Of a stretch of 64,000 bases of DNA, positions 1 through 64,000 are shown one piece after another. Positions within the stretch are counted from its first letter, which is position 1, and each line of letters begins with the position of its first letter. The notes beneath the pieces are model-generated. The model had not been told where the DNA came from. It searched no databases and saw only the letters and a list, made by a program, of their open reading frames with translations. Source of the DNA: Shinella zoogloeoides (lineage in GTDB: Bacteria > Pseudomonadota > Alphaproteobacteria > Rhizobiales > Rhizobiaceae); contig NZ_CP131130.1 in assembly GCF_033705735.1 (NCBI RefSeq), positions 2,297,001 through 2,361,000 of the forward strand, read 5' to 3'. The position numbers and the translations under genes are program-made.

Positions 1-861
1 GGCATCAGCCACGCGATTGCCGCCATGTCCCCGTCCCTCGGCCTGAACGTGCCGCTGGCCGTGGACGTACGCACCGTCGCGGCGCCCGATCCGCGCCTTG
101 CCGGTTCGCCGGAAGCCGTCGGTGCCTTCTTCGAGCGCGAGGTGCGGGCCGCCATCGCCGACATGCAGCGCCACGGCATCCGCCCCGCCGCGCTGCTGGT
201 CGACACGATCTTCTCCAGCGACGGCGTCTTTTCCGAGCCGGCCGGCTTCCTTGCCGGCGCGGTCGCCGCGATCCGCGAGGCAGGCGGCCTCTTCATCGCC
301 GACGAGGTTCAGGCCGGCTTCGGCCGCATGGGCTCGCATATGTGGGGCTTCCAGCGTCATGGCCTGGTGCCCGACCTCGTCACCATGGGCAAGCCCATGG
401 GCAACGGCTATCCCATCGCCGGCGTCGTCGCGCGCGAGGAGGTGCTGGAACGCTTCGCCCGCGAGGCGCGCTACTTCAACACCTTCGGCGGCAACCCTGT
501 CGCCTGCGCCGCAGCCACAGCGGTTCTCGATATCCTCCGGGACGAGGACCTGCTGGCGAATGCGTCGAAGGTCGGCGCGCATATGAAGGCCGGCTTCGAG
601 GCGCTTTCAAAGCGCCATGACGCCATCGGCGATGTCCGCGGCCAGGGCCTCTTCCTCGGCGTCGACATTCTCGGCGCCGACGGCGCGCCCTCTCCTGGCG
701 TCGCGGGCGACCTCGTCAATGCGCTTCGCCGCCGCCGCGTGCTCATCAGCGCATCCGGGCCGCTCGGCCATGTGCTGAAGATCCGGCCGCCGCTGCCCTT
801 CTCCATCGCCGACGCGGACGAGCTTTTGCAGGTCTGCGACGAGGTGCTGGCCACTCTCTAA
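1..861 (+). CDS. Class-III PLP aminotransferase, 5' end missing
   Basis: The reading frame is open from base 1, so the gene begins before the window; 286 residues are visible of a family that normally has about 430. The visible part has the class-III hallmarks: the PLP-ring aspartate in DEVQAGFGR (about residue 101 of the visible part) and the Schiff-base lysine in TMGKPMGNG (K131 of the visible part), followed by [13 protein letters not shown] and the C-terminal small domain. The substrate cannot be read from the sequence; AGXT2-like or phospholyase-like members look similar. It lies 53 bp before an amino-acid ABC ATPase and an LDH2-family dehydrogenase on the same strand, which suggests an amino-compound uptake and breakdown operon continuing to the left. 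Confidence 0.9.
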
Positions 862-914
862 CGATCAACCGCGCCGCCGAGGAGGCAAGGCGCAGCAATG
901 CAGGAGGATGCTCG

Positions 915-1718
<804 letters not shown>

Positions 1719-1750
1719 ACAGGTCGCGAGACAGCCGCGAAGGAGAAACC

Positions 1751-2800
1751 ATGCAACGCTACCGGTACACGGACCTCATGCACTTCTCCACGCGGCTGCT
1801 CGAACGCGCCGGCCTTGCGCGCGAGCGGGCGGAAACCGTCGGCTCGCTCTTCCTCGAAGCCGACCTTCTCGGTTATTCGACCCACGGCATGCAGCGCCTG
1901 CCGACGAATGTCGAATGGCTGCTGAGCGGCGAGACACGCCGAGAGGGCGACCATACGGTCCTCAGCGCATCCCGCAGCAGCGAGGTCTGGGATGCCGAAT
2001 TCCTGCCTGGCCCGTGGATCACGGCAAGGGCGGTGGACCGCGCCTGCGACATCGCGAAGACCGAGGGAACCGGCACCGTCGTCGTGCGCCGGGCGCAGCA
2101 CATCGCGTGCCTTGCGAGCTACCTGGAGCGCGCGACCCGGCGCGGCATCATGGTGATGATCACCGCCAGCACGCCGACCGAGGCCGTGGTGGTGCCGCAT
2201 GGCGGATTGAGCCGCGTCTTCTCCTGCAATCCGATCGCCGCCGGCATCCCGACGGACCGGGACCCCATCCTCATCGACACGACGGCCGCAATGTCCGCGC
2301 TAGGCCCGCTCAACCGCAGCTACCGGCTCGGGCAGACGCTGCCGGCGCCCCTGATCGTCGCGCAGGATGGCACAGTCACGGACGATCCCGCCGAATTCGT
2401 CGAGCGGGGCGGCGGCATCCTGCCTATCGGCGGCACCGAACAAGGCTACAAGGGCTTCAGCCTCGCCCTCCTCACCGAAGCGCTCTCCGGCGCACTAGGT
2501 GGCTTCGGCCGCGGTTCGCAGACCGGCGACAGCGAGGCCAACGGTGTCTTCGTGCAGGCCATCGACCCCGAACATTTCGCCGGGCGCGCGACCTTCGAGC
2601 AGGAGATGGGACGGCTTGCCGAGCAATGCAGGGCGAGCACGGTCGCGCCGGGGCATGATCCGGTGCGCATTCCCGGAGATCGCTCGCTTGCCCGCAAGCG
2701 CGACCAGCTCGAAAACGGCGTGGGACTGATCGATACCATCGTCGGCGACATCCGCCCGTGGACGGTCAAGCTGGACTGCCCCTTCCCCGACCCGATCTGA
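1751..2800 (+). CDS. Ldh2-family (malate/L-lactate dehydrogenase-type) NAD(P)-dependent oxidoreductase
   Basis: The 349-residue protein begins MQRYRYTDLM at an ATG preceded by AAGGAG. Family features are STHGMQRLP near residue 43, the region with the catalytic-type histidine (RRAQHIACL), the GLSRVFSCNPIAAGIPT segment, and GYKGFSLALLTEAL towards the C-terminus. Members reduce 2-oxo acids or cyclic imines such as 2,3-diketo-gulonate, ureidoglycolate or piperideine-2-carboxylate; the exact substrate here is unknown. The usual DTTTSxxARGK segment is replaced by a divergent DTTAAMSALGPLNR stretch, so substrate or cofactor use may differ. Its place after an aminotransferase and an amino-acid transporter ATPase would suit reduction of a keto acid or imine made by transamination; this is inference. 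Confidence 0.85.
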   Translation: MQRYRYTDLMHFSTRLLERAGLARERAETVGSLFLEADLLGYSTHGMQRLPTNVEWLLSGETRREGDHTVLSASRSSEVWDAEFLPGPWITARAVDRACDIAKTEGTGTVVVRRAQHIACLASYLERATRRGIMVMITASTPTEAVVVPHGGLSRVFSCNPIAAGIPTDRDPILIDTTAAMSALGPLNRSYRLGQTLPAPLIVAQDGTVTDDPAEFVERGGGILPIGGTEQGYKGFSLALLTEALSGALGGFGRGSQTGDSEANGVFVQAIDPEHFAGRATFEQEMGRLAEQCRASTVAPGHDPVRIPGDRSLARKRDQLENGVGLIDTIVGDIRPWTVKLDCPFPDPI

Positions 2801-2801
2801 A

Positions 2802-2829
2802 CCGCCTCCGCCCATTCAGGCGGAGGCGG
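2802..2829. terminator. Bidirectional hairpin terminator between converging genes
   Basis: CCGCCTCCGCC and GGCGGAGGCGG form a perfect 11-bp stem with loop CATTCA, placed just after the stop of the LDH2-family gene and just after the end of the converging tartrate-dehydrogenase-type gene. There is no strong T run. Confidence 0.7.
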
Positions 2830-2838
2830 CATTCCATT

Positions 2839-3879
2839 TCAGTCGAGCGCCGCAATCACGGCGGCGGCAATCGCATCCGTCCTGTCCTTGCCCGGCTTGA
2901 CGCCGATGCCGCGCGCGGTGGTGCGCTCAATGGCGGTCATGACGCGGGCGGCGGCTTCGCGTTCGCCGAGATGATCGAGCATCATCGCACCGGACCAGAT
3001 GGCGGCGATGGGATTGGCGATGCCGAGATGGGCGATGTCGGGCGCCGAGCCATGCACCGGTTCGAACATCGAGGGCGCGCTGCGGTCGGGATTGATATTG
3101 GCGGAGGCGGCAAAGCCGAGGCCGCCCTGGATCGCCGCGCCGAGATCCGTCAGAATATCGCCGAAGAGGTTGGAGGCGACGACCACGTCGAGGCTTTCCG
3201 GCGCCATCACCATGCGGGCGGCCATGGCGTCGATGTGATAGCTGGTGACCTCGACGTCGGGATATTCGGCCGCAAGCTGCCGGGTGATCTCGTCCCAGAA
3301 CACCATCGAATATTTCTGCGCATTGGACTTGGTGACGGAGGCGAGCCTGCCGCTGCGAGCGCGCGCCTGCTCGAAGCCGAAGCGAAGGATGCGCTCGACG
3401 CCCGTGCGCGTAAAGATGGAAGTCTCCACCGCCACCTCGTCCGCCGTGCCCTGATGGACGCGGCCGCCGGCGCCGGAATATTCGCCTTCCGTGTTCTCGC
3501 GGATGCACAGGATGTCGAAACCTTCCGCACGCAGCGGGCCTTCGACGCCCGGCAGCAGGCGGTGCGGGCGGATATTGGCATATTGCACGAAGGCCTTGCG
3601 GATCGGCAGCAGCAGGCCGTGCAAGGAAACGGAATCGGGAACCTCCGCCGGCCAGCCGACCGCGCCGAGCAGGATGGCGTCGAAGCCGCGCAGCGACGCA
3701 ATACCGTCCTGCGGCATCATCGCCCCGGTTTCCTTGTAGAAGGCGCAGGACCACGGGAAGGTCGTGCCTGAGAGCTTGAAGGTGCCGGAAGCCGCCTTTT
3801 CGAGAACCGCCCATGCGGCTTCGGTTACGGCCGTGCCGATGCCATCGCCCGGGATGAACGCGATCGAATAGGTCTTCAT
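2839..3879 (-). CDS. Tartrate dehydrogenase / isopropylmalate dehydrogenase-family decarboxylating dehydrogenase
   Basis: The 346-residue protein belongs to the NAD-dependent beta-decarboxylating dehydrogenases that include LeuB and tartrate dehydrogenase (TtuC). It shows the N-terminal IPGDGIG turn, LLPIRKAFVQYANIRP with substrate-binding arginines, CIRENTEGEYSG, VTKSNAQKYS, the metal-binding aspartates in NLFGDILTDLGAA, and EPVHGSAPDIA before the C-terminus. The ENTEGEYSGAGGR version and the overall length fit the tartrate dehydrogenase/decarboxylase subgroup better than leucine biosynthesis, and no leuCD lies nearby. It shares its strand with the upstream aminotransferase, 72 bp away with a hairpin between them, and a GntR gene lies divergently upstream. 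D-malate or tartrate are plausible substrates. Confidence 0.85.
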   Translation of the reverse strand: MKTYSIAFIPGDGIGTAVTEAAWAVLEKAASGTFKLSGTTFPWSCAFYKETGAMMPQDGIASLRGFDAILLGAVGWPAEVPDSVSLHGLLLPIRKAFVQYANIRPHRLLPGVEGPLRAEGFDILCIRENTEGEYSGAGGRVHQGTADEVAVETSIFTRTGVERILRFGFEQARARSGRLASVTKSNAQKYSMVFWDEITRQLAAEYPDVEVTSYHIDAMAARMVMAPESLDVVVASNLFGDILTDLGAAIQGGLGFAASANINPDRSAPSMFEPVHGSAPDIAHLGIANPIAAIWSGAMMLDHLGEREAAARVMTAIERTTARGIGVKPGKDRTDAIAAAVIAALD

Positions 3880-3910
3880 GGGATGGGTCTCCAGATCAGC
3901 CGGAAGGCAG

Positions 3911-3942
3911 AAAGAAGGGGCGCCGCGATCGACGCGGCGCCC
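3911..3942 (-). terminator. Hairpin terminator after the class-III aminotransferase
   Basis: GGGCGCCGCG and CGCGGCGCCC form a 10-bp perfect stem with a 5-nt loop, followed in the minus direction by CTTCTTTCT. It would end or attenuate the aminotransferase transcript before the tartrate-dehydrogenase-type gene. Confidence 0.65.
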
Positions 3943-3951
3943 TTTGCCGTC

Positions 3952-5337
3952 TCAGTTCAGGTTTTCTTCGGCGCGCCACTTGGCGGTGTCGTCAAGCGCC
4001 TTGCGCAGGCGGTTCACCGTCTCGTGCACCTGCTCCTCGGTGATGATGAGCGGCGGGCAGAGGGCAACGACGTCACCGATAGCGCGGACGATGAGGCCAT
4101 GTTCATGGCCGGCGGCGAAGGCGCGGGCGCCCGCCTTGCCGGCAGCGGCGAAGGGACGGCGGGTCTCCTTGTCGGCCACCATCTCGATGCCGGCGATGAG
4201 GCCGGCACCGCGCACTTCCCCGACCAGCGGATGATCGACCAGTTCCGCCAGGCGCGCCTGGAAGATTGCGCCCATGCGGGCGGCGTTGCCGATGAGGTCG
4301 CGCTCCTCGATGATCTTGAGGTTCTCGAGGCCGACGGCGGTCGCGACCGGGTGGCCGGAAGCGGTGAAGCCATGGCCGAAGGTGCCGATCTTCGCCGTGT
4401 TGTCGGCAATCGCGTTATAGACCGCCTCGGAGAAGACGACGGCCGCAAGCGGCATGTAGGACGAGGTCAGCTGCTTGGACATGACCATGATATCGGGCGT
4501 GAAGCCGTAATGCTCGCAGCCGAAGCTCGTGCCGAGGCGGCCGAAGCCGCAGATCACCTCGTCGGCGATGAGCAGGATATCGTATTTGCGGCAGAGCGCC
4601 TCGATGCCCTTCCAGTAGCCGGCCGGCGGCGGCATGACGCCACCTGCGGCCATCAGCGGCTCGCCGATGAAGCCGGCAATGGTTTCGGGGCCTTCCTCGA
4701 GGATAACGGCTTCGGCTTCGGCGATCAGGCGTGCGGTGAACTGCGCCTCGCTCTCGCCGGGCTGGCCGAAGCGATAGAAGTGAGGGCAGGTCAGGTGACG
4801 GACCGGGATCGCCGGCAGGTCGAAGTCGCGATGGTTGTTCGGCAGGCCCGTCAGGCTGCCCGAAGCGATCGTGATGCCGTGATAGGCGCGGGTGCGGGCG
4901 AGGAACTTCTTCTTCTGCGGGCGGCCGAGCGCATTGTTCATGTACCACACCATCTTGATCATGGTGTCGTTGGCTTCCGAACCGGAGCTGGTGAAGAAGA
5001 CGCGGGTCAGCGGCTCCGGCGTCATCTCGACGATCTTCTCCGACAGGCGGATGGAAGGCTCGTGCGCCTTGTGGCTGAAGGTGTGGTAGTAGGGTAGCTT
5101 GGCCATCTGATCGGCCGCGGCCTTCACGAGGCGCGGTTCGTCGAAGCCGATGGCGACCGACCAGAGGCCCGCAAGGCCCTCGATATATTCCTTGCCGGCG
5201 TCGTCGTAGATATAGATGCCCTTGCCGTGGTCGATGATCATCGGGCCCTGGCGCTCATGGGCGCGGGCATCCGTATAGGGATGCAGGGTCGTCGTGATAT
5301 CCGCATGGGCCAGCGAATTGGAGAGCGTGCCGCTCAT
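3952..5337 (-). CDS. Class-III aminotransferase of the omega-amino acid:pyruvate type
   Basis: The start is the ATG at 5337, encoding MSGTLSNSLAH, because a strong AAGGAGGAA site lies just ahead of it; the frame stays open about 56 codons further upstream without a ribosome site. The 461-residue protein has the fold-type-I landmarks TSSGSEANDTMIKM (PLP phosphate), RTRAYHGIT, ADEVICGFGRLG and the Schiff-base lysine in MVMSKQLTSSYMP, then FGHGFTASGHPVA. This pattern fits omega-transaminases that move amino groups from beta-alanine, GABA, putrescine-type or other amines to pyruvate; the exact donor is not readable. A GntR regulator is encoded divergently across a 438-bp gap holding palindromes, so control by that repressor is likely. 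Confidence 0.9.
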   Translation of the reverse strand: MSGTLSNSLAHADITTTLHPYTDARAHERQGPMIIDHGKGIYIYDDAGKEYIEGLAGLWSVAIGFDEPRLVKAAADQMAKLPYYHTFSHKAHEPSIRLSEKIVEMTPEPLTRVFFTSSGSEANDTMIKMVWYMNNALGRPQKKKFLARTRAYHGITIASGSLTGLPNNHRDFDLPAIPVRHLTCPHFYRFGQPGESEAQFTARLIAEAEAVILEEGPETIAGFIGEPLMAAGGVMPPPAGYWKGIEALCRKYDILLIADEVICGFGRLGTSFGCEHYGFTPDIMVMSKQLTSSYMPLAAVVFSEAVYNAIADNTAKIGTFGHGFTASGHPVATAVGLENLKIIEERDLIGNAARMGAIFQARLAELVDHPLVGEVRGAGLIAGIEMVADKETRRPFAAAGKAGARAFAAGHEHGLIVRAIGDVVALCPPLIITEEQVHETVNRLRKALDDTAKWRAEENLN

Positions 5338-5775
5338 GGTCTGTTCCTCCTTCGGGCTTTTCCGACAGCGCGGAACCCCGGCGGCGGATGCAAGGCGTCC
5401 GCCGCATGCATATGTCTCGGCATCCTCGGGATGGCCGTTCGAAAACCGGAGGCGGCGCGCCGGGCGCCCGCCTCCGGCGGTGGCAGTGACACGCCGCACG
5501 CTCACCCGTCAACGCCCGCGAATCCGGTGCGGGAGCGTCATCGAGCCCGACAGAGGGCGTTTGCGACAGATGGAGCCTGAACGCGACCACGATTTCGACA
5601 ACACGCGTCTGGATTGTGGTTTTGTCCCGCCCTAGAATGGATCGCTTCCGGCGAAAGAAGGCGCTGTCCTTTCTTCTGTCTAGTGTTATAACACATTCAA
5701 CATGCCGTCCGATGTTTTTGGTGTCAAGCCATCTGTTGGGTGTTATGACGAGTTGCGCACAAGGGGAGAGCCTAT
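5338..5775. promoter_or_regulatory. Divergent regulatory region with operator-like palindromes (5683-5694 and 5740-5749)
   Basis: This 438-bp gap separates the aminotransferase (minus) from the gntR gene (plus). The half near the aminotransferase is GC-rich with no gene I can support. The half near gntR is AT-richer and holds the perfect 12-bp palindrome GTGTTATAACAC at 5683-5694 and a weaker copy, GTGTTATGAC, at 5740-5749. Paired dyads like these fit operators of GntR/FadR-type regulators. The gntR ribosome site AAGGGGAG is at 5761-5768. Confidence 0.55.
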
Positions 5776-6450
5776 TTGACGATCCGTGACATCCCAGATG
5801 CTGGGGCGAACGCGCCGGAACTGTCGCCGGTATCCCGGGACATGCTTCACGAGCAGATCTACGACATGCTGAAGCGCAACCTGATGATGGGCCGCTTCAC
5901 TCCCGGGCAGAAACTCCCGCTGCGCGGCCTCGCCAAGAGCCTCGGCACCAGCCTGATGCCGGTTCGCGACGCGCTGCAACGGCTCGAAAGCGTCGGCAGC
6001 GTGGTCTCCACGCCCAACCGGACCATGATGGTGCCGATCTTCAGCACCAAGGAATTGCAGGATATCCGCACCCTGCGCTCCATCCTCGAAAGCGCGGCCC
6101 TCGAGCGCGCGGTGGAGAACCGCACGGACGAGGAACTGGAAAAGCTCAAGGCCCATGTCGCCGACATCTTCCGTTCGGCCGAAATCAACGACCTCGATCT
6201 CTTCCTGGAAGCCAATTACCATTTCCACATGCTGATCGCGGAAATGAGCCGCCTCTCCTTCATCGCCCAGCTTCTGGAACCGTTGTGGATGCATATCGGC
6301 CCGTCCGTGCGCCATTCCGTACCGAACGAGGCGATGTTCCAGAGCTCCGCCCAGAACCACAAGGACGTCTACGACGCCATCGTCGCCCGCAACGCCAGGG
6401 CGGCGAACGAAGCCCTGCAGCGCGATATTTCCGAAGGCTACAACTTCTAA
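5776..6450 (+). CDS. GntR-family transcriptional regulator with FCD (FadR-type) ligand domain
   Basis: The 224-residue protein starts with TTG, seven bases after AAGGGGAG. Residues of roughly 24-95 form the winged helix of the GntR family (LHEQIYDMLKRNLMMGRFTPG, then LRGLAKSLGTSLMPVRDALQRLE), followed by an all-helical FCD domain with RTLRSILESAALERAV, FLEANYHFHMLI and the metal-ligand histidines typical of this fold, including NHKDVYDAI. FCD regulators are mostly repressors released by organic acids or amino-acid derivatives. Being divergent from the aminotransferase and tartrate-dehydrogenase-type genes, with palindromes in between, it is most likely their local regulator and autoregulated. 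An in-frame ATG at about residue 24 is a less likely start because it would cut into the DNA-binding domain. Confidence 0.9.
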   Translation: MTIRDIPDAGANAPELSPVSRDMLHEQIYDMLKRNLMMGRFTPGQKLPLRGLAKSLGTSLMPVRDALQRLESVGSVVSTPNRTMMVPIFSTKELQDIRTLRSILESAALERAVENRTDEELEKLKAHVADIFRSAEINDLDLFLEANYHFHMLIAEMSRLSFIAQLLEPLWMHIGPSVRHSVPNEAMFQSSAQNHKDVYDAIVARNARAANEALQRDISEGYNF

Positions 6451-6554
6451 CGCCCCGGCCGGCAGAACCGGCGGAAGGCCCCGATAAAGGTTCGCGGCAG
6501 GGAACCTAATGGATGCTGCCGCGTTTTTGTGGGCCAGCCGCGGGGGACGAAATA

Positions 6555-8501
6555 TTGAAAGCCGAAATACCCATGCTCGACGTGGAGGACCGCTACCGGC
6601 TCCTGATCGACGCGATCACCGACTACGCCATTTACATGCTCGACCGGGAAGGCAGGATCGCCAGCTGGAACGCCGGCGCGAGCCGCTTCAAGGGTTATGC
6701 GGCGGAGGAGGTCCTGGGCACGCATTTTTCCCGCTTCTATCGCCCCGCCGACCGCGAACGCGGGCTTCCGGCACGCGCGCTGCGACATGCCATGGACGAA
6801 GGCCGTTTCGAGGACGAAGGCTGGCATGTCCGCAAGGACGGCTCCGAATTCTGGGCCCATGTCATCATCGATCCCATCCACGACAGGAACGGCGTCCTCA
6901 TCGGCTTTGCCAAGATCACGCGGGACCTTACCGAACGCCGGCAGGCCGAGGAACAGTTGCGCAAGGCCGAGCAGCAGTTCCGCCTTCTCGTGCAGGGCGT
7001 GACGGACTACGCCATCTACATGATGGATGCGGAAGGCCGCGTCTCCAGCTGGAACGCCGGCGCGGAGCGCATCAAGGGCTACCGGCCGAATGAGATCATC
7101 GGCCAGCACTTCTCCCGCTTCTTCCCCGAGGACGACAGGAATACCGGCGTCCCGCAGCAGGCGCTGGAAGCCGCAAGGCGTGACGGGCGCTACGAATCGG
7201 AAGGCTGGCGGCTGCGCCGGGACGGCACGCGGTTCTGGGCCAATGCCATCATCGACGCCATCCGGGACGACCGGGGACAGCTGATTGGTTTTGCCAAGAT
7301 CACCCGCGACATCACGGAAAAGCGCGATGCGCAGAGGGCGCTCGAACTGGCGCGCGAAGAACTCTTCCAGGCGCAGAAGATGGAAGCGCTCGGCCAGCTC
7401 ACGGGCGGCGTCGCCCACGACTTCAACAACCTGCTGATGGCGATCCAAGGGAGCCTCGATCTTCTGAAGAAACGCACCACGCTGGCGCCGGAGGCCCAGT
7501 CGCTCATCGACAACGCCCTGCTGGCCACCCAGCGCGGCGCGTCGCTGACACAGCGGCTGCTGGCCTTCTCGCGGCGGCAAGACCTCGACTTCGAGCCGGT
7601 CGACCTGCCGAACCTGGTACGCGACACCGCCGACATGCTCCAGCGCGCCATCGGCCCGACGATCGTCGTCACGACCGATTTTCCGCCGGACCTGCCGCCC
7701 GTCCGCACCGACCCGAACCAGTTGATCAACGCTTTGCTCAACCTTGCGATCAATGGCCGGGACGCGATGCCGGAGGGCGGGTCGCTCTTCATCGGCGCGC
7801 GCCTCGAGCGCGATCCGCAGGCGACACATGCGGACCTGCAGGGTGCGGCCTATATCTGTCTTTCCGTGATCGATGCCGGCCATGGCATGGATCCGGCCAC
7901 GCTCAAGGAAGCGACGGCGCCCTTCTTCACCACCAAGGGCGTCGGCAAGGGAACGGGGCTCGGCCTTTCCATGGTGCAGGGCCTGATGGCGCAGACGAAC
8001 GGCAAGCTCGTGCTCCGCTCGCAGGAAGGCGCCGGCACGACGGCCGAACTGTGGCTTCCCGTCATGGAGGAACCCTTCCGGAAGACCGCACCCGACGAGG
8101 CCCGCACGGCAGCCGAGACCCCGCCCGCCGCGGCCACCCTGACCGTACTTGCGGTTGACGACGACCCGCTCGTCCTGATGAACACCGTCATGATGCTGGA
8201 GGATATGGGCCATACCGTCATCGAGGCCACATCCGGCGCAAAAGCGCTGGCCGTGCTCGCCGAGCGGCCTATCGATCTCCTCGTCACCGATCAGGCCATG
8301 CCCCAGATGACGGGCTCGCAACTGAGCGAAGTCGTGCGCGAGCGCTGGCCGCACATCCCGGTCATCCTCGCGACCGGCTATTCCGAGCTGCCGCCGGAAG
8401 CGCGCGCGGACCTGCTGCGCCTGTCGAAGCCGTTCAGCGAGCGCCAGCTTGAAGACGCCCTGCGGCGCGCCCTCTCCGCCTCTCCCTGTCCCCAACGATA
8501 A
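6555..8501 (+). CDS. Hybrid sensor histidine kinase: PAS-PAS-HisKA-HATPase-receiver
   Basis: I place the start at TTG 6555 (LKAEIPMLDV), after GGGGGA; an in-frame ATG at 6513 and another at 6573 are alternatives. The soluble protein of about 648 residues has no membrane segment. Two tandem PAS domains (roughly residues 8-130 and 135-255) both carry TDYAIYM and SWNAGA motifs and look like an internal duplication. They are followed by a HisKA domain with phospho-acceptor H288 in GGVAHDFNNLL, an ATPase with NLAINGRDAMP and GKGTGLGLSMVQG, and a C-terminal receiver with VDDDP and acceptor D579 in VTDQAMP. It can therefore autophosphorylate and pass phosphate to its own receiver. No partner regulator is adjacent and the signal is unknown; PAS domains of this sort can bind haem, flavin or small ligands. 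Confidence 0.93.
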   Translation: MKAEIPMLDVEDRYRLLIDAITDYAIYMLDREGRIASWNAGASRFKGYAAEEVLGTHFSRFYRPADRERGLPARALRHAMDEGRFEDEGWHVRKDGSEFWAHVIIDPIHDRNGVLIGFAKITRDLTERRQAEEQLRKAEQQFRLLVQGVTDYAIYMMDAEGRVSSWNAGAERIKGYRPNEIIGQHFSRFFPEDDRNTGVPQQALEAARRDGRYESEGWRLRRDGTRFWANAIIDAIRDDRGQLIGFAKITRDITEKRDAQRALELAREELFQAQKMEALGQLTGGVAHDFNNLLMAIQGSLDLLKKRTTLAPEAQSLIDNALLATQRGASLTQRLLAFSRRQDLDFEPVDLPNLVRDTADMLQRAIGPTIVVTTDFPPDLPPVRTDPNQLINALLNLAINGRDAMPEGGSLFIGARLERDPQATHADLQGAAYICLSVIDAGHGMDPATLKEATAPFFTTKGVGKGTGLGLSMVQGLMAQTNGKLVLRSQEGAGTTAELWLPVMEEPFRKTAPDEARTAAETPPAAATLTVLAVDDDPLVLMNTVMMLEDMGHTVIEATSGAKALAVLAERPIDLLVTDQAMPQMTGSQLSEVVRERWPHIPVILATGYSELPPEARADLLRLSKPFSERQLEDALRRALSASPCPQR

Positions 8502-8531
8502 TGCCTCCGCCGAGGATCTCGACGGAGGCAT
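8501..8531. terminator. Bidirectional hairpin at the end of the histidine kinase gene
   Basis: ATGCCTCCG and CGGAGGCAT pair perfectly, with an inner CGAG/CTCG stem. The hairpin overlaps the kinase stop codon and lies between two converging genes, so it can serve both. Confidence 0.65.
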
Positions 8532-8562
8532 GACATATCCCGGAATGATCTGGGAAATCCGC

Positions 8563-9060
8563 TCAGGGGCGGGCGGCGATCACCTCGATCTCGACGAGGA
8601 AGCCGGGACCGGCAAGGCCGGCCACCTGGAACACCGAGCGCGCCGGCAGGTTGGGCTGCTCCTTGGTGCCGAAGAACTGGGTATATCCTTCCATGAAGCC
8701 CTTGAAGTCCATCTTGCTCTCCTTGGAAGGATCGCCGACGAGGAAGACCTGCATCTTCACCACGTCGCTCATCTTCAGATCCATGCCGGCAAGCGTCTTC
8801 TCGATCGACTGAAGCGCCGAGACGGTCTGCGTCTTGGTATCGCCATAGGCTTCGATCGAGCCCTTCGGCGCCTTCTCGTCGGCGACCGAAGCCAGCGCAC
8901 CGCTGACATAGACGGTCGTCATGCCGGCCGGAATCTCGACCGCCTGCGCAATGGGGAAATCCGAGTTCGGGATCTTGTGACGCGTCACCTCTGCCGCCAG
9001 GGCACCGCCGGCCGTTGCCATCAATGTCGAAAGAACGATCGCACCCGTCATGAATTTCAT
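8563..9060 (-). CDS. Exported RidA/YjgF-family protein
   Basis: The start is the ATG at 9060, preceded by GGAG; it gives 165 residues beginning MKFMTGAIVLSTLMA, a clear Sec signal peptide ending near AAGGALAAE. The mature part is a RidA/Rid-family domain with VYVSGALA, QTVSALQSIEKTLAGM and VKMQVFLVGD, and ends in VEIEVIAARP. Cytoplasmic RidA hydrolyses reactive imines and enamines; here the signal peptide puts the activity, if kept, in the periplasm. The conserved RidA arginine is not obvious at its usual place (PARSVFQV is the nearest), so activity is not assured. It is the last gene of a set with two cytochromes c and an exported amine oxidase, whose expected product is an imine. Confidence 0.85.
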   Translation of the reverse strand: MKFMTGAIVLSTLMATAGGALAAEVTRHKIPNSDFPIAQAVEIPAGMTTVYVSGALASVADEKAPKGSIEAYGDTKTQTVSALQSIEKTLAGMDLKMSDVVKMQVFLVGDPSKESKMDFKGFMEGYTQFFGTKEQPNLPARSVFQVAGLAGPGFLVEIEVIAARP

Positions 9061-9193
9061 TGTCAAAGCTCCGTCATGCAAAGCGCCGCGAACGAAACCG
9101 TCCCGCAGGCGCTCAAATCCTGATTGGTCCCGGCGAAAAATCCACAGGGGCCGTGATGTCGAAGGCGGCGGCCCGGCGGCCGCCGCCATTGTC

Positions 9194-9610
9194 TCAGCGC
9201 GCGTCCTTCACGTCCTCGGCCGTTGCTGCATCCTTGTAGTCGTTGCCGAAATGGGTCCGGACATAGTTCACCACGGCAGCGACCTGCTCGTCCGTCATCA
9301 TCTGCCCGACGGGCGGCATGCCCTTCTGGCCGTGCAGGATGACATAGATCGGGTAGCCCGCCGATTCGAGGTTCTCGTTCTTGGCGAGCGGCGGATATTT
9401 CCCCGCCCCGACAGCCCCCGCGCCCTCAGGCATGTGACAGGCCTGGCAGACATTGGAGTAGATCGCCTCGCCGGTCTTTTCGGAAAAGGTGTCGCCCTGG
9501 CTGAGCGTCGCACCGGCCGAATCCGCCAGCGCGGTTCCCGTGGAAAGGGCGACCAGCGACACGGAGAAGAGCGTCGCAAGCCCCCAGGCGTATTTTCTAT
9601 CTTTCGACAT
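9194..9610 (-). CDS. Periplasmic c-type cytochrome (amine oxidase-linked)
   Basis: I place the start at ATG 9610 (MSKDRKYAWG), giving 138 residues; an in-frame TTG at 9643 has no ribosome site. A signal peptide (AWGLATLFSVSLVALSTGTALA) precedes a single haem-binding CQACH motif in YSNVCQACHMPEGAG, and a candidate axial methionine lies in KGMPPVGQMM. The mature protein resembles small class-I cytochromes of dehydrogenase electron chains. It sits between the exported flavin amine oxidase and the RidA-like gene on the same strand. A GC-rich hairpin at 9164-9187 lies between it and the RidA gene. Confidence 0.88.
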   Translation of the reverse strand: MSKDRKYAWGLATLFSVSLVALSTGTALADSAGATLSQGDTFSEKTGEAIYSNVCQACHMPEGAGAVGAGKYPPLAKNENLESAGYPIYVILHGQKGMPPVGQMMTDEQVAAVVNYVRTHFGNDYKDAATAEDVKDAR

Positions 9611-9655
9611 GGCAGAATGCCTCACTGAATTCTTGGGATTCAACTAACCGGACGC

Positions 9656-11257
9656 TCAACCCTGCATCACCCGCTTGTGCAGGCGCTCGATGGCGTTGAT
9701 CGAGGAGAGGATCGCGCCTTCCTGCCACGCCGGAATGTACGACGCGTGCTCCCCGGCAAGAACGATGCGGCCATCGATCTCACAGAGATTGTCGTAGTGT
9801 TCCTTGCGGGCTTCGTCCGTCCAGTCGCCGGCGCAGCCGAGGGTGAACGGAGAGCGGTGCCATGCCCAGGACACGCCGTTCTCGAACTCGTCCTTGTATT
9901 GGGGATGGATGATCATGCCCTGCTCGACAGCTTTCTTGACGCGTTCCTGCGGCTCCAGCGCCGAGAACTCGTAGGACGCCGGACCGTTCCAGGTATAGCA
10001 GCCGAGCAACACGCCCTTCCCGCCCTTGTTGAAGTCGGTGCTGGGGTAGGAAATATTGGTGATCGGCAGATCCGTATAAGTAACGCCGCCGAAGATGAGA
10101 TCGTCTTCTTCCCAGAAGCGGCGCTTCATCTGCAGGCCGACCTTGACCGACGATGCATAGGGCACCGCGCCGATGGCCGCCTTCATCTTGTCCGAGACCT
10201 GGATGTCGATCTGGCTGAGGATGGTGAGCGGGATCGTGCAAACGCACCAGTCGGCGCTTTCCGTATGGGTCTCGCCGGGCTTGCTCGTGTCCTCGTAGGT
10301 GACGGTCACGCCCTTGTCGCCCTGCTCGATCTTCACCACCTTCGCGTTGAAGGTGATGAGGTCCTTGACCTCCTTGGCGAAGGCGTCGCCGATCCGGCCC
10401 ATGCCGCCGACCGGCTGGAACATGGTGGTCTGGAACTCGTAGAGCGCGAAGTTGGCAAGTGCGCCCCAGAGGCCGGAGGAGAGCAGCTCCTTGAAGGCCA
10501 GCGGCTCGCCGGGGACCGGCTCGGCGCCGAGGCCGCCGCCCGGATCCTTCTCGTAGCCGCGGAACTCGCCCGAGACCGCGCCCTTGGCATATTTGTAGTC
10601 CTTGTCGAGCGCACCCCAGGACCGGAGCGCCTCGAGCAGGATCTCCTGGTCTTCCTTGCCGACGCCCTCTTCGAGCTTGCCCTTCTGCGTGACCTTGGCG
10701 AGCAGTTCGGAGACATGGCCCTGGAAGTCGATCTTCACGTCGCGCACGCGCTGCGGCTTGCCGCCAAATCCCTTGGTGGAATGCAGGAGCGCATTGTGAT
10801 TGATCTGCTGGAACGGCTCGAGTTGTACGCCGAGCCGGCGGCAATAGGCGAGCAAGCCATTGTGATGATAGGGAATTCGCCAGGGGCCCGGATTGATGTA
10901 GAGGCCTTCGTCGAACTCGCATTTCTGCGTGAAGCCGCCGAGTTCCGTCACGGTGTCGCCGCCGCGGATCGTCCAGTTCCGGCCGCCCGCGCGGTTGTTG
11001 TATTCGAGAACCTTCACCTTGTAGCCGGCCTGGCGCATTTCCATCGCCGCCAGCATGCCGGCAAGGCCGGCGCCGAGGATCAGGACCGAGGCGCCCTTGG
11101 GATCGCCGTCGAGTTTCACCGGCCCCTTGTAGCCGGACTCGGCGGCAAGGCCGAGCGTCGTCATCGCCTGGTACATGGCCGCGGTGCCGGCCGTCAGGCC
11201 GATCATCTGCAGCAGCCGGCGCCGGCTCATGCCGATATAGGGTTGTTCAGTCATCAT
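9656..11257 (-). CDS. Exported flavin-dependent amine oxidase/dehydrogenase with Tat signal
   Basis: Start chosen at the double ATG 11257/11254, six bases after GAGG. The 533-residue protein opens with a twin-arginine-type signal (MSRRRLLQMIGL, then a hydrophobic run to GLAAES), so it is folded with FAD and exported. The FAD-binding fold is plain: VLILGAGLAGMLAA, LEYNNRAGGRNWT, and near the end RIVLAGEHAS followed by PAWQEGAILSSINAIERL, the flavin amine oxidase signature. The family includes monoamine, L-amino acid and nicotine-type oxidases; the substrate is not readable here. A cytochrome c gene lies on each side within 40 bp or so, which suggests that electrons go to cytochrome c rather than to oxygen, as reported for the nicotine oxidoreductase NicA2. 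Confidence 0.88.
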   Translation of the reverse strand: MMTEQPYIGMSRRRLLQMIGLTAGTAAMYQAMTTLGLAAESGYKGPVKLDGDPKGASVLILGAGLAGMLAAMEMRQAGYKVKVLEYNNRAGGRNWTIRGGDTVTELGGFTQKCEFDEGLYINPGPWRIPYHHNGLLAYCRRLGVQLEPFQQINHNALLHSTKGFGGKPQRVRDVKIDFQGHVSELLAKVTQKGKLEEGVGKEDQEILLEALRSWGALDKDYKYAKGAVSGEFRGYEKDPGGGLGAEPVPGEPLAFKELLSSGLWGALANFALYEFQTTMFQPVGGMGRIGDAFAKEVKDLITFNAKVVKIEQGDKGVTVTYEDTSKPGETHTESADWCVCTIPLTILSQIDIQVSDKMKAAIGAVPYASSVKVGLQMKRRFWEEDDLIFGGVTYTDLPITNISYPSTDFNKGGKGVLLGCYTWNGPASYEFSALEPQERVKKAVEQGMIIHPQYKDEFENGVSWAWHRSPFTLGCAGDWTDEARKEHYDNLCEIDGRIVLAGEHASYIPAWQEGAILSSINAIERLHKRVMQG

Positions 11258-11294
11258 TTCCCACCTCATTCGATTTCGTTGGACTGCCGATGCA

Positions 11295-11681
11295 TCACTG
11301 GTTCTGGGAAAACTGCTTCAGATAGGCGATGACATTGGCGATGTCCTCGTCGGTCTTGAGCCCCGCGAAGGCCATCTTGGTCTTCGGGACGACATCCTTC
11401 GGCTTGCGCAGGTAATTGGTCAGGCTCTCGTCGTTCCACACGAGACCGCCTTCCCCCGCCTCCTTCATGGCCGGGGAATAGCTGTAGCCGGCATAGGTGC
11501 CTGCCGTGCGCCCGATCACCCCTTTCAGGGACGGACCGACCCTGTTGGTTTCCTGATCGGCGACGTGGCACGCCTTGCATTTGTTGAAGACCTTCTGGCC
11601 CAGTTCGGCATCCTGCGCGAAGGCGCCGGATGCGACAGCGAGGGCGAGAGACATGGGGAACAAGGCGGTAAAAACACGCAT
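11295..11681 (-). CDS. Periplasmic class-I cytochrome c
   Basis: The ATG at 11681 (MRVFTALFPM) follows AGGTG at good spacing; an in-frame GTG at 11690 is the alternative. The 128-residue product has a signal peptide ending near ASGAFAQ, one haem site CKACH in FNKCKACHVADQ, RVGPSLKGVIGR, and an axial methionine candidate in KTKMAFAGL. It ends with DEDIANVIAYLKQF, typical of cytochrome c2/c550-like carriers. It is the promoter-proximal gene of the amine oxidase set, 37 bp ahead of the oxidase, and is a likely electron acceptor for it. Confidence 0.9.
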   Translation of the reverse strand: MRVFTALFPMSLALAVASGAFAQDAELGQKVFNKCKACHVADQETNRVGPSLKGVIGRTAGTYAGYSYSPAMKEAGEGGLVWNDESLTNYLRKPKDVVPKTKMAFAGLKTDEDIANVIAYLKQFSQNQ

Positions 11682-12021
11682 TTTTCTCACCTGTGAGACA
11701 TGGATACATTAGTATGTAAAAACGAAAAAACTGGCTTTCGTTATTTACAAGCCCATATACATAGCGCTCCGTGAGCGGCGTCAATTACTTGAAGAGAAAA
11801 ATTTAAACTTGACAAATCTGCACTACTTAACACGTGCAGCATCTCGTTCGCGCGCCTGTTTTAGCACTTCGAAACAGGCGGATCACCGGTTCCGCAGTGC
11901 TTGCAGCGCAACCGCTAACAAGGGATCTTCGACCGGAAAACGCCCCCGGCCGCCCCGATCCTCCTTCCCCGCCATGACCGGAGGAGCGAAACATAATTAA
12001 CAAGTTCATCATGTCGCGCCG
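11682..12021 (-). promoter_or_regulatory. AT-rich gap with a sigma70-like promoter for the cytochrome c-amine oxidase set (11756-11784)
   Basis: This 340-bp gap has no gene I can support. On the minus strand TTGACG (11784-11779) and TGTATA (11761-11756) are separated by 17 bp, a good housekeeping promoter about 75-100 bp ahead of the cytochrome start. The DNA around it is clearly AT-richer than its neighbours. The left-over part next to mmsB shows no convincing hairpin. Confidence 0.5.
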
Positions 12022-12912
12022 CTAGCCGGCGGCAGGCCCCTCCCGCAGCATGGCGATGATGGCGGAAAAATCCTTCGCGCCCGCCCCTTCGTCGGCGAAT
12101 CGCTGGTAGAGCGCCGCCGCCCCGGCGCCGAGCGGGGTCACCGTGCCGGTATCCTCCGCCGCCGCCTGCGACAGCTTCAGGTCCTTCAGCATCAGCGCCG
12201 CGGCGAAGCCCGGTTCGTAATCGTGGTTGGCGGGCGAGGTCGGGACGGGCCCCGGCACCGGGCAATAGGTGGTCAGCGACCAGCATTGCCCCGACGAGAC
12301 CGAGGCGACGTCGAACAGCGCCTGATGCGAAAGGCCGAGCCGTTCGCCGAGCACGAAGGCCTCGCCCACGGCGATCATGCTGATGCCGAGGATCATGTTG
12401 TTGCAGATCTTCGCCGCCTGGCCGGCGGAGGCAGCGCCGCAATGGATGATCTTCCTGCCCATCGCCTCGAAGACCGGCTTTGCCCCGGCAAAGACCCCGG
12501 CATCGCCCCCCACCATGAAAGTGAGCGTGCCGGCCGAAGCGCCCCCGGTGCCGCCCGAGACGGGCGCATCGAGCGCCGGACAGCCATGCGCCTCGGCCAG
12601 CGCATGGGCCTTGCGGGCGCTCGCCATGTCGATGGTGGAGCAATCGATGAGCAGCGTGCCTGACGGCACGATGGCGACGAGCTCCTGCCACACCGAAAGC
12701 ACATGCGTTCCGGCCGGCAGCATGGTGATGACGAGGTCCACGCCCGAAACCGCCTCGCCGATGGAGGCGACGGTCGCCACGCCGTTTTCCCGCGCCAGGT
12801 CGAGCGAGACGGCGGAAAGGTCGAAGCCGCGCACGGCATGGCCGGCCTTCACGAGATTTGCGGCCATCGGGCCGCCCATATGACCGAGGCCGATGAATGC
12901 GATGGAGTTCAT
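12022..12912 (-). CDS. mmsB: 3-hydroxyisobutyrate dehydrogenase
   Basis: The 296-residue protein oxidises 3-hydroxyisobutyrate to methylmalonate semialdehyde in valine breakdown. It has the N-terminal Rossmann turn FIGLGHMGGPMAANL, the substrate loop DAPVSGGTGGASAGTL, and the catalytic lysine region AKICNNMILGISM. Its ATG overlaps the stop of the preceding hydrolase gene by four bases (ATGA), so the two are translationally coupled. It is the last gene of the branched-chain degradation operon. The next enzyme, methylmalonate semialdehyde dehydrogenase (MmsA), is not in the window. Confidence 0.94.
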   Translation of the reverse strand: MNSIAFIGLGHMGGPMAANLVKAGHAVRGFDLSAVSLDLARENGVATVASIGEAVSGVDLVITMLPAGTHVLSVWQELVAIVPSGTLLIDCSTIDMASARKAHALAEAHGCPALDAPVSGGTGGASAGTLTFMVGGDAGVFAGAKPVFEAMGRKIIHCGAASAGQAAKICNNMILGISMIAVGEAFVLGERLGLSHQALFDVASVSSGQCWSLTTYCPVPGPVPTSPANHDYEPGFAAALMLKDLKLSQAAAEDTGTVTPLGAGAAALYQRFADEGAGAKDFSAIIAMLREGPAAG

Positions 12913-13991
12913 GGGCGTTCTCCTTTTCCCGTTGCGCCGGCAAAGAGCGGCTTTGCCGCCGGCTCGAAGAAGGCGGCGACGTCCTGTTCGGTGACGTCGG
13001 CCAGTTGCGCCGGGCGCCAGCGCGGATTGCGGTCCTTGTCGACCACGGCGGCCCTGACGCCCTCGTAGAAATCGTGGCTGCGCAGCACCGTCGCCGTGGC
13101 AGCGAATTCCCGTTCCAGGCAGGCTTCCAGCGCGGTTTCCTTCCGCCCGAGGCGCAACAGGCGCAATGTCACCTTCAGGCTGAGCGGCGATTTCATCCGC
13201 AGGATGCCGAGCGCCCTTGCGGCGAAATCCGTTCCGTCCCGCTCCAGCGCCGCGAAAATCGCCTCCACCGTGTCGAAGGCGAAGAGCCGGTCGATCAGCG
13301 CCCGCTGCCCGGTGATCTCTCCCGGCGTCAGTGTTTCCGCGAAGGCGGCAATGGCGGCCGAGACATCGGCATGGGAGGCGGTGGCCGGCAAGCTGGACAG
13401 CTTTTCGGCCAGTGCCGGCAGGCGCTCCGAAGGCACATGGCTGTCGGCAAGGCCGAAGGCGATCACGTCACCCGCCGCAAGCTGTTCGCCGGTGAGCGCG
13501 GCATAGGTGCCGAGCTCATCGTTCCTCCGCGTCAGGAACCACGAGGCGCCGACATCGGGGAAGAAGCCGATGCCGGTCTCCGGCATGGCGAACCGCGTCC
13601 GCTCCGTGACGATGCGATGGCTGCCATAGACCGAAACGCCGACCCCGCCACCCATGACGATGCCGTCCATGAAGGCGACATAGGGCTTTGCCAGCCGGGC
13701 GAGGCGCGCATTCATGCGATATTCCTCGCGCCAGAAATCGACGGGCTCCGGCGAGCCGGCCCTGCCGCCGTCATAGATCATGCGGATATCGCCGCCCGCG
13801 CAGAGCCCGCGCTCGCCCTCGCCGGTGAGAAGCACGGCGGCGACCGCGGGATCGGCCTCGAAGGCGTCCAGCGCGTTTTCGATGTCGCGCACCATCGCAA
13901 GCGTCAGGCTGTTGAGCGCCTTCGGCCGGTTGAGCCGGATGCGGCCGAGCGAACCTGTCCGGTCGATCAGGGTCTCAGATGTGGAGGGCAT
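12909..13991 (-). CDS. 3-hydroxyisobutyryl-CoA hydrolase (enoyl-CoA hydratase superfamily)
   Basis: Start taken at ATG 13991 ([10 protein letters not shown]), which overlaps the lpd gene end; an in-frame TTG lies two codons upstream. At 360 residues the protein is about 100 longer than a simple hydratase, as expected for 3-hydroxyisobutyryl-CoA hydrolase. The crotonase core shows [10 protein letters not shown], the oxyanion-hole [15 protein letters not shown], and [11 protein letters not shown], with the catalytic glutamate region [15 protein letters not shown]. It would release free 3-hydroxyisobutyrate for the MmsB product of the next gene. No separate short enoyl-CoA hydratase is found in the operon. 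Confidence 0.92.
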
Positions 13992-15360
13992 GGCCAAGGG
14001 CTTTCAATGCGGCTTCCTGCAAGCCTTCGCTGCGGGTCGGATGGGCGTGGATCGTGCCGGCGATATCCTCCAGCCGCGCGCCCATTTCGAGCGCCAGCGA
14101 AAAGGCGCTGGAAAGCTCCGAGACGCCGGCGCCGACTGCCTGAAGGCCGAGCACGAGGTTGGTGTCCGCCCGCGCCACGGCGCGCACGAAGCCGTCCTCC
14201 GACTGGGTCGTCATGGCGCGGCCGTTGGCGTTGAAGGGGAAGAGGCCGACGCGGACCTCGTAGCCCTGCGCGCGCGCTTCGTCAGGCGAAAGGCCGGCGG
14301 TGACGATCTCGGGATCGGTGAAGCAGACGGCGGGGATGGCGCGCTTGTCCCAGACGCGCTTGCGCCCGGCGACGATCTCCGCGACCATCTCGCCCTGCGC
14401 CATGGCGCGATGCGCCAGCATCGGCTCGCCGGTGACGTCGCCGATGGCGTAGACGCCGCGCATCGAGGTGCGGCAATGCTCGTCGATGCGGATGAAGCGG
14501 CCGGCGCGGTCGAGGTCGAGTTCTTCGAGGCCCCACCCCTCCGTGCGCGGCCTGCGGCCGACGGTGACGAGCACCTTGTCCGCGGCGATCCGCTCTTCCT
14601 TGCCGGCGATCTCCACCGCCAGCGCCTCGCCCGAATAGCCCTTCGCCTTCGCGCCGGTCAGCACGCGCACGCCGAGTTCGGCGAGGCGCTTGGCGACGGG
14701 TTTGACGAGTTCGCCATCGTATTGCGGCAGGATCTGCGCCATCGCCTCGACCACCGTCACCCGCGCGCCGAGCTTGGCAAAGGCGGTGCCGAGCTCCAGC
14801 CCGATATAGCCGCCGCCGACGACGGCAAGCGATTTCGGAACCTCCGGCAGCGACAGCGCCTCGGTGGACGAAAGGACCGCCCCGCCGAAGGGCAGCGCCG
14901 GCAGTTCGACCGGTTCGGAGCCGGTCGCGATCACCACCGTCTCGGCGCGGATGAGCTGGGTTCCCGTCTCGGTCTCGACCTCGACCGTCTTGCCGTCGCG
15001 GAAGCGCGCCGCGCCGTGCACGATCTTGACCTTGGCCTTGCGCAGGAGGCCGAGCACGCCGCTGTTCAACCGGCCGACGATGCCGTCCTTCCAGCGGACG
15101 GTCTGGGCAAGGTCGAGCCGCGGCGTCTCGACGGTGATGCCGAGCGCGTTGAGGCCTGCCGTATGGCGGAGCCTGTCGAATTCCTCCGCCGCATGGATCA
15201 GCGCCTTGGAGGGGATGCAGCCGACATTGAGGCAGGTGCCGCCGGCCTTCGTCTTCTCGACGATGACGGTATCGACGCCGAGCTGGCCGGCGCGGATGGC
15301 GCAGATATAGCCGCCGGGGCCGGCGCCGATGACGAGGAGCTTGCAGACGATCTCTTTCAT
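13975..15360 (-). CDS. lpdA: Dihydrolipoyl dehydrogenase (E3) of the branched-chain oxoacid complex
   Basis: The 461-residue flavoprotein reoxidises the lipoyl groups of the E2 subunit with NAD. It shows the FAD site [17 protein letters not shown], the redox disulphide in [15 protein letters not shown], the NAD site [12 protein letters not shown], the second FAD motif GVYAIGDV and the C-terminal catalytic pair in [10 protein letters not shown]. It follows the E2 gene after only four bases and precedes the 3-hydroxyisobutyryl-CoA hydrolase gene with overlap. Its position marks it as the dedicated E3 of the branched-chain complex, sometimes called lpdV. Confidence 0.95.
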
Positions 15361-15364
15361 GTCA

Positions 15365-16633
15365 TCAGCCTTCGATGAAGATCAGTGCGGGGGTTTCGAG
15401 AAGCGCCTTGAGCCGCTGGACGAAAACCGCCGCATCCCAGCCGTCGACGATCCGGTGGTCGAAGCTCGACGACAGGTTCATGATCTTGCGCGGAATGAAC
15501 TGGGTTCCGTCCCAGACGGGCCGCATCATGATCTTGTTGACGCCGACGATCGCCACTTCCGGGTGGTTGATGATCGGCGTCGTGACGATGCCGCCGAGCG
15601 CGCCGAGCGAGGTGATGGTGATGGTCGAGCCGGAAAGCTCCTCGCGCGCCGCCGTGCCGTTGCGGGCGGCATCGGCGAGGCGCGAAAGCTCGGCCGCGCT
15701 GTCCCAGATCGAGCGGGCCTCGGCATGGCGCACGACCGGCACCGTCAGGCCGGCGGGCGTCTGCGTGGCGATGCCGATATGGACGGCGCCATAACGCGTG
15801 ACGATGCCGGCATCGTCGTCGAAGGTGGCGTTGACGCCGGGCTGCTCGGCGAGCGCCTTCACCAGCGCCCGCATCAGGAAGGGCAGGATGGTGAGCTTCT
15901 GCTGGTCGGGCTTGCGGCCGGCATTCATCGTGGCGCGCAGGTCTTCCAGGTCGGTGACGTCGACCTCCTCCACATAGGTGATGTGGGGAATGCGGGAGGC
16001 CGCAAGGCGCATCTTCTCGGCGATGCGGCGGCGCAGGCCCGTGACCTTGATTTCCTCCGTCGCGGTCTTGCGGGCAAGCCCGGCCGGCGCGGCGGCGGGC
16101 TCGCCCCCACGCGCGATGAACCGGTCGAGATCGTCATGGGTGATGCGGCCGGCCGGGCCGCTGCCCGACACCTGCCGCAGATCGACACCAGCCTCCTGCG
16201 CCCGCAGCCGCACGGCGGGCGAGGCGAGCGGCCGCTCCGCCGGCTCGCGATGGACGGGACGCTCGGCCGGCTTTTCCGGTGCCGGGTCCTTTACCTTTTC
16301 AACCGACTTCGTTTCGGTAATTGGCTCGGCCTTCGCAACGGGTTCGGTCGCGGGTGGTAGGACCGCCTCTTCGTTGGGCGCTTCGCCTTCCCCCGCAATC
16401 TCGATGCGCAGCAGCGGCGCCTTGACGGCGACGATGTCGCCGATCTCGGCGCCGAGCCAGAGCACCGTGCCATCGACCGGAGAGGGAATCTCCACCGTCG
16501 CCTTGTCGGTCATGACGGCGGCGAGCACCATGTCCTCGCGCACCGGATCGCCCGGCTTGACATGCCATTCCACAAGCTCGGCCTCGGCCACGCCCTCGCC
16601 CACATCGGGCATCTTGATGACGAACTCGCCCAT
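15365..16633 (-). CDS. bkdB: Branched-chain 2-oxoacid dehydrogenase E2 (dihydrolipoamide acyltransferase)
   Basis: Start at ATG 16633 ([14 protein letters not shown]), directly after the E1-beta stop; 422 residues. One N-terminal lipoyl domain carries the modified lysine in [15 protein letters not shown] (about residue 43). A charged Pro/Glu/Ala linker follows, then the peripheral subunit-binding domain ([15 protein letters not shown] to [12 protein letters not shown]), and the acyltransferase core ending with the active-site histidine in [15 protein letters not shown]. It transfers the branched acyl group from E1 to CoA. The gene lies in the order E1-alpha, E1-beta, E2, E3. Confidence 0.95.
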
Positions 16634-16635
16634 CC

Positions 16636-17649
16636 TCAGCCCTCCATCACTTCCTGCAGCGCCCGGCCGACGCGGGCAGGCCCCGGGAAATAGTCCCATT
16701 CCTGCGCATGCGGATAGGGCGTATCCCAGCCCGTCACGCGCACCACCGGCGCTTCGAGGCTGTAGAAGCAGTGCTCCTGAACCAGCGAAACGACCTCGCC
16801 GCCGAAGCCGGAGGTCAGCGTCGCCTCGTGCACGACGACGCAGCGGCCGGTCTTCTTCACCGACTGCACGATGGTGTCGAGATCAAGCGGCAGCAGGCTG
16901 CGCAGGTCGATCACCTCGGCGTCGATCCCCGTCTCCTCCGCGGCGGCGAGCGCCACATGCACCATCGTGCCATAGGCGACGACGGTGACCGCGCTGCCCG
17001 GCCGGCGGATTTCCGCCTTGCCGATGGGGATCGTGTAGTGCCCCTCCGGCACCTCGCCGAGCTCATGCTTCGACCAGGGCGTGACGGGCTTTTCGTGATG
17101 ACCGTCGAAGGGGCCGTTGTAGAGGCGCTTGGGCTCGAGGAACATCACCGGGTCCGGGTCCTCGATGGCCGCGATCAGCAGGCCCTTGGCATCGTAGGGA
17201 TTGGAGGGAACGATCACCTTCAGCCCGCAGACATGGGTGAACAGCGCCTCCGGGCTCTGGCTGTGCGTTTGGCCGCCGAAGATGCCGCCGCCGGTCGGCA
17301 TGCGCACGACGATGGGGCAGGTGAAATCGCCGTTGGAGCGGTAGCGGATGCGCGCCGCCTCCTGGGTGATCTGGTCGTAGGCCGGGTACATGTAATCGGC
17401 GAACTGGATCTCGACGCAGGGCTTCAGCCCATAGGCCGCCATGCCGATGGCCGTGCCGAGGATGCCGGATTCGTTGATCGGCGCGTCGAAGCAGCGCGTC
17501 TTGCCGTATTTGGCCTGCAGCCCCTGCGTCGCCCGGAAGACGCCGCCAAAATAGCCGACGTCCTCGCCGAAGACGACGACCTCGTCGTCGCGTCCCATCG
17601 AGACTTCCATGGCGCTGCGCACCGCCTCGATCATCGTCATTCTTGCCAT
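16636..17649 (-). CDS. bkdA2: 2-oxoisovalerate dehydrogenase E1 beta subunit
   Basis: Start at ATG 17649 (MARMTMIEAVRSAM), 337 residues, the usual E1-beta length. Typical features are VFGEDVGYFGGVFRAT, the transketolase-type FDAPINESGILGTAIGMA, FADYMYPAYDQI, and the C-terminal transketolase domain with GTMVHVALAAAE and the conserved WDTPYPHAQE ending. Together with the alpha subunit it forms the thiamine-diphosphate-dependent E1 that decarboxylates keto acids of valine, leucine and isoleucine. It begins one base after the end of the alpha gene. Confidence 0.95.
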   Translation of the reverse strand: MARMTMIEAVRSAMEVSMGRDDEVVVFGEDVGYFGGVFRATQGLQAKYGKTRCFDAPINESGILGTAIGMAAYGLKPCVEIQFADYMYPAYDQITQEAARIRYRSNGDFTCPIVVRMPTGGGIFGGQTHSQSPEALFTHVCGLKVIVPSNPYDAKGLLIAAIEDPDPVMFLEPKRLYNGPFDGHHEKPVTPWSKHELGEVPEGHYTIPIGKAEIRRPGSAVTVVAYGTMVHVALAAAEETGIDAEVIDLRSLLPLDLDTIVQSVKKTGRCVVVHEATLTSGFGGEVVSLVQEHCFYSLEAPVVRVTGWDTPYPHAQEWDYFPGPARVGRALQEVMEG

Positions 17650-17650
17650 G

Positions 17651-18889
<1,239 letters not shown>

Positions 18890-18946
18890 TCATTCCTCCC
18901 TTGTGGACCGCCCCGCCGCCTCCCTGCGAAGGGTACGGTCCCGGCT

Positions 18947-20074
18947 TCAAAGATTGCGCGCGATGACGATGCGCTGCACGTCGCTCGTGCCCTCGTAGAT
19001 CTGGCAGATGCGGACGTCGCGATAGATGCGTTCCACCGGATAATCCGCCATGTAGCCGTAGCCGCCATGGATCTGGATCGCGTCGGAGCAGACCCGTTCG
19101 GCCATTTCCGAGGCGAAGAGCTTGGCCATCGACGCTTCGGTGAGGCAGGGCTGGCCCGCCTCCTTCAGCCCGGCGGCATGCAGCACCATCTGGCGCGCCA
19201 CCTCGATCTGCGTCGCCATGTCAGCGAGCCGGAAGGCGACGGCCTGGTGCTCAATGATCGGCGAACCGAAGGCCGTGCGCTCGCGGGCATAGTCACGCGC
19301 CGCCTCGAAGGCCGCCCGCGCCATGCCGACGGACTGCGCGGCAATGCCGATGCGCCCGCCTTCTAAGTTCGAAAGGGCGATCCTATAGCCCTCCCCCTCC
19401 GCGCCGAGCCGGTTTCCGGCGGGAACGCGCATGGCGTTGAAGGCGATCTGGCATGTATCGGAGGAATGAAGGCCAAGCTTCTGCTCCACCCGCACGACCT
19501 CGTAGCCGGGCGTGTCGGTCGGCACGATGAAGGCGGAAATGCCCTTCTTGCCGGCATCGGGATCGGTGACGGCGAAGACGATGATCACATCGCCGTTCTT
19601 GCCCGAGGTGATGAACTGCTTGGCCCCGTCGATGACGTAATGGTCGCCGTCGCGGCGGGCGCGGGTCTTGAGGTTGGAAGCGTCGGAGCCGGCCTGCGGC
19701 TCGGTGAGCGCGAAGCCGCCGATCCATTCGCCGCTCGCAAGCTTCGGCAGGAAGCGCTGCTTCTGTTCGTCGCTGCCATATTTCAGGATCGGCACGCAGC
19801 CGACGGAACTGTGCACACTCATGATGGTCGAGCACGGCCCGTCGCCGCTGGCGATTTCCTCCAGCGCCACGGCATAGGCGACCGTGCCCGTCTCCGAGCC
19901 GCCATAGGCCTCCGGCACGAGCATGCCGAGGAAGCCGAGCTCGCCCATCTCCTTCAGTTCCTCGCGGGGGAAGCGGCTCTCCGCATCGCGCTCCGCCGCA
20001 CCCGGCGCCAGCCGCTCGCGGGCGAAATCGCGGGCCATGTCGCGGATCTGGGTCTGCTGTTCCGTCAGGATCAT
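18947..20074 (-). CDS. Short/branched-chain acyl-CoA dehydrogenase
   Basis: The 375-residue flavoprotein has all acyl-CoA dehydrogenase signatures: [34 protein letters not shown], the flavin-binding [16 protein letters not shown], and the catalytic glutamate in [18 protein letters not shown]. The catalytic base at this C-terminal place is that of the short-chain and isobutyryl/2-methylbutyryl enzymes, not the isovaleryl type. The context between thiolase and BCKDH genes supports a role on isobutyryl-CoA and 2-methylbutyryl-CoA from valine and isoleucine. Confidence 0.92.
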
Positions 20075-20098
20075 GGTCCGGTCTCCTCCCCAAACCGC

Positions 20099-21286
20099 TC
20101 AGTGCCGCTCGATGGCCACCGCCGTCGCCTCGCCGCCGCCGATGCAGAGCGTCGCCATGCCGCGCCGCAGATCGTAGCGCTTCAGCGCAGCAAGCAGGGT
20201 GACGAGCACGCGCGCGCCCGATGCGCCGATGGGATGGCCGAGCGCGCAGGCGCCGCCGTGGACATTGACCTTGTCATGCGGCAGGTCGAGATCGCGCATC
20301 GCCGCCATGGCGACGACGGCGAAGGCCTCGTTGATCTCGAAGAGGTCGACATCCTTGAGGTCCCAGCCGGTGCGCTCGCTTAGCCTTCGCAGCGCGCCGA
20401 TGGGCGCGGTCGCGAAGAGATTGGGCGCCTGCGCATGCGTCGCATGGCCGACGATGGTGGCAAGCGGCCTCAGGCCCTCGCGCTCGGCCCGGGAGCGCCG
20501 CATCAGCACCAGCGCGGCCGCGCCGTCCGAGATTGAGGAAGCGTTGGCCGCCGTTATCGTGCCGTTCTCGCGGAAGGCCGGCTTCAGCGTCGGGATCTTC
20601 TCCAGCTTCGCCTTGCCGGGCTGCTCGTCGCAGCTGACGACGGTCTCGGAGCGGCCGGCCTTCACGGTGACGGGGACGATCTCTGCGTCGAATGCGCCCG
20701 TCTCGATGGCGCTACGGGCGCGGGTCAGGGAGGTGACGGCATAATCGTCCTGCGCCGGGCGGGTGAACTGGTAGGCCTCGGCGCAGTCCTCGGCGAAGGT
20801 GCCCATCAGGCGCCCCTTGTCATAGGCGTCTTCGAGGCCGTCGAGGAACATGTGGTCGATGACGCGGCCATGGCCCAGCCGGTAGCCACCGCGGGCGCGG
20901 TCGAGGAGATAAGGCGCATTGGTCATGCTCTCCATGCCGCCGGCGACGGCAACCGAGGCGCTGCCGGCGGCGATGAGATCATGCGCCAGCATCACCGCCT
21001 TCATGCCCGAGCCGCACATCTTGTTGACGGTCGTCGCCCCGGCCGCGAAAGGCAGGCCCGCGCCGATGGCGGCCTGCCGCGCGGGCGCCTGCCCCTGCCC
21101 GGCCGGCAGCACGCAGCCGAACACCGTCTCCTCCACGGCATCGGGCGCAACGCCGCTCCGCTCCAGCGCCGCGCGGATCGCGGCGGCGCCGAGCTGCGGC
21201 GCGGTGGCATCCTTGAGGTCGCCTTGGAAACCGCCCATCGGGGTGCGGGCCGAACCGACGATGACGATGGGATCCTGCAGAACCAT
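20099..21286 (-). CDS. Acetyl-CoA C-acyltransferase (thiolase)
   Basis: The 395-residue protein has the three thiolase active-site regions: the nucleophilic cysteine in TVNKMCGSGMKAVMLA (about residue 92), the histidine in GGACALGHPIGASGAR, and the proton-donor cysteine in LCIGGGEATAVAIE. In this operon the likely substrate is 2-methylacetoacetyl-CoA from isoleucine, split into propionyl-CoA and acetyl-CoA, although acetoacetyl-CoA cannot be excluded. It lies 12 bp after the SDR gene, whose product would supply the ketoacyl-CoA. Confidence 0.93.
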   Translation of the reverse strand: MVLQDPIVIVGSARTPMGGFQGDLKDATAPQLGAAAIRAALERSGVAPDAVEETVFGCVLPAGQGQAPARQAAIGAGLPFAAGATTVNKMCGSGMKAVMLAHDLIAAGSASVAVAGGMESMTNAPYLLDRARGGYRLGHGRVIDHMFLDGLEDAYDKGRLMGTFAEDCAEAYQFTRPAQDDYAVTSLTRARSAIETGAFDAEIVPVTVKAGRSETVVSCDEQPGKAKLEKIPTLKPAFRENGTITAANASSISDGAAALVLMRRSRAEREGLRPLATIVGHATHAQAPNLFATAPIGALRRLSERTGWDLKDVDLFEINEAFAVVAMAAMRDLDLPHDKVNVHGGACALGHPIGASGARVLVTLLAALKRYDLRRGMATLCIGGGEATAVAIERH

Positions 21287-21298
21287 ATCGAAACTCCC

Positions 21299-22066
21299 TC
21301 AGCGCGGCGCCATGCGCAGCGCGCCGTCGAGGCGGATGACCTCGCCATTCAGCATGACGTTCTCACAGATGTGGCGCACCAGTGCGGCGAATTCCACCGG
21401 CTTGCCGAGACGCGGCGGAAAAGGCACGCTCCGCCCGAGCGAATCCTGCACCTCCTGCGGCATGCCGGCCATCATCGGCGTCTGGAAAATCCCCGGCGCG
21501 ATGGAGACGACGCGGATACCGTGGCGGGCCAGCTCGCGGGCGACCGGCAGCGTCATGGCAGCAACGCCGCCCTTGGAGGCCGCATAGGCCGCCTGCCCGA
21601 TCTGGCCGTCGAAGGCCGCGACCGAGGCCGTGTTGATAACAATCCCCCGCTCGCCGTCCGCCTCCGGTTCTTCCTTCGCGATGACCGCCGCCGCGAGACG
21701 GGTCATGTTGAAGGTGCCGATGAGGTTGATGCCGACGGTGCGGGCAAAGCTGTCGAGCCGGTGCGGCCCGTCGCGGCCGAGCACCTTCTCACCGGGTGCG
21801 ACGCCCGCGCAATTGACCAGCCCGTGCAGATGGCCGAAACGCTCCAGCGCCAGATCGACGGCGGCCTGGCCGTCCGTCTCCTGCGTCACGTCGGTCTGGA
21901 TGAAGGCTGCGCCGGTCCCAAGCTCGCCGACGATGCCACGGCCGGCATCGACATTGACGTCGGCGATAACGACATGCGCGCCCTCGCCCACCAGCATGCG
22001 CGCCACCGCCGCGCCGAGGCCCGAACCGCCGCCGGTAACGAGAAAGGTCTTTCCGCGGATCAACAT
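21299..22066 (-). CDS. SDR-family 3-hydroxyacyl-CoA dehydrogenase (HSD17B10-like)
   Basis: The 255-residue short-chain dehydrogenase has the cofactor motif [15 protein letters not shown], an acidic residue after beta-2 (IADVNVD) indicating [11 protein letters not shown], the active-site serine in [10 protein letters not shown] and the YxxxK pair in AAYAASKGG. The [17 protein letters not shown] stretch is characteristic of the HSD17B10 group, which oxidises 2-methyl-3-hydroxybutyryl-CoA in isoleucine breakdown. It is the first gene of the long minus-strand operon and lies divergently from an AraC-type regulator, 130 bp apart. Confidence 0.9.
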
Positions 22067-22196
22067 GGCTGCTCTCCCTCAGCGCATTCGATTTCCGTGC
22101 GATCCGGCCGAATGCGGCCCTCCCGGTGCCGTATCCGCCGGCAGGGCGATCTGCCCTCCGTCTTTCCTATTTTATGCCGGCACGATATTGCATGCG

Positions 22197-23264
22197 ATGA
22201 CCGAAGCGTCTCGAACGATCGGCCAGTTTTACCACATCCCGCGGGACATGACGATGACGGATACCGGACGGCGGATGATATCGCCCTTCTTCGTGGAAGA
22301 GGCCATCGACTGCCTGAAACGGCAGGGCAAGGCGCCGGAGAAGGTGCTGGCCGCCGCCGGCCTGCCGCCCCGCATCGGGGCGCCGATCTCCGCCGAAAGC
22401 TACGGCGCCCTCTGGCTCGCCATCGCCGCGGAGATGGACGACGAATTCTTCGGCATGGCCGCAAGGCCGATGCGACGCGGCAGCTTCACCCTGCTCTGCC
22501 ACTGCATCCTGCATGCCCGGACCCTCGACCAGGCGTTGCGGCGCGCGCTGCGCTTCCTCAATGTCGTGCTGGAGGACCCGGAAGGCCGTCTCGAAATCGC
22601 CGACGGGCTGGCCCAGATCGTCCTTGCGGACAGGCAGGGCCCGCGCTCCGCCTTCGCCTACCGGACCTACTGGATCCTGCTGCACGGCATCACCTGCTGG
22701 CTCATCGGGCGCCGCATTCCGCTGCGGATGGTCGATTTCGGCTGCGCCGAGCCGGAGCACGGCGCGGACTACCGGCTCTTCTTCGGCGCGCCCGTGCGCT
22801 TTTCCCAGCCGGTGAGCCGCCTCGCCTTCGACGCCGCCATGCTGAAACTGCCCGTCGCGCGCAGCGAACAGGCGCTGAAACAGTTCCTGCGCAATGCCCC
22901 GGCCAATATCCTCGTGCGCTACCGCTACGATGCGGGCCTTGCCGCCGGCGTCCGCAAGCGCCTGCGCGAGATGCCGCCCACCGCCTGGAGTGCTTTCGAC
23001 GATCTCGCCGCGCAGATGCGCATGTCACCCTCTACCCTCAGGCACCGCCTCGCCGCGGAAGGCCAGAACTACGCCGCCATCAGGGACGAGATCCGCCGGG
23101 ACCTCGCCATCGAGATGCTCCAGGCGACGACGCTCGGGGTCGGCGAGATCGCGACCCGCCTCGGCTTTTCCGAACCCAGCGCCTTCCACCGCGCCTTTCG
23201 GAAATGGACCGCCAGAAGCCCCGCCGCCTTCCGGCGCGAGACGGCAGCGCCGGGCCGCGCCTGA
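22197..23264 (+). CDS. AraC-family transcriptional regulator
   Basis: I choose ATG 22197 (MTEASRTIGQF), giving 355 residues; the frame is open much further upstream but that part lies over the divergent SDR gene. The N-terminal 200 or so residues form the arabinose-binding-like domain of the OruR/ArgR-type AraC group (LCHCILHARTLDQALRRALRF, and FGCAEPEHGADY). The C-terminal two-HTH domain is clear, with MSPSTLRHRLAAEGQNYAAI and the second helix in GEIATRLGFSEPSAFHRAFRKW. It is divergent from the branched-chain operon and is probably its activator; the inducer is unknown. Confidence 0.9.
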   Translation: MTEASRTIGQFYHIPRDMTMTDTGRRMISPFFVEEAIDCLKRQGKAPEKVLAAAGLPPRIGAPISAESYGALWLAIAAEMDDEFFGMAARPMRRGSFTLLCHCILHARTLDQALRRALRFLNVVLEDPEGRLEIADGLAQIVLADRQGPRSAFAYRTYWILLHGITCWLIGRRIPLRMVDFGCAEPEHGADYRLFFGAPVRFSQPVSRLAFDAAMLKLPVARSEQALKQFLRNAPANILVRYRYDAGLAAGVRKRLREMPPTAWSAFDDLAAQMRMSPSTLRHRLAAEGQNYAAIRDEIRRDLAIEMLQATTLGVGEIATRLGFSEPSAFHRAFRKWTARSPAAFRRETAAPGRA

Positions 23265-23366
23265 TTCGCCGTCCCTCAGCCCACGCGAGGAAAAGCTTCG
23301 TTTTCGATATTGAGTTTTCCCGCCTGAGGAGCGAGGATCGGCGCGCCACGTAGCTTGGAGTTTCCC

Positions 23367-23915
23367 ATGACCACCGTTGCAGTTCTCGTCGGCAGCCTCC
23401 GCAAGGAGTCGTTCAGCCGCAAAGTCGCCAAGGCGCTTGTCTCCCTCACCCCCGGCCTGAAATTCGAATTTCTCGACATCGGCTCGGTTTCCTACTTCAA
23501 CCAGGATCTCGAAGCCACGCCGCCGGCCGACTGGAGCGCGCTGCGCGAGCGCGTCGCGGCCGCCGACGCCATCCTCTTCGTCACCGCCGAATACAACCGC
23601 TCGGTACCCGGCGTTTTGAAGAATGCGATCGACGTCGCCTCGCGGCCCTATGGACAGGGCGCCCTGATGGGCAAGCCGGCAGCGATCATCTCGACCTCGA
23701 TCGGCGCCATCGGCGGCTTCGGCGCCAACCATCACCTGCGCCAGTCGCTCTGCTTCCTGAACATGCCCGTTCTGGAACAGCCGGAAGCCTATATCGGCGG
23801 CACCGGCAACCTGTTCGACGACGCGGGGAACCTCACCAACGACGGAACGCGCGATTTCCTCGCCAGTTTCGGCAAGGCGTTCGAACAGCACATCGCGCGC
23901 AACGTGAAGCGGTAG
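23367..23915 (+). CDS. NAD(P)H-dependent FMN reductase (chromate/quinone reductase family)
   Basis: Start at ATG 23367, six bases after GGAG, giving 182 residues. The flavodoxin-like fold shows the FMN phosphate loop VGSLRKESFSRKVAKAL, then TAEYNRSVPGVLKNAIDVAS, the substrate-side loop typical of ChrR/YieF reductases. Members are cytosolic flavoproteins reducing quinones, chromate or azo dyes with two electrons and are usually protective against oxidative stress. It stands alone between the AraC gene and a tRNA gene. Confidence 0.9.
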   Translation: MTTVAVLVGSLRKESFSRKVAKALVSLTPGLKFEFLDIGSVSYFNQDLEATPPADWSALRERVAAADAILFVTAEYNRSVPGVLKNAIDVASRPYGQGALMGKPAAIISTSIGAIGGFGANHHLRQSLCFLNMPVLEQPEAYIGGTGNLFDDAGNLTNDGTRDFLASFGKAFEQHIARNVKR

Positions 23916-23945
23916 AAATCTGCGCATTCGATTTTTGGAAAAAAA

Positions 23946-24022
23946 TGGTAGCGGAGGAGGGATTCGAACCCCCGACACAAGGATTATGATTCCTCTGCTC
24001 TAACCTACTGAGCTACTCCGCC
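23946..24022 (-). tRNA. tRNA-Met (anticodon CAU, elongator type)
   Basis: On the minus strand the 77-nt sequence folds as a tRNA: acceptor GGCGGAG/CTCCGCT, D-arm GCTC...GAGC, anticodon stem GAGGA/TCCTT around loop ATCATAA (anticodon CAT), T-arm with GGTTCGAATCC, and an encoded CCA. The acceptor is not the CGCGGGG of the initiator, and the body matches rhizobial elongator tRNA-Met. A CAU tRNA-Ile2 is less likely from the body sequence. Confidence 0.95.
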
Positions 24023-24071
24023 GCCCGAAGGGACGATCGAGAGCGATGTCCGTTTCCGTCCGGTGCGCGGC

Positions 24072-24100
24072 TTATAAGGCGGGCTTCCCGCGGGTGTCAA
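24072..24100 (-). promoter_or_regulatory. Promoter of tRNA-Met
   Basis: On the minus strand TTGACA (24100-24095), a 17-bp spacer and TTATAA (24077-24072) form a near-consensus sigma70 promoter about 50 bp ahead of the tRNA. Confidence 0.7.
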
Positions 24101-24141
24101 GCGAGGTTTTGAGAAAATTCGCTTTGTCCGCAAGGGCTTTG

Positions 24142-24170
24142 CCGGTCGCGGCTTTTCAGGCCGCGACCGG
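24142..24170 (-). terminator. Hairpin overlapping the mnmA stop codon
   Basis: CCGGTCGCGGC and GCCGCGACCGG form an 11-bp perfect stem whose loop contains the mnmA stop codon. There is no T run, so it may stabilise the 3' end or terminate weakly. Confidence 0.5.
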
Positions 24171-25352
24171 GGTGGAAAGAATGCGCTTCAGGGCGTCCTC
24201 GGCATCCGCCTCGCGCTCGGAACGCAGGATGAAGCCGCCGCCGTAGATGCGGGCATCCTCGCCCTCGCCGGAATAGAGCGCGCAAGCCTGGCCCGGCGCG
24301 ACACCCGGCTCGCCTTCGGCAAGCTCGACATAGATGCCGCCCTCGTTCGCCTGGAGGCGGGCCGGGCGCGGCGGACGCGTGGAGCGCACCTTGGCGTAGC
24401 AGTCGAAGCCGGCGGCCGCGACGGCTTCGAGGTCGCCGTCGCCCAGCCAGTTGATATCGCGCAGGTAGAGGCGGCGCGTTTCCAGCGCCTCCTTGGGGCC
24501 GACGATGACGCGGCGCGAGCGGGCGTCGAGATAAACGACATAGAGCGGCTCGCCCGTGGCGATGCCGATGCCGCGGCGCTGGCCGATCGTATAGTGCAGG
24601 ATGCCCTCATGCCGGCCGAGCACGCGGCCGTCGATATGCACGATATCGCCGGCAAGCGCCGCATTCGGCTTCAGCTTGTTGACGATGTCGGAATACTTGC
24701 CCTGCGGCACGAAGCAGATGTCCTGGCTGTCCGCCTTCTTGGCGACGACGAGACCCATCTCCTCGGCGAGCGCCCTCGTTTCGGCCTTGGAAAGATGGCC
24801 GAGCGGGAAGCGCAGGTAATCGATCTGCTCCTGCGTCGTGGCGAAGAGGAAATAGCTCTGGTCGCGCTCGGCATCGACCGGGCGATAGAGCGCGCGGCGA
24901 TCAGGCGCGTCCGGCGCCGGATTGGGGCGCGAGCGGATGTAATGACCGGTCGCCAGCGCATCGGCGCCGAGTTCCCTGGCGGTGGCGAGGAGGTCGGCGA
25001 ACTTGACGGTCTGGTTGCAGGCGACGCACGGGATCGGCGTTTCGCCCGCGACATAGCTTTCGGCGAAGGGATTGATCACCGTCTCGCGGAAGCGCTTTTC
25101 ATAATCGAGCACATAATGCGGGATGCCGAGCGTTTCGCAGACGCGGCGCGCATCGTCGATGTCCTGGCCGGCGCAGCACGAGCCCGCCCGGTGCACCGCC
25201 GCCCCGTGATCGTAGAGCTGCAGGGTGATGCCGAGAACGTCGTAGCCTTCACGTTTCAGGATGCCGGCCACCACCGAACTGTCGACGCCGCCCGACATGG
25301 CGACGACGATGCGCGTATCTTCCGGCTTGCGATCGAAATCGAGACTGTTCAC
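24156..25352 (-). CDS. mnmA: tRNA-specific 2-thiouridylase
   Basis: Start chosen at GTG 25352 ([14 protein letters not shown]), which matches the usual rhizobial length of about 398 residues; the frame is open further upstream but without family similarity. It makes the s2U at the wobble position of tRNA-Glu, -Gln and -Lys. The PP-loop [14 protein letters not shown] binds ATP; the two catalytic cysteines are in [15 protein letters not shown] and [25 protein letters not shown] and the C-terminal beta-barrel follow. The tRNA-Met gene downstream on the same strand has its own promoter. Confidence 0.95.
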
Positions 25353-25536
25353 GCGAGGTCCGTTCCGGTGCCGGCCGCGCCGAGGCTGCCGTCCTGCACC
25401 TTTGAATTGGGGCCGAAACCGGCCGTTGCGGCATCCCGCGATCCGCGGAACGCCTTTCGGGCGACATATAGAAACTTGCCGCATCGAGGGCAAGAGAAGG
25501 CCGGAAAGCTCCTCCTCCCCGGCTCGCGAACCAAGA

Positions 25537-26286
25537 TCAGATGAGCCGGAGCCGCAGGGCGATGGCGATGGCCTGCATGCGGTTGACGGCCTGCAGCTTG
25601 CGGGTCGCGCTCTTGAAGTAGCTGCTCACCGTATAGACCGAGATGCCGAGGATGATGGCAATCTCGTCGCTGCTCTTGCCGGCCGCCGCCCAGCGCAGGC
25701 ACTCGACCTCGCGACTGGAGAGCTTTTCGCGCCCGGCCGTCACGGCGACGAAGGTCTTTTCCAGGCATTCGAAAAGCTGGAGGGCGGCGAAATGCAGCTC
25801 CGCCAGCTCCGGCCGGGCGAGCGGTGCGCGCGTTCCGGAAAACACCATCAGGTAGGGATCGGCCGTCGTCGAATGCAGGAGGAAGGCCGTCGAGGCGGAA
25901 AGGCCATGGCTCTCGGCGAGCGCGATCGCCTCGCCGGCCTGCGCGTTTTCCCAATCGGCGGGTGCCATGAGCGCGCTGTCGCCCTGCACCGGCAGCTTGG
26001 TCATGCCGGTATCGACCGCCAGCCGGCTGACATGGAAGAGGCTCATCGCATCGTATTTGCGCACGAGTTCCGCCGGCCAGTTGCTGACGAGCAGGCGCTC
26101 GGCGAACCGCTGCTGATCGTTCGCCGGGAAGCGCGCGACCATGAAATGGCTGAAGCCGAAATGGCCGGCGCACTGGCGCATGAGGTGCAGCACCTCGTAT
26201 TCGGTCTGCACCGCCTCGATAGTGGCCGAGGAGAGGAACTCTGGCGACCGGCCCTGCTGCGCGAGCATGTTGTCTGGGTCTCTCAT
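25537..26286 (-). CDS. LuxR-family regulator with autoinducer-binding-like domain (solo)
   Basis: The 249-residue protein starts at ATG 26286 after GGAAACGGAAA. Residues of about 30-170 resemble the acyl-homoserine-lactone-binding domain ([38 protein letters not shown]). Residues of about 185-245 form a LuxR helix-turn-helix ([22 protein letters not shown]). W70, Y78 and W112 fit conserved ligand positions, but the usual Asp-Pro pair after the tyrosine is replaced by Ser-Arg (residues 87-88), so the ligand may not be a standard lactone. No luxI-type synthase is in the window. It is divergent from sciP across a 441-bp gap. Confidence 0.88.
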
Positions 26287-26727
26287 TTTCCGTTTCCAAC
26301 AACCGGCGCGTGAACGCCGGGTTTCCAGTGCATTCCCGGTCCGGAAAATTTCAGGCGCATCCCGCTCGACAGGCGAAAAAGAAAAAACGCCGCAAAAGCC
26401 GTATCCCGCGAAGGAACAGCTTGGAGTGGCAATTCATTTGGATGCATCCTGGGGGCTTCCGATGGCATCGACCCGACGCCGCCCCGAATTTTGCGGCCTG
26501 ATAGCAGTATTTAAGTAAAATGGAAACGGAATATTTGCATGGCTCCCATGCAGGCAAAGGGCAGCGAAAACCGCCGGACGTAAGGGAAGGCAGGCCTTTC
26601 CGCCTCGCTGCCGTGCCGGCGAAGCCGCTCAAAAGATTAGAAAATTGTTAGCATGCGCTTAGGCAATTCTTAAATGTGGCAGGCTAGAGTCCCTTACATA
26701 TGGTCTTGAGTTTATGTAGAGAGTCCA
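26287..26727. promoter_or_regulatory. luxR-sciP divergent gap: CtrA-box candidate (26659-26673) and two GANTC sites
   Basis: No gene is supported in this 441-bp gap. Near sciP, TTAG-N7-TTAA at 26659-26673 matches the full CtrA site TTAA-N7-TTAA with one change. GANTC sites (GAGTC) for CcrM methylation occur at 26687-26691 and 26721-26725, the latter just ahead of the sciP start. The middle part contains small hairpins such as GCATGG-CTC-CCATGC, of unknown meaning. Confidence 0.55.
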
Positions 26728-27003
26728 ATGACCGATCTGATACGACCCCGCGTTAAATACGTCATCGGCCCCGATGGCAGCCCCCTGACGATCGCCGATC
26801 TGCCGCCGGCCAATACGCGGCGCTGGGTGATTCGCCGGAAGGCCGAAGTCGTCGCCGCCGTGCGCGGTGGCCTTCTCAGCCTCGAAGAAGCCTGCGAACG
26901 CTATACTTTGACGGTCGAAGAATTCCTGTCCTGGCAGTCCTCCATCAACGATCATGGCCTTGCCGGCCTGCGCACCACGCGCATCCAGCAGTACCGCCAC
27001 TAG
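26728..27003 (+). CDS. sciP: CtrA inhibitor SciP (DUF1153)
   Basis: This 91-residue protein matches the DUF1153/SciP family over its whole length: RPRVKYVIGPDGSPLTIADLPP, then RWVIRRKAEVVAAVRGGLLS and the helix-turn-helix LEEACERYTLTVEEFLSWQ. In Caulobacter SciP binds CtrA and DNA and blocks CtrA-activated transcription in early cell-cycle stages. Its gene lies 1.7 kb ahead of ctrA on the same strand, with a CtrA-box candidate and GANTC sites in its promoter region, which suggests a feedback loop. Confidence 0.93.
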   Translation: MTDLIRPRVKYVIGPDGSPLTIADLPPANTRRWVIRRKAEVVAAVRGGLLSLEEACERYTLTVEEFLSWQSSINDHGLAGLRTTRIQQYRH

Positions 27004-27189
27004 ACCATTTCATTCCGGATCAAGACCCTGCGGCCGCTTCATGCGGCCGCAATGCTTTTGCGGAAAGCCCGCCCCCGGGGCGGAGCATCATGCCCCGATA
27101 GAGCACGCACTGTTCACAGCCGCGCTGCTTGCGGGATCACGCGGGACAGGAAAGGATGCCTCCAGCGCAACGACAGCGAGGAGAGCGTC

Positions 27190-27471
27190 ATGGACATCCT
27201 GCACGAAGACAGCGGCACGAAGGGCCGCTACTATGCGGTCATCGAGGGGCATGAGGGGGAAATGACCTATTCCCGCGCCTCCCCGCAGCTCATCATCATC
27301 GACCATACCGGCGTGCCGGACGCCTTGCGCGGCAAGGGCGTCGGCCAGGCGCTGGCGGCCCATGCCGTGGAAGAGGCCCGCAAGGGCGGCTGGAAGATCA
27401 TGCCGCTCTGCCCGTTCTTCCGGGCGCAGGCCATGCGCCACAAGGAATGGCACGACGTCGTCAATCTCTGA
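27190..27471 (+). CDS. GNAT-family N-acetyltransferase, short YidJ type
   Basis: Start at ATG 27190 after GAGGAG, giving 93 residues. This is the short acetyltransferase type (COG2388-like): EGHEGEMTYSR, IIIDHTGVPDALRGKGVGQALAAHAVEEARK with the acetyl-CoA loop R-G-K-G-V-G, and the C-terminal KIMPLCPFFRAQAMRH. The substrate is unknown. A strong hairpin follows it. The 186-bp gap between sciP and this gene shows nothing further that I can support. Confidence 0.88.
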   Translation: MDILHEDSGTKGRYYAVIEGHEGEMTYSRASPQLIIIDHTGVPDALRGKGVGQALAAHAVEEARKGGWKIMPLCPFFRAQAMRHKEWHDVVNL

Positions 27472-27519
27472 GGCGTCAAGGCGGGCGCAAACACGTCGGG
27501 CGCGCCAAAAAAACGCGAA

Positions 27520-27559
27520 GAGCCCTCGTGAGCGGTCTTGCGGCCGCTCGCGAGGGTTC
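27520..27559. terminator. Bidirectional terminator between converging genes
   Basis: A 16-bp nearly perfect stem (GAGCCCTCGTGAGCGG against CCGCTCGCGAGGGTTC, with one wobble) and an 8-nt loop. A run of seven A on the plus strand just before it would be a T run for the minus-strand fliJ-like transcript. Confidence 0.8.
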
Positions 27560-27577
27560 TTCAGGATGGCACCTTGA

Positions 27578-27928
27578 TCAGGCGCGCATCCGGACCGCGT
27601 TGTCGCGCTCTTCCAGCGCCGAAGCCTTGGCGAATTCCGCCTCCGCCTCTTCCAGCGCCAGTTCGGCCGCGTCCTGCTGCACCTTCAGTTCCCGGATGGA
27701 GACCTGAAGATTGTCGGAGCGTTGCCGCGCCGCCTTTGCAAAGGTGGGATAAGCGAAGTGGCCCGGATCGGTGATCCCGGATTTCTTCTCTTCGATGGCG
27801 ATCTGGCTTTCCAGTTCCTTCGACATCCGTTCGAATTCGGACATCATCAACTGAAGCTGTGCCAGCTGCCGTCTCTTGTCTTTCACCTGAAATTCCTTCA
27901 GGCGAACTAGGCTCTCACGCGACTTCAT
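27578..27928 (-). CDS. fliJ: FliJ-like flagellar export chaperone
   Basis: Start at ATG 27928 (MKSRESLVRLKEFQVKDK) after GGGAG, giving 116 residues that are almost wholly helical with heptads: LAQLQLMMSEFERMSKELESQ, then KAARQRSDNLQVSIRELKVQQ and LALEEAEAEFAKASALEER. Length, charge and coiled-coil form match FliJ, the rod protein of the flagellar export ATPase complex. Other flagellar genes are absent, so the name rests on this form and on remembered gene order next to ctrA in Rhizobiales. The open frame upstream of this start lies in ctrA regulatory DNA. Confidence 0.65.
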   Translation of the reverse strand: MKSRESLVRLKEFQVKDKRRQLAQLQLMMSEFERMSKELESQIAIEEKKSGITDPGHFAYPTFAKAARQRSDNLQVSIRELKVQQDAAELALEEAEAEFAKASALEERDNAVRMRA

Positions 27929-28457
27929 ACGCAATACTCCCGTGGATAGCGAGACCCCGGCATTGGAGCGGACGCCGCCGAAAACGCTGGCGGACCTCCA
28001 CTCGGCATTCCAACCCGGCCTTTGGAAAGCGCAGCATTCCACCGCGCACCGCCGACCGTCACGACAACCCGTAACCGGCAAACCCTGCCGAACCGTAAAA
28101 AAATTCAGCGAGATTAATGAAATCCTACCGCTGGTAACCTTTCGTTTACGGGCATCGTTAATCATAGCGATGATGATTTAAGGCTCAGTAAATGCGGTTC
28201 GCGAAAAACGAGGTGGCCGCATTGATGAGTCGAAAGAGTCGGTTAACGTGTTTTCTTAAAAATTGTGTTTAAGAGACACATTTCCGATTCATGTGTGAAA
28301 TCAGGAGCCTGCCTAAAATAATTAACAGACCGATACGCTCTTGCCAAAGTGAATCAGGATTTGTTAACCATTTCGTGGCAGCCTCCAAATCAGGCAACGA
28401 CTGGATCCGTATCGCGTAGGGGGCCAGGTACCTTGAGCGGCGGAAAAGGGGACAGAT
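27929..28457 (+). promoter_or_regulatory. ctrA upstream region with four GANTC sites and CtrA boxes
   Basis: This 529-bp non-coding region is AT-richer than the genes. GANTC sites, targets of CcrM and of GcrA control, lie at 28227-28231, 28236-28240, 28286-28290 and 28351-28355. A perfect TTAACCAT CtrA half-site is at 28364-28371, about 90 bp before the start codon, and GGTTAAC...TTCTTAA at 28241-28259 is a second candidate. The arrangement fits cell-cycle-timed, autoregulated transcription of ctrA. The fliJ-like promoter should be in the left end. Confidence 0.7.
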
Positions 28458-29159
28458 ATGCGGGTTCTACTCATTGAGGACGATAGCGCGACAGCGCAGA
28501 GCATCGAACTGATGCTGAAGTCCGAAAGTTTTAATGTGTATACCACCGACCTCGGCGAGGAAGGTGTCGATCTGGGCAAGTTGTACGATTACGACATCAT
28601 CCTGCTCGACCTGAACCTCCCCGACATGTCGGGTTACGAGGTCCTGCGCACGCTGCGCCTGTCCAAGGTCAAGACGCCGATCCTCATCCTCTCCGGCATG
28701 GCCGGCATCGAGGACAAGGTGCGCGGCCTCGGCTTCGGCGCCGACGACTACATGACGAAGCCCTTCCACAAGGACGAGCTCGTCGCCCGTATCCACGCCA
28801 TCGTGCGCCGCTCCAAGGGCCATGCCCAGTCGGTCATCTCGACGGGCGAGCTCATCGTCAACCTCGACGCCAAGACCGTCGAAGTCGGTGGCCAGCGCGT
28901 GCACCTGACGGGCAAGGAATACCAGATGCTCGAGCTGCTCTCGCTGCGCAAGGGCACCACGCTCACCAAGGAAATGTTCCTCAACCACCTTTACGGCGGC
29001 ATGGACGAGCCGGAACTGAAGATCATCGACGTCTTCATCTGCAAGCTGCGCAAGAAGCTGGCCAACGCCGCCGGCGGCGCGAACTACATCGAGACGGTCT
29101 GGGGCCGCGGCTACGTGCTGCGCGAGCCCGAAGGCGGCGACTATCTCGAAAGCGCCTGA
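28458..29159 (+). CDS. ctrA: Cell-cycle response regulator CtrA
   Basis: The 233-residue protein has the receiver with acidic pair E7-D8-D9, phospho-acceptor D51 in LLDLNLP and the lysine in MTKPFHKDE, then an OmpR/PhoB-type winged helix ([53 protein letters not shown]). The sequence is that of alphaproteobacterial CtrA almost throughout. It controls division, motility and envelope genes and is phosphorylated via CckA-ChpT; chpT lies 0.8 kb downstream on the other strand. The ribosome site is AAGGGGA. The C-terminal tail ends in alanine (LESA), as needed for ClpXP recognition in Caulobacter CtrA. Confidence 0.97.
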
Positions 29160-29185
29160 CAGCGCCCTCCCCGCTCCCGCATCAG

Positions 29186-29214
29186 ACCCGCCGCTCGCCG
29201 GCGGGTTTTCTTTT
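29186..29214 (+). terminator. Intrinsic terminator of ctrA
   Basis: ACCCGCCG-CTCGC-CGGCGGGT is an 8-bp stem followed by TTTCTTTT, a standard intrinsic terminator about 27 bp after the ctrA stop. Confidence 0.85.
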
Positions 29215-29322
29215 GCGCGAATGTCGGGTTTGGGAGGGCCGGCCAGACGCAGCAGCGGCTGGCTCCTCCGGAGGCAGCCGCCAGACCGCAGACAAGATCC
29301 ATAAGCCGTTGGAAAACGATGG

Positions 29323-29345
29323 ATCCTCGGCTCAAGGCCGAGGAT
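29323..29345. repeat. Short palindromic intergenic repeat
   Basis: ATCCTCGGC-TCAAG-GCCGAGGAT is a perfect 9-bp inverted repeat. The form (ATCCTCGG...TCAAG...CCGAGGAT, followed by GACGGCAG) is a common dispersed palindrome in alphaproteobacterial intergenic DNA, recognised from memory. Confidence 0.6.
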
Positions 29346-29381
29346 GACGGCAGTGGGTGGGAAAATAAGGCTCAACAAGCA

Positions 29382-29413
29382 AACGCGGCCGGCTCCCTGG
29401 GAGCGGCCGCGTT
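29382..29413 (-). terminator. Terminator of the single-domain response regulator gene
   Basis: AACGCGGCCGGCTCC and GGAGCGGCCGCGTT form a long stem with one bulged base, 24 bp after the response-regulator stop in the minus direction. The stem ends in an AAC/GTT base and there is no long T run. Confidence 0.7.
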
Positions 29414-29436
29414 TTCGTTCAGCTATGGAAATCTCT

Positions 29437-29799
29437 TCAGGCGGCGATCGAAAGATTGCCGAAGACCTGGGTCAGGATCTTCCGGTCGAACGGCTTCAGC
29501 AGGAAGTCGTCGGCGCCGGCGCGCTTGCCCATCATCATCTTCTTGAGGTCGGCCTCGACCACGCAATAATAGATGCGCACGGACTTGCCCTGCGGCAGGT
29601 TGCGCACGTTGCTGATCAGCTCGAGCGCGCCGTCCATGGTGGAATCGACGATCAGGATGTTGGGCAGTTCGGCTTCGCAGCGCACCAGCGCCTCAAGCGA
29701 GCTCGAGGCTTCCAGCACGAGGAAATCGAAACCGGAAAGAATACGCTTGCCGACCTTACGGACGACATCGGAACCGTCGGCGATCATCAACCGCTGCAT
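29437..29799 (-). CDS. Single-domain response regulator with incomplete acidic pocket
   Basis: The 120-residue protein is a lone CheY-like receiver: phospho-acceptor D52 in LIVDSTMDG and the conserved lysine K102 in LLKPFDRK. The acidic pair is reduced to one residue (IADGSD, D8 followed by glycine) and the Thr/Ser switch position falls in IYYCVVEAD, apparently a cysteine. It is therefore atypical and may act partly without phosphate. It lies between ctrA and chpT, so a role in the CckA-ChpT-CtrA relay or in motility is plausible. I do not recognise it as CpdR or DivK, which have full acidic pairs. Confidence 0.85.
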   Translation of the reverse strand: MQRLMIADGSDVVRKVGKRILSGFDFLVLEASSSLEALVRCEAELPNILIVDSTMDGALELISNVRNLPQGKSVRIYYCVVEADLKKMMMGKRAGADDFLLKPFDRKILTQVFGNLSIAA

Positions 29800-29879
29800 T
29801 AGCTGCTCCTAGGTCTCCCGCTCGCAGAGCGGGAACGATACAGGATGCAACTCTACCGGCACCTGGCAAACAAAGCGTT

Positions 29880-29907
29880 AGCGGCCATGGTTAACGAACC
29901 ATGGCCG
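29880..29907 (-). terminator. Hairpin after chpT containing a TTAACCAT box
   Basis: GCGGCCATGGTT-AACG-AACCATGGCCGC is a perfect 12-bp stem with a 4-nt loop, about 9 bp past the chpT stop, followed in the minus direction by CTTTGTTT. The same bases contain TTAACCAT (minus strand 29893-29886), the CtrA half-site. Confidence 0.75.
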
Positions 29908-29915
29908 CCCACCGA

Positions 29916-30569
29916 TCATTCCGATGCCGCAACCATGCGGGCGGAGAAGACGATCTCTTCGGGATGCACCGTCACGTCGAGCTCCATTCCCGCCTCGTCG
30001 GCGAGCAGAACCGTGTAGTAGGGCTGGATGGAATGCGCGTCGACCGCCTCTTCCGGCGTGCCGGAAAGGATTTCCATGAACTTCGGCGGCACGCGCAGCA
30101 TGCGGCCCTTCACGGCGAGCTTGAACACCGCGTCGAATTCCGGGTTTTCCAGCGTCACGTCGATCGAGCCGCCGCGCGGGATCGCGCCATAGGCGATGAG
30201 GAACAGGTTGAGCAGCAGCTTGACCCGGTTCTTCGCGACGATGGCGCGGGGCCCCGTCCAGGTGATCTCCGTCTTCTTCTCGGCCGCCGCGAAGTCGCGC
30301 GCCGCCTTTTCCGCCTCGCCCGTATCGATCGAGGCGCCGACCGAGCCGGACGCGCCGAAGGCGAGGCGCGCGAATTTCAGGCGCACGGAGGCGTTGAGGG
30401 CGCTGGCGCGGATGAGATCCATCGCCTCGGCGTCGGCACCGCCCTCGTCGAGCAGTTCCAGGCCATTGTTGATCGCTCCGACGGGCGAGATGACGTCATG
30501 GCAGACGCGGCTGCACAGAAGCGCTGCCAGATCGGGACCGGTCAGCGTAAGGTTCGGATTTTTCGCCAT
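29916..30569 (-). CDS. chpT: Histidine phosphotransferase ChpT
   Basis: The 217-residue cytosolic protein matches ChpT: the phospho-accepting H24 in CSRVCHDVISPVGAINNGLEL on the first helix of the dimerisation bundle, then a degenerate kinase-like ATPase fold (NRVKLLLNLFLIAYGAIPRGG, AVKGRMLRVPP, and QPYYTVLLADEAGMELD) that does not bind ATP in known ChpTs. It receives phosphate from the CckA receiver and passes it to CtrA and CpdR. Its presence beside ctrA and sciP makes this a compact CtrA control locus. Confidence 0.94.
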   Translation of the reverse strand: MAKNPNLTLTGPDLAALLCSRVCHDVISPVGAINNGLELLDEGGADAEAMDLIRASALNASVRLKFARLAFGASGSVGASIDTGEAEKAARDFAAAEKKTEITWTGPRAIVAKNRVKLLLNLFLIAYGAIPRGGSIDVTLENPEFDAVFKLAVKGRMLRVPPKFMEILSGTPEEAVDAHSIQPYYTVLLADEAGMELDVTVHPEEIVFSARMVAASE

Positions 30570-30786
30570 AAATTTCTCCCAGATCCACGCATTCGTTCAT
30601 CGCGGGCCGCCCATTGCGGGCACACGCGGGGACATTCCGCGCGACGCATAGCACGCCGGAATTGCGCGAGGCGTGCTCGATTTCAAGACAGCCATAATGA
30701 CACCACATTTGGTAAACCGATTGTTAAGATCATCGGGTCAAATTGCTGATGGAACGGGGCCGGGACATGAAGGAAGGCGGACGGAC

Positions 30787-31365
30787 ATGGCTATTTCACA
30801 TCTGGTGACGAAGGTATTGGGGCTCGCCGCAGCGGCGTGCATGACCCTCTTCTTCGCCTTGCCGGCGGCTGCGCAGCAGAGCAACCAGTATACCATGCAG
30901 GAGATCGTCGACACCGGTCACAGCTTCTTCGGCGAGACCTCCGGCGGCCTTGCCAAGCTGGTGGAACGCGCCTTCGAATCCTACGGCCTGCCGAACGGCT
31001 ACATTCTCGGCCAGGAAGGGTCCGGCGCCTTCGTTGCCGGCCTGACCTATGGCGAAGGCACGCTCAACACCAAGAATGCCGGCCAGCACTCCGTCTTCTG
31101 GCAGGGTCCCTCGCTCGGCCTCGACTGGGGTGGCCAGGGCAGCCGCACCATGATGCTCGTCTACAACCTGCCGAATGTCGATTCGCTGTACGATCGCTTT
31201 GGTGGCGTCTCCGGCTCGGCCTATATCATTGCCGGCCTCGGCATGCAGGTCAACGTCAACCGCGACATCGTGCTCGTGCCGATCCGCACCGGCGTCGGCG
31301 CCCGGCTCGGCATCAACGCCGGCTATCTGAAGCTGACGCGCCAGCCCACCTGGAATCCTTTCTGA
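30787..31365 (+). CDS. eipA: Periplasmic envelope-integrity protein, DUF1134 (EipA family)
   Basis: Start at ATG 30787 after AAGGAAGG, giving 192 residues with a Sec signal (LGLAAAACMTLFFALPAAAQQ). The mature part is one DUF1134 domain: MQEIVDTGHSFFGETSGGLAKLVERAF, then YGEGTLNTKNAG, WQGPSLGLDWGGQGSRTMMLVYN and the C-terminal VGARLGINAGYLKLT. In Brucella this family is EipA, a small periplasmic barrel needed for envelope integrity and transcribed under CtrA control. Its place next to chpT fits that link. The 218-bp gap to chpT has no perfect TTAACCAT; TTGGTAAACC and ATTGTTAAG are only weak matches. Confidence 0.92.
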   Translation: MAISHLVTKVLGLAAAACMTLFFALPAAAQQSNQYTMQEIVDTGHSFFGETSGGLAKLVERAFESYGLPNGYILGQEGSGAFVAGLTYGEGTLNTKNAGQHSVFWQGPSLGLDWGGQGSRTMMLVYNLPNVDSLYDRFGGVSGSAYIIAGLGMQVNVNRDIVLVPIRTGVGARLGINAGYLKLTRQPTWNPF

Positions 31366-31504
31366 CACGAATGAAGCCGACGCCTCGTCCGTCACGCAAA
31401 AGCAGGCCGATTTCGCGGGAACGCCCCCTGTGCAAGCTCGAACGAGCCGCTATAGTGCGCTCGTTCGAGACCCGTTTTGGGCCATGTTTGGAACGAGTGG
31501 ATCC

Positions 31505-32659
31505 GTGATCGAGTACGCCCTCCTCTTCGCACTCGGCTTTCTCGCCGCCACGCTGGCCGGCCTTCTCGTCGCCCCGGCGATCCAGAAGCGTGTCGTCAGG
31601 TTCACCGAACAGCGCATGCTCGCCACCATGCCGCTCAGCCCGCAGGAAGTGCGCGCGCAGAAGGACATGGCGCGCGCCGCCTTCGCCGCCGAAAACGCCC
31701 GCCTCGCCCAGGATGTCCGCCGCGCGCGCGAGAAGCACACGCTGGAAATGGTCCGCACCGAGAAGCTGATCGCCGAGGCCGGTGCGATCAGTACGGAAAA
31801 TGCCGAACTTCACGCCCAGATCGCCGACATGAACATCGAGGCCGGCGACCGGCGCTCGGCGCTCCGGCGCGAGGAAATGAAGAGCGAGCAATTGAGAAAC
31901 GCCCTCGTCGGCGCCGATCGCGAGATACGCGCGCGCGCGGCGGATATCGAAAAGCTCGAAGGCACGATCGGCCGCCTGCGCGCCGACCTCGACAACATGA
32001 AGATCGACCTTGCCGCGCGCGACACGGTGATGGAAAACCTCCAGAGCCGCATCGGCAACCTGAAGGACGAGCGCGACAAGCTGCGCGAAGATATCAAGGC
32101 ATCCATCGAGAAGGCGAAGGCGCTCGAAATCCGGCTTTCGCGCGAGGAAGGCCGCGCCCGCCAGCTCGAGACGAAACTGACGCGGGAACTGGCCGGCAGC
32201 GCCGACAAGGACAATGCGATCGAGCGGCGCATCGCGGAGATCGGCCGCCTGCGCGAGAAGGTGAAGACTTTGACGGCAGAAAGCAAGGAAGCGGCGAAGG
32301 CCAGCCACGCCACCGGCCTCTCCCGCAACATCGCGGCAAGCCGCATTTCCAACCGCCGCGCCGAGAAGGTGCTTCAGCCCGTCCCGCCGATCGACATCGT
32401 CGCGCTGGAGGAGGATGCCCGTAACCAGAGCACCGCGCTCACGGAACGGCTGCTAGCGGCCAGGACCGATGCGAACGACGCCGCGTTGCGCGAGGAGATG
32501 GCCGACCTCGCCAGCAAGATGATCGTGCTGACCGCCACGCGCGAAGGCGCAAGCTCCCCCGTCCACGACCTCATCGCGACCATCGAGCCCGATCTCGAAG
32601 GCGACGACCAGAGCCTCGCCCGCCGGGCGCGCGAGCGCATGGGCCACGACGAGAGCTGA
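31505..32659 (+). CDS. Membrane-anchored coiled-coil protein, unknown function
   Basis: I place the start at GTG 31505, directly ahead of IEYALLFALGFLAATLAGLLVAP, because rhizobial relatives start here; ATG 31484 is the alternative. The 384-residue product has one N-terminal transmembrane segment (residues 2-24), then a short conserved segment (MPLSPQEVRAQKDMARAAFAAENARL) and about 200 residues of heptad coiled coil (residues 60-290). The basic stretch SRNIAASRISNRRAEKV and a less ordered tail with helices follow. I recognise it only as a conserved rhizobial protein of unknown function; the form suggests a cytoplasmic rod tethered to the membrane. Confidence 0.8.
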   Translation: MIEYALLFALGFLAATLAGLLVAPAIQKRVVRFTEQRMLATMPLSPQEVRAQKDMARAAFAAENARLAQDVRRAREKHTLEMVRTEKLIAEAGAISTENAELHAQIADMNIEAGDRRSALRREEMKSEQLRNALVGADREIRARAADIEKLEGTIGRLRADLDNMKIDLAARDTVMENLQSRIGNLKDERDKLREDIKASIEKAKALEIRLSREEGRARQLETKLTRELAGSADKDNAIERRIAEIGRLREKVKTLTAESKEAAKASHATGLSRNIAASRISNRRAEKVLQPVPPIDIVALEEDARNQSTALTERLLAARTDANDAALREEMADLASKMIVLTATREGASSPVHDLIATIEPDLEGDDQSLARRARERMGHDES

Positions 32660-32777
32660 CCGCAGGCGGGCCGAGTCGGAAGCGGAGTGGCCTCGCGAAA
32701 CAGCACCGGATTGTCGCCGGTGCCTTTTCTGCGTAGCATTCCCCACGCCCTTCCAGCGCTTTTGAGGAGTCCCGCGG

Positions 32778-33308
32778 ATGGCGAAGCTCGTATTCGCTCT
32801 GAACCAGTCCCTGGACGGCTATGTCGACCACACGGCATTTGCGCCGGAGCCGGCGGTGTTTCTTCATTTCATCGATGACGTACGCGGCCTCACCGGCATG
32901 ATTTACGGCCGACGGATGTACGACGTGGTGCGCTATTGGGACGACGACCGTCCGGAATGGGGCGAGGCGGAGCGCGACTATGCGGCGGCATGGCGCAGCC
33001 GGCCGAAATGGGTCGTGTCGCGCTCGCTCAAATCCGTCGGCCCGAACGCCACGCTTCTTGCCGAAGACATCGAAGCGCCGATACGGCAACTGAAGGCCGA
33101 CCGCGACGGAGAGATCGAGGTTGCCGGACCCGAACTGGCGAAAAGCCTGACCGATCTCGGCCTCGTCGACGAGTACCGGCTGTATCTCCACCCCGTCGTG
33201 GTCGGCCACGGCAAGCCGTTCTTCGCCGGCCCGCGCCCGCCGCTGCGCCTCGTGGCGAGCGACCGCATCGGCGAGAATGTGATCCGGCTGACCTATCGTC
33301 CCGCCTGA
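32778..33308 (+). CDS. Dihydrofolate reductase-family protein (RibD C-terminal type)
   Basis: The 176-residue protein is preceded by GAGGAG and has the fold of the RibD C-terminal/YyaP group: MAKLVFALNQSLDGYVDH, GLTGMIYGRRMYDVVRYWDDD, KWVVSRSLKSVG, GEIEVAGPELAKSLTDLGLVDEY and YLHPVVVGHGKPFF. Members bind NADPH, but most lack a known substrate; true folate reduction is unlikely. It stands alone and a palindromic repeat follows directly. Confidence 0.9.
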   Translation: MAKLVFALNQSLDGYVDHTAFAPEPAVFLHFIDDVRGLTGMIYGRRMYDVVRYWDDDRPEWGEAERDYAAAWRSRPKWVVSRSLKSVGPNATLLAEDIEAPIRQLKADRDGEIEVAGPELAKSLTDLGLVDEYRLYLHPVVVGHGKPFFAGPRPPLRLVASDRIGENVIRLTYRPA

Positions 33309-33309
33309 A

Positions 33310-33408
33310 GCAATTCCAGCAAAAGTGCGAAGCGGTTTTGCGTCCGGGATTGCGTAGAAATAAAGAGTTGGAACGTTTTCGCGATTCGAAGAAAGCGAAA
33401 ATGCTCTA
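33310..33408. repeat. Rhizobial mosaic intergenic repeat with two palindromes
   Basis: A 99-bp element made of two palindromes: GCAATTCC...GGGATTGC enclosing GCAAAA...TTTTGC (33310-33353), then AGTTGGAACGTTTTCGC against GCGAAAATGCTCTAACT (33366-33412). I recognise it from memory as a repeat present in many copies in Rhizobium-type genomes (RIME-like); the exact family name is uncertain. Its right end supplies the stop codon of the minus-strand rRNA/tRNA methyltransferase gene. Confidence 0.7.
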
Positions 33409-34236
33409 ACTCACCCGGCCCATCGTCAGGGCGATCTGGTAGAGCGCGATGCCGCTTGCCGTCGCGACATTGAGGCTGTCGAGGCCGGGACGTTGCGGGA
33501 TGCGGGCGGTGCGGAACGAGGAAAGGATGCTGTCCGGCAGCCCCTCGCCTTCCGTCCCCAGCACGAGCGCGATCCGGCACGCGGCGGGGATGGCGGCCAC
33601 TGGTACCTCGCCGCGCGGCGAAAGCCCCCAGATCTCGAAGCCCGCCTCAAAAAGCCCGCGCAGCATGGCCTCGGCGGCAAGGCCGCGCGCGAAGGGCACC
33701 GTCAGCACGGAGCCGACGGAGACGCGGATCGCCTTGCGGTAGAGCGGATCGCAGGACGTCTCGTCGAGGAAGACCGCATCCGCGCCGAAGGCGGCGGCGT
33801 TGCGGAAGATCGAGCCGACATTGTCATGATTGGAAAGGCCGCAGCCGGCCAGGACGAGGCTCGCCGCCGGCAGCCGGCCGAGCAGCGAGGCGCCGATGTC
33901 CGCAGCCGGCTTGCGGCCGAGCGCCAGCACGCCGCGATGCATGTTGAAACCGGCGATCGCATCGAAGACCGGCTGCGCGGCGACATAGACCGGCACGCTT
34001 TCGGGAAAGGCGTCGAGCACCTCGCCAAGCCGGGCCAGCCGGTTTTCGAGAAGCAGGATGGCTTCGGCCGCAAAGCCGTTGCCTCGTGCTGCGCCCTGCC
34101 CGAGCATGCGCAGCACCACGGTGCCTTCGGCAATGAAAAGCCCGTCGCGGCCCGTCAGGTCCCGCTCGCGGATCGAGACGAAGCCGGCAATGCGCGGATC
34201 GCCGGGATCGTATATGCGGATCGGCGCGGCGGCCAT
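33406..34236 (-). CDS. SpoU/TrmH-family RNA methyltransferase
   Basis: The 276-residue protein has the three SPOUT motifs: NHDNVGSIFRNAAAFGADAVF (motif 1), RIALVLGTEGEGLPDSIL (motif 2) and the SAM-binding knot IPQRPGLDSLNVATASGIALY (motif 3). The N-terminal ~100 residues are the substrate-binding domain of 2'-O-ribose methyltransferases (GLFIAEGTVVLRMLG). The target, an rRNA or tRNA ribose, is not readable. The stop codon TAG lies inside a rhizobial repeat, so the last residues (GRVS) may have been set by repeat insertion. Confidence 0.93.
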   Translation of the reverse strand: MAAAPIRIYDPGDPRIAGFVSIRERDLTGRDGLFIAEGTVVLRMLGQGAARGNGFAAEAILLLENRLARLGEVLDAFPESVPVYVAAQPVFDAIAGFNMHRGVLALGRKPAADIGASLLGRLPAASLVLAGCGLSNHDNVGSIFRNAAAFGADAVFLDETSCDPLYRKAIRVSVGSVLTVPFARGLAAEAMLRGLFEAGFEIWGLSPRGEVPVAAIPAACRIALVLGTEGEGLPDSILSSFRTARIPQRPGLDSLNVATASGIALYQIALTMGRVS

Positions 34237-34242
34237 GCCGGA

Positions 34243-34632
34243 TCAGTTGCCCGCAATGTCGATTTCGGCGACGACGCGGCCGGCGGCGATGTCGAAGAGG
34301 AAAGCCTTGCGCGCGCCATCGGCCATCGCGCCGTAGAACAGGATCTGCCCGGCTGACTGCGACACGGCCGAAACGGCGAAACCGGCCGGCAGCGTCGCGG
34401 TCGCCTTGACCGGCGCGTCGCTCGGCACCGAAAGGCCGCCCGAGGTCGCCACCGCTTCTGGCTTGCCATCCCGGTTGCTGATCTTATAGACAATGGCCGC
34501 GAGCACCGCCATGAACATCAGAAGCATGATGCCGCCCGAAACGAGTTGCAGGCGCATCATCTTGCGGCGCACATTCTCCATGACCGGGTCGAGCGGCTTG
34601 TCTTCCTGATCGTCGTTTTCGATATTGGACAT
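34243..34632 (-). CDS. Small membrane protein, unknown function
   Basis: Start at ATG 34632 (MSNIENDDQEDKPLDP), giving 129 residues. An acidic N-terminal tail is followed by RRKMMRLQ, one transmembrane segment of about 20 residues (LVSGGIMLLMFMAVLAAIVY, residues ~30-50) and a small beta-rich outside domain (LPAGFAVSAVSQSAGQILFYG, then RVVAEIDIAGN). I do not recognise a named family, but the same protein is usually found next to rluD in Rhizobiales. It lies 6 bp after the methyltransferase start on the same strand and is divergent from rluD by 37 bp. Confidence 0.75.
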   Translation of the reverse strand: MSNIENDDQEDKPLDPVMENVRRKMMRLQLVSGGIMLLMFMAVLAAIVYKISNRDGKPEAVATSGGLSVPSDAPVKATATLPAGFAVSAVSQSAGQILFYGAMADGARKAFLFDIAAGRVVAEIDIAGN

Positions 34633-34669
34633 GTCGGGCGCCCTTCCGGCAATCAGCATAAGTGAAACG

Positions 34670-35704
34670 ATGACCGACCCCTTTAAAGAAGCCGAGGCCA
34701 CAAGAAAAGTCCTGACCGCGCCGGAAGATGCGGAAGGACGCATCGACGCATGGCTGGCCGCCACGCTTGCCGGCGACTATTCGCGCAGCCGCATCAAGGC
34801 GCTGATCGAGGAAGGCGCCGCCATCGTCAACGGCGCGGTGATGACCGAGCCGAAGCGCAAGGTGCATCCTGGCGACGTGATCGAGTTCACCATGCCCGCC
34901 CCGCGCGATCCCGAGCCGAAGGGCGAGGACATCCCGCTCGACGTGCTCTACGAGGACGACGACCTGATCGTGCTCGTCAAGCCGGCCGGCCTCGTCGTGC
35001 ACCCCGCCGTCGGCAACTGGACGGGCACGCTGGTCAATGCCCTCATCCACCATTGCGGGGCGAGCCTTTCCGGCATCGGCGGCGTGCGCCGCCCCGGCAT
35101 CGTGCACCGGCTGGACAAGGAGACGAGCGGGGTCATGGTCGTCGCCAAGAACGACGCGGCCCACCGCCATCTCTCCGACCAGTTCGCCGACCACGGCCGC
35201 ACCGGCCCGCTGGAACGCGCCTACCAGGCCATCGTCTGGGGCCGCCCGCGCCAGATCAAGGGCACGATCGACGCCCCGCTCGGTCGCGGCGCCGACCGCA
35301 CCAAGCGCGCGGTCAAGCGCGAGGATGCGGACGACGCCCGCGAGGCGATCACCCATTACGAGGTGGTGGAGCGCTACGGCGAGACCGAGGACGGCACGAG
35401 CCTCGCCTCGCTGGTCGAGTGCCACCTGGAGACCGGCCGCACGCACCAGATCCGCGTGCACATGGCCCATATCGGCCATCCGCTGATCGGCGATCCGGAA
35501 TATGGCGCGGCCTTCCGCACCAAGGCGAACCGCCTGCCGGACGAGGCGCGAAAGATCGTCAACGGCTTCCGCCGCCAGGCGCTGCATGCCTTCCTCCTCC
35601 AGTTCGAGCATCCCTCGACCGGCGAGACCATGCATTTCGAGGCGCCCCCGCCGGCGGACATGGAACGGCTGATCGACGCCTTGCGCAGCATGGAAGAGGC
35701 GTAA
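34670..35704 (+). CDS. rluD: 23S rRNA pseudouridine synthase, RluD family
   Basis: Start at ATG 34670 (MTDPFKEAEATRK), giving 344 residues. An N-terminal S4 RNA-binding domain (RIDAWLAATLAGDYSRSRIKALIEEG) is followed by the RluA-type synthase with the catalytic aspartate in VHRLDKETSGVMVVAKN, the conserved LVKPAGLVVHP, and TGRTHQIRVHMAHIGHPLIGDPEYG. RluD-type enzymes make pseudouridines in helix 69 of 23S rRNA. A perfect hairpin at 35770-35789 may end the transcript ahead of rpoH. Confidence 0.93.
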   Translation: MTDPFKEAEATRKVLTAPEDAEGRIDAWLAATLAGDYSRSRIKALIEEGAAIVNGAVMTEPKRKVHPGDVIEFTMPAPRDPEPKGEDIPLDVLYEDDDLIVLVKPAGLVVHPAVGNWTGTLVNALIHHCGASLSGIGGVRRPGIVHRLDKETSGVMVVAKNDAAHRHLSDQFADHGRTGPLERAYQAIVWGRPRQIKGTIDAPLGRGADRTKRAVKREDADDAREAITHYEVVERYGETEDGTSLASLVECHLETGRTHQIRVHMAHIGHPLIGDPEYGAAFRTKANRLPDEARKIVNGFRRQALHAFLLQFEHPSTGETMHFEAPPPADMERLIDALRSMEEA

Positions 35705-35769
35705 ACCCCTTGATTTCCGGGCGGCGGACCCCATCTTGGGGATGTGCCATAAATTCCTTTCCGCCGCCG

Positions 35770-35789
35770 CCTTCACGCAGCCGTGAAGG
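35770..35789 (+). terminator. Hairpin between rluD and rpoH
   Basis: CCTTCACG-CAGC-CGTGAAGG is a perfect 8-bp stem about 66 bp after rluD. No T run follows, so termination is uncertain. Confidence 0.4.
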
Positions 35790-35799
35790 CGCGCGCAAT

Positions 35800-35828
35800 C
35801 TTGAATCATTGTTTCGCCATACCTATCT
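35800..35828 (+). promoter_or_regulatory. rpoH promoter with overlapping sigma70-like and heat-shock-like elements
   Basis: TTGAAT (35801-35806), 17 bp, TATCTG (35824-35829) reads as a housekeeping promoter. The same bases also read as CTTG (35800-35803), 18 bp, CCTATCT (35822-35828), the form of alphaproteobacterial RpoH promoters. The start codon is about 120 bp downstream, leaving a long leader. Confidence 0.6.
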
Positions 35829-35950
35829 GTAGGATCAGTGGGGTCGCCATGACCCACGGGGAGCATGGTCGCTGACGGGGATCCGGTCTCGGGATCAAGC
35901 TCCGAACCAAGGCTTGCCGGAATGGAAGCCGTCTCAGAAAGGGGTGCTGA

Positions 35951-36856
35951 ATGGCCCGCAATACGCTGCCGTCTATCACGGCCGGAGAAGGTGGTCTCAA
36001 CCGCTATCTCGATGAAATCCGCAAGTTTCCGATGCTTGAGCCGCAGCAGGAATACATGCTCGCCAAGCGTTACCAGGAGCACGGCGACCGCAACGCCGCC
36101 CATCAGCTCGTCACGAGCCACCTTCGTCTCGTGGCCAAGATCGCCATGGGTTATCGCGGCTACGGCCTGCCAATCGGCGAAGTCGTTTCCGAGGGCAATG
36201 TCGGCCTGATGCAGGCCGTCAAGAAATTCGACCCGGAACGCGGCTTCCGCCTCGCGACCTATGCCATGTGGTGGATCAAGGCCTCGATCCAGGAATATAT
36301 CCTGCGGTCCTGGTCGCTGGTGAAGATGGGCACGACCGCCAACCAGAAGCGCCTGTTCTTCAACCTGCGCCGCATGAAGGGCAAGATCCAGGCCATCGAC
36401 GATGGCGACCTGCGCCCCGACCAGGTGAAGGAAATCGCGACCAAGCTCAAGGTCTCCGAGGACGAAGTCGTCTCGATGAACCGCCGCCTGTCCGGCGACG
36501 CCTCGCTGAACGCGCCCATCAAGGCGTCCGAAGGCGACAGCGGCCAATGGCAGGACTGGCTCGTCGACGACCACGACAGCCAGGAACAGACCCTGATCGA
36601 ACAGGACGAGCTGGAAACGCGCCGCGGCATGCTGGCCCGCGCGATGAGCGTCCTCAATGATCGCGAGCGCCGCATCTTCGAGGCCCGCCGTCTCGCCGAG
36701 GACCCGGTCACGCTGGAAGAGCTTTCCAGCGAGTTCGACATCAGCCGCGAGCGCGTGCGCCAGATCGAGGTGCGCGCCTTCGAGAAGGTGCAGGAAGCCG
36801 TGCAGAAATACGCGGCCGAACAGGCCCGCGCTGTCCGCGTCATCGAAGACGCATAA
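35951..36856 (+). CDS. rpoH: RNA polymerase heat-shock sigma factor
   Basis: The 301-residue protein is a group-3 sigma factor of the RpoH type: region 1.2/2.1 (PMLEPQQEYMLAKRYQEHGD), region 2.3-2.4 with FDPERGFRLATYAMWWIKASIQEYI, the RpoH-box region between 2 and 3 (SWSLVKMGTTANQKRLFFNLRRMK), and region 4.2 (LSSEFDISRERVRQIEVRAFEKV). It directs transcription of chaperones and proteases. Rhizobia often have two rpoH genes; this one has the length and N-terminus of RpoH1. The long leader and promoter are described separately. A strong terminator follows. Confidence 0.95.
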   Translation: MARNTLPSITAGEGGLNRYLDEIRKFPMLEPQQEYMLAKRYQEHGDRNAAHQLVTSHLRLVAKIAMGYRGYGLPIGEVVSEGNVGLMQAVKKFDPERGFRLATYAMWWIKASIQEYILRSWSLVKMGTTANQKRLFFNLRRMKGKIQAIDDGDLRPDQVKEIATKLKVSEDEVVSMNRRLSGDASLNAPIKASEGDSGQWQDWLVDDHDSQEQTLIEQDELETRRGMLARAMSVLNDRERRIFEARRLAEDPVTLEELSSEFDISRERVRQIEVRAFEKVQEAVQKYAAEQARAVRVIEDA

Positions 36857-36880
36857 GGCGAACGGCATCCCGACATGAAA

Positions 36881-36912
36881 AAGGCCCGGCAGCGATGCCG
36901 GGCCTTTCTTTT
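36881..36912. terminator. rpoH intrinsic terminator
   Basis: AAGGCCCGGC-AGCGAT-GCCGGGCCTT is a 10-bp perfect stem followed by TCTTTTT. As A bases flank the other side, it can serve the converging gene too. Confidence 0.9.
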
Positions 36913-36929
36913 TGCCTGTTGGCGGAGCC

Positions 36930-39140
36930 TTACTGGCCGGCGCTGCCGGCTGCGGCCCAGGCCTTCATCACCTTGTCGAAGGCTTCCGTGCCGGCCGCGC
37001 CCTTGTCGAGCGTCAGCAGCGCGCGGCGGCCGTTGCGGTAGGTGATCGGGATATCGATCCACGAGCGCGTGCGCATGAGTTCCGTGTTCTTGGCGATCGC
37101 CTCGGGGAAGTCGTTGAGCGCGATCATGTGGAAATCGTCGGTGATCTTGGCGGGCACCGCGATGAGCGCGTCGCCGCGGTCCTGCTCGGTCCGCTTCATC
37201 GCCACGCGCTGCACGCTCTCGATGCCGCCGCCCTCGAAATTCTCCGGCAGCGAGAAGACCAGCTCGACGATATGGCTCGCCGGCAGCGACTTGTCCGCGT
37301 TGCGGCGGAAGGTGATGAGCGCCGTCAGGCCCTTCGAGGGCACGTTGATCTGCGCGCGCACCACCGGCTCGGGCTTGGCGTCGCCACCCGGCGATTCCTC
37401 GGCGCTCGACCAGGCGACCGTGCCTTCGATGGCCGTCGGCGAGGTCTGGCCGAGACGCTCCTCGTAAAGGAACATCTTCTGCGACACGCCCGCGGCCGGC
37501 TGCTCGCCGGTTGCGGCCGGGACCTGTTCGCCGGTCGTCGTCGCCGTGCCGTTGCCGGCCGGGGTCTGTTGCGCCGTTTCCGTGCCCGTGACCACGCCGG
37601 CATTGCCGTCGTTCCCGGCCTGGGCGGTTTCCGTGGACTGGGCCGCGACGGACTTGCCCTCTTCGGTCCCGTTGCCGTCGAGCGCCGGCGCCGGGCCGTT
37701 GTCGACCTCCGAGCCGTCCGTCATCAGGCGCTGGGTGAACTTGCCGCTGGCATTCTGCTCTGCGGAAGCGACCTCGGTGTTCGCCGTGGTGCCGGCAGCA
37801 TTATTATCGCCCGTCTGCTGGGTGGAAGGCGTGGTGTTCGCCGGCAGGTTTCGCGCGCCATCCGCCGTGTCGGTGGCCGGCTTCGTTTCCGCGGGCGTCT
37901 TTTCCGCCGGGGCGGTGAAGGAGGCGATCTTCTCGTTGACCCAGCCGTTCACCGTATCGCGGTTGAACCAGTAGGCCGCGCCGGCACCGCCGACGATCGC
38001 CAGGAACGCGACGGTAGCGGCAAGCGCACCGAGGCCGAAACGCGACTTGCGCGGCTCGGCGCGGAACGAACGCTGCGGCGCGCGGGCCGTCTCGGCGCCT
38101 GCTGTTGCCGCTGCCGTTGAGGTGATCCCCGCAAGGCCGTCGTCGAAGGCCGGCGGCGTCGCCGTGACGGACGGTTCCGTCTTGGCCGGGAAGCCCATCA
38201 GGTCGTCGAGGTCGTCCCAATCGCTCTTCTTCGCGGTATCGGCCGGCTGGGCTTCCGCCGGGACGGCCTTTTCCTCGGGCCATTCCCAGGCAAGCGGATC
38301 GGGCTCGACGGCGGGCTGGTCGTGGTTCTCGGCGACAGTCGCGGAGGTGGCCGCCTCGTTCCAGTCCCATGCGGCCTCTGCGGCCGGCATGCGGGCTTCC
38401 GCCAGCGGATCGGCCTCCGGCGCCTGCACGTCGTGAACGGGATAGGCGACCGGCTCGGGCTCGACGACCTCCACCGTCTCGGCCCCCGCCTCGGCGGTCA
38501 CGTCATGCTCGGGCTCGTGCCAGGAGGGAACGTAGTCCTCCGTCGGCTCAGCCTCCGCCTGCCAGGACGGCTCGACATGGGCGGCGACGGCGACCGGCTC
38601 GTGATGAACGATCTGCTCCTCGACGACGGGTTCGGGCTCCGGCTCGGCGTCCGGCTCGCTGACGGCGACGGGCTCCTCGGCAGCCGGCTCTTCCGCCACC
38701 GGTTCGTGCGCAATGGGTTCATGAGCGACAGGCTCGTAAGCGACCGGCTCTTCGGCCGGCAGCTCTTCCGCATGATGCTCGACGGCGGCCGGCTCCTCGT
38801 AGGGCTCCGGCTCGGCGGCTGTGACAGGCTCTTCTTCCGGCTGCGCGACGGCGGCGGGCTCTTCCGCCACCGGCACTGCTGCAACGGGTTCCTCGACGGG
38901 TTCGAAGGCGGGCTCCTCGGCCGGAAGCGCCTCGGCATGATCGCCCTCGACGTCCGTGATCGCCGCTTCCAGCTTGTCGAGCTGGCGCTTCATGAGTTCA
39001 TCGGAGGGGCGCGGGTTCATGGATTCGAGCTGCCGGCGGACCGCGCCGCGGGCTTTCTCGTAAACCTTCTGCCGCATCTCGGCATTGTTGTCCGAGAGGC
39101 CATCCACGGCCCTTCGAATGACTGCTACAAAATCCGCCAT
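36930..39140 (-). CDS. Large acidic single-span membrane protein, unknown function
   Basis: The 736-residue protein has four parts: an N-terminal helical domain (MADFVAVIRRAVDGLSDNNAEMRQKVYEKARGAVRR split by charged residues, about 1-65); a Glu/Pro/Val/Ala region with many EEPV and EP-x-A-x-EP units (about 66-350); one transmembrane segment near residues 370-393 (ALAATVAFLAIVGGAGAAYWF); then a Thr/Ala/Asn linker and a C-terminal beta-rich domain (about 555-736, SPTAIEGTVAWSSAE to RRALLTLDKGAAGTEAF). Topology should be N-in, C-domain periplasmic. Relatives occur next to purA in rhizobia, but I know no function. The gene converges on rpoH with a terminator between. Confidence 0.85.
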   Translation of the reverse strand: MADFVAVIRRAVDGLSDNNAEMRQKVYEKARGAVRRQLESMNPRPSDELMKRQLDKLEAAITDVEGDHAEALPAEEPAFEPVEEPVAAVPVAEEPAAVAQPEEEPVTAAEPEPYEEPAAVEHHAEELPAEEPVAYEPVAHEPIAHEPVAEEPAAEEPVAVSEPDAEPEPEPVVEEQIVHHEPVAVAAHVEPSWQAEAEPTEDYVPSWHEPEHDVTAEAGAETVEVVEPEPVAYPVHDVQAPEADPLAEARMPAAEAAWDWNEAATSATVAENHDQPAVEPDPLAWEWPEEKAVPAEAQPADTAKKSDWDDLDDLMGFPAKTEPSVTATPPAFDDGLAGITSTAAATAGAETARAPQRSFRAEPRKSRFGLGALAATVAFLAIVGGAGAAYWFNRDTVNGWVNEKIASFTAPAEKTPAETKPATDTADGARNLPANTTPSTQQTGDNNAAGTTANTEVASAEQNASGKFTQRLMTDGSEVDNGPAPALDGNGTEEGKSVAAQSTETAQAGNDGNAGVVTGTETAQQTPAGNGTATTTGEQVPAATGEQPAAGVSQKMFLYEERLGQTSPTAIEGTVAWSSAEESPGGDAKPEPVVRAQINVPSKGLTALITFRRNADKSLPASHIVELVFSLPENFEGGGIESVQRVAMKRTEQDRGDALIAVPAKITDDFHMIALNDFPEAIAKNTELMRTRSWIDIPITYRNGRRALLTLDKGAAGTEAFDKVMKAWAAAGSAGQ

Positions 39141-39209
39141 CAGAACTTTCCGTCGTGTTCGCGTGCTATCCTATTGGAATAGGTCACGGAACTGGTGTTG
39201 AGCTTGAGA

Positions 39210-40505
39210 TTAGTCCTCAAACGGGTCGGTCACAAGTATGGTGTCGTCGCGCTCCGGGCTGGTCGAAAGCAGGGCGACCGGGGCGCCGATCAACTCTTCG
39301 ACCTGGCGGACATACTTGATCGCCTGGGCCGGCAGGTCCGCCCAGCTGCGCGCGCCGACCGTCGATTCCTTCCAGCCTTCGAGCGTGACATAGATCGGCT
39401 CGACGCGGGCCTGCTGGCTCTGGCTCGCCGGCAGGTAGTCGATCTCCTTACCATCCAGCTTGTAGCCGACGCAGATTTTCAATTCGTCCAGCCCGTCGAG
39501 AACGTCGAGCTTGGTGAGCGCGATGCCGCTGATGCCGTTGGTCTTGACCGTCTGGCGTACCAGCACGGCATCGAACCAGCCGCAACGGCGCGGGCGGCCG
39601 GTATTGACGCCGACCTCGCGGCCCACGGTCGCAAGATGCTTGCCGATCTCGTCATCCAGCTCACAGGGGAACGGGCCTTCGCCCACGCGGGTCGTATAAG
39701 CCTTGGTGATGCCCAGCACATAGCTGATCGCCGTCGGGCCGAGGCCCGAACCGGCGGCCGCCTGCCCGGCAACCGTGTTGGAGGACGTCACGAACGGATA
39801 GGTGCCGTGGTCGTTGTCGAGCAACGCGCCCTGCGCGCCTTCGAAGAGGATGCGCGCGCCGGACTTGCGGTGCTTGTCGAGAACATCCCAGACCCGGTCG
39901 ACATAGGGCAGGATCTGCGCGGCGACGGAGGTCAGTTCCTCCTCGATGGATTGGACGGAAATTTCGGCAAGGCCCATGCCCCGGCGCAGCGCATTGTGGT
40001 GCGTCAGCAGGCGCTCGATCTTCGGCCGCAGCGTCTCCGGTTCGGCAAGGTCGATCACGCGGATGGCGCGTCGGCCAACCTTGTCCTCATAGGCCGGGCC
40101 GATGCCGCGGCGGGTCGTGCCGATCTTGGTGCCGTTGCTGGAAGCAGCGTCCTCGCGCAGCGCGTCGAGATCGCGGTGCAGCGACAGGATGAGCGGCGCG
40201 TTGTCGGCGATGCGCAGCACCTCCGGCGTCACGGCGACGCCCTGCGCGCGCAGCTTTTCCACTTCCGCGACGAAATGGTGAGGATCGACGACGACGCCGT
40301 TGCCGATGACGCTGAGCTTTCCGCGCACAAGACCGGACGGAAGCAGGGCCAGCTTGTAGCTGATGCCGTTGATGACGAGCGTATGACCGGCATTGTGGCC
40401 GCCCTGGTAACGAACGATCACCTCCGCCCGTTCCGAAAGCCAGTCGACAATCTTGCCCTTGCCTTCGTCACCCCACTGCGAACCGACAACTACGACACTT
40501 GCCAT
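39210..40505 (-). CDS. purA: Adenylosuccinate synthetase
   Basis: The 431-residue enzyme joins IMP and aspartate with GTP in the first step from IMP to AMP. It has the P-loop [19 protein letters not shown] with the catalytic aspartate, GGHNAGHT with the catalytic histidine, [37 protein letters not shown] split over the active loop, and the GTP-binding TKLDVLDGL. It is the only purine gene here. A perfect 18-bp palindrome lies 44 bp ahead of the start. Confidence 0.96.
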
Positions 40506-40548
40506 TTCATCTTTCCCGTTTTCGCGCGCGAGCGCTTCACTCGTTTAC

Positions 40549-40566
40549 GCGCACGTGCACGTGCGC
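40549..40566. promoter_or_regulatory. 18-bp perfect palindrome ahead of purA
   Basis: GCGCACGTGCACGTGCGC reads the same on both strands and contains two overlapping CACGTG cores. It lies in the leader or promoter of purA and about 160 bp from the divergent DMT transporter start. No known regulator site comes to mind. Confidence 0.5.
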
Positions 40567-40727
40567 CTGACCTGAAACCCGCGCATCTATACTGTGTTGT
40601 CTTTGGGAATGCGACCCTGTTATGGCGGCCGGCATCCGCTTTTTGCATGACATGGCGCGGATTTTCGCCTTATGTGAGGCGCCGCCTACCCATCCCGCCC
40701 CTGCCTTTCTCACCCGGACAAGCCGCC

Positions 40728-41621
40728 TTGAACAGCAGAGCCTATATCTATCTGTCCGTCACCACGCTTTTCTGGGGCGCGAACTCGGTTGCCGGCAAGC
40801 TTGCCGTCGGCCATGTCAGCCCGATGGTGCTGACGACCTTCCGCTGGATCGTGGCCCTTCTCGTCATCCTCGCCTTCATGCTGCCGCAGGTGAAGCGCGA
40901 CTGGCCGAAGATCCGCCGCCACTGGCTGCAGCTCCTGCTCTACGGCGTCTTCGGCTTCACGGCCTTCAACGCCCTGCTCTACACCGCCGTCGGCTATACC
41001 AGCGCCATCAATGCGGTCATCGAGCAGGCCGGCATTCCCATGCTGATCTTCGTCTTCAACTTCCTGCTCTTCCGCATCCAGGCATCGCTCGCGCAGGTTC
41101 TCGGCTTTACCGTGACCCTTGTCGGCGTGCTATTAACAGCCGCTCATGGCGAATTCTCGGCACTGGCGGAACTTCAGTTCAATTTCGGCGACGCCCTGAT
41201 GCTCGTCGCCTGCATCGTCTATGCCGGCTATACCGTATCGCTGCGCTGGAAGCCGGAACTGCACTGGCAGAGCTTCATCGCCGCCCCCGCCTTCGGCGCC
41301 CTCCTCAGCGCCATCCCGCTTTTCATCTGGGAACTGTCGCGCGGCGCGGCCATCTTCCCGGACGCCACCGGCTGGGGCGTCGTGCTCTATGCCGGCATCT
41401 TCCCCTCCCTGCTCTCGCAGGTGCTCTATGTGCGGGGCGTCGAGATGATCGGCGCGAACCGCGCCGGCCTCTTCATCAACGCCATTCCCGTTTTCGGCAC
41501 CATCCTCTCCGTCCTTTTGCTCGGCGAGACGATCCAGCTCTTCCATGTCCTCGCCCTTCTCCTCGTCCTCGGCGGCATCGCTGTCGCCGAATGGGGCCGG
41601 CCGAGCGAAAAGAACGGCTGA
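40728..41621 (+). CDS. EamA/DMT-family transporter
   Basis: I place the start at TTG 40728 (MNSRAYIYLS), just before the first membrane segment; an ATG about 27 codons upstream would add a basic tail. The ~297-residue protein has ten membrane segments in two EamA repeats: YIYLSVTTLFWGANSVAGKLA opens the first and ALMLVACIVYAGYTVSLRWK the second. Members export amino acids or metabolites by exchange with protons; the substrate is unknown. It is divergent from purA and ends at a shared terminator with serA. Confidence 0.88.
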   Translation: MNSRAYIYLSVTTLFWGANSVAGKLAVGHVSPMVLTTFRWIVALLVILAFMLPQVKRDWPKIRRHWLQLLLYGVFGFTAFNALLYTAVGYTSAINAVIEQAGIPMLIFVFNFLLFRIQASLAQVLGFTVTLVGVLLTAAHGEFSALAELQFNFGDALMLVACIVYAGYTVSLRWKPELHWQSFIAAPAFGALLSAIPLFIWELSRGAAIFPDATGWGVVLYAGIFPSLLSQVLYVRGVEMIGANRAGLFINAIPVFGTILSVLLLGETIQLFHVLALLLVLGGIAVAEWGRPSEKNG

Positions 41622-41628
41622 AACGGAA

Positions 41629-41661
41629 AAGGCCCGCCGGATCGCTCCGACGGGCCTTTCC
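41629..41661. terminator. Bidirectional terminator between DMT transporter and serA
   Basis: AAGGCCCGCCGG and CCGACGGGCCTT form a 12-bp stem with one mismatch and loop ATCGCT; A runs on the left and T on the right serve both directions. Confidence 0.85.
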
Positions 41662-41686
41662 ATTTCCGTCTTGGGAGGGACGAAGA

Positions 41687-43282
41687 TCAGTCGACGTTGA
41701 AGACGAGCGGCTTGACCTGGCGGATCGCCGGGTTGGCGCCGAGCTTGGCGACCACCTCATCGGAAAGCGCACCGTCGACATAGAGCAGCGCGATGGCGTC
41801 GCCCCCTTCCTTCTCGCGGCCGAGCTGGAAGTTGGCGATGTTCACGCCGGCCTCGCCGAGCGTCATGCCGATGAAGCCGATCATGCCGGGAACGTCGGTG
41901 TTGGTGATGTAGACCATGTGGTGGCCGACATCGGCATCGAGGTTGATGCCCTTGATCTGGATGAAGCGCGGCTTGCCGTCGGAGAAGACCGTGCCGGCGA
42001 CCGAGCGGGTCTGGTTGGCGGTCTTCACCGTCAGGCGGATATAGCCGTCGAAGACGCCCGACTTGTCGCGCTTGACCTCGGAGAGGATGATGCCCTTCTC
42101 CTTGATCATCACCGGCGCCGAAACCATGTTGACGTCGGCCACCTGCGAGCGGATGAGGCCGGCGAGCACCGCGCTGGTCAGCGCCTTGGTGTTCATCGAC
42201 GCGGTCGCGCCGTCGTAGAGGATCTCAATTTCCTTGATCGCGCTTTCCGTGACCTGGCCGACGAAGGCGCCGAGCACGTCCGCAAGACGGATGAAGGGCT
42301 TCAGGATGGGCGCTTCCTCGGCCGTGATCGACGGCATGTTGATGGCGTTCGAGACGGCACCCTTGACGAGGTAATCCGACATCTGTTCGGCGACCTGCAG
42401 GGCGACGTTCTCCTGCGCTTCCGTGGTCGACGCGCCGAGATGCGGCGTGCAGACGACGTTATCGAGACCGAAGAGCGGGCTTTCCGTCGCGGGCTCGACC
42501 TCGAACACATCGAAACCAGCCCCGGCGACATGGCCGGACTTGATGGCTTCGGCAAGCGCCGCCTCATCGACCAGGCCGCCACGGGCGCAGTTGATGATGC
42601 GCACGCCCTTCTTGGTCTTGGCGAGCGCTTCCTTGCCGAGGATGCCGCGGGTCTTGTCCGTCATCGGAACGTGGAGCGTGATGAAATCGGCGCGGGCGAG
42701 CAGGTCGTCCAACTCCACCTTCTCGACGCCCATTTCCACGGCGCGTTCGGCCGACAGGAAGGGATCGTAGGCGATGACATGCATGCCGAGGCCGATGGCC
42801 TTCTTGCAGACGATGCCGCCGATATTGCCGGCGCCGATGACGCCGAGCGTCTTGCCGGTGATCTCGACGCCCATGAACTTGGACTTCTCCCACTTGCCGG
42901 CCTGCGTGGAGGTGTCTGCTGCCGGAAGCTGGCGGGCGACGGCGAACATCAGCGCGATGGCGTGCTCGGCGGTTGTGATCGAGTTGCCGAAGGGCGTGTT
43001 CATGACGATGATGCCGCGGCGCGAGGCGGCCGGGATATCGACATTGTCGACGCCGATGCCGGCGCGGCCGATGACCTTGAGGTTGGTCGCCGCCGCGATC
43101 AGCTTTTCCGTCGCCTTGGTGGCGGAGCGGATGGCGAGGCCGTCATAGTTGCCGATGATCTCGGCGAGCTTTTCCTTGTCCTTGCCGAGCTTCGGCTGGA
43201 AGTCGACGTCTACGCCGCGATCACGAAAGATCTGGACGGCGGTTTCAGAGAGTTCGTCGGATACGAGTACGCGAGGTGCCAC
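41687..43282 (-). CDS. serA: D-3-phosphoglycerate dehydrogenase
   Basis: The 531-residue protein starts with GTG preceded by AAGGAGG at ideal spacing. It commits 3-phosphoglycerate to serine synthesis. The long type is complete: substrate domain with GRAGIGVDNVDIPAASRRG, the NAD fold TLGVIGAGNIGGIV, the catalytic arginine in INCARGGLVDEAAL and histidine in VCTPHLGASTTEA, an intervening ASB domain, and a C-terminal ACT domain (MVYITNTDVPGMIGFIGMTL) for serine feedback. It follows serC by 73 bp, giving the rhizobial serC-serA operon. Confidence 0.96.
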   Translation of the reverse strand: MAPRVLVSDELSETAVQIFRDRGVDVDFQPKLGKDKEKLAEIIGNYDGLAIRSATKATEKLIAAATNLKVIGRAGIGVDNVDIPAASRRGIIVMNTPFGNSITTAEHAIALMFAVARQLPAADTSTQAGKWEKSKFMGVEITGKTLGVIGAGNIGGIVCKKAIGLGMHVIAYDPFLSAERAVEMGVEKVELDDLLARADFITLHVPMTDKTRGILGKEALAKTKKGVRIINCARGGLVDEAALAEAIKSGHVAGAGFDVFEVEPATESPLFGLDNVVCTPHLGASTTEAQENVALQVAEQMSDYLVKGAVSNAINMPSITAEEAPILKPFIRLADVLGAFVGQVTESAIKEIEILYDGATASMNTKALTSAVLAGLIRSQVADVNMVSAPVMIKEKGIILSEVKRDKSGVFDGYIRLTVKTANQTRSVAGTVFSDGKPRFIQIKGINLDADVGHHMVYITNTDVPGMIGFIGMTLGEAGVNIANFQLGREKEGGDAIALLYVDGALSDEVVAKLGANPAIRQVKPLVFNVD

Positions 43283-43355
43283 GATGGCCTCCTTAAATCG
43301 GTCTTGGAAGATGAGATAAAGGTGGCTCCGCCCGGGGACGAAGCCAGTCGCGAAA

Positions 43356-44537
<1,182 letters not shown>

Positions 44538-44607
44538 GATCGCTATCCTTCCAGATAGATAGCTCCTCGTTGGGGAGGAGTGTCCCGCCGCCGTGGATAT
44601 GGGAGAG
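44538..44607 (-). ncRNA. serC leader RNA (putative cis-regulator)
   Basis: On the minus strand the leader forms CTCCTC-CCCAAC-GAGGAG and then CTATC-TGGAAG-GATAG just ahead of the start codon; the second hairpin includes the ribosome site GGAAGGA. This agrees with the Rfam serC leader motif known upstream of serC-serA in Rhizobiales, whose last stem overlaps the ribosome-binding site. The ligand is unknown. The ends are estimates. Confidence 0.65.
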
Positions 44608-44622
44608 CCGTTTTCAAGTCAA
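44594..44622 (-). promoter_or_regulatory. Candidate serC promoter
   Basis: On the minus strand TTGACT (44622-44617), a 17-bp spacer and TATCCA (44599-44594) precede the serC leader. The -35 is good and the -10 is weak. Confidence 0.45.
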
Positions 44623-44663
44623 GCGGAATATGTCGCGATCGAAAAATAATAGGACGCAATGGA

Positions 44664-44691
44664 ACGGCGCGCCGGTTGCCCGACGCGCCGT
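44664..44691 (-). terminator. Hairpin after the outer-membrane protein gene
   Basis: ACGGCGCGTCGG-GCAA-CCGGCGCGCCGT (minus strand) is a 12-bp stem with one wobble, some 20 bp past the stop. The T-rich ATTATTTTTC stretch is about 20 bp further on. Confidence 0.55.
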
Positions 44692-44711
44692 GAAAACTGC
44701 TGGACGATGTC

Positions 44712-45440
44712 TTACCAGAGAGGAACGCGCAGCCCCACACGGAATTCGTGCTTGTGCAGCCCGTGGTCGCGGATCTCCACGTCACCTGCGGCGGAGCGGA
44801 AGGCCTTGCCGCCGCCCATGCCGGAAAAGCGATAGCCGAAGTCGAGCTTGACGCGGGAGGTGAGATCCACGGAGGCGCCAGCCATCAGCGCATAGGTAAA
44901 GCGCAGGCCGTCCCGCCCTTCCACGCCGGGGCAACCTGCGCCCGAGCAGGCAGGGTTCCGCCAGTCGAGCCAGGTCGCGCCGAGCCCCGCCCCGAGATAA
45001 GGCGTGAAGCCGGCGAGCGTGCCGAGGTCGATATAGCCGTTCGCCATCAGGCCGGCGGCGGAATAATCCGCCTTGAAGGCACAGGGACCGCCGGCGCAGG
45101 CAGCGCTGCCCTTGAAGCCGTCCTTGGAAAAATCGGCGGTCACATCGCCACGCAGCAGGTCGCTGAACTGGTAGCCGATGCCGACGCCGTAGGAGAGCGG
45201 CCGGGAGAAGCGCGCCGTATCGAAATCCCGCGTGCCGCCCGCATCCGTCAGGCGAGGCCGGTCGCCCTTGATCCAGCCGGAATAGCCGAGATCGCCGCGA
45301 ATGTACCAGCCTTGCGCACTGGCACTTTTCGACACGTCGATTTCCGGCGCGTCGATGATCTCGATGTCGCCGGCAACGGCGCTTGTCGCGATGAAAGCTG
45401 CGACGGCGGCCATGCCAAACGATGCGAAGCGGCGGAACAT
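44712..45440 (-). CDS. Outer-membrane beta-barrel protein, Omp25/Omp31-like
   Basis: Start at ATG 45440 (MFRRFASFGMAAV), giving 242 residues with a signal peptide ending near ATSAVAGD. The mature protein is an eight-stranded-type barrel with WYIRGDLGYSGW, SYGVGIGYQFSDLLRGDVTADFS, FTPYLGAGLGATW, RFTYALMAGASVDLTSRVKLDFGYRFSGM and a C-terminal aromatic end (RVGLRVPLW). It contains two cysteine pairs (ACAGGPC and ACSGAGC). It is a paralogue of the next gene at 45626-46456 with the same layout. A CtrA-box candidate lies in its upstream region. Confidence 0.88.
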   Translation of the reverse strand: MFRRFASFGMAAVAAFIATSAVAGDIEIIDAPEIDVSKSASAQGWYIRGDLGYSGWIKGDRPRLTDAGGTRDFDTARFSRPLSYGVGIGYQFSDLLRGDVTADFSKDGFKGSAACAGGPCAFKADYSAAGLMANGYIDLGTLAGFTPYLGAGLGATWLDWRNPACSGAGCPGVEGRDGLRFTYALMAGASVDLTSRVKLDFGYRFSGMGGGKAFRSAAGDVEIRDHGLHKHEFRVGLRVPLW

Positions 45441-45515
45441 GTCTCGATTCCCTGAAGACCGGGTAGCCCGGCGGTGACCCGGTGCCGGCCGCCTCACGCC
45501 GCCATACACCGTCGG

Positions 45516-45532
45516 TTAACCATATTTCTTAA
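45516..45532 (-). promoter_or_regulatory. CtrA-box candidate ahead of the outer-membrane protein gene
   Basis: TTAACCAT starts at 45516 and is followed by TTTCTTAA, giving TTAA-N9-TTAA. The block GGTTAAC-N4-TTTCTTAA is shared with the ctrA upstream region at 28241-28259. It lies about 75-90 bp before the start codon. Confidence 0.5.
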
Positions 45533-45576
45533 GGAATGAAGAAACCGTTAAGCCCCTCCCCGCCGCGCCGGAATGC

Positions 45577-45602
45577 AAAAGGCCGCCCCGAAGGGCGGCC
45601 CT
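45577..45602 (-). terminator. Terminator of the second outer-membrane protein gene
   Basis: On the minus strand GGCCGCCC-TTCG-GGGCGGCC is a perfect 8-bp stem with a stable UUCG loop, followed by TTTTGC. It lies 24 bp past the stop. Confidence 0.9.
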
Positions 45603-45625
45603 GAAAATTCATCCGACGAGGCGGC

Positions 45626-46456
45626 TTACTTGTAGACCGGCTGCTCGATCGGAATATCGGCCGGCGGGATATAGGTCGCCGTTTCGCAGCCGTTGAAGGA
45701 GTAACGCAGACCGGCACGCGCCTCATGGCTGTAGAAGCCCTTGTCGTAACCGGGGCCGCCGTTGTTCTTGAAGCCGAACATCGCGCCCTTGGTGATGTGG
45801 CGGAAGCGATAGCCAACGTCAGCCTTGAGATTGCAGGTCAGGTCGATCGAAGCACCGGCCATGAGCGCGTAGGTAAAGCGCCAGCTCTTCTTGCCGCCAT
45901 GTTCGGTCGTGGTGCAACCCGGATTGGCCGGGTCATCGCAGATCGTGTTGTTCAACTTGTTCCACTTCACATAGGAACCGCCGATACCGCCGCCGACGTA
46001 AGGCGTGAAGACACCATAGTGGCCGATATCGACATAGGCATTGGCGAGCAGGCTGAGAGCGGACATTCCCGAGCGATCGGTCGAATGGCAAGGCACCGCG
46101 CCGCACAGGCCGGTCGTGCCGCCCCGGAAGTTCGACTTGAACATATAGTCGAGCGTCACGTCGGTACGGAAGTGGTCGTTGATCTGGTAACCAACGCCGC
46201 CGCCGATGACAAAGCCGCTTTTCAGCCGCGTATAGTCAAAATCGACGTCGTTGCCGTTCGATCCCTGGAAATAATGCGCACCGCGCATCTTGTTGTACGA
46301 CCAGCCCGCATCGCCGCGCAGATACCAGCCGCTGGTCTCGACAATGGCGGTCTCCTGCACCGGGGCCTCGATGACCTGCGGCTCATACAGATCGGCCGCG
46401 TAACCCGACGTGCCTGTCAGCAGGACGGCGACGATGCCACTCAAAACTTTCCTCAT
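45626..46456 (-). CDS. Outer-membrane beta-barrel protein, Omp25/Omp31-like
   Basis: The 276-residue protein has a signal peptide (MRKVLSGIVAVLLTGTSGYAA) and barrel strands WYLRGDAGWSYNKM, GFVIGGGVGYQINDHFRTDVTLDYMF, VFTPYVGGGIGGSYVKW, RFTYALMAGASIDLTCNLKADVGYRFRHI and RAGLRYSFNG. Cysteine pairs LCGAVPC and ICDDPANPGC match those of the paralogue at 44712. Instead of ending at the last aromatic strand, it carries a short tail (CETATYIPPADIPIEQPVYK), unusual for a barrel protein. Each paralogue is followed by a terminator. Confidence 0.88.
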   Translation of the reverse strand: MRKVLSGIVAVLLTGTSGYAADLYEPQVIEAPVQETAIVETSGWYLRGDAGWSYNKMRGAHYFQGSNGNDVDFDYTRLKSGFVIGGGVGYQINDHFRTDVTLDYMFKSNFRGGTTGLCGAVPCHSTDRSGMSALSLLANAYVDIGHYGVFTPYVGGGIGGSYVKWNKLNNTICDDPANPGCTTTEHGGKKSWRFTYALMAGASIDLTCNLKADVGYRFRHITKGAMFGFKNNGGPGYDKGFYSHEARAGLRYSFNGCETATYIPPADIPIEQPVYK

Positions 46457-46650
46457 GGCCTTGCTCCAATAGGCTTGTGCTTGGCACGCCCGGCAAGCCG
46501 GCTTTCCAAGTCCCTCGATCGGCTATGGATAATGGCGAAGAAAGGTTAAGGCCCGATTAACTACAAAAGTTTACTCTATCCGTTAACAACCATTCACAAA
46601 TTCGGAAAATCTTTAAGTAAAGAGCACTCTTCGACTTGCAACCAATAGAA

Positions 46651-46675
46651 AAGGCCGGAGCGAAGCCCCGGCCTT
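46651..46675 (-). terminator. glmM intrinsic terminator
   Basis: On the minus strand AAGGCCGG...CCGGCCTT is an 8-bp stem extended inside, followed by TTC. It lies about 22 bp after the glmM stop. The rest of the 240-bp gap to the outer-membrane protein gene is AT-rich and holds that gene's promoter. Confidence 0.8.
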
Positions 46676-46696
46676 CAAAAATAGCGGTCGATCCGT

Positions 46697-48049
46697 TCAG
46701 GCGGCGCTGCGCACCGCGCCGATGACGCCGACGAGCTCGTCCACGATGCGCTCCACCTGGGCGCGGTCGTCGCCTTCCGCCATCACGCGGATCAGCGGCT
46801 CCGTGCCGGAGGGGCGGATGAGCAGGCGGCCGTTCCTGGCAAGCTGGCTTTCCGCATCCGCGATGGCCTGGCGGACCGTCGCGTCTTCCAGCGGCTGGCC
46901 GGCCTGGACGCGGACATTCTTCAGCACCTGCGGCACCGGCTCGAAACGGTTGCAGACCTCGCTTACCGTCCTGCCGCTGCGCTTAACGCAGGCAAGGATC
47001 TGCAGCGCCGCCACGAGGCCGTCGCCGGTCGTGCCGAAATCGGACAGAACGATATGGCCGGACTGCTCGCCGCCGACATTGTAGTCGTGCTGGCGCATGT
47101 GCTCGACGACATAGCGGTCGCCGACCTTGGTGCGCTGGAGGCCAAGGCCCTTGTCCGTAAGGAAGCGTTCGAGACCGAGATTGGACATGACGGTCGCGAC
47201 GATGCCGCCGCCACGCAGCATGCCGTCCTCCGCCCAGCTTTCGGCGATGACGGCCATCAGCTGGTCGCCGTCGATGATCTTGCCGTTCTCGTCGACGATC
47301 TGCACGCGGTCGGCGTCGCCGTCGAGGGCGATGCCGATATCGGCGCGCACCTCATGCACCTTGCGCTGCAGCGTTTCCGGATGGGTCGAGCCGCATTCGA
47401 GGTTGATGTTGAGGCCGTCCGGCTCGTTGCCGATGGTCACGACATCCGCGCCGAGCTCCCAGAGCGCAGCCGGCGCCACGCGGTAGGCCGCGCCATTGGC
47501 GCAGTCGATGGCGACGCGCAGGCCCTGGAGCGTGACATCGCGCGGCAGCGTACGCTTGGCATGCTCGATATAGCGGTCGTGCACGCCGTCGATGCGCTTG
47601 GCCCGGCCGATCTCGGCGGACTTGGCGAGCTGCGCCATCATGTCCTTTTCGAGCAGGTCCTCGATCTCCATCTCCAGCTCGTCGGAGAGCTTGTAGCCGT
47701 CCGGGCCGAAGAGCTTGATGCCGTTGTCGTAGAAGGGATTGTGCGAGGCCGAGATCATCACGCCGATATCGGCGCGCAGCGACCGCGTCAGCATGGCGAC
47801 GGCCGGCGTGGGGATCGGGCCGAGGACGAAGGCGTCGATGCCGGCCGCGGTGAAGCCCGCCACCATGGCGTTTTCCAGCATGTAGCCGGAAAGGCGCGTG
47901 TCCTTGCCGATCACCACCCGGTGACGGTGCGCGCCGCGCCGGAAGATCGTGCCGACGGCGATACCGACCCGCATGGCAAGGTCCGGCGTCATCGGGAAGG
48001 TGTTGGATTGACCCCGGATGCCATCCGTGCCGAAGTAACGACGTTTCAT
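46697..48049 (-). CDS. glmM: Phosphoglucosamine mutase
   Basis: Start at ATG 48049 ([16 protein letters not shown]) after AGGAG, giving 450 residues. It converts glucosamine-6-phosphate to glucosamine-1-phosphate for peptidoglycan and lipid A. The phospho-serine loop is [17 protein letters not shown], the metal-binding loop is [13 protein letters not shown], the sugar-binding loop GGEQSGHIV and the phosphate-binding C-terminus [15 protein letters not shown]. It follows ftsH on the same strand, as in many Proteobacteria, after 280 bp with a strong terminator. Confidence 0.96.
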
Positions 48050-48277
48050 GTTCGCTCCTGAATTCGCCGGCCGGGCGGCATGCCGCCGTGCCGGCGCGAT
48101 ACGCGCCCCATCTGCCGCGTCCAAGGTGCCTTCCGTGAGGCACCAACGAGGCGAGCATACTAGCCCCCTCGGGTAACCTTAAGCTTAAGACGCGTAGCTT
48201 TTGCGCTTCTTTGCCACAAAACCGGGCAAAGAACACCCGTCCCGGAATCAGAATTCATTACACTGCGTTACCGAAAG

Positions 48278-48310
48278 AAAACGGCCGGGAAAGATTTCCC
48301 GGCCGTTTTC
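48278..48310 (-). terminator. ftsH intrinsic terminator
   Basis: AAAACGGCCGGGAAA and TTTCCCGGCCGTTTT form a 15-bp perfect stem with a 3-nt loop, followed in the minus direction by CTTTC. The remaining ~230 bp to glmM hold only its promoter as far as I can see. Confidence 0.9.
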
Positions 48311-48329
48311 ATGTTTCCTGTCGCGGCGA

Positions 48330-50252
<1,923 letters not shown>

Positions 50253-50463
50253 CGAGCTTTCCGGGCACTTTCTCGGCCAAGGGCTCCTGACCGCTTCTCT
50301 CCCGCCTAACATAGGGTCGCCTTGCGGCCTTGCCAAGGCAAAGCGCTCGGCCCCGGGGGCTTTTCTCAAACTATCGTCAACAGGCCGGCCCGAACGGCCC
50401 CTTGCGGACCATCCCGATGCCGGCGCTTGACGTCATGCTACCACAACGCTTCAGCCTGCGCCT

Positions 50464-51744
50464 TCATTCGTTCGGCGGAGACGCAAAAGGCGGGCAACCG
50501 GCAAGCTGCGCGAGCGCCTGCGCAGCCGGCAGGTCGAATCGGGGAAGGAATCGCGCATAGGGCGAGATCACCGGCACGACATCCACCGCGCCCGCATCCA
50601 CCGGCGCACCGTCCTCGAATTTCAGGCAGGGCGCAGCATGGCGAGCCCTGAGAGCAGGGCCTTGAAGGCCTTCCACCGCCACCTGCCCGGCCGCCGAGAC
50701 GATGATCGTGCGCCGCGTCCCGTTGGCGAGGCGAAACCGGCCGTCCCAAACGCCCGCCGCCCCGGCAGGCAGGACGAGAGGAGCGATCTCCCTGCACTCG
50801 CGGTAGAGATAGAGCCCGTCGCGGCGGCGGTCGAACACGACGCGCCCGGCCGTCATCCGCGACAGTGTGCCGCTGGCAAGGAAGGTCCGCAGCCGGCCGG
50901 CCGAGCGGGTTTCCAGCACATGCACCCGCCCGCCGGCGGTCGCCGCCAGCAGCAGCAGGCCCCGCCAGCCGGCAGGATCGGCGAGCGCCGTCTCGACCGC
51001 GGCCGGCGCAAGCACGAAAAGGCCCTGCTCCGCCCGCACATTGCCGAAAAGGAACCCTGCCGCGCGCTGCGCGAGCAAAAGCCGCTCGCCCGGCGTCGGC
51101 GGTACGGCCGCCGCATCGCCCCGTGTGCGGATGCGCACCCGCTCGAAACGGGGATTGGCATTGCTCGGGTCGTCGATCCAGCCTTCGCCCTTCTCGCGAA
51201 GAAACGAGCGGATCGCCTCCCGGTCGATGCCGAGGAAGGGACGCAGCAGCCAGACCGCACCGTCGAGAAGAACCGCATCCGCCATGCCGGAAAGCCCGAT
51301 GCCGTCCGCCGCCCGCGCTGCGCGCATGGCGACGGTCTCGGCCTGGTCGTCGCGCGTATGGGCGGAAAGGATGGCATCCGCCTGCATTTCCACAGCCGCG
51401 TCGCAAAGAAGCTCGTAGCGTTTCGCGCGGGCGGCGGCCTGGAGGCCGGCCTGCGGCTTTGCGCCCTGCCAGCGCCGGATGACATGGGGAACGCCGTGGC
51501 GCACGCAAAGCGCTGCGACGGCAGCGGCCTCCCCGGCCGAGCCGGCGCGAAGGCCATGGTCGACGGAGCAGGCCGAAAGGGTAATGTGTGGATGGCGCCC
51601 GGTGGCGCAGAGCGTGGCGAGCGCCACGAGAAGCCCCGTCGAATCGCTGCCGCCGGAAACGGCGATCATCAGGCGGGCGGGGCGTTTGAAACTTGTCAGC
51701 AGGCGGCCGGCTGCCTCGATGGCGGGATTGTCCGCGCGGGCCAC
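50464..51744 (-). CDS. tilS: tRNA(Ile)-lysidine synthetase
   Basis: The protein starts with GTG 51744 seven bases after GGAGG, giving 426 residues. It changes the CAU anticodon of tRNA-Ile2 by adding lysine, so that it reads AUA. The PP-loop MIAVSGGSDSTGLLVAL is at about 26-42; the conserved SAHTRDDQAETVAMR and GIDREAIRSFLREKGEGWIDDPSN follow. The C-terminal part is variable, as in other alphaproteobacteria. It lies 20 bp after cpoB and before ftsH. Confidence 0.94.
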   Translation of the reverse strand: MARADNPAIEAAGRLLTSFKRPARLMIAVSGGSDSTGLLVALATLCATGRHPHITLSACSVDHGLRAGSAGEAAAVAALCVRHGVPHVIRRWQGAKPQAGLQAAARAKRYELLCDAAVEMQADAILSAHTRDDQAETVAMRAARAADGIGLSGMADAVLLDGAVWLLRPFLGIDREAIRSFLREKGEGWIDDPSNANPRFERVRIRTRGDAAAVPPTPGERLLLAQRAAGFLFGNVRAEQGLFVLAPAAVETALADPAGWRGLLLLAATAGGRVHVLETRSAGRLRTFLASGTLSRMTAGRVVFDRRRDGLYLYRECREIAPLVLPAGAAGVWDGRFRLANGTRRTIIVSAAGQVAVEGLQGPALRARHAAPCLKFEDGAPVDAGAVDVVPVISPYARFLPRFDLPAAQALAQLAGCPPFASPPNE

Positions 51745-51764
51745 GACCTTGCCTCCGTCCGCAA

Positions 51765-52772
51765 TCAGCAGGACAGGCGGCTCTGTTCGGAAGAAACCTT
51801 GTTCTTCACGGCCTTGGAGGCATTCGGGTAGCGCTTGTTCACTTCGCGCAGCGTCGCGCAGGCGGTTTCGCGGTTGTCGAGGGCGGCAAGCGACATGCCG
51901 AGCTTCAACAGCATTTCCGGCGCCTTCTTGGACTTGGAGAAGTTCTGGTGGGCGTTGAGGAAGGTCTTGGCGGCTTCGTTGAAATTGCCCTGCGAATACT
52001 GCGCCTCGCCCAGCCAGAAGTTCGCGTCGGCGGCCTTCTCGCTCTTCGGGAAGACATCGAGATAGTCGCGGAACTCGCGCTCGGCGACCTGGTAGTCGCC
52101 CGAAAGCACATGGCCATAGGCCGCCTGGTAGAGATCGTCGGGATTGTCGAGCGAGGCGGTGGAGGATTGCGAGGCCTGCGGCAGGCCGGTATCGGCGCCC
52201 GGCACCGTGTTGTCGCTGCCGATGGAGGCGCTCTGGTTGTTCAGGTCCGGATTGGTCTCGGCGCCGATCGGGTTGCCGTTCTCGTCGAACTTGATGGAAC
52301 CGAGTTCCTGCGGCTGCGCGCCGCCGCCACCGCCGCCCTGCTGGCCGAGCGTGGCGGCCCCGGCGGTGTCATCCGCCGGTACCCGGTTCGAGGCGATCTG
52401 CTGGTCGGGCGTTCCGCCATTGACCGGCTTGTCGAGCGCGCCGCTCTTGCCGCCCGCCTTGCCCTTTCCGCTTTCCAGATCCTGGAAGCGATATTCGTTG
52501 TCTTCCTGCGCCTTGCGGATCTGTTCCTGCATCTGCAGGAGCTGGTAGCTCATTTCCTCGATGCGGCCGTTGAGGTTGCGGATCTCTTCCTCGAGCTGGC
52601 CGACCCGCGGGTCCATGGCCTGCGCGAGAACCACGTTTCCGTTGCCCGCTCCCTGGCTCTTGTGGGAAAGGAAGCCGTTCGCCAGAGTCGAAAGCGGCGA
52701 TGCGCTGATCGGCCCGACCGTGCCTGCAACCGCTGCGAGACTGAGAACGCCTGCCGCGACAAGTTTCTTCAT
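51765..52772 (-). CDS. cpoB: Tol-Pal system coordination protein CpoB (YbgF)
   Basis: The 335-residue periplasmic protein has a signal peptide (MKKLVAAGVLSLAAVAGTVG), an N-terminal trimer coiled coil (VGQLEEEIRNLNGRIEEMSYQLLQMQEQ), a long Gly/Asn/Pro-rich linker and C-terminal TPR repeats: PDDLYQAAYGHVLSGDYQVAEREFRDYL, ANFWLGEAQYSQGNFNEAA and the last repeat. CpoB links outer-membrane constriction by Tol-Pal with peptidoglycan synthesis during division. It lies after pal with a terminator between and its own promoter is likely. Confidence 0.93.
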   Translation of the reverse strand: MKKLVAAGVLSLAAVAGTVGPISASPLSTLANGFLSHKSQGAGNGNVVLAQAMDPRVGQLEEEIRNLNGRIEEMSYQLLQMQEQIRKAQEDNEYRFQDLESGKGKAGGKSGALDKPVNGGTPDQQIASNRVPADDTAGAATLGQQGGGGGGAQPQELGSIKFDENGNPIGAETNPDLNNQSASIGSDNTVPGADTGLPQASQSSTASLDNPDDLYQAAYGHVLSGDYQVAEREFRDYLDVFPKSEKAADANFWLGEAQYSQGNFNEAAKTFLNAHQNFSKSKKAPEMLLKLGMSLAALDNRETACATLREVNKRYPNASKAVKNKVSSEQSRLSC

Positions 52773-52870
52773 CTATCTTCGTCCTGTTGGTCCGATTGTG
52801 CGCCGAAGCGCTGCCGAAGAGTTTTCCAAATACTCTCAAAAAGCAACGGAGTTCGGCCAAAGTGTGTTGA

Positions 52871-52900
52871 AAAAAGAAAGGCGGCCGCAAGGCCGCCTTT
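52871..52900 (-). terminator. pal intrinsic terminator
   Basis: On the minus strand AAGGCGGCC-TTGC-GGCCGCCTT is a 9-bp perfect stem followed by TCTTTTTT, just past pal and ahead of cpoB. Confidence 0.92.
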
Positions 52901-52923
52901 TCCATGTGTTCCCGGAAGGGGAA

Positions 52924-53460
52924 TTACATGCCCGCGCCGCCGAGAACGGTGACGGCACGACGGTTCTGCGACCAGCAGGAAATGTCGTCGCAGACGGCGA
53001 CCGGACGTTCCTTGCCGTAGGAGATCGTCTTGATGCGGTTTGCCGGGATACCGCGCGAAGCGAGATACTGGCGGGTGGAAGCCGCGCGGCGTGCGCCGAG
53101 CGCCAGGTTGTATTCGCGCGTGCCGCGTTCGTCGGCATGGCCTTCGACCGTGATCGCGTAGTTCGGGTAGCGCTGCAGCCACTGGGCCTGGCGATCGAGC
53201 GTCGCGGCGGCGTCTGCGCGGATCGACGTGGAGTCGGTGTCGAAGAAGATGCGGTCGCCGACATTGACCGTGAAGTCCTGCTGCGAGCCGGGCGTGGCAG
53301 CGCCGCCGGCGCCGTTGAGGCCGAGGTCGCCGGCGCTGTTCGGCAGGTTCTTCTTGGAGGCGCAGCCCGCCAGGGCGAGCGTCATGACGAGCGCGATCAT
53401 CACCGGGTTGCGGGCGATGGTCTGCATGCGGCCAGCGGCCGGAGTATGAATGCGGCTCAT
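52924..53460 (-). CDS. pal: Peptidoglycan-associated lipoprotein
   Basis: Start at ATG 53460 (MSRIHTPAAGRMQ) after AAGGAG, giving 178 residues. The lipobox LALAGC puts the lipidated cysteine at C33. A short Gly/Asn linker leads to an OmpA-type peptidoglycan-binding domain: FFDTDSTSIRADAAATLDRQ and ITVEGHADERGTREYNLALG, then KTISYGKERPV. It anchors the outer membrane to peptidoglycan and is pulled by TolB and TolA during constriction. It has its own upstream region of 309 bp with a CtrA-box candidate. Confidence 0.95.
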   Translation of the reverse strand: MSRIHTPAAGRMQTIARNPVMIALVMTLALAGCASKKNLPNSAGDLGLNGAGGAATPGSQQDFTVNVGDRIFFDTDSTSIRADAAATLDRQAQWLQRYPNYAITVEGHADERGTREYNLALGARRAASTRQYLASRGIPANRIKTISYGKERPVAVCDDISCWSQNRRAVTVLGGAGM

Positions 53461-53769
53461 GAGCCGGTCTCCTTGCATCAGTTCTTGCGTCAAGTTCGTT
53501 GAAGCGTCAGGTTTCAATCAGGGTTGCCAGACTGTAACCCGGAGCGGTTAATCCGCCTTCAACGGTTATGGTTAACGATTGCTTGTAAGACCGTCCCCGG
53601 CCCCTCGCATTTCATCATGCCTTGCATGTCGGAGCGCGAAACCAGAGCACATGTCCGCGCGACATGCAGAAACGGAAGCGGGCCTGCCGCCTCTCGCCGT
53701 GTGGCCTGATTTACAGGACTTTGCGGCAAGAACGCGGCAGACCCGCCTCGAATTGTGATGCTCCGAAGA
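53461..53769 (-). promoter_or_regulatory. pal upstream region with TTAACCAT box (53568-53575)
   Basis: This 309-bp gap between tolB and pal shows no gene. ATGGTTAA at 53568-53575 is TTAACCAT on the minus strand, the strand of pal, about 110 bp ahead of its start. A second GGTTAA is at 53544-53549. The region nearer tolB is GC-rich, and I see no clear terminator for tolB. Confidence 0.5.
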
Positions 53770-55074
53770 CTATTCGAGCAGCGGCGACCAGGCCGGGTCG
53801 GAAGCGAAGCCCTTCGTCTGGATGAGCTGCTCGTTGTAGCCCGTCAGATCGATCGAGTAGATCTGCGGGCCGCCCGCGCCGGCCGACTGGCGGAAGAACA
53901 TCAGCACGCGGCCGTTCGGCGCCCAGGTCGGGCCTTCATTGTGGAAGCCCGAGGTCAGGATGCGCTCGCCCGAACCGTCCGTCTTCATCACGCCGATGGA
54001 GAACTTGCCGCCCGACTGCTTGGTGAAGGCGATGAGGTCGCCGCGCGGGGACCAGACCGGCGTGGAATAGGAACCGTCGCCGAAGGAGATGCGGCGCTGG
54101 CCTGAGCCGTCGGCGCCCATCACGTAGAGCTGCGGCCGGCCGCCGCGGTCGCTTTCGAAGACGATCTGGCTACCGTCGGGCGAATAGGAGGGCGAGGTGT
54201 CGATCGCGGCGGTGGAAGTCAGCCGCGTCGTGGTGCGCGAGCGCAGGTCCATCGTGTAGATATTGGCGTTGCCTTCCTGCTGCAGGCTCATGATGACGCG
54301 CTGGCCATCCGGCGAGAAGCGCGGCGCAAAGGTCATGCCCGGGAAGTTGCCGACCACCTCGCGCTGCCCCGTCTCAAGCTGAAGCAGGTAGACGCGCGGC
54401 TGGTTGCCCTCGAAGGACATGTAGGTGATTTCCTGGCGGCTCGGCGAGAAGCGCGGCGTCAGGACCAGCTCGTTGGAATTCGTCAGCGCGCGGGCGTTGA
54501 AGCCGTCCTGGTCCATGATGGCGAGCTGGCGCTTGCGGGCCGTCTTCGGGCCGCTTTCGGCGACATAGACGATGCGGGTGTCGAAGTAGCCCTTCTCGCC
54601 CGTCAGGCGCTCATAGATCGCGTCGGCGATGATATGCGCCACGCGGCGCCAGTTTTCCGGCTGCGTGTAGAACTGCTGGCCGGTGAGCTGCTGGCCCGCG
54701 AAGGTGTCCCAGAGGCGGAACTCGGCGCGCAGGCGCCCGTCGCCCTCCTGCGTCACGCGGCCCGTGACGAGCGCCTGCGCGTTGATGACCTTCCAGTCGT
54801 CGAAGCGCGGCGGCTGGTCCGGATTGGAGATCTTCTCGATGAAGGCCTGCTTGTTGACCGGCGCGAAGAGGCCGGAGCGCTTGAGGTCGGCCGCGATGAC
54901 GTCGGTGATGCGCTGGCCGAGGTCGCCGCCGGCGACGAAGTCCGTCACGGCGATCGGCAGCGGCTCGACATTGCCCTTGTTGATGTTGATTTCGACCTTC
55001 GCAAAGGCCTGCGGCAGAGAGACCGCAAGGCCGGTCAGCACGACCAGCAAACGAAGAAGATTGCGTCTGTACAT
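53770..55074 (-). CDS. tolB: Tol-Pal periplasmic protein TolB
   Basis: The 434-residue protein has a signal peptide ([20 protein letters not shown]), an N-terminal TolB domain ([30 protein letters not shown]) and a six-bladed propeller of PD40 repeats: [49 protein letters not shown] and [22 protein letters not shown]. It shuttles between Pal and TolA. It follows tolA by 21 bp. Confidence 0.96.
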
Positions 55075-55095
55075 CTATCTAGGCCTTCCTAGTTC

Positions 55096-56208
55096 CTACA
55101 TCATTTCGCTCGGATCGAAGTTCACGACGACTTCGCTCCAGGCATCGTATTTTTCCGGGGGCAGCCCCTTGAAGGGCCGCGATTTCATGATGGCGCGGCG
55201 CGCGCCGCCGGCAAGCGCGCGGCGGGCAGCTTCCGAGCCGCCGGTCGCCACGACTTCCGGCTCGCCGATGATGTCGCCGTTCTGGTCGAGCTGCATCGTG
55301 ACCTTGATGCGCACGTCGGCGGCATCCGAAAGGCCGGGGATGATCGACCAGTTGTTCTGGATCTGGCCGCGCAGCGCGTCCATCTCGCTCATCGAAAGCT
55401 TGGTGCCGGTCGTCGTCTTCTTGCCGCCGAGCGCCGCCTGTTCCTGCGAGCGCTTGGCGCCGCCGCCGGCCGCCTTTTCCTTGTTGAGAAGCGCGGCGAT
55501 CTCGTCGGCGTTGAAGTCGCTGTCGTTCAGCGAGCTCGCCTTCTCCTGCTTCTTCTTCTCGTCCTTCTTGCGGTCGGGCGTCTTGGCCGTCTGGGCCTTC
55601 GCCGTCTCGGTCTTCTTCTCTTCCGGCTTCTTCTCCGGCTCGGCCTTGGCCGTCTCGACCTTCGGCTTCATCTCGGGCAGCGGCACCTTGTCCGGCAGCG
55701 CCTCGGCTTCCGGGTCCTCGGCGGGCTTGTCTTCAGCCGGCTTCGCCTCGGGCTTCGGGTCGGGCTTGACCTCCTGCTTGGCCTCGGGAAGGGCGGCGAC
55801 CTCGGTCGAGGGCTCGCTCGCCTTTTCGACCGGCTTTGCCTCCTCGACGGGCTTGCTGTCCGGCGTCTGGACGACCTTCTCGGCCTTTTCCGGCGAGGCG
55901 GCGGTCTCGATGTCGCGCGGCTTTTCTTCCGGCGTCGGCAGGTTCTTCAGGTCGATCTCGTTGTCGCCGACATTTTCCGCGTTCTCGACCGACGTCTGCT
56001 TCTTGGTCGGAACGGGGGCGGCCTTTTCCTTCATTTCGGCTTTCTTGTCGCCCTGCTGAATTTGCGTCAGCTCCTCGATCGACACGATATCGACCGGCAG
56101 GGCTTCGACATCGGCGACGTCGAAGCTCTCGGGACTGCCGAGCGAAACCAGCGCCCAGGTGAGGACCACGGCGTGGATGACGGCGGATGTGGCAAGGCTG
56201 CCCTTCAT
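55096..56208 (-). CDS. tolA: Tol-Pal protein TolA
   Basis: The 370-residue inner-membrane protein begins with a single anchor (SAVIHAVVLTWALVSLG), goes on to a long Lys/Glu/Pro/Ala stretch (about 60-240) which spans the periplasm, and ends with a TonB-like domain (LRGQIQNNWSIIPGLSDAADVRIKVTMQLD and RRALAGGARRAIM). It transmits energy from TolQR to Pal. Unlike enterobacterial TolA, the middle is Pro/Glu/Lys-rich rather than a pure Ala/Lys helix, as is usual in rhizobia. It starts nine bases after tolR. Confidence 0.92.
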   Translation of the reverse strand: MKGSLATSAVIHAVVLTWALVSLGSPESFDVADVEALPVDIVSIEELTQIQQGDKKAEMKEKAAPVPTKKQTSVENAENVGDNEIDLKNLPTPEEKPRDIETAASPEKAEKVVQTPDSKPVEEAKPVEKASEPSTEVAALPEAKQEVKPDPKPEAKPAEDKPAEDPEAEALPDKVPLPEMKPKVETAKAEPEKKPEEKKTETAKAQTAKTPDRKKDEKKKQEKASSLNDSDFNADEIAALLNKEKAAGGGAKRSQEQAALGGKKTTTGTKLSMSEMDALRGQIQNNWSIIPGLSDAADVRIKVTMQLDQNGDIIGEPEVVATGGSEAARRALAGGARRAIMKSRPFKGLPPEKYDAWSEVVVNFDPSEMM

Positions 56209-56217
56209 GGCGTGCGA

Positions 56218-56670
56218 TTACCTGTCCGGTTTCTGCTCGGTGACGAGGCCGATATTGGTGAAGCCGCCGGCCTGGATGCGCGACATGACGTCGGCCATGA
56301 CGCCATAGGGCGCATTGCCGTCGCCGCGCACGAAGATACGCTCGGTATAGCCCGTGGTGGCCACGGCCTGGAGCTTGGCGGCGACCTCCTCGATCGGGAT
56401 CGCGGTTTCCTGCAGGAAGACCTGGCCGTCGGCCTTGACCGAAACGGTGATCGGCTGCGTATCGGCGTTGAGGGCCTTGGCCTGCGTCTTCGGCAGGTCG
56501 AGCGGCACGCCGACGGTCATCAAGGGGGCTGCGACCATGAAGATGATGAGCAGCACGAGCATGACGTCGACCATCGGCGTCACGTTGATCTCACTCATCG
56601 GGGCCCTTTTACCGCCCCCGCGGCGGCGGCGGCCGCCGCCTGAATTCTTCGCTCCGACTGACATGCCCAT
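56218..56670 (-). CDS. tolR: Tol-Pal protein TolR (ExbD family)
   Basis: The 150-residue protein has a Gly/Arg-rich start, one membrane segment carrying the proton-path aspartate ([22 protein letters not shown] split by the motif PMVDV), and a periplasmic domain ending [11 protein letters not shown]. With TolQ it forms the proton-driven motor. It lies 33 bp after tolQ and just before tolA. Confidence 0.95.
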
Positions 56671-56703
56671 GGCGTCGTCTCCGTCTGTCCTGAACGCCGC
56701 GTT

Positions 56704-57420
56704 TTACTGCGCCGCAGCGCGCGGCTGCAGCTTCTCGTCGATCTGGCGCGAGAGGATGGCCGAGAACTCGTCCGCAAAGCCCTCCATGCGCGCCGTCAGC
56801 TTGCCGGCGTCGGCGGAGAACTTGTTGTAGGCGATGACCGCGGGAATGGCGGCGACGAGGCCGATGGCGGTGGCGAGCAGCGCCTCGGCGATGCCCGGCG
56901 CGACGACCGCAAGGCTCGTCTGCTTGGAGCCGGCAATGGCCTGGAAGGAGGTCATGATGCCGACGACCGTGCCGAAGAGGCCGACGAAGGGCGCCGCCGA
57001 GCCGATGGTGGCGAGCGAGCCGAGCCGGGCTTCCAGCGTTTCGGATTCGCGCGACAGCGTCACGTCCATCGCCCGGTCGATACGCATCTGCAACCCTATG
57101 GGCGAGCGCGCCCCGCGTTCGAAGCTCTTCTTCCATTCCCGCATCGCCGCCACGAAGATGGCGCTCATGCCGGTGGTCTGCCGGTCGGAGAGCGTGCGAT
57201 AGAGCTCCTCCAGCGACTGACCCGACCAGAAGACCTGCTCGAAGCTGTCGAGCTGCCGGCGCGCGCGGCCGTAGCTCACGGACTTGTCGACCACGATGGC
57301 CCAGGTCCAGACGGACGCGGCGAGAAGGCCGAGCATGACCAGCTTCACGATGAATCCGGCCTGGATGAAGAGACCCCACAGGGTCACGCTGCCAGCCGCT
57401 TCCAAACCCACTTGTTCCAT
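56704..57420 (-). CDS. tolQ: Tol-Pal protein TolQ (ExbB/MotA family)
   Basis: Start at ATG 57420 ([14 protein letters not shown]), giving 238 residues. Three membrane segments are visible: [20 protein letters not shown], then the pair in [21 protein letters not shown] and [23 protein letters not shown]. The conserved Thr/Pro positions of the family are present. It is the first gene of tolQ-tolR-tolA-tolB. Confidence 0.95.
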
Positions 57421-57732
57421 AGACCTATGTCCCCGAATCCAAACACCCGGCACGGGCGCTTTGCGGCCCAACCGGGTAACATTCCGCCGTGGCGGGCCTC
57501 TGGGAGGATAAACCCGCTACGGCATTCGATAACGCGCGTCGCAGTCAGGGTTTTCGTCCCGCACCCGCTTCGCAGTCCGTCAAGAATGTCCGGTTGATGC
57601 CGCCGGCCGCCATGCCGGTCAAACGCTTACAACCTGCCTTCTTCACGGCAATTTTGGTTAAAGGATGACGTGCAGTGCACAAAATCCTCACCCGTCGAGT
57701 AAGACATCATTATGGTTAAGGGAGTGTTACCG
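57421..57732 (-). promoter_or_regulatory. tolQ upstream region with a TTAACCAT box (57712-57719)
   Basis: This 312-bp gap between ybgC and tolQ holds no supported gene. ATGGTTAA at 57712-57719 is TTAACCAT on the minus strand, and GGTTAA at 57655-57660 is a one-mismatch copy of the octamer. A GANTC site (GAATC) lies at 57435-57439, close to the tolQ start. Together they suggest cell-cycle control of the Tol genes. Confidence 0.5.
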
Positions 57733-58203
57733 CTAATGCGCGGCCGAAACTTCTTGCGTCTTGGCAAGAAAACGCGCCGCCAGCGCCTCCGGCAGCCGGC
57801 GCGGCCGGCCCGCCGCGTTGATGACCGCGATGATGACGCGCGCGGCGATCAGAAGCTGGTCGCCGCGGCGGATTTCCTGGTTGAGGATCATCTTCGCCCC
57901 GCCCGCCTTCTCGGTGGACGTCAGGATCGTCAGGATATCGTCCATTCGCGCCGGCGCCTTGAAGTCGATCTCCATGCGATGAACGACGAAGACGAGGCCC
58001 TCGCGGTCCTCCTCCAGAACGAGGCTGCCCTGCTCGACGCCGAGCAGACGCAGGTAATCCGTCCGCCCGCGCTCCATGAAATGCAGGTAGCGGGCATGGT
58101 AGACGACGCCGGAAAAATCCGTGTCCTCGTAATAGACGCGCTGCACGAGCCGGTGGCCTGCCTCGCTGAGTTCGCCAGAAAGAGGATGGGAAAGGTCTGT
58201 CAT
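57733..58203 (-). CDS. ybgC: Tol-Pal-associated acyl-CoA thioesterase
   Basis: Start at ATG 58203 (MTDLSHPLSGELSE), giving 156 residues. The hot-dog fold has the catalytic aspartate in RVYYEDTDFSGVVYHARYLHFMERGR broken at DTDFSG, with RMEIDFKAPARMDDIL next. YbgC hydrolyses short acyl-CoA or acyl-ACP and is almost always next to tolQ. It lies 66 bp after the metallophosphoesterase gene and 312 bp before tolQ. Confidence 0.94.
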   Translation of the reverse strand: MTDLSHPLSGELSEAGHRLVQRVYYEDTDFSGVVYHARYLHFMERGRTDYLRLLGVEQGSLVLEEDREGLVFVVHRMEIDFKAPARMDDILTILTSTEKAGGAKMILNQEIRRGDQLLIAARVIIAVINAAGRPRRLPEALAARFLAKTQEVSAAH

Positions 58204-58269
58204 GATCGGTGTCCGGCAAGAATTTTCCGCCTCTCTCCCGCAAAGCGGCGGCAAATGCAAGGCCGGCGC

Positions 58270-59172
58270 TCAGCCGAGTTCGATCACCATGATCTCCGGC
58301 GGCGAGCCGAAGCGGACCGGCAGGCCGGAACAGCCAAGCCCGCCGGAAACGCACAGATGCCGGCCCTCCTCGACGATATGGCCGTAGACATAGCGGTTTC
58401 CGTAGCGCGACGGCACCACGGGCGCATAACCGAAAAGCCGGACCTGGCCGCCATGGGTATGGCCGCAGAGCGTCAGCGAAACGCGCGCGGGAACGCTCGG
58501 AAAGATGTCGGGCTCGTGGGCGATCAGAATGACGGGCGCGTCATCCGTCACCTGCGCGAGCGTGCCGGGCAGGTCGTCAAGCCCGGCGAACTGCGTGCGG
58601 TTCCATTTTCGCCCGGGATGGAGCGCCTGCTGGTCCTCGAGGCCTCCCAGCCAGAAAGCGCCGGATGCCGTTTCGATCCGCGCGGCGCGGTTGGCATAGA
58701 CCGCGATACCGGCATCCCGCAAGGCGCGGTGGCTGAACGTCTCGCCGCCGCCCGCCGCCTGCGCCGCCCCGTCCTTCCACCAGTCGTGATTGCCGATGAC
58801 GGCATGGACGCCATACGGCGCCTTCAGGATCGACAGCGCCCCGGCCCATGCGTGGGCCGGTACATGGTTCCAGACGGCGCGCATGTCGGAGACGTAATCG
58901 CCAAGGAGAACGATGATATCGCCGCCGAGCGCGTTCGCATGCTCGCAGATGGCGCGGATCCGCCCGACGCTCATCCAGGGATCGCAGGCATGGACATCGG
59001 CCAGCGCGACGATGCGCAGCTTCTGCCCCTCCGGCCAGCCGGGCGGCCGGATGCGATAGATCGTCGTGCCGAGCCGCAATACCGGCTCCACGCCGACGGC
59101 ATAGGCGGAAGTGGCGAAACCCGCGGCAACCAAGCCTCCAAAGGCCTTCAGCAAACCGCGGCGGGTGATCAC
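58270..59172 (-). CDS. Exported calcineurin-like metallophosphoesterase
   Basis: The gene starts with GTG 59172 immediately after the ruvB stop (TGAGTG), so it is coupled to ruvB. The 300-residue protein has a twin-arginine-like start (ITRRGLLKAFGGLVAAGF) and all metal-binding blocks: ADVHACD, LLGDYVSD, IGNHDWWKD, IAHEPD and CGHTHGGQVRLFG. This is the YkuE/YaeI type, membrane-linked or exported. The substrate is unknown; related enzymes act on phosphodiesters or lipid A precursors. Its place between ruvB and ybgC is not one I remember as standard. Confidence 0.88.
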   Translation of the reverse strand: MITRRGLLKAFGGLVAAGFATSAYAVGVEPVLRLGTTIYRIRPPGWPEGQKLRIVALADVHACDPWMSVGRIRAICEHANALGGDIIVLLGDYVSDMRAVWNHVPAHAWAGALSILKAPYGVHAVIGNHDWWKDGAAQAAGGGETFSHRALRDAGIAVYANRAARIETASGAFWLGGLEDQQALHPGRKWNRTQFAGLDDLPGTLAQVTDDAPVILIAHEPDIFPSVPARVSLTLCGHTHGGQVRLFGYAPVVPSRYGNRYVYGHIVEEGRHLCVSGGLGCSGLPVRFGSPPEIMVIELG

Positions 59173-60213
59173 TCAGTCGTCCTCGGAAAAGAGCCTGAAC
59201 TGTGACGCCTCGATATCCTTCGGCGGCGTGAGGCCCAGATGTTTCCAGGCATTTGCGGTTAAAACACGGCCACGTGGCGTGCGCTGGATGAAGCCCTGCT
59301 GGATCATGTAGGGCTCGATGATGTCCTCGATGGCGTCGCGTGGCTCGGAAAGCCCCGCCGCGATGGTCTCGATGCCGACCGGCCCGCCGCCGAAATTGTG
59401 GGCGATCATCGAGAGATAGCGCCGGTCGAGCTGGTCGAGGCCCATATTGTCGACGAGAAGCCGCGTCAGCGCCTCGTCGGCGATCTTCTGCGTCACCGCC
59501 TCCGCCCGCGCCACCTCGGCGAAGTCGCGCACGCGGCGCAGCAGCCGGCCGGCAATGCGCGGCGTGCCCCGGGCGCGCCGGGCGATCTCCCGCGCGCCGC
59601 CGTCCGTCATGCCGAGGCCCATCAGTCGCGCACCGCGGCGCACGATCGATTCCAGCTCCTCGACGGTATAGAAATTGAGCCGCACCGGAATGCCGAAACG
59701 GTCGCGCAGCGGCGTCGTCAGGAGACCGAGGCGCGTGGTGGCGGCGACGAGGGTGAATTTCGACAGGTCGATCTTCACCGAGCGCGCCGCCGGGCCTTCG
59801 CCGATGATGAGGTCGAGCTGGAAATCCTCCATGGCCGGATAGAGGATTTCCTCAACGGCCGGGTTGAGGCGGTGGATTTCGTCGATGAAGAGCACGTCGC
59901 GCTCTTCCAGATTGGTCAGCAGCGCCGCAAGGTCGCCGGCCTTCGCGATGACCGGGCCGGAGGTCGAGCGGAAATTGACGCCGAGCTCCTTGGCCATGAT
60001 CTGCGCCAGCGTCGTCTTGCCGAGGCCGGGAGGGCCGACGAAGAGCACATGGTCGAGCGCCTCGCCGCGGTTCTTCGCCGCCTCGATGAAGATCTTGAGG
60101 TTGGCGCGCGCCTCCGCCTGGCCGGTGAAGTCGTCCAGCGTCTGCGGGCGCAGGGCCGTATCGATGTCCTCGCCGCGCTTGTCCGGCGAAAGCAGTCTGG
60201 TGTCGTCGCTCAT
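59173..60213 (-). CDS. ruvB: Holliday junction branch-migration ATPase RuvB
   Basis: The 346-residue AAA protein has [12 protein letters not shown] at the start, Walker [14 protein letters not shown], Walker [16 protein letters not shown], the sensor [18 protein letters not shown] and the C-terminal winged helix ([21 protein letters not shown]). It drives branch migration with RuvA. It follows ruvA by 40 bp. Confidence 0.97.
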
Positions 60214-60253
60214 CGAGCCCTAATCCCATTGTCCGCGGAGGAAGGCAACGGCA

Positions 60254-60871
60254 TCACCGCGACAATTCCTTGAGGCCGAGGCGGATGAGCTTGGCGCTGT
60301 CCGCCCCCTCCCCGCCGTTCTTGAGCGCTGCCGCAACGGCATTGGCCGCCTGGTCGCGCGAATAGCCGAGATTGGTGAGCGCCGACACCGCATCGGCGAC
60401 CGGCGCGGAGGCGACGCCCTCGCCGATCTCCTGCTTCAGCCCGATGGCGGCCGAGGCCTCGCCCGCAAAGGCCGGCGCCTTGTTGCGCAGTTCTGTGACG
60501 ATGCGCACCGCCACCTTCGGCCCGACACCGGGCGCGCGCGACACTGCCGTCTTGTCCTGCAGCGCGATGGCATTGGCCAGCTCCCCCGGCGTCAGCGTGG
60601 ACAGCACCGCCAGCGCCACCTTGGAGCCGACGCCCTGCACGCTCTGCAGCAGCCGGAACCACTCCCGCTCCAGCGCCGTCAGGAAGCCGAACAGACGGAA
60701 CTGGTCCTCGCGCACATAGGTCTCGATGAACAGCACGGCCGCCTCCCCGGCCGAGCCGAGCCTGCCGAGCGTGCGCGCCGAGCAATGGGCGACATAGCCG
60801 ACGCCGTGCACGTCGAGGACGACATGGTCCTCGCCGATCTCGTCGATGGTGCCTTTGAGTTTGCCGATCAT
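60254..60871 (-). CDS. ruvA: Holliday junction DNA-binding protein RuvA
   Basis: Start at ATG 60871 ([16 protein letters not shown]), giving 205 residues. Domain I is an OB fold ([16 protein letters not shown]), domain II two HhH motifs ([20 protein letters not shown] and [17 protein letters not shown]), and domain III ([22 protein letters not shown]) contacts RuvB. A vapC-like gene, rather than ruvC, lies directly upstream, 11 bp away. Confidence 0.96.
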
Positions 60872-60882
60872 GGATGGGTCCG

Positions 60883-61299
60883 TCAGGGATGGGTTTCGGG
60901 GGAGATGATGTCGAGCGCGGGGAAGTAGGTACGGTAGCGGGCGGCATCGCGGGTGAGGAGTCGGTGGGAACGCACGCAAGCATGCGCCCCGACAAGGAAG
61001 TCCGGCAGCGTACGTTCCCGCAGCCCACCCGCCCGGCGATAGGCATAGTGCGCCTTGCCGGCAGCGAATGCCGCTTCATAGGAAAAGGGTTCCCGCCGCA
61101 TGCGAAGCCAACCGAAGGCGAGGTTCAGCTCCAGTTCGCTGAGCGGCGATGCCGCAAGCTCCGACCAGACAACGGAATGGAGAACCAACTCCCCCTCTTC
61201 CACGCACCGTTTCAGGGCGGCAAGTGACCAGACCCGTTCCGGACGATCCGGCCCGAGGATGTCGATCAGAACATTGGTATCAACGACGGTCGAGGTCAT
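60883..61299 (-). CDS. PIN-domain toxin, VapC-like
   Basis: Start at ATG 61299 (a GTG lies one codon upstream), giving 138 residues. The PIN acidic residues are D7 in [10 protein letters not shown]48 in WSELAAS, D100 in [11 protein letters not shown] and D118 in LLTRDAARY, so the Mg-dependent RNase site looks intact. The gene overlaps the AbrB-type antitoxin by 20 bp, the usual antitoxin-toxin order. The pair lies between ruvC and ruvA and probably shares their transcript. The RNA target is unknown. Confidence 0.9.
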
Positions 61300-61540
61300 C
61301 ACGCGGCCCCCGCAGCCATTCGAAATATTCGTCGGGCGTCATGCCGTCGAGATCCCAAGTTCCCCTGACGCTGGCCGCCCAGGCGTCGAAATCCTTGAAA
61401 TCGCCTTTGCCGTCGCCGACCTTCACCAGCATCACGCCGTCGTTCGAGACAACGAAGTCCACCTCCGAACCGGGCTCGATGGCGAGCCGGTCGCGGATAT
61501 CCTTCGGGATCGTCACCTGGCCTTTTTCCGTCACACGCAT
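61280..61540 (-). CDS. AbrB/MazE-type antitoxin
   Basis: The 86-residue protein has an N-terminal SpoVT-AbrB DNA-binding domain (MRVTEKGQVTIPKDIRDRLAIEPG, in two blocks around IPKD) followed by a toxin-binding tail (FDAWAASVRGTWDLDGMTPDEYFEWLRG). It should neutralise the VapC-like toxin and repress its own promoter. A palindrome GTAATACC-N5-GGTATTAC lies directly ahead of the start. Confidence 0.9.
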   Translation of the reverse strand: MRVTEKGQVTIPKDIRDRLAIEPGSEVDFVVSNDGVMLVKVGDGKGDFKDFDAWAASVRGTWDLDGMTPDEYFEWLRGPRDDLDRR

Positions 61541-61541
61541 G

Positions 61542-61562
61542 GTAATACCTCTGCGGTATTAC
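61542..61562 (-). promoter_or_regulatory. Palindromic operator candidate of the toxin-antitoxin pair
   Basis: GTAATACC-TCTGC-GGTATTAC is a perfect 8-bp inverted repeat directly ahead of the antitoxin ATG (61540) and covering its ribosome site GAGGT. It lies in the 55-bp ruvC-antitoxin gap. The position fits autorepression by the AbrB-type protein. Confidence 0.7.
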
Positions 61563-61595
61563 TTATCGTCACAACCGGAACAGGTCAAGAACAAA

Positions 61596-62108
61596 TCAAC
61601 CAGCGAGCTTGGCGAGGCGGCCGGAGAGGCCCTGGCGGTTGTGGGCGTGGCAGATGGCGATGGCGAGCGCGTCGGCCGCGTCGTTGCCCACGAAAGTGGC
61701 CTTCGGCATCAGCACTTTCAGCATCATGTGAATCTGCTGCTTCTCGCCGTGGCCGACGCCGATCACCGCCTTCTTGACGGCGTTCGGCGCATATTCGGCA
61801 ACGCGCAGGCCCGCGCGGGCCGGCACCAGCATAGCGATGCCGCGCGCCTGGCCGAGCTTCAGGGTTGCCGTCGCGTCCTTGTTGACGAAGGTCTGCTCGA
61901 CGGCAGCCTCGTCGGGCTGGTAGCTGTGCACGACCTCGGCAAGGCCGTCATGGAGCTGGCAGAGGCGCGAAGCGAGATCCATGTCGCCATCCGACGTCAC
62001 GGTACCCGAGGCGACGAAGCGCAGCGAATTACCAAGCGTCTCGATAATGCCCCAGCCGGTGCGGCGAAGCCCCGGATCGATGCCGATGATGCGAATCGTG
62101 TCCTGCAT
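61596..62108 (-). CDS. ruvC: Holliday junction resolvase RuvC
   Basis: The 170-residue nuclease has the catalytic acids in [38 protein letters not shown] and the C-terminal [17 protein letters not shown], and the basic loop [19 protein letters not shown]. It cleaves Holliday junctions with RuvAB. It is the first gene of the minus-strand ruv cluster and is parted from ruvA by the toxin-antitoxin pair. The yebC gene, its usual neighbour upstream, lies 1.3 kb away beyond an oppositely oriented gene. Confidence 0.96.
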
Positions 62109-62268
62109 TGTCCAACCCTAGTCCTGTCAGGCGGACCCTGCCAGCGAAATGTGAACAAAACAAAAACAAACCATCACTATACGAATTCCGGAAATTCCTT
62201 GCTTGGATTCGAGAAAACTGAACCTACATGGGGTAGCGATCAAAATCCCTTACAAAGAGGCCGCTCCC

Positions 62269-63270
62269 ATGGTGCCCTTCTCCATCCTCGACCTGTCCCC
62301 GGTCATCGAAGGCGGCACCGTCGCCCAGTCGCTGGAAAATTCTCGCCGTCTGGCGCAGGAGTCCGAGGTGCACGGCTACAAGCGCTTCTGGCTCGCCGAG
62401 CACCACGGCATGCGCGGCATCGCCAGCGCCGCCACCTCCCTCGTCATCCAGCACGTCGCGGCGGGCACGGAGACGATCCGCGTCGGTTCCGGCGGCATCA
62501 TGCTGCCGAACCATTCGCCGCTCGTCATCGCCGAGCAGTTCGGCACGCTCGCCGCGCTCTTCCCGGACCGCATCGACCTCGGCCTCGGCCGCGCCCCGGG
62601 CACGGACATGCGCACCGCGCAGGCGCTGCGCCGCAATCTCGACAGCGCCGCCAACAATTTCCCGCAGGACGTCATCGAACTGATGCAGCTCATGGGACCG
62701 CCGGCGCCGGACCAGAAGGTCGTCGCCGTGCCGGGCGCGGGCAGCAACGTGCCGGTCTGGCTGCTCGGCTCCAGCCATTATTCGGCGCATCTGGCCGGCA
62801 TGCTCGGCCTGCCCTTCGCCTTCGCCTCGCATTTCGCGCCGGACATGCTGCTGACCGCGCTGGAAATCTACCGCGAGCGCTTCGAGCCGTCGCAATATCT
62901 CGACAAGCCCCATGTCATGGTGGGCGTGATGGGCGCGGCGGCCGATACGGATGCGGAGGCCGATTATCTCTTCACCTCCATGCAGCAATCCTTCGTGCGC
63001 CTTCGCCGCGGCACGCCCGGCGCCTTCCCGCCGCCGGTCGACAGCATGGACGGCTTCTGGAACGAGCAGGAGCGCATCATGGTGGAGCACACGCTGCAAT
63101 ATGCCGTCGTCGGCGGGCCGGAGAAGATCGAGCGCCGGATCGCCGACTTCCTCGCGCTCACCCGGGCGGACGAGCTGATCGCCTCCATGCCGGTCCACGA
63201 CATGGAGGCGCGGGTGAAATCGCTGCGGTTGTTTGCAGGGGCGCAGAGGAAACTGGCCGAGGCAGAGTAA
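62269..63270 (+). CDS. Luciferase-like (LLM class) flavin-dependent oxidoreductase
   Basis: Start at ATG 62269 ([16 protein letters not shown]) after AAGAGG; an upstream in-frame ATG at 62203 lacks family similarity. The 333-residue protein is of the MsnO8/YhbW type: [62 protein letters not shown] in pieces, and [29 protein letters not shown]. Members use FMNH2 and oxygen; the substrate is unknown. It breaks the ruvC-yebC order by lying in the opposite direction, with an inverted repeat element at its 3' side. The 160 bp between ruvC and this gene is AT-rich promoter DNA. Confidence 0.9.
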
Positions 63271-63276
63271 GGGATT

Positions 63277-63438
63277 GCCCCTCATCCCGCTGCCGCGACC
63301 TTCTCCCCGCAAGCGGGGAGAAGGAGTTTCGTTGTACCGGCGTCTTCCCATCTCGGCGACGGGTGGGACGGAAGCCATTCCCGTCTGCCGCCTTCGCCCC
63401 GCTTGCGGGGAGAAGGTCGCGGCAGCGGAATGAGGGGC
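63277..63438. repeat. Inverted mosaic repeat element (about 162 bp)
   Basis: Arms 63277-63313 and 63402-63438 are inverted copies with one mismatch, reading GCCCCTCAT...CGCTGCCGCGACC...CTTCTCCCCGCAAG. Inside the left arm region CTTCTCCCCGC-AA-GCGGGGAGAAG is a further perfect hairpin, and CCCCGC-TT-GCGGGG occurs in the right one. Such CTTCTCCCCGCAAGCGGGGAG modules are frequent in rhizobial intergenic DNA, recognised from memory. It may also terminate the two converging genes. Confidence 0.75.
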
Positions 63439-63455
63439 CGTCGCAACTCCCCCGA

Positions 63456-64000
63456 TCAGGCCGAAAGCTTGGCCAGAACCTCGTCGGAGACCTCGAAATT
63501 CGAATAGACGTTCTGCACGTCGTCGTCGTCTTCCAGCGTGTCGATGAGCTTCATCAGCGACTGCGCCTTTTCCTCGTCGACCGGCACGGTATTCTGCGCC
63601 TTCCAGATCGCCTTGACGGTCTCGGCCTCGCCGAGCGTGTCTTCCAGCGCCTTGGAAACGTCGCCGATATCCTCGAAGCCGCAGATGATCGAGTGGCCGT
63701 CCTCGTCCGTCGTCACGTCCTCGGCGCCGGCCTCGATGGCGGCGTCCATGACGGCGTCGGCGCTGCCGGCGGAAAGCTTGTAGGTGATCTCGCCCACGCG
63801 GTCGAAGGAGAAGGAGACCGAGCCGGTTTCGCCCAATGCGCCGCCGGCCTTGGAGAAGGTCGAGCGGACGGAGGAGGCGGTGCGGTTGCGGTTGTCGGTC
63901 AGCGCCTCGACGATGACGGCGACGCCGCCCGGGCCATAACCCTCGTAGCGGACTTCCTCGTAGTTCTCCGCATCGCCCCCGGAAGCCTTCTTGATGGCGC
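63456..64000 (-). CDS. yebC: YebC/PmpR-family protein, 5' end missing
   Basis: The minus-strand frame is open to the window edge, so the N-terminal part is cut off; about 181 of the usual ~248 residues are visible. Conserved parts seen are [25 protein letters not shown] in two blocks around [29 protein letters not shown], the [16 protein letters not shown] segment, and [28 protein letters not shown] near the end. YebC-family proteins act as transcription regulators or as translation factors for polyproline stretches. The gene is usually next to ruvC. Confidence 0.95.

Follow-up and report, generated by a model that had tools for sequence, protein, structure and literature searches.

Four genes that lie side by side in Shinella zoogloeoides raise the question of which reaction their products might carry out together outside the cytoplasm, and on which substrate. 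The window analyzed here (a stretch of 64,000 nucleotides, positions 2,297,001 to 2,361,000 of contig NZ_CP131130.1) carries them as uninterrupted open reading frames between 8563 and 11690, and they encode two cytochromes c (CYC2 and CYC1), a flavin amine oxidoreductase (FAO) and a Rid protein (RID) (Table 1). A preliminary description had placed all four on one strand and assigned an export signal to each product. Both points were borne out, since every frame is intact and on the minus strand, FAO has the twin-arginine motif SRRRLL, and CYC1, CYC2 and RID, the window proteins inspected by eye, show Sec-type signals.

Table 1. Features of the unit in the window, with predicted functions, and motifs matched by translated Gluconacetobacter diazotrophicus primers (given as protein and position).
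Feature	Position	Strand	Remark
CYC2, exported monoheme cytochrome c, c550 (CycA)-like	11295..11690 (GTG start; 11681 with the start used in the preliminary description)	-	first in the unit
FAO/lao, Tat-exported L-amino acid oxidoreductase, LAAO type	9656..11269	-	537 aa
CYC1/cccA, exported monoheme cytochrome c, presumed electron acceptor	9194..9643 (TTG start; alternative ATG at 9610)	-	
RID/ridA, exported Rid3-type imine deaminase	8563..9060	-	165 aa
Inverted repeat, G+C-rich	9164..9187	-	few bases 3' of the CYC1 stop, within the 133-bp CYC1-RID gap; read from the sequence
Primer motifs YPSHGYF/QVIHPNY	FAO 406/453		
Primer motifs AIYQHV/NYVRSH	CYC1 60/126		
Primer motifs ASTIYL/KLGKID	RID 48/115		

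The four genes may share one transcript. A scan for sigma-70-type promoters found 0 (0.9 expected), and terminator-like sites numbered 3 (3.3 expected); the inverted repeat was absent from these sites. The genes that flank the unit from 12022 upward, among them one for 3-hydroxyisobutyrate dehydrogenase, belong to the valine pathway; they were considered as part of the unit and rejected, because they were seen beside it only in the window and in locus L190, and because just two reading-frame matches to 3-hydroxyisobutyrate dehydrogenase were found across 135 loci. L190 is from the same species as the window. In S. fusca (L039), transporter genes are found upstream in place of the valine-pathway genes. 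An empty-site comparison with Shinella genomes without the unit was set aside as uninformative: the flanking kinase was located in 8 other genomes, and in 0 of these 8 did the adjoining 6 kb hold module or valine-pathway genes. The S. zoogloeoides genome encodes TatC, cytochrome c assembly proteins and heme-copper oxidases.

To place the unit among its relatives, two sets of loci were used. Of 561 confirmed relatives, the named set takes the best 80, and it therefore leans toward close relatives and Bradyrhizobium (28 of 80). The sampled set comprises 44 loci from wider draws of 385 and 398 genomes, with the window's own locus left out. Some loci lie close to the end of their contig (in L084, 550 bp remain downstream), and L208, fetched later, was counted in the tree and residue counts only. 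A quick tree of 68 rows contained 21 of the 80 named loci, the 44 sampled loci, L208, the window, and the L-amino acid oxidase (LAAO) of Rhodococcus opacus, which sits on a long branch.

FAO matches the Pfam Amino_oxidase family above its cut-off, and L-amino acid oxidases are its best matches in both sequence and modelled fold. Among solved structures, R. opacus LAAO (2jae, 2jb1) comes nearest, at 35-37% identity (175 of 471 aligned positions, 37%). Arg131 is found in all 125 relatives compared and Tyr425 in 122 of them, and both have equivalents in the R. opacus enzyme; they are the Arg and Tyr expected to bind the alpha-carboxylate. By sequence, fold and active-site residues, FAO is thus classed as a Rhodococcus-type L-amino acid oxidase, so its likely substrate is an L-alpha-amino acid. 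This corrects the preliminary description, which had left the substrate of its amine oxidase open and had pointed to NicA2 for the use of cytochromes. The substrate range that we infer for Shinella would include, as our best guess, aromatic amino acids such as tryptophan, yielding indole-3-pyruvate and its relatives. NicA2 was absent among the PDB matches listed for FAO, which leaves room for kinship between the two. The twin-arginine motif was found in 80 of the 80 named loci (best 80 of 561), as judged by a home-made rule rather than SignalP. Among 120 of 6586 proteins listed, genes of this kind now go under the names monoamine oxidase or tryptophan 2-monooxygenase.

Both cytochromes were recognized by Pfam above cut-off, CYC1 as Cytochrome_CBB3 (52.6 bits) and Cytochrom_C (41.9 bits) and CYC2 as Cytochrom_C (41.6 bits); CYC2 also scored 113.3 bits against the NCBIfam c550 CycA model, under its cut-off of 240, and has one paralogue (43%) elsewhere in the genome. 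Of the 80 named loci (best 80 of 561), 79 have a cytochrome adjoining the oxidoreductase, as do all 24 sampled loci with an identity of 42% or more. The CXXCH heme motif was found in 103 of 104 adjacent cytochromes; it was missed in L077, where the match starts ahead of the frame, which itself scores 153 bits. This adjacency supports the earlier proposal that a cytochrome c could take the electrons, and one is the likely acceptor. At greater distance the pattern changes: among the 20 sampled relatives with an identity under 42%, 16 are without an adjoining cytochrome, while most of them retain the twin-arginine motif and some have a Rid gene. The family may therefore include a form that uses oxygen. 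One distant branch has a diheme cytochrome beside the oxidoreductase, and another has Rid without a cytochrome. When the electron acceptor was used as a label on the tree, just 3 changes were seen over the 67 rows counted.

RID matches Pfam Ribonuc_L-PSP at 68.6 bits, above cut-off. A longer, 208-aa frame from 9189 was rejected, as most aligned homologues start like the 165-aa form. The preliminary description had doubted that the catalytic arginine of RidA was conserved, and this doubt proved unfounded: Arg141 is present in 58 of 58 Rid proteins of the named loci (best 80 of 561) and in 25 of 25 from the sampled loci, or 83 of 83 overall. Glu157 is conserved, and Ile37, in the motif FPIAQAV, is nearly invariant at what we take, from the RidA motif, to be the position of the RidA Tyr. 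Replacement of that Tyr by Ile is the rule for Rid3 proteins (PMC4433059). The nearest PDB entries are two Rid3 proteins that share the conserved Arg, PSPTO_3006 (9bka, 48% identity) and PFL_1385 (9bkc, 43%) (PMC5619798). RID is accordingly a Rid3-type imine deaminase, in keeping with the imine hydrolase first proposed. The same description had considered a secreted Rid unusual, which holds within the genome, where the model matched 11 of the 16 other Rid paralogues given to it and a home-made signal test (not SignalP) was positive for 1 of these 11, but not within this branch, where export is the rule (57 of 58 Rid proteins of the named loci, best 80 of 561; the exported-looking Rid of L164 failed the test). 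Unlike RID, the Rid proteins of L203 and L204 (86% to PSPTO_3006) lie beside an oxidoreductase without a cytochrome and lack a signal peptide.

We then asked which of the four genes travel together. A Rid gene adjoins the oxidoreductase in 57 of the 80 named loci (best 80 of 561) and is absent there in 23; in the sampled set, 19 of 44 loci have no Rid beside the oxidoreductase. By chance, a Rid gene would lie within 1 kb of any chosen position in ∼0.6% of cases (17 Rid matches in 5.79 Mb), and given these counts, together with those for the cytochrome, co-localization of the three genes is far above chance. Of the 98 loci scanned, 57 have the order FAO-CYC1-RID, contiguous and on the same strand (CYC2 accompanies it in 3 of them and is missing from 54), and variants occur in others. 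By comparison, CYC2 is upstream of the oxidoreductase in only 3 of the 80 named loci (best 80 of 561; L038, L039 and L056) and is lineage-specific. The recurrence of four genes that the preliminary description had looked for therefore applies to three of them, and the conserved unit is oxidoreductase-cytochrome-Rid. Where the oxidoreductase-cytochrome pair has no adjoining Rid, a Rid of the same type was found elsewhere in 5 of 9 genomes, compared to 0 of 23 genomes without the oxidoreductase (Fisher p 6e-4; genomes picked from those listed, not at random). In 3 of these 5 genomes it lies beside a second oxidoreductase copy, and so need not serve the first.

Beyond these three genes, no conserved neighbor was widespread in the related loci except ABC ATPases and two unannotated clusters, and an attempt to deduce the substrate from conserved neighbors was abandoned for this reason. 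One of the unannotated clusters consists of opposite-strand frames over the Rid region. The annotated recurring clusters are genus-local, and include peptide-related genes (M20 peptidase, dipeptide ABC transporter, X-Pro dipeptidyl peptidase) and others (TonB receptor, L,D-transpeptidase, molybdopterin oxidoreductase, acyl-CoA dehydrogenase, DXP synthase, SapC).

The three-gene core is not a new grouping but was described in 2016 as lao-cccA-ridA (GDI2456-GDI2454) of Gluconacetobacter diazotrophicus PAL5, where the same three kinds of genes adjoin and lao has a Tat signal (PMC5053998). The Shinella genes follow the same order, with an extra cytochrome gene upstream, and the two oxidoreductases are similar in length and in identity to R. 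opacus LAAO (533 aa and 34% for lao; 537 aa and 37% for FAO). Six G. diazotrophicus qPCR primers, when translated, match motifs at corresponding positions in FAO, CYC1 and RID (Table 1), and it is through these six primers that homology to GDI2456, GDI2455 and GDI2454 is seen. A search by primer pattern for the operon itself found it in 0 of 75 genomes of a family that was guessed and is probably wrong. In G. diazotrophicus, lao is required for conversion of tryptophan to indole-pyruvate and auxin, and in cells with Tn5 in lao tryptophan went unused and auxin was gone (PMC5053998). These insertions also reduced cccA and ridA transcripts (PMC5053998), and hence do not separate the roles of the three genes. 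Cytochrome c maturation mutants are reported, in work cited in PMC5053998, to make 5% auxin. A literature search of open-licence papers found no later work on the operon. What seems new here is breadth, namely the cytochrome beside nearly every close relative, the diheme branch, and the branch with Rid and no cytochrome.

Other systems share parts of this arrangement. Flavin amine dehydrogenases that use cytochrome c include NicA2 and Pnao, which resemble the Shinella pair in having a Tat-exported enzyme and an adjoining gene for a Sec-exported cytochrome c (PMC12224317). In a NicA2-seeded survey, enzymes with paired cytochrome genes were predicted to be dehydrogenases, and in clades 2 and 3 kinetics confirmed this; the enzymes of clade 1 are paired with diheme cytochromes and reacted with them only modestly, and the B. 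anthina enzyme reacted with both acceptors (PMC12224317). FAO differs from the surveyed enzymes in being of LAAO type with a Rid partner, and a whole-word search of the main text of that paper returned 0 occurrences of RidA, Rid and imine and 1 of 'amino acid'. Rid3 genes sometimes cluster with genes for FAD amine oxidases (PMC4433059). According to passages of PMC5619798, two Rid3 proteins reduce the imine signal from L-amino acid oxidase and from iminoarginine, and a figure legend there names RidA and Rid1 only, not Rid3, for rescue of a ridA mutant. In Chlamydomonas, passages of PMC10805672 describe a periplasmic L-amino acid oxidase (LAO1) with a putative Rid (LAO2/RIDA) that converts tryptophan to indole-pyruvate and auxin; unlike the Shinella unit, this system is eukaryotic, is said to release hydrogen peroxide, and has no cytochrome named in those passages.

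Considering the parts, their order, the rule-based export signals, conservation, modelled fold and active-site residues, all taken from sequence, we think it probable that the unit is a cytochrome c-linked periplasmic L-amino acid dehydrogenase with a Rid that clears the imine. The oxidoreductase would fold and load FAD before Tat export, hold the alpha-carboxylate of an L-amino acid through Arg131 and Tyr425, and take a hydride to give a 2-imino acid. The reduced flavin would then pass two single electrons to CYC1, the presumed acceptor, and from there to a terminal oxidase, with CYC2 in Shinella as an additional shuttle or another acceptor. RID, itself exported, would act on the imine made by FAO, converting it to a 2-oxo acid and ammonium ahead of side reactions.

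The flavin could instead be reoxidized by oxygen, giving peroxide, with the cytochromes mainly scavenging peroxide or standing by. This is unlikely in our judgment, although the closest enzyme of solved structure is called an oxidase, most of the distant members have no cytochrome beside them, and the flavin lysine tied to oxygen use (K376) is retained in 125 of 125 relatives compared. A lysine of this type is also kept by nearly all the dehydrogenases of PMC12224317. The close relatives almost all have the cytochrome, paired genes of this kind were predicted to encode dehydrogenases and behaved as such in kinetic tests (PMC12224317), and the reported loss of auxin in maturation mutants (cited in PMC5053998) argues against it too. 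Still less credible is a NicA2-type dehydrogenase for an alkaloid, polyamine or other amine; the superfamily and the Tat-plus-cytochrome layout are common to NicA2 and Pnao (PMC12224317), but the top matches, the conserved Arg/Tyr pair, the action of Rid3 on imino acids (in passages of PMC5619798) and the use of tryptophan by the homologous G. diazotrophicus operon (PMC5053998) all point to amino acids.

A dedicated module for auxin (indole-3-acetic acid) or signalling, rather than general catabolism, would be compatible with the cytochrome-linked dehydrogenase and would differ from it in purpose and substrate range; we regard it as possible, though doubtful. Many hosts belong to Bradyrhizobium, Mesorhizobium and Methylobacterium, which are plant-associated genera. 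The genus-local neighbors, several peptide-related and others not, argue against such a dedicated role, as does R. opacus LAAO, which has a broad substrate range. Control of auxin output by lao in G. diazotrophicus favors it (PMC5053998).

With somewhat less assurance than for the unit itself, we lean toward a wider view, in which the LAAO branch holds a broad class of respiratory, cytochrome c-linked periplasmic dehydrogenases, with Rid as a recurrent partner and the acceptor swapped among monoheme, diheme c4-like, and none or oxygen, and in which energy is gained without amino acid uptake. The dehydrogenase reading joins three literatures, on the G. diazotrophicus auxin operon, on flavin amine enzymes that use cytochromes, and on the in vivo role of Rid3. 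If correct, it would account for the reported need for cytochrome c maturation in G. diazotrophicus auxin production and would give Rid3 a concrete candidate substrate and compartment. The branches with a cytochrome, without one, and with a different one form a natural set for studying what determines oxidase versus dehydrogenase behavior. The respiratory chain of many bacteria would then burn L-amino acids from the periplasm, free of peroxide.

The four-gene unit is real, well conserved and functionally coherent. On the minus strand at 8563-11690, all reading frames are unbroken, Pfam backs each of the four assignments, and the genes are transcribed in the order CYC2, flavin amine oxidoreductase, CYC1 and Rid, with gaps of 25, 12 and 133 bp, respectively. 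The preliminary description had placed export signals on all four proteins, and these were found again.

Features of the minus-strand unit
Feature	Position	Strand	Order	Description
CYC2	11295-11690	minus	first gene	small exported cytochrome c; top NCBIfam likeness cytochrome c550 CycA, under the model cut-off
Flavin amine oxidoreductase	9656-11269	minus	second gene	twin-arginine signal
CYC1	9194-9643	minus	third gene	exported monoheme cytochrome
Inverted repeat	9164-9187			G+C-rich, directly past the CYC1 stop codon, ahead of Rid
Rid protein	8563-9060	minus	fourth gene	Sec-type signal

Conservation of the neighborhood was evaluated in named genomes, using the best 80 of 561 confirmed relatives (the named loci). 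CYC1 adjoined the oxidoreductase in 79 of these 80 loci, Rid adjoined it in 57, and both were present together in 57, which span 18 of the 24 genus labels. All 80 kept the RR motif of the oxidoreductase. By record title, the hosts were Alphaproteobacteria, Gammaproteobacteria (Dyella, Luteibacter, Frateuria, Solimonas) and one Eremiobacteraeota bin. Thus, the proposed four-gene co-occurrence held for CYC1 and Rid, but not for CYC2, which lay upstream in only 3 of the 80, all Shinella and Brucella pecoris. Within the named loci, Bradyrhizobium tropiciagri (L108) was the only one whose oxidoreductase had no cytochrome and no Rid next to it, and Solimonas marina (L114) carried several oxidoreductase-cytochrome-Rid genes in tandem. 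Other neighbors were genus-local. Mesorhizobium/Aminobacter loci (L040 and others) have dipeptide transporter genes and, downstream, an M20 peptidase; in Dyella-type loci (L066, L094), the upstream neighbor is either a TonB-dependent receptor or an X-Pro dipeptidyl peptidase.

In wider genome draws, a relative was found at E 1e-60 in 19 of 385 class genomes and 27 of 398 phylum genomes, own genome included. The 44 sampled loci from these draws contained CYC1 in 24/24 and Rid in 15/24 cases at 42% identity or more, and CYC1 in 1/20 and Rid in 10/20 below 42%; the CXXCH motif was present in 103 of 104 CYC1 calls. Three low-identity loci (L161, L162, L164; enlarged as L205-L207) had, between oxidoreductase and Rid, a 206-220-residue frame in which CXXCH occurs twice, a diheme c4-like cytochrome; in these genomes (G681, G803, G808), it replaces the monoheme one, with Rid still next. 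The other 16 sampled loci under 42% identity had no cytochrome beside the oxidoreductase. Rid was next door in six of the 16 (L134, L163, L165, L166, L168, L171) and ∼3 kb downstream in two (L132, L167; enlarged as L196, L198). Fifteen enlarged stretches (L191-L204, L208) yielded one same-strand single-CXXCH frame within 2.6 kb (L201).

A quick 68-row tree, with the R. opacus L-amino acid oxidase (LAAO) left out of the change counts, requires 3 changes of the acceptor label (monoheme, diheme or none) and 15 of adjacent-Rid presence; the cytochrome is thus stably inherited, and Rid is gained and lost beside it. Among nine genomes with an oxidoreductase-cytochrome pair but no adjacent Rid, five had a same-type Rid elsewhere, either within ∼3 kb (G311, G215) or next to another copy of the oxidoreductase that had already entered the counts as Rid-bearing (G628, G728, G811), and four had none; at E 1e-25, none was found in 23 oxidoreductase-less genomes (5/9 vs 0/23, Fisher p 6e-4). 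This Rid type therefore accompanies the oxidoreductase, which can manage without it. Oxidoreductase residue 427, two after Tyr425, was aromatic (Trp, Phe, Tyr) in 98 of the 104 relatives that have a monoheme cytochrome next to them, and Trp in 3/3 diheme-paired relatives. Of 18 cytochrome-less relatives, only 4 had Trp there, the rest having mostly Ser, Ala, Thr or Arg; R. opacus LAAO has Ser. Kinship confounds this pattern.

The preliminary description had doubted that the RidA catalytic arginine was conserved. This doubt was removed, since the residue (R141, in PARSV) was kept in 83 of 83 Rid proteins of related loci; it was present in 8 of the 11 other own-genome Rid paralogues that the model matched, from 16 given. 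By a home-made signal test, Rid looked exported in 57/58 named and 22/25 sampled loci, and in 1/11 own-genome paralogues; four sampled proteins (L123, L149, L152, L154) were lipoprotein-like by eye. The closest solved chains, PSPTO3006 (48% identity) and PFL1385 (43%), are both assigned to Rid3, and are reported to reduce the imine signal that an L-amino acid oxidase gives and to act on iminoarginine (PMC5619798). Rid3 is no simple stand-in for RidA, since in a figure legend of that paper only RidA and Rid1 are listed as rescuing a ridA mutant. In two loci (L203, L204; genomes G806, G754), a Rid that shares 86% identity with PSPTO3006 and in which no signal peptide was seen lies beside an RR-motif oxidoreductase without a cytochrome, so the two proteins would be in different compartments.

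The host genome (5.79 Mb, 4 contigs) contained no oxidoreductase match other than the protein itself, which is 100% identical in a record named Shinella zoogloeoides PQ7. A full-length match was found in 2 of 20 genomes of the genus, the own genome and one other, and the whole unit is carried by G854, a genome classed as the same species; the unit is thus patchy in the genus, as expected of one gained or often lost. Matches to TatC (one), cytochrome c assembly proteins (two) and heme-copper oxidases (seven, two of which adjoin and are perhaps a single gene) indicate that the electron chain can be completed.

The core of the unit is already known: lao-cccA-ridA of G. diazotrophicus PAL5 comprises the same three genes (Rodrigues et al., 2016; PMC5053998), and the six qPCR primers in Table 1 of that paper, when translated, match motifs at the right places in the three Shinella proteins, a comparison confined to the primers. 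There, two Tn5 insertions in lao left tryptophan in the medium, abolished auxin and lowered indolic products to 2-4%; the authors proposed a periplasmic enzyme with cytochrome and Rid as helpers, pointed to comparable clusters in Caulobacter and Xanthomonas, and cited Lee et al. (2004) for an auxin level of 5% in mutants of cytochrome c maturation. Clustering of FAD amine oxidase genes with those for RidA, and in some cases Rid3, has been reported (Niehaus et al., 2015; PMC4433059), and a 2023 paper likens the Chlamydomonas LAO1/LAO2-RIDA pair to the bacterial cluster (PMC10805672). Akram et al. (2025; PMC12224317) showed dehydrogenase behavior for many flavin amine enzymes that are exported by Tat and have a cytochrome next to them. 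Their main text seems to leave the amino acid branch aside, since a whole-word search of it found neither RidA nor imine, and "amino acid" once.

Our analysis showed which parts are present, how they are ordered and that they co-occur, together with rule-based export signals, a modelled fold and conservation of the active site. From the work of others come the use of tryptophan by a homologous operon, the hydrolysis of imines by Rid3 and the use of cytochromes by sister enzymes. For the Shinella unit, the substrate range is inferred, CYC1 would accept the electrons and CYC2 may be an extra shuttle. To the known core, these results add a corrected substrate class, clear conservation of the Rid arginine, a fourth gene of limited spread and, across the family, an apparent swap of acceptor that opens the idea of a respiratory L-amino acid dehydrogenase to direct testing.
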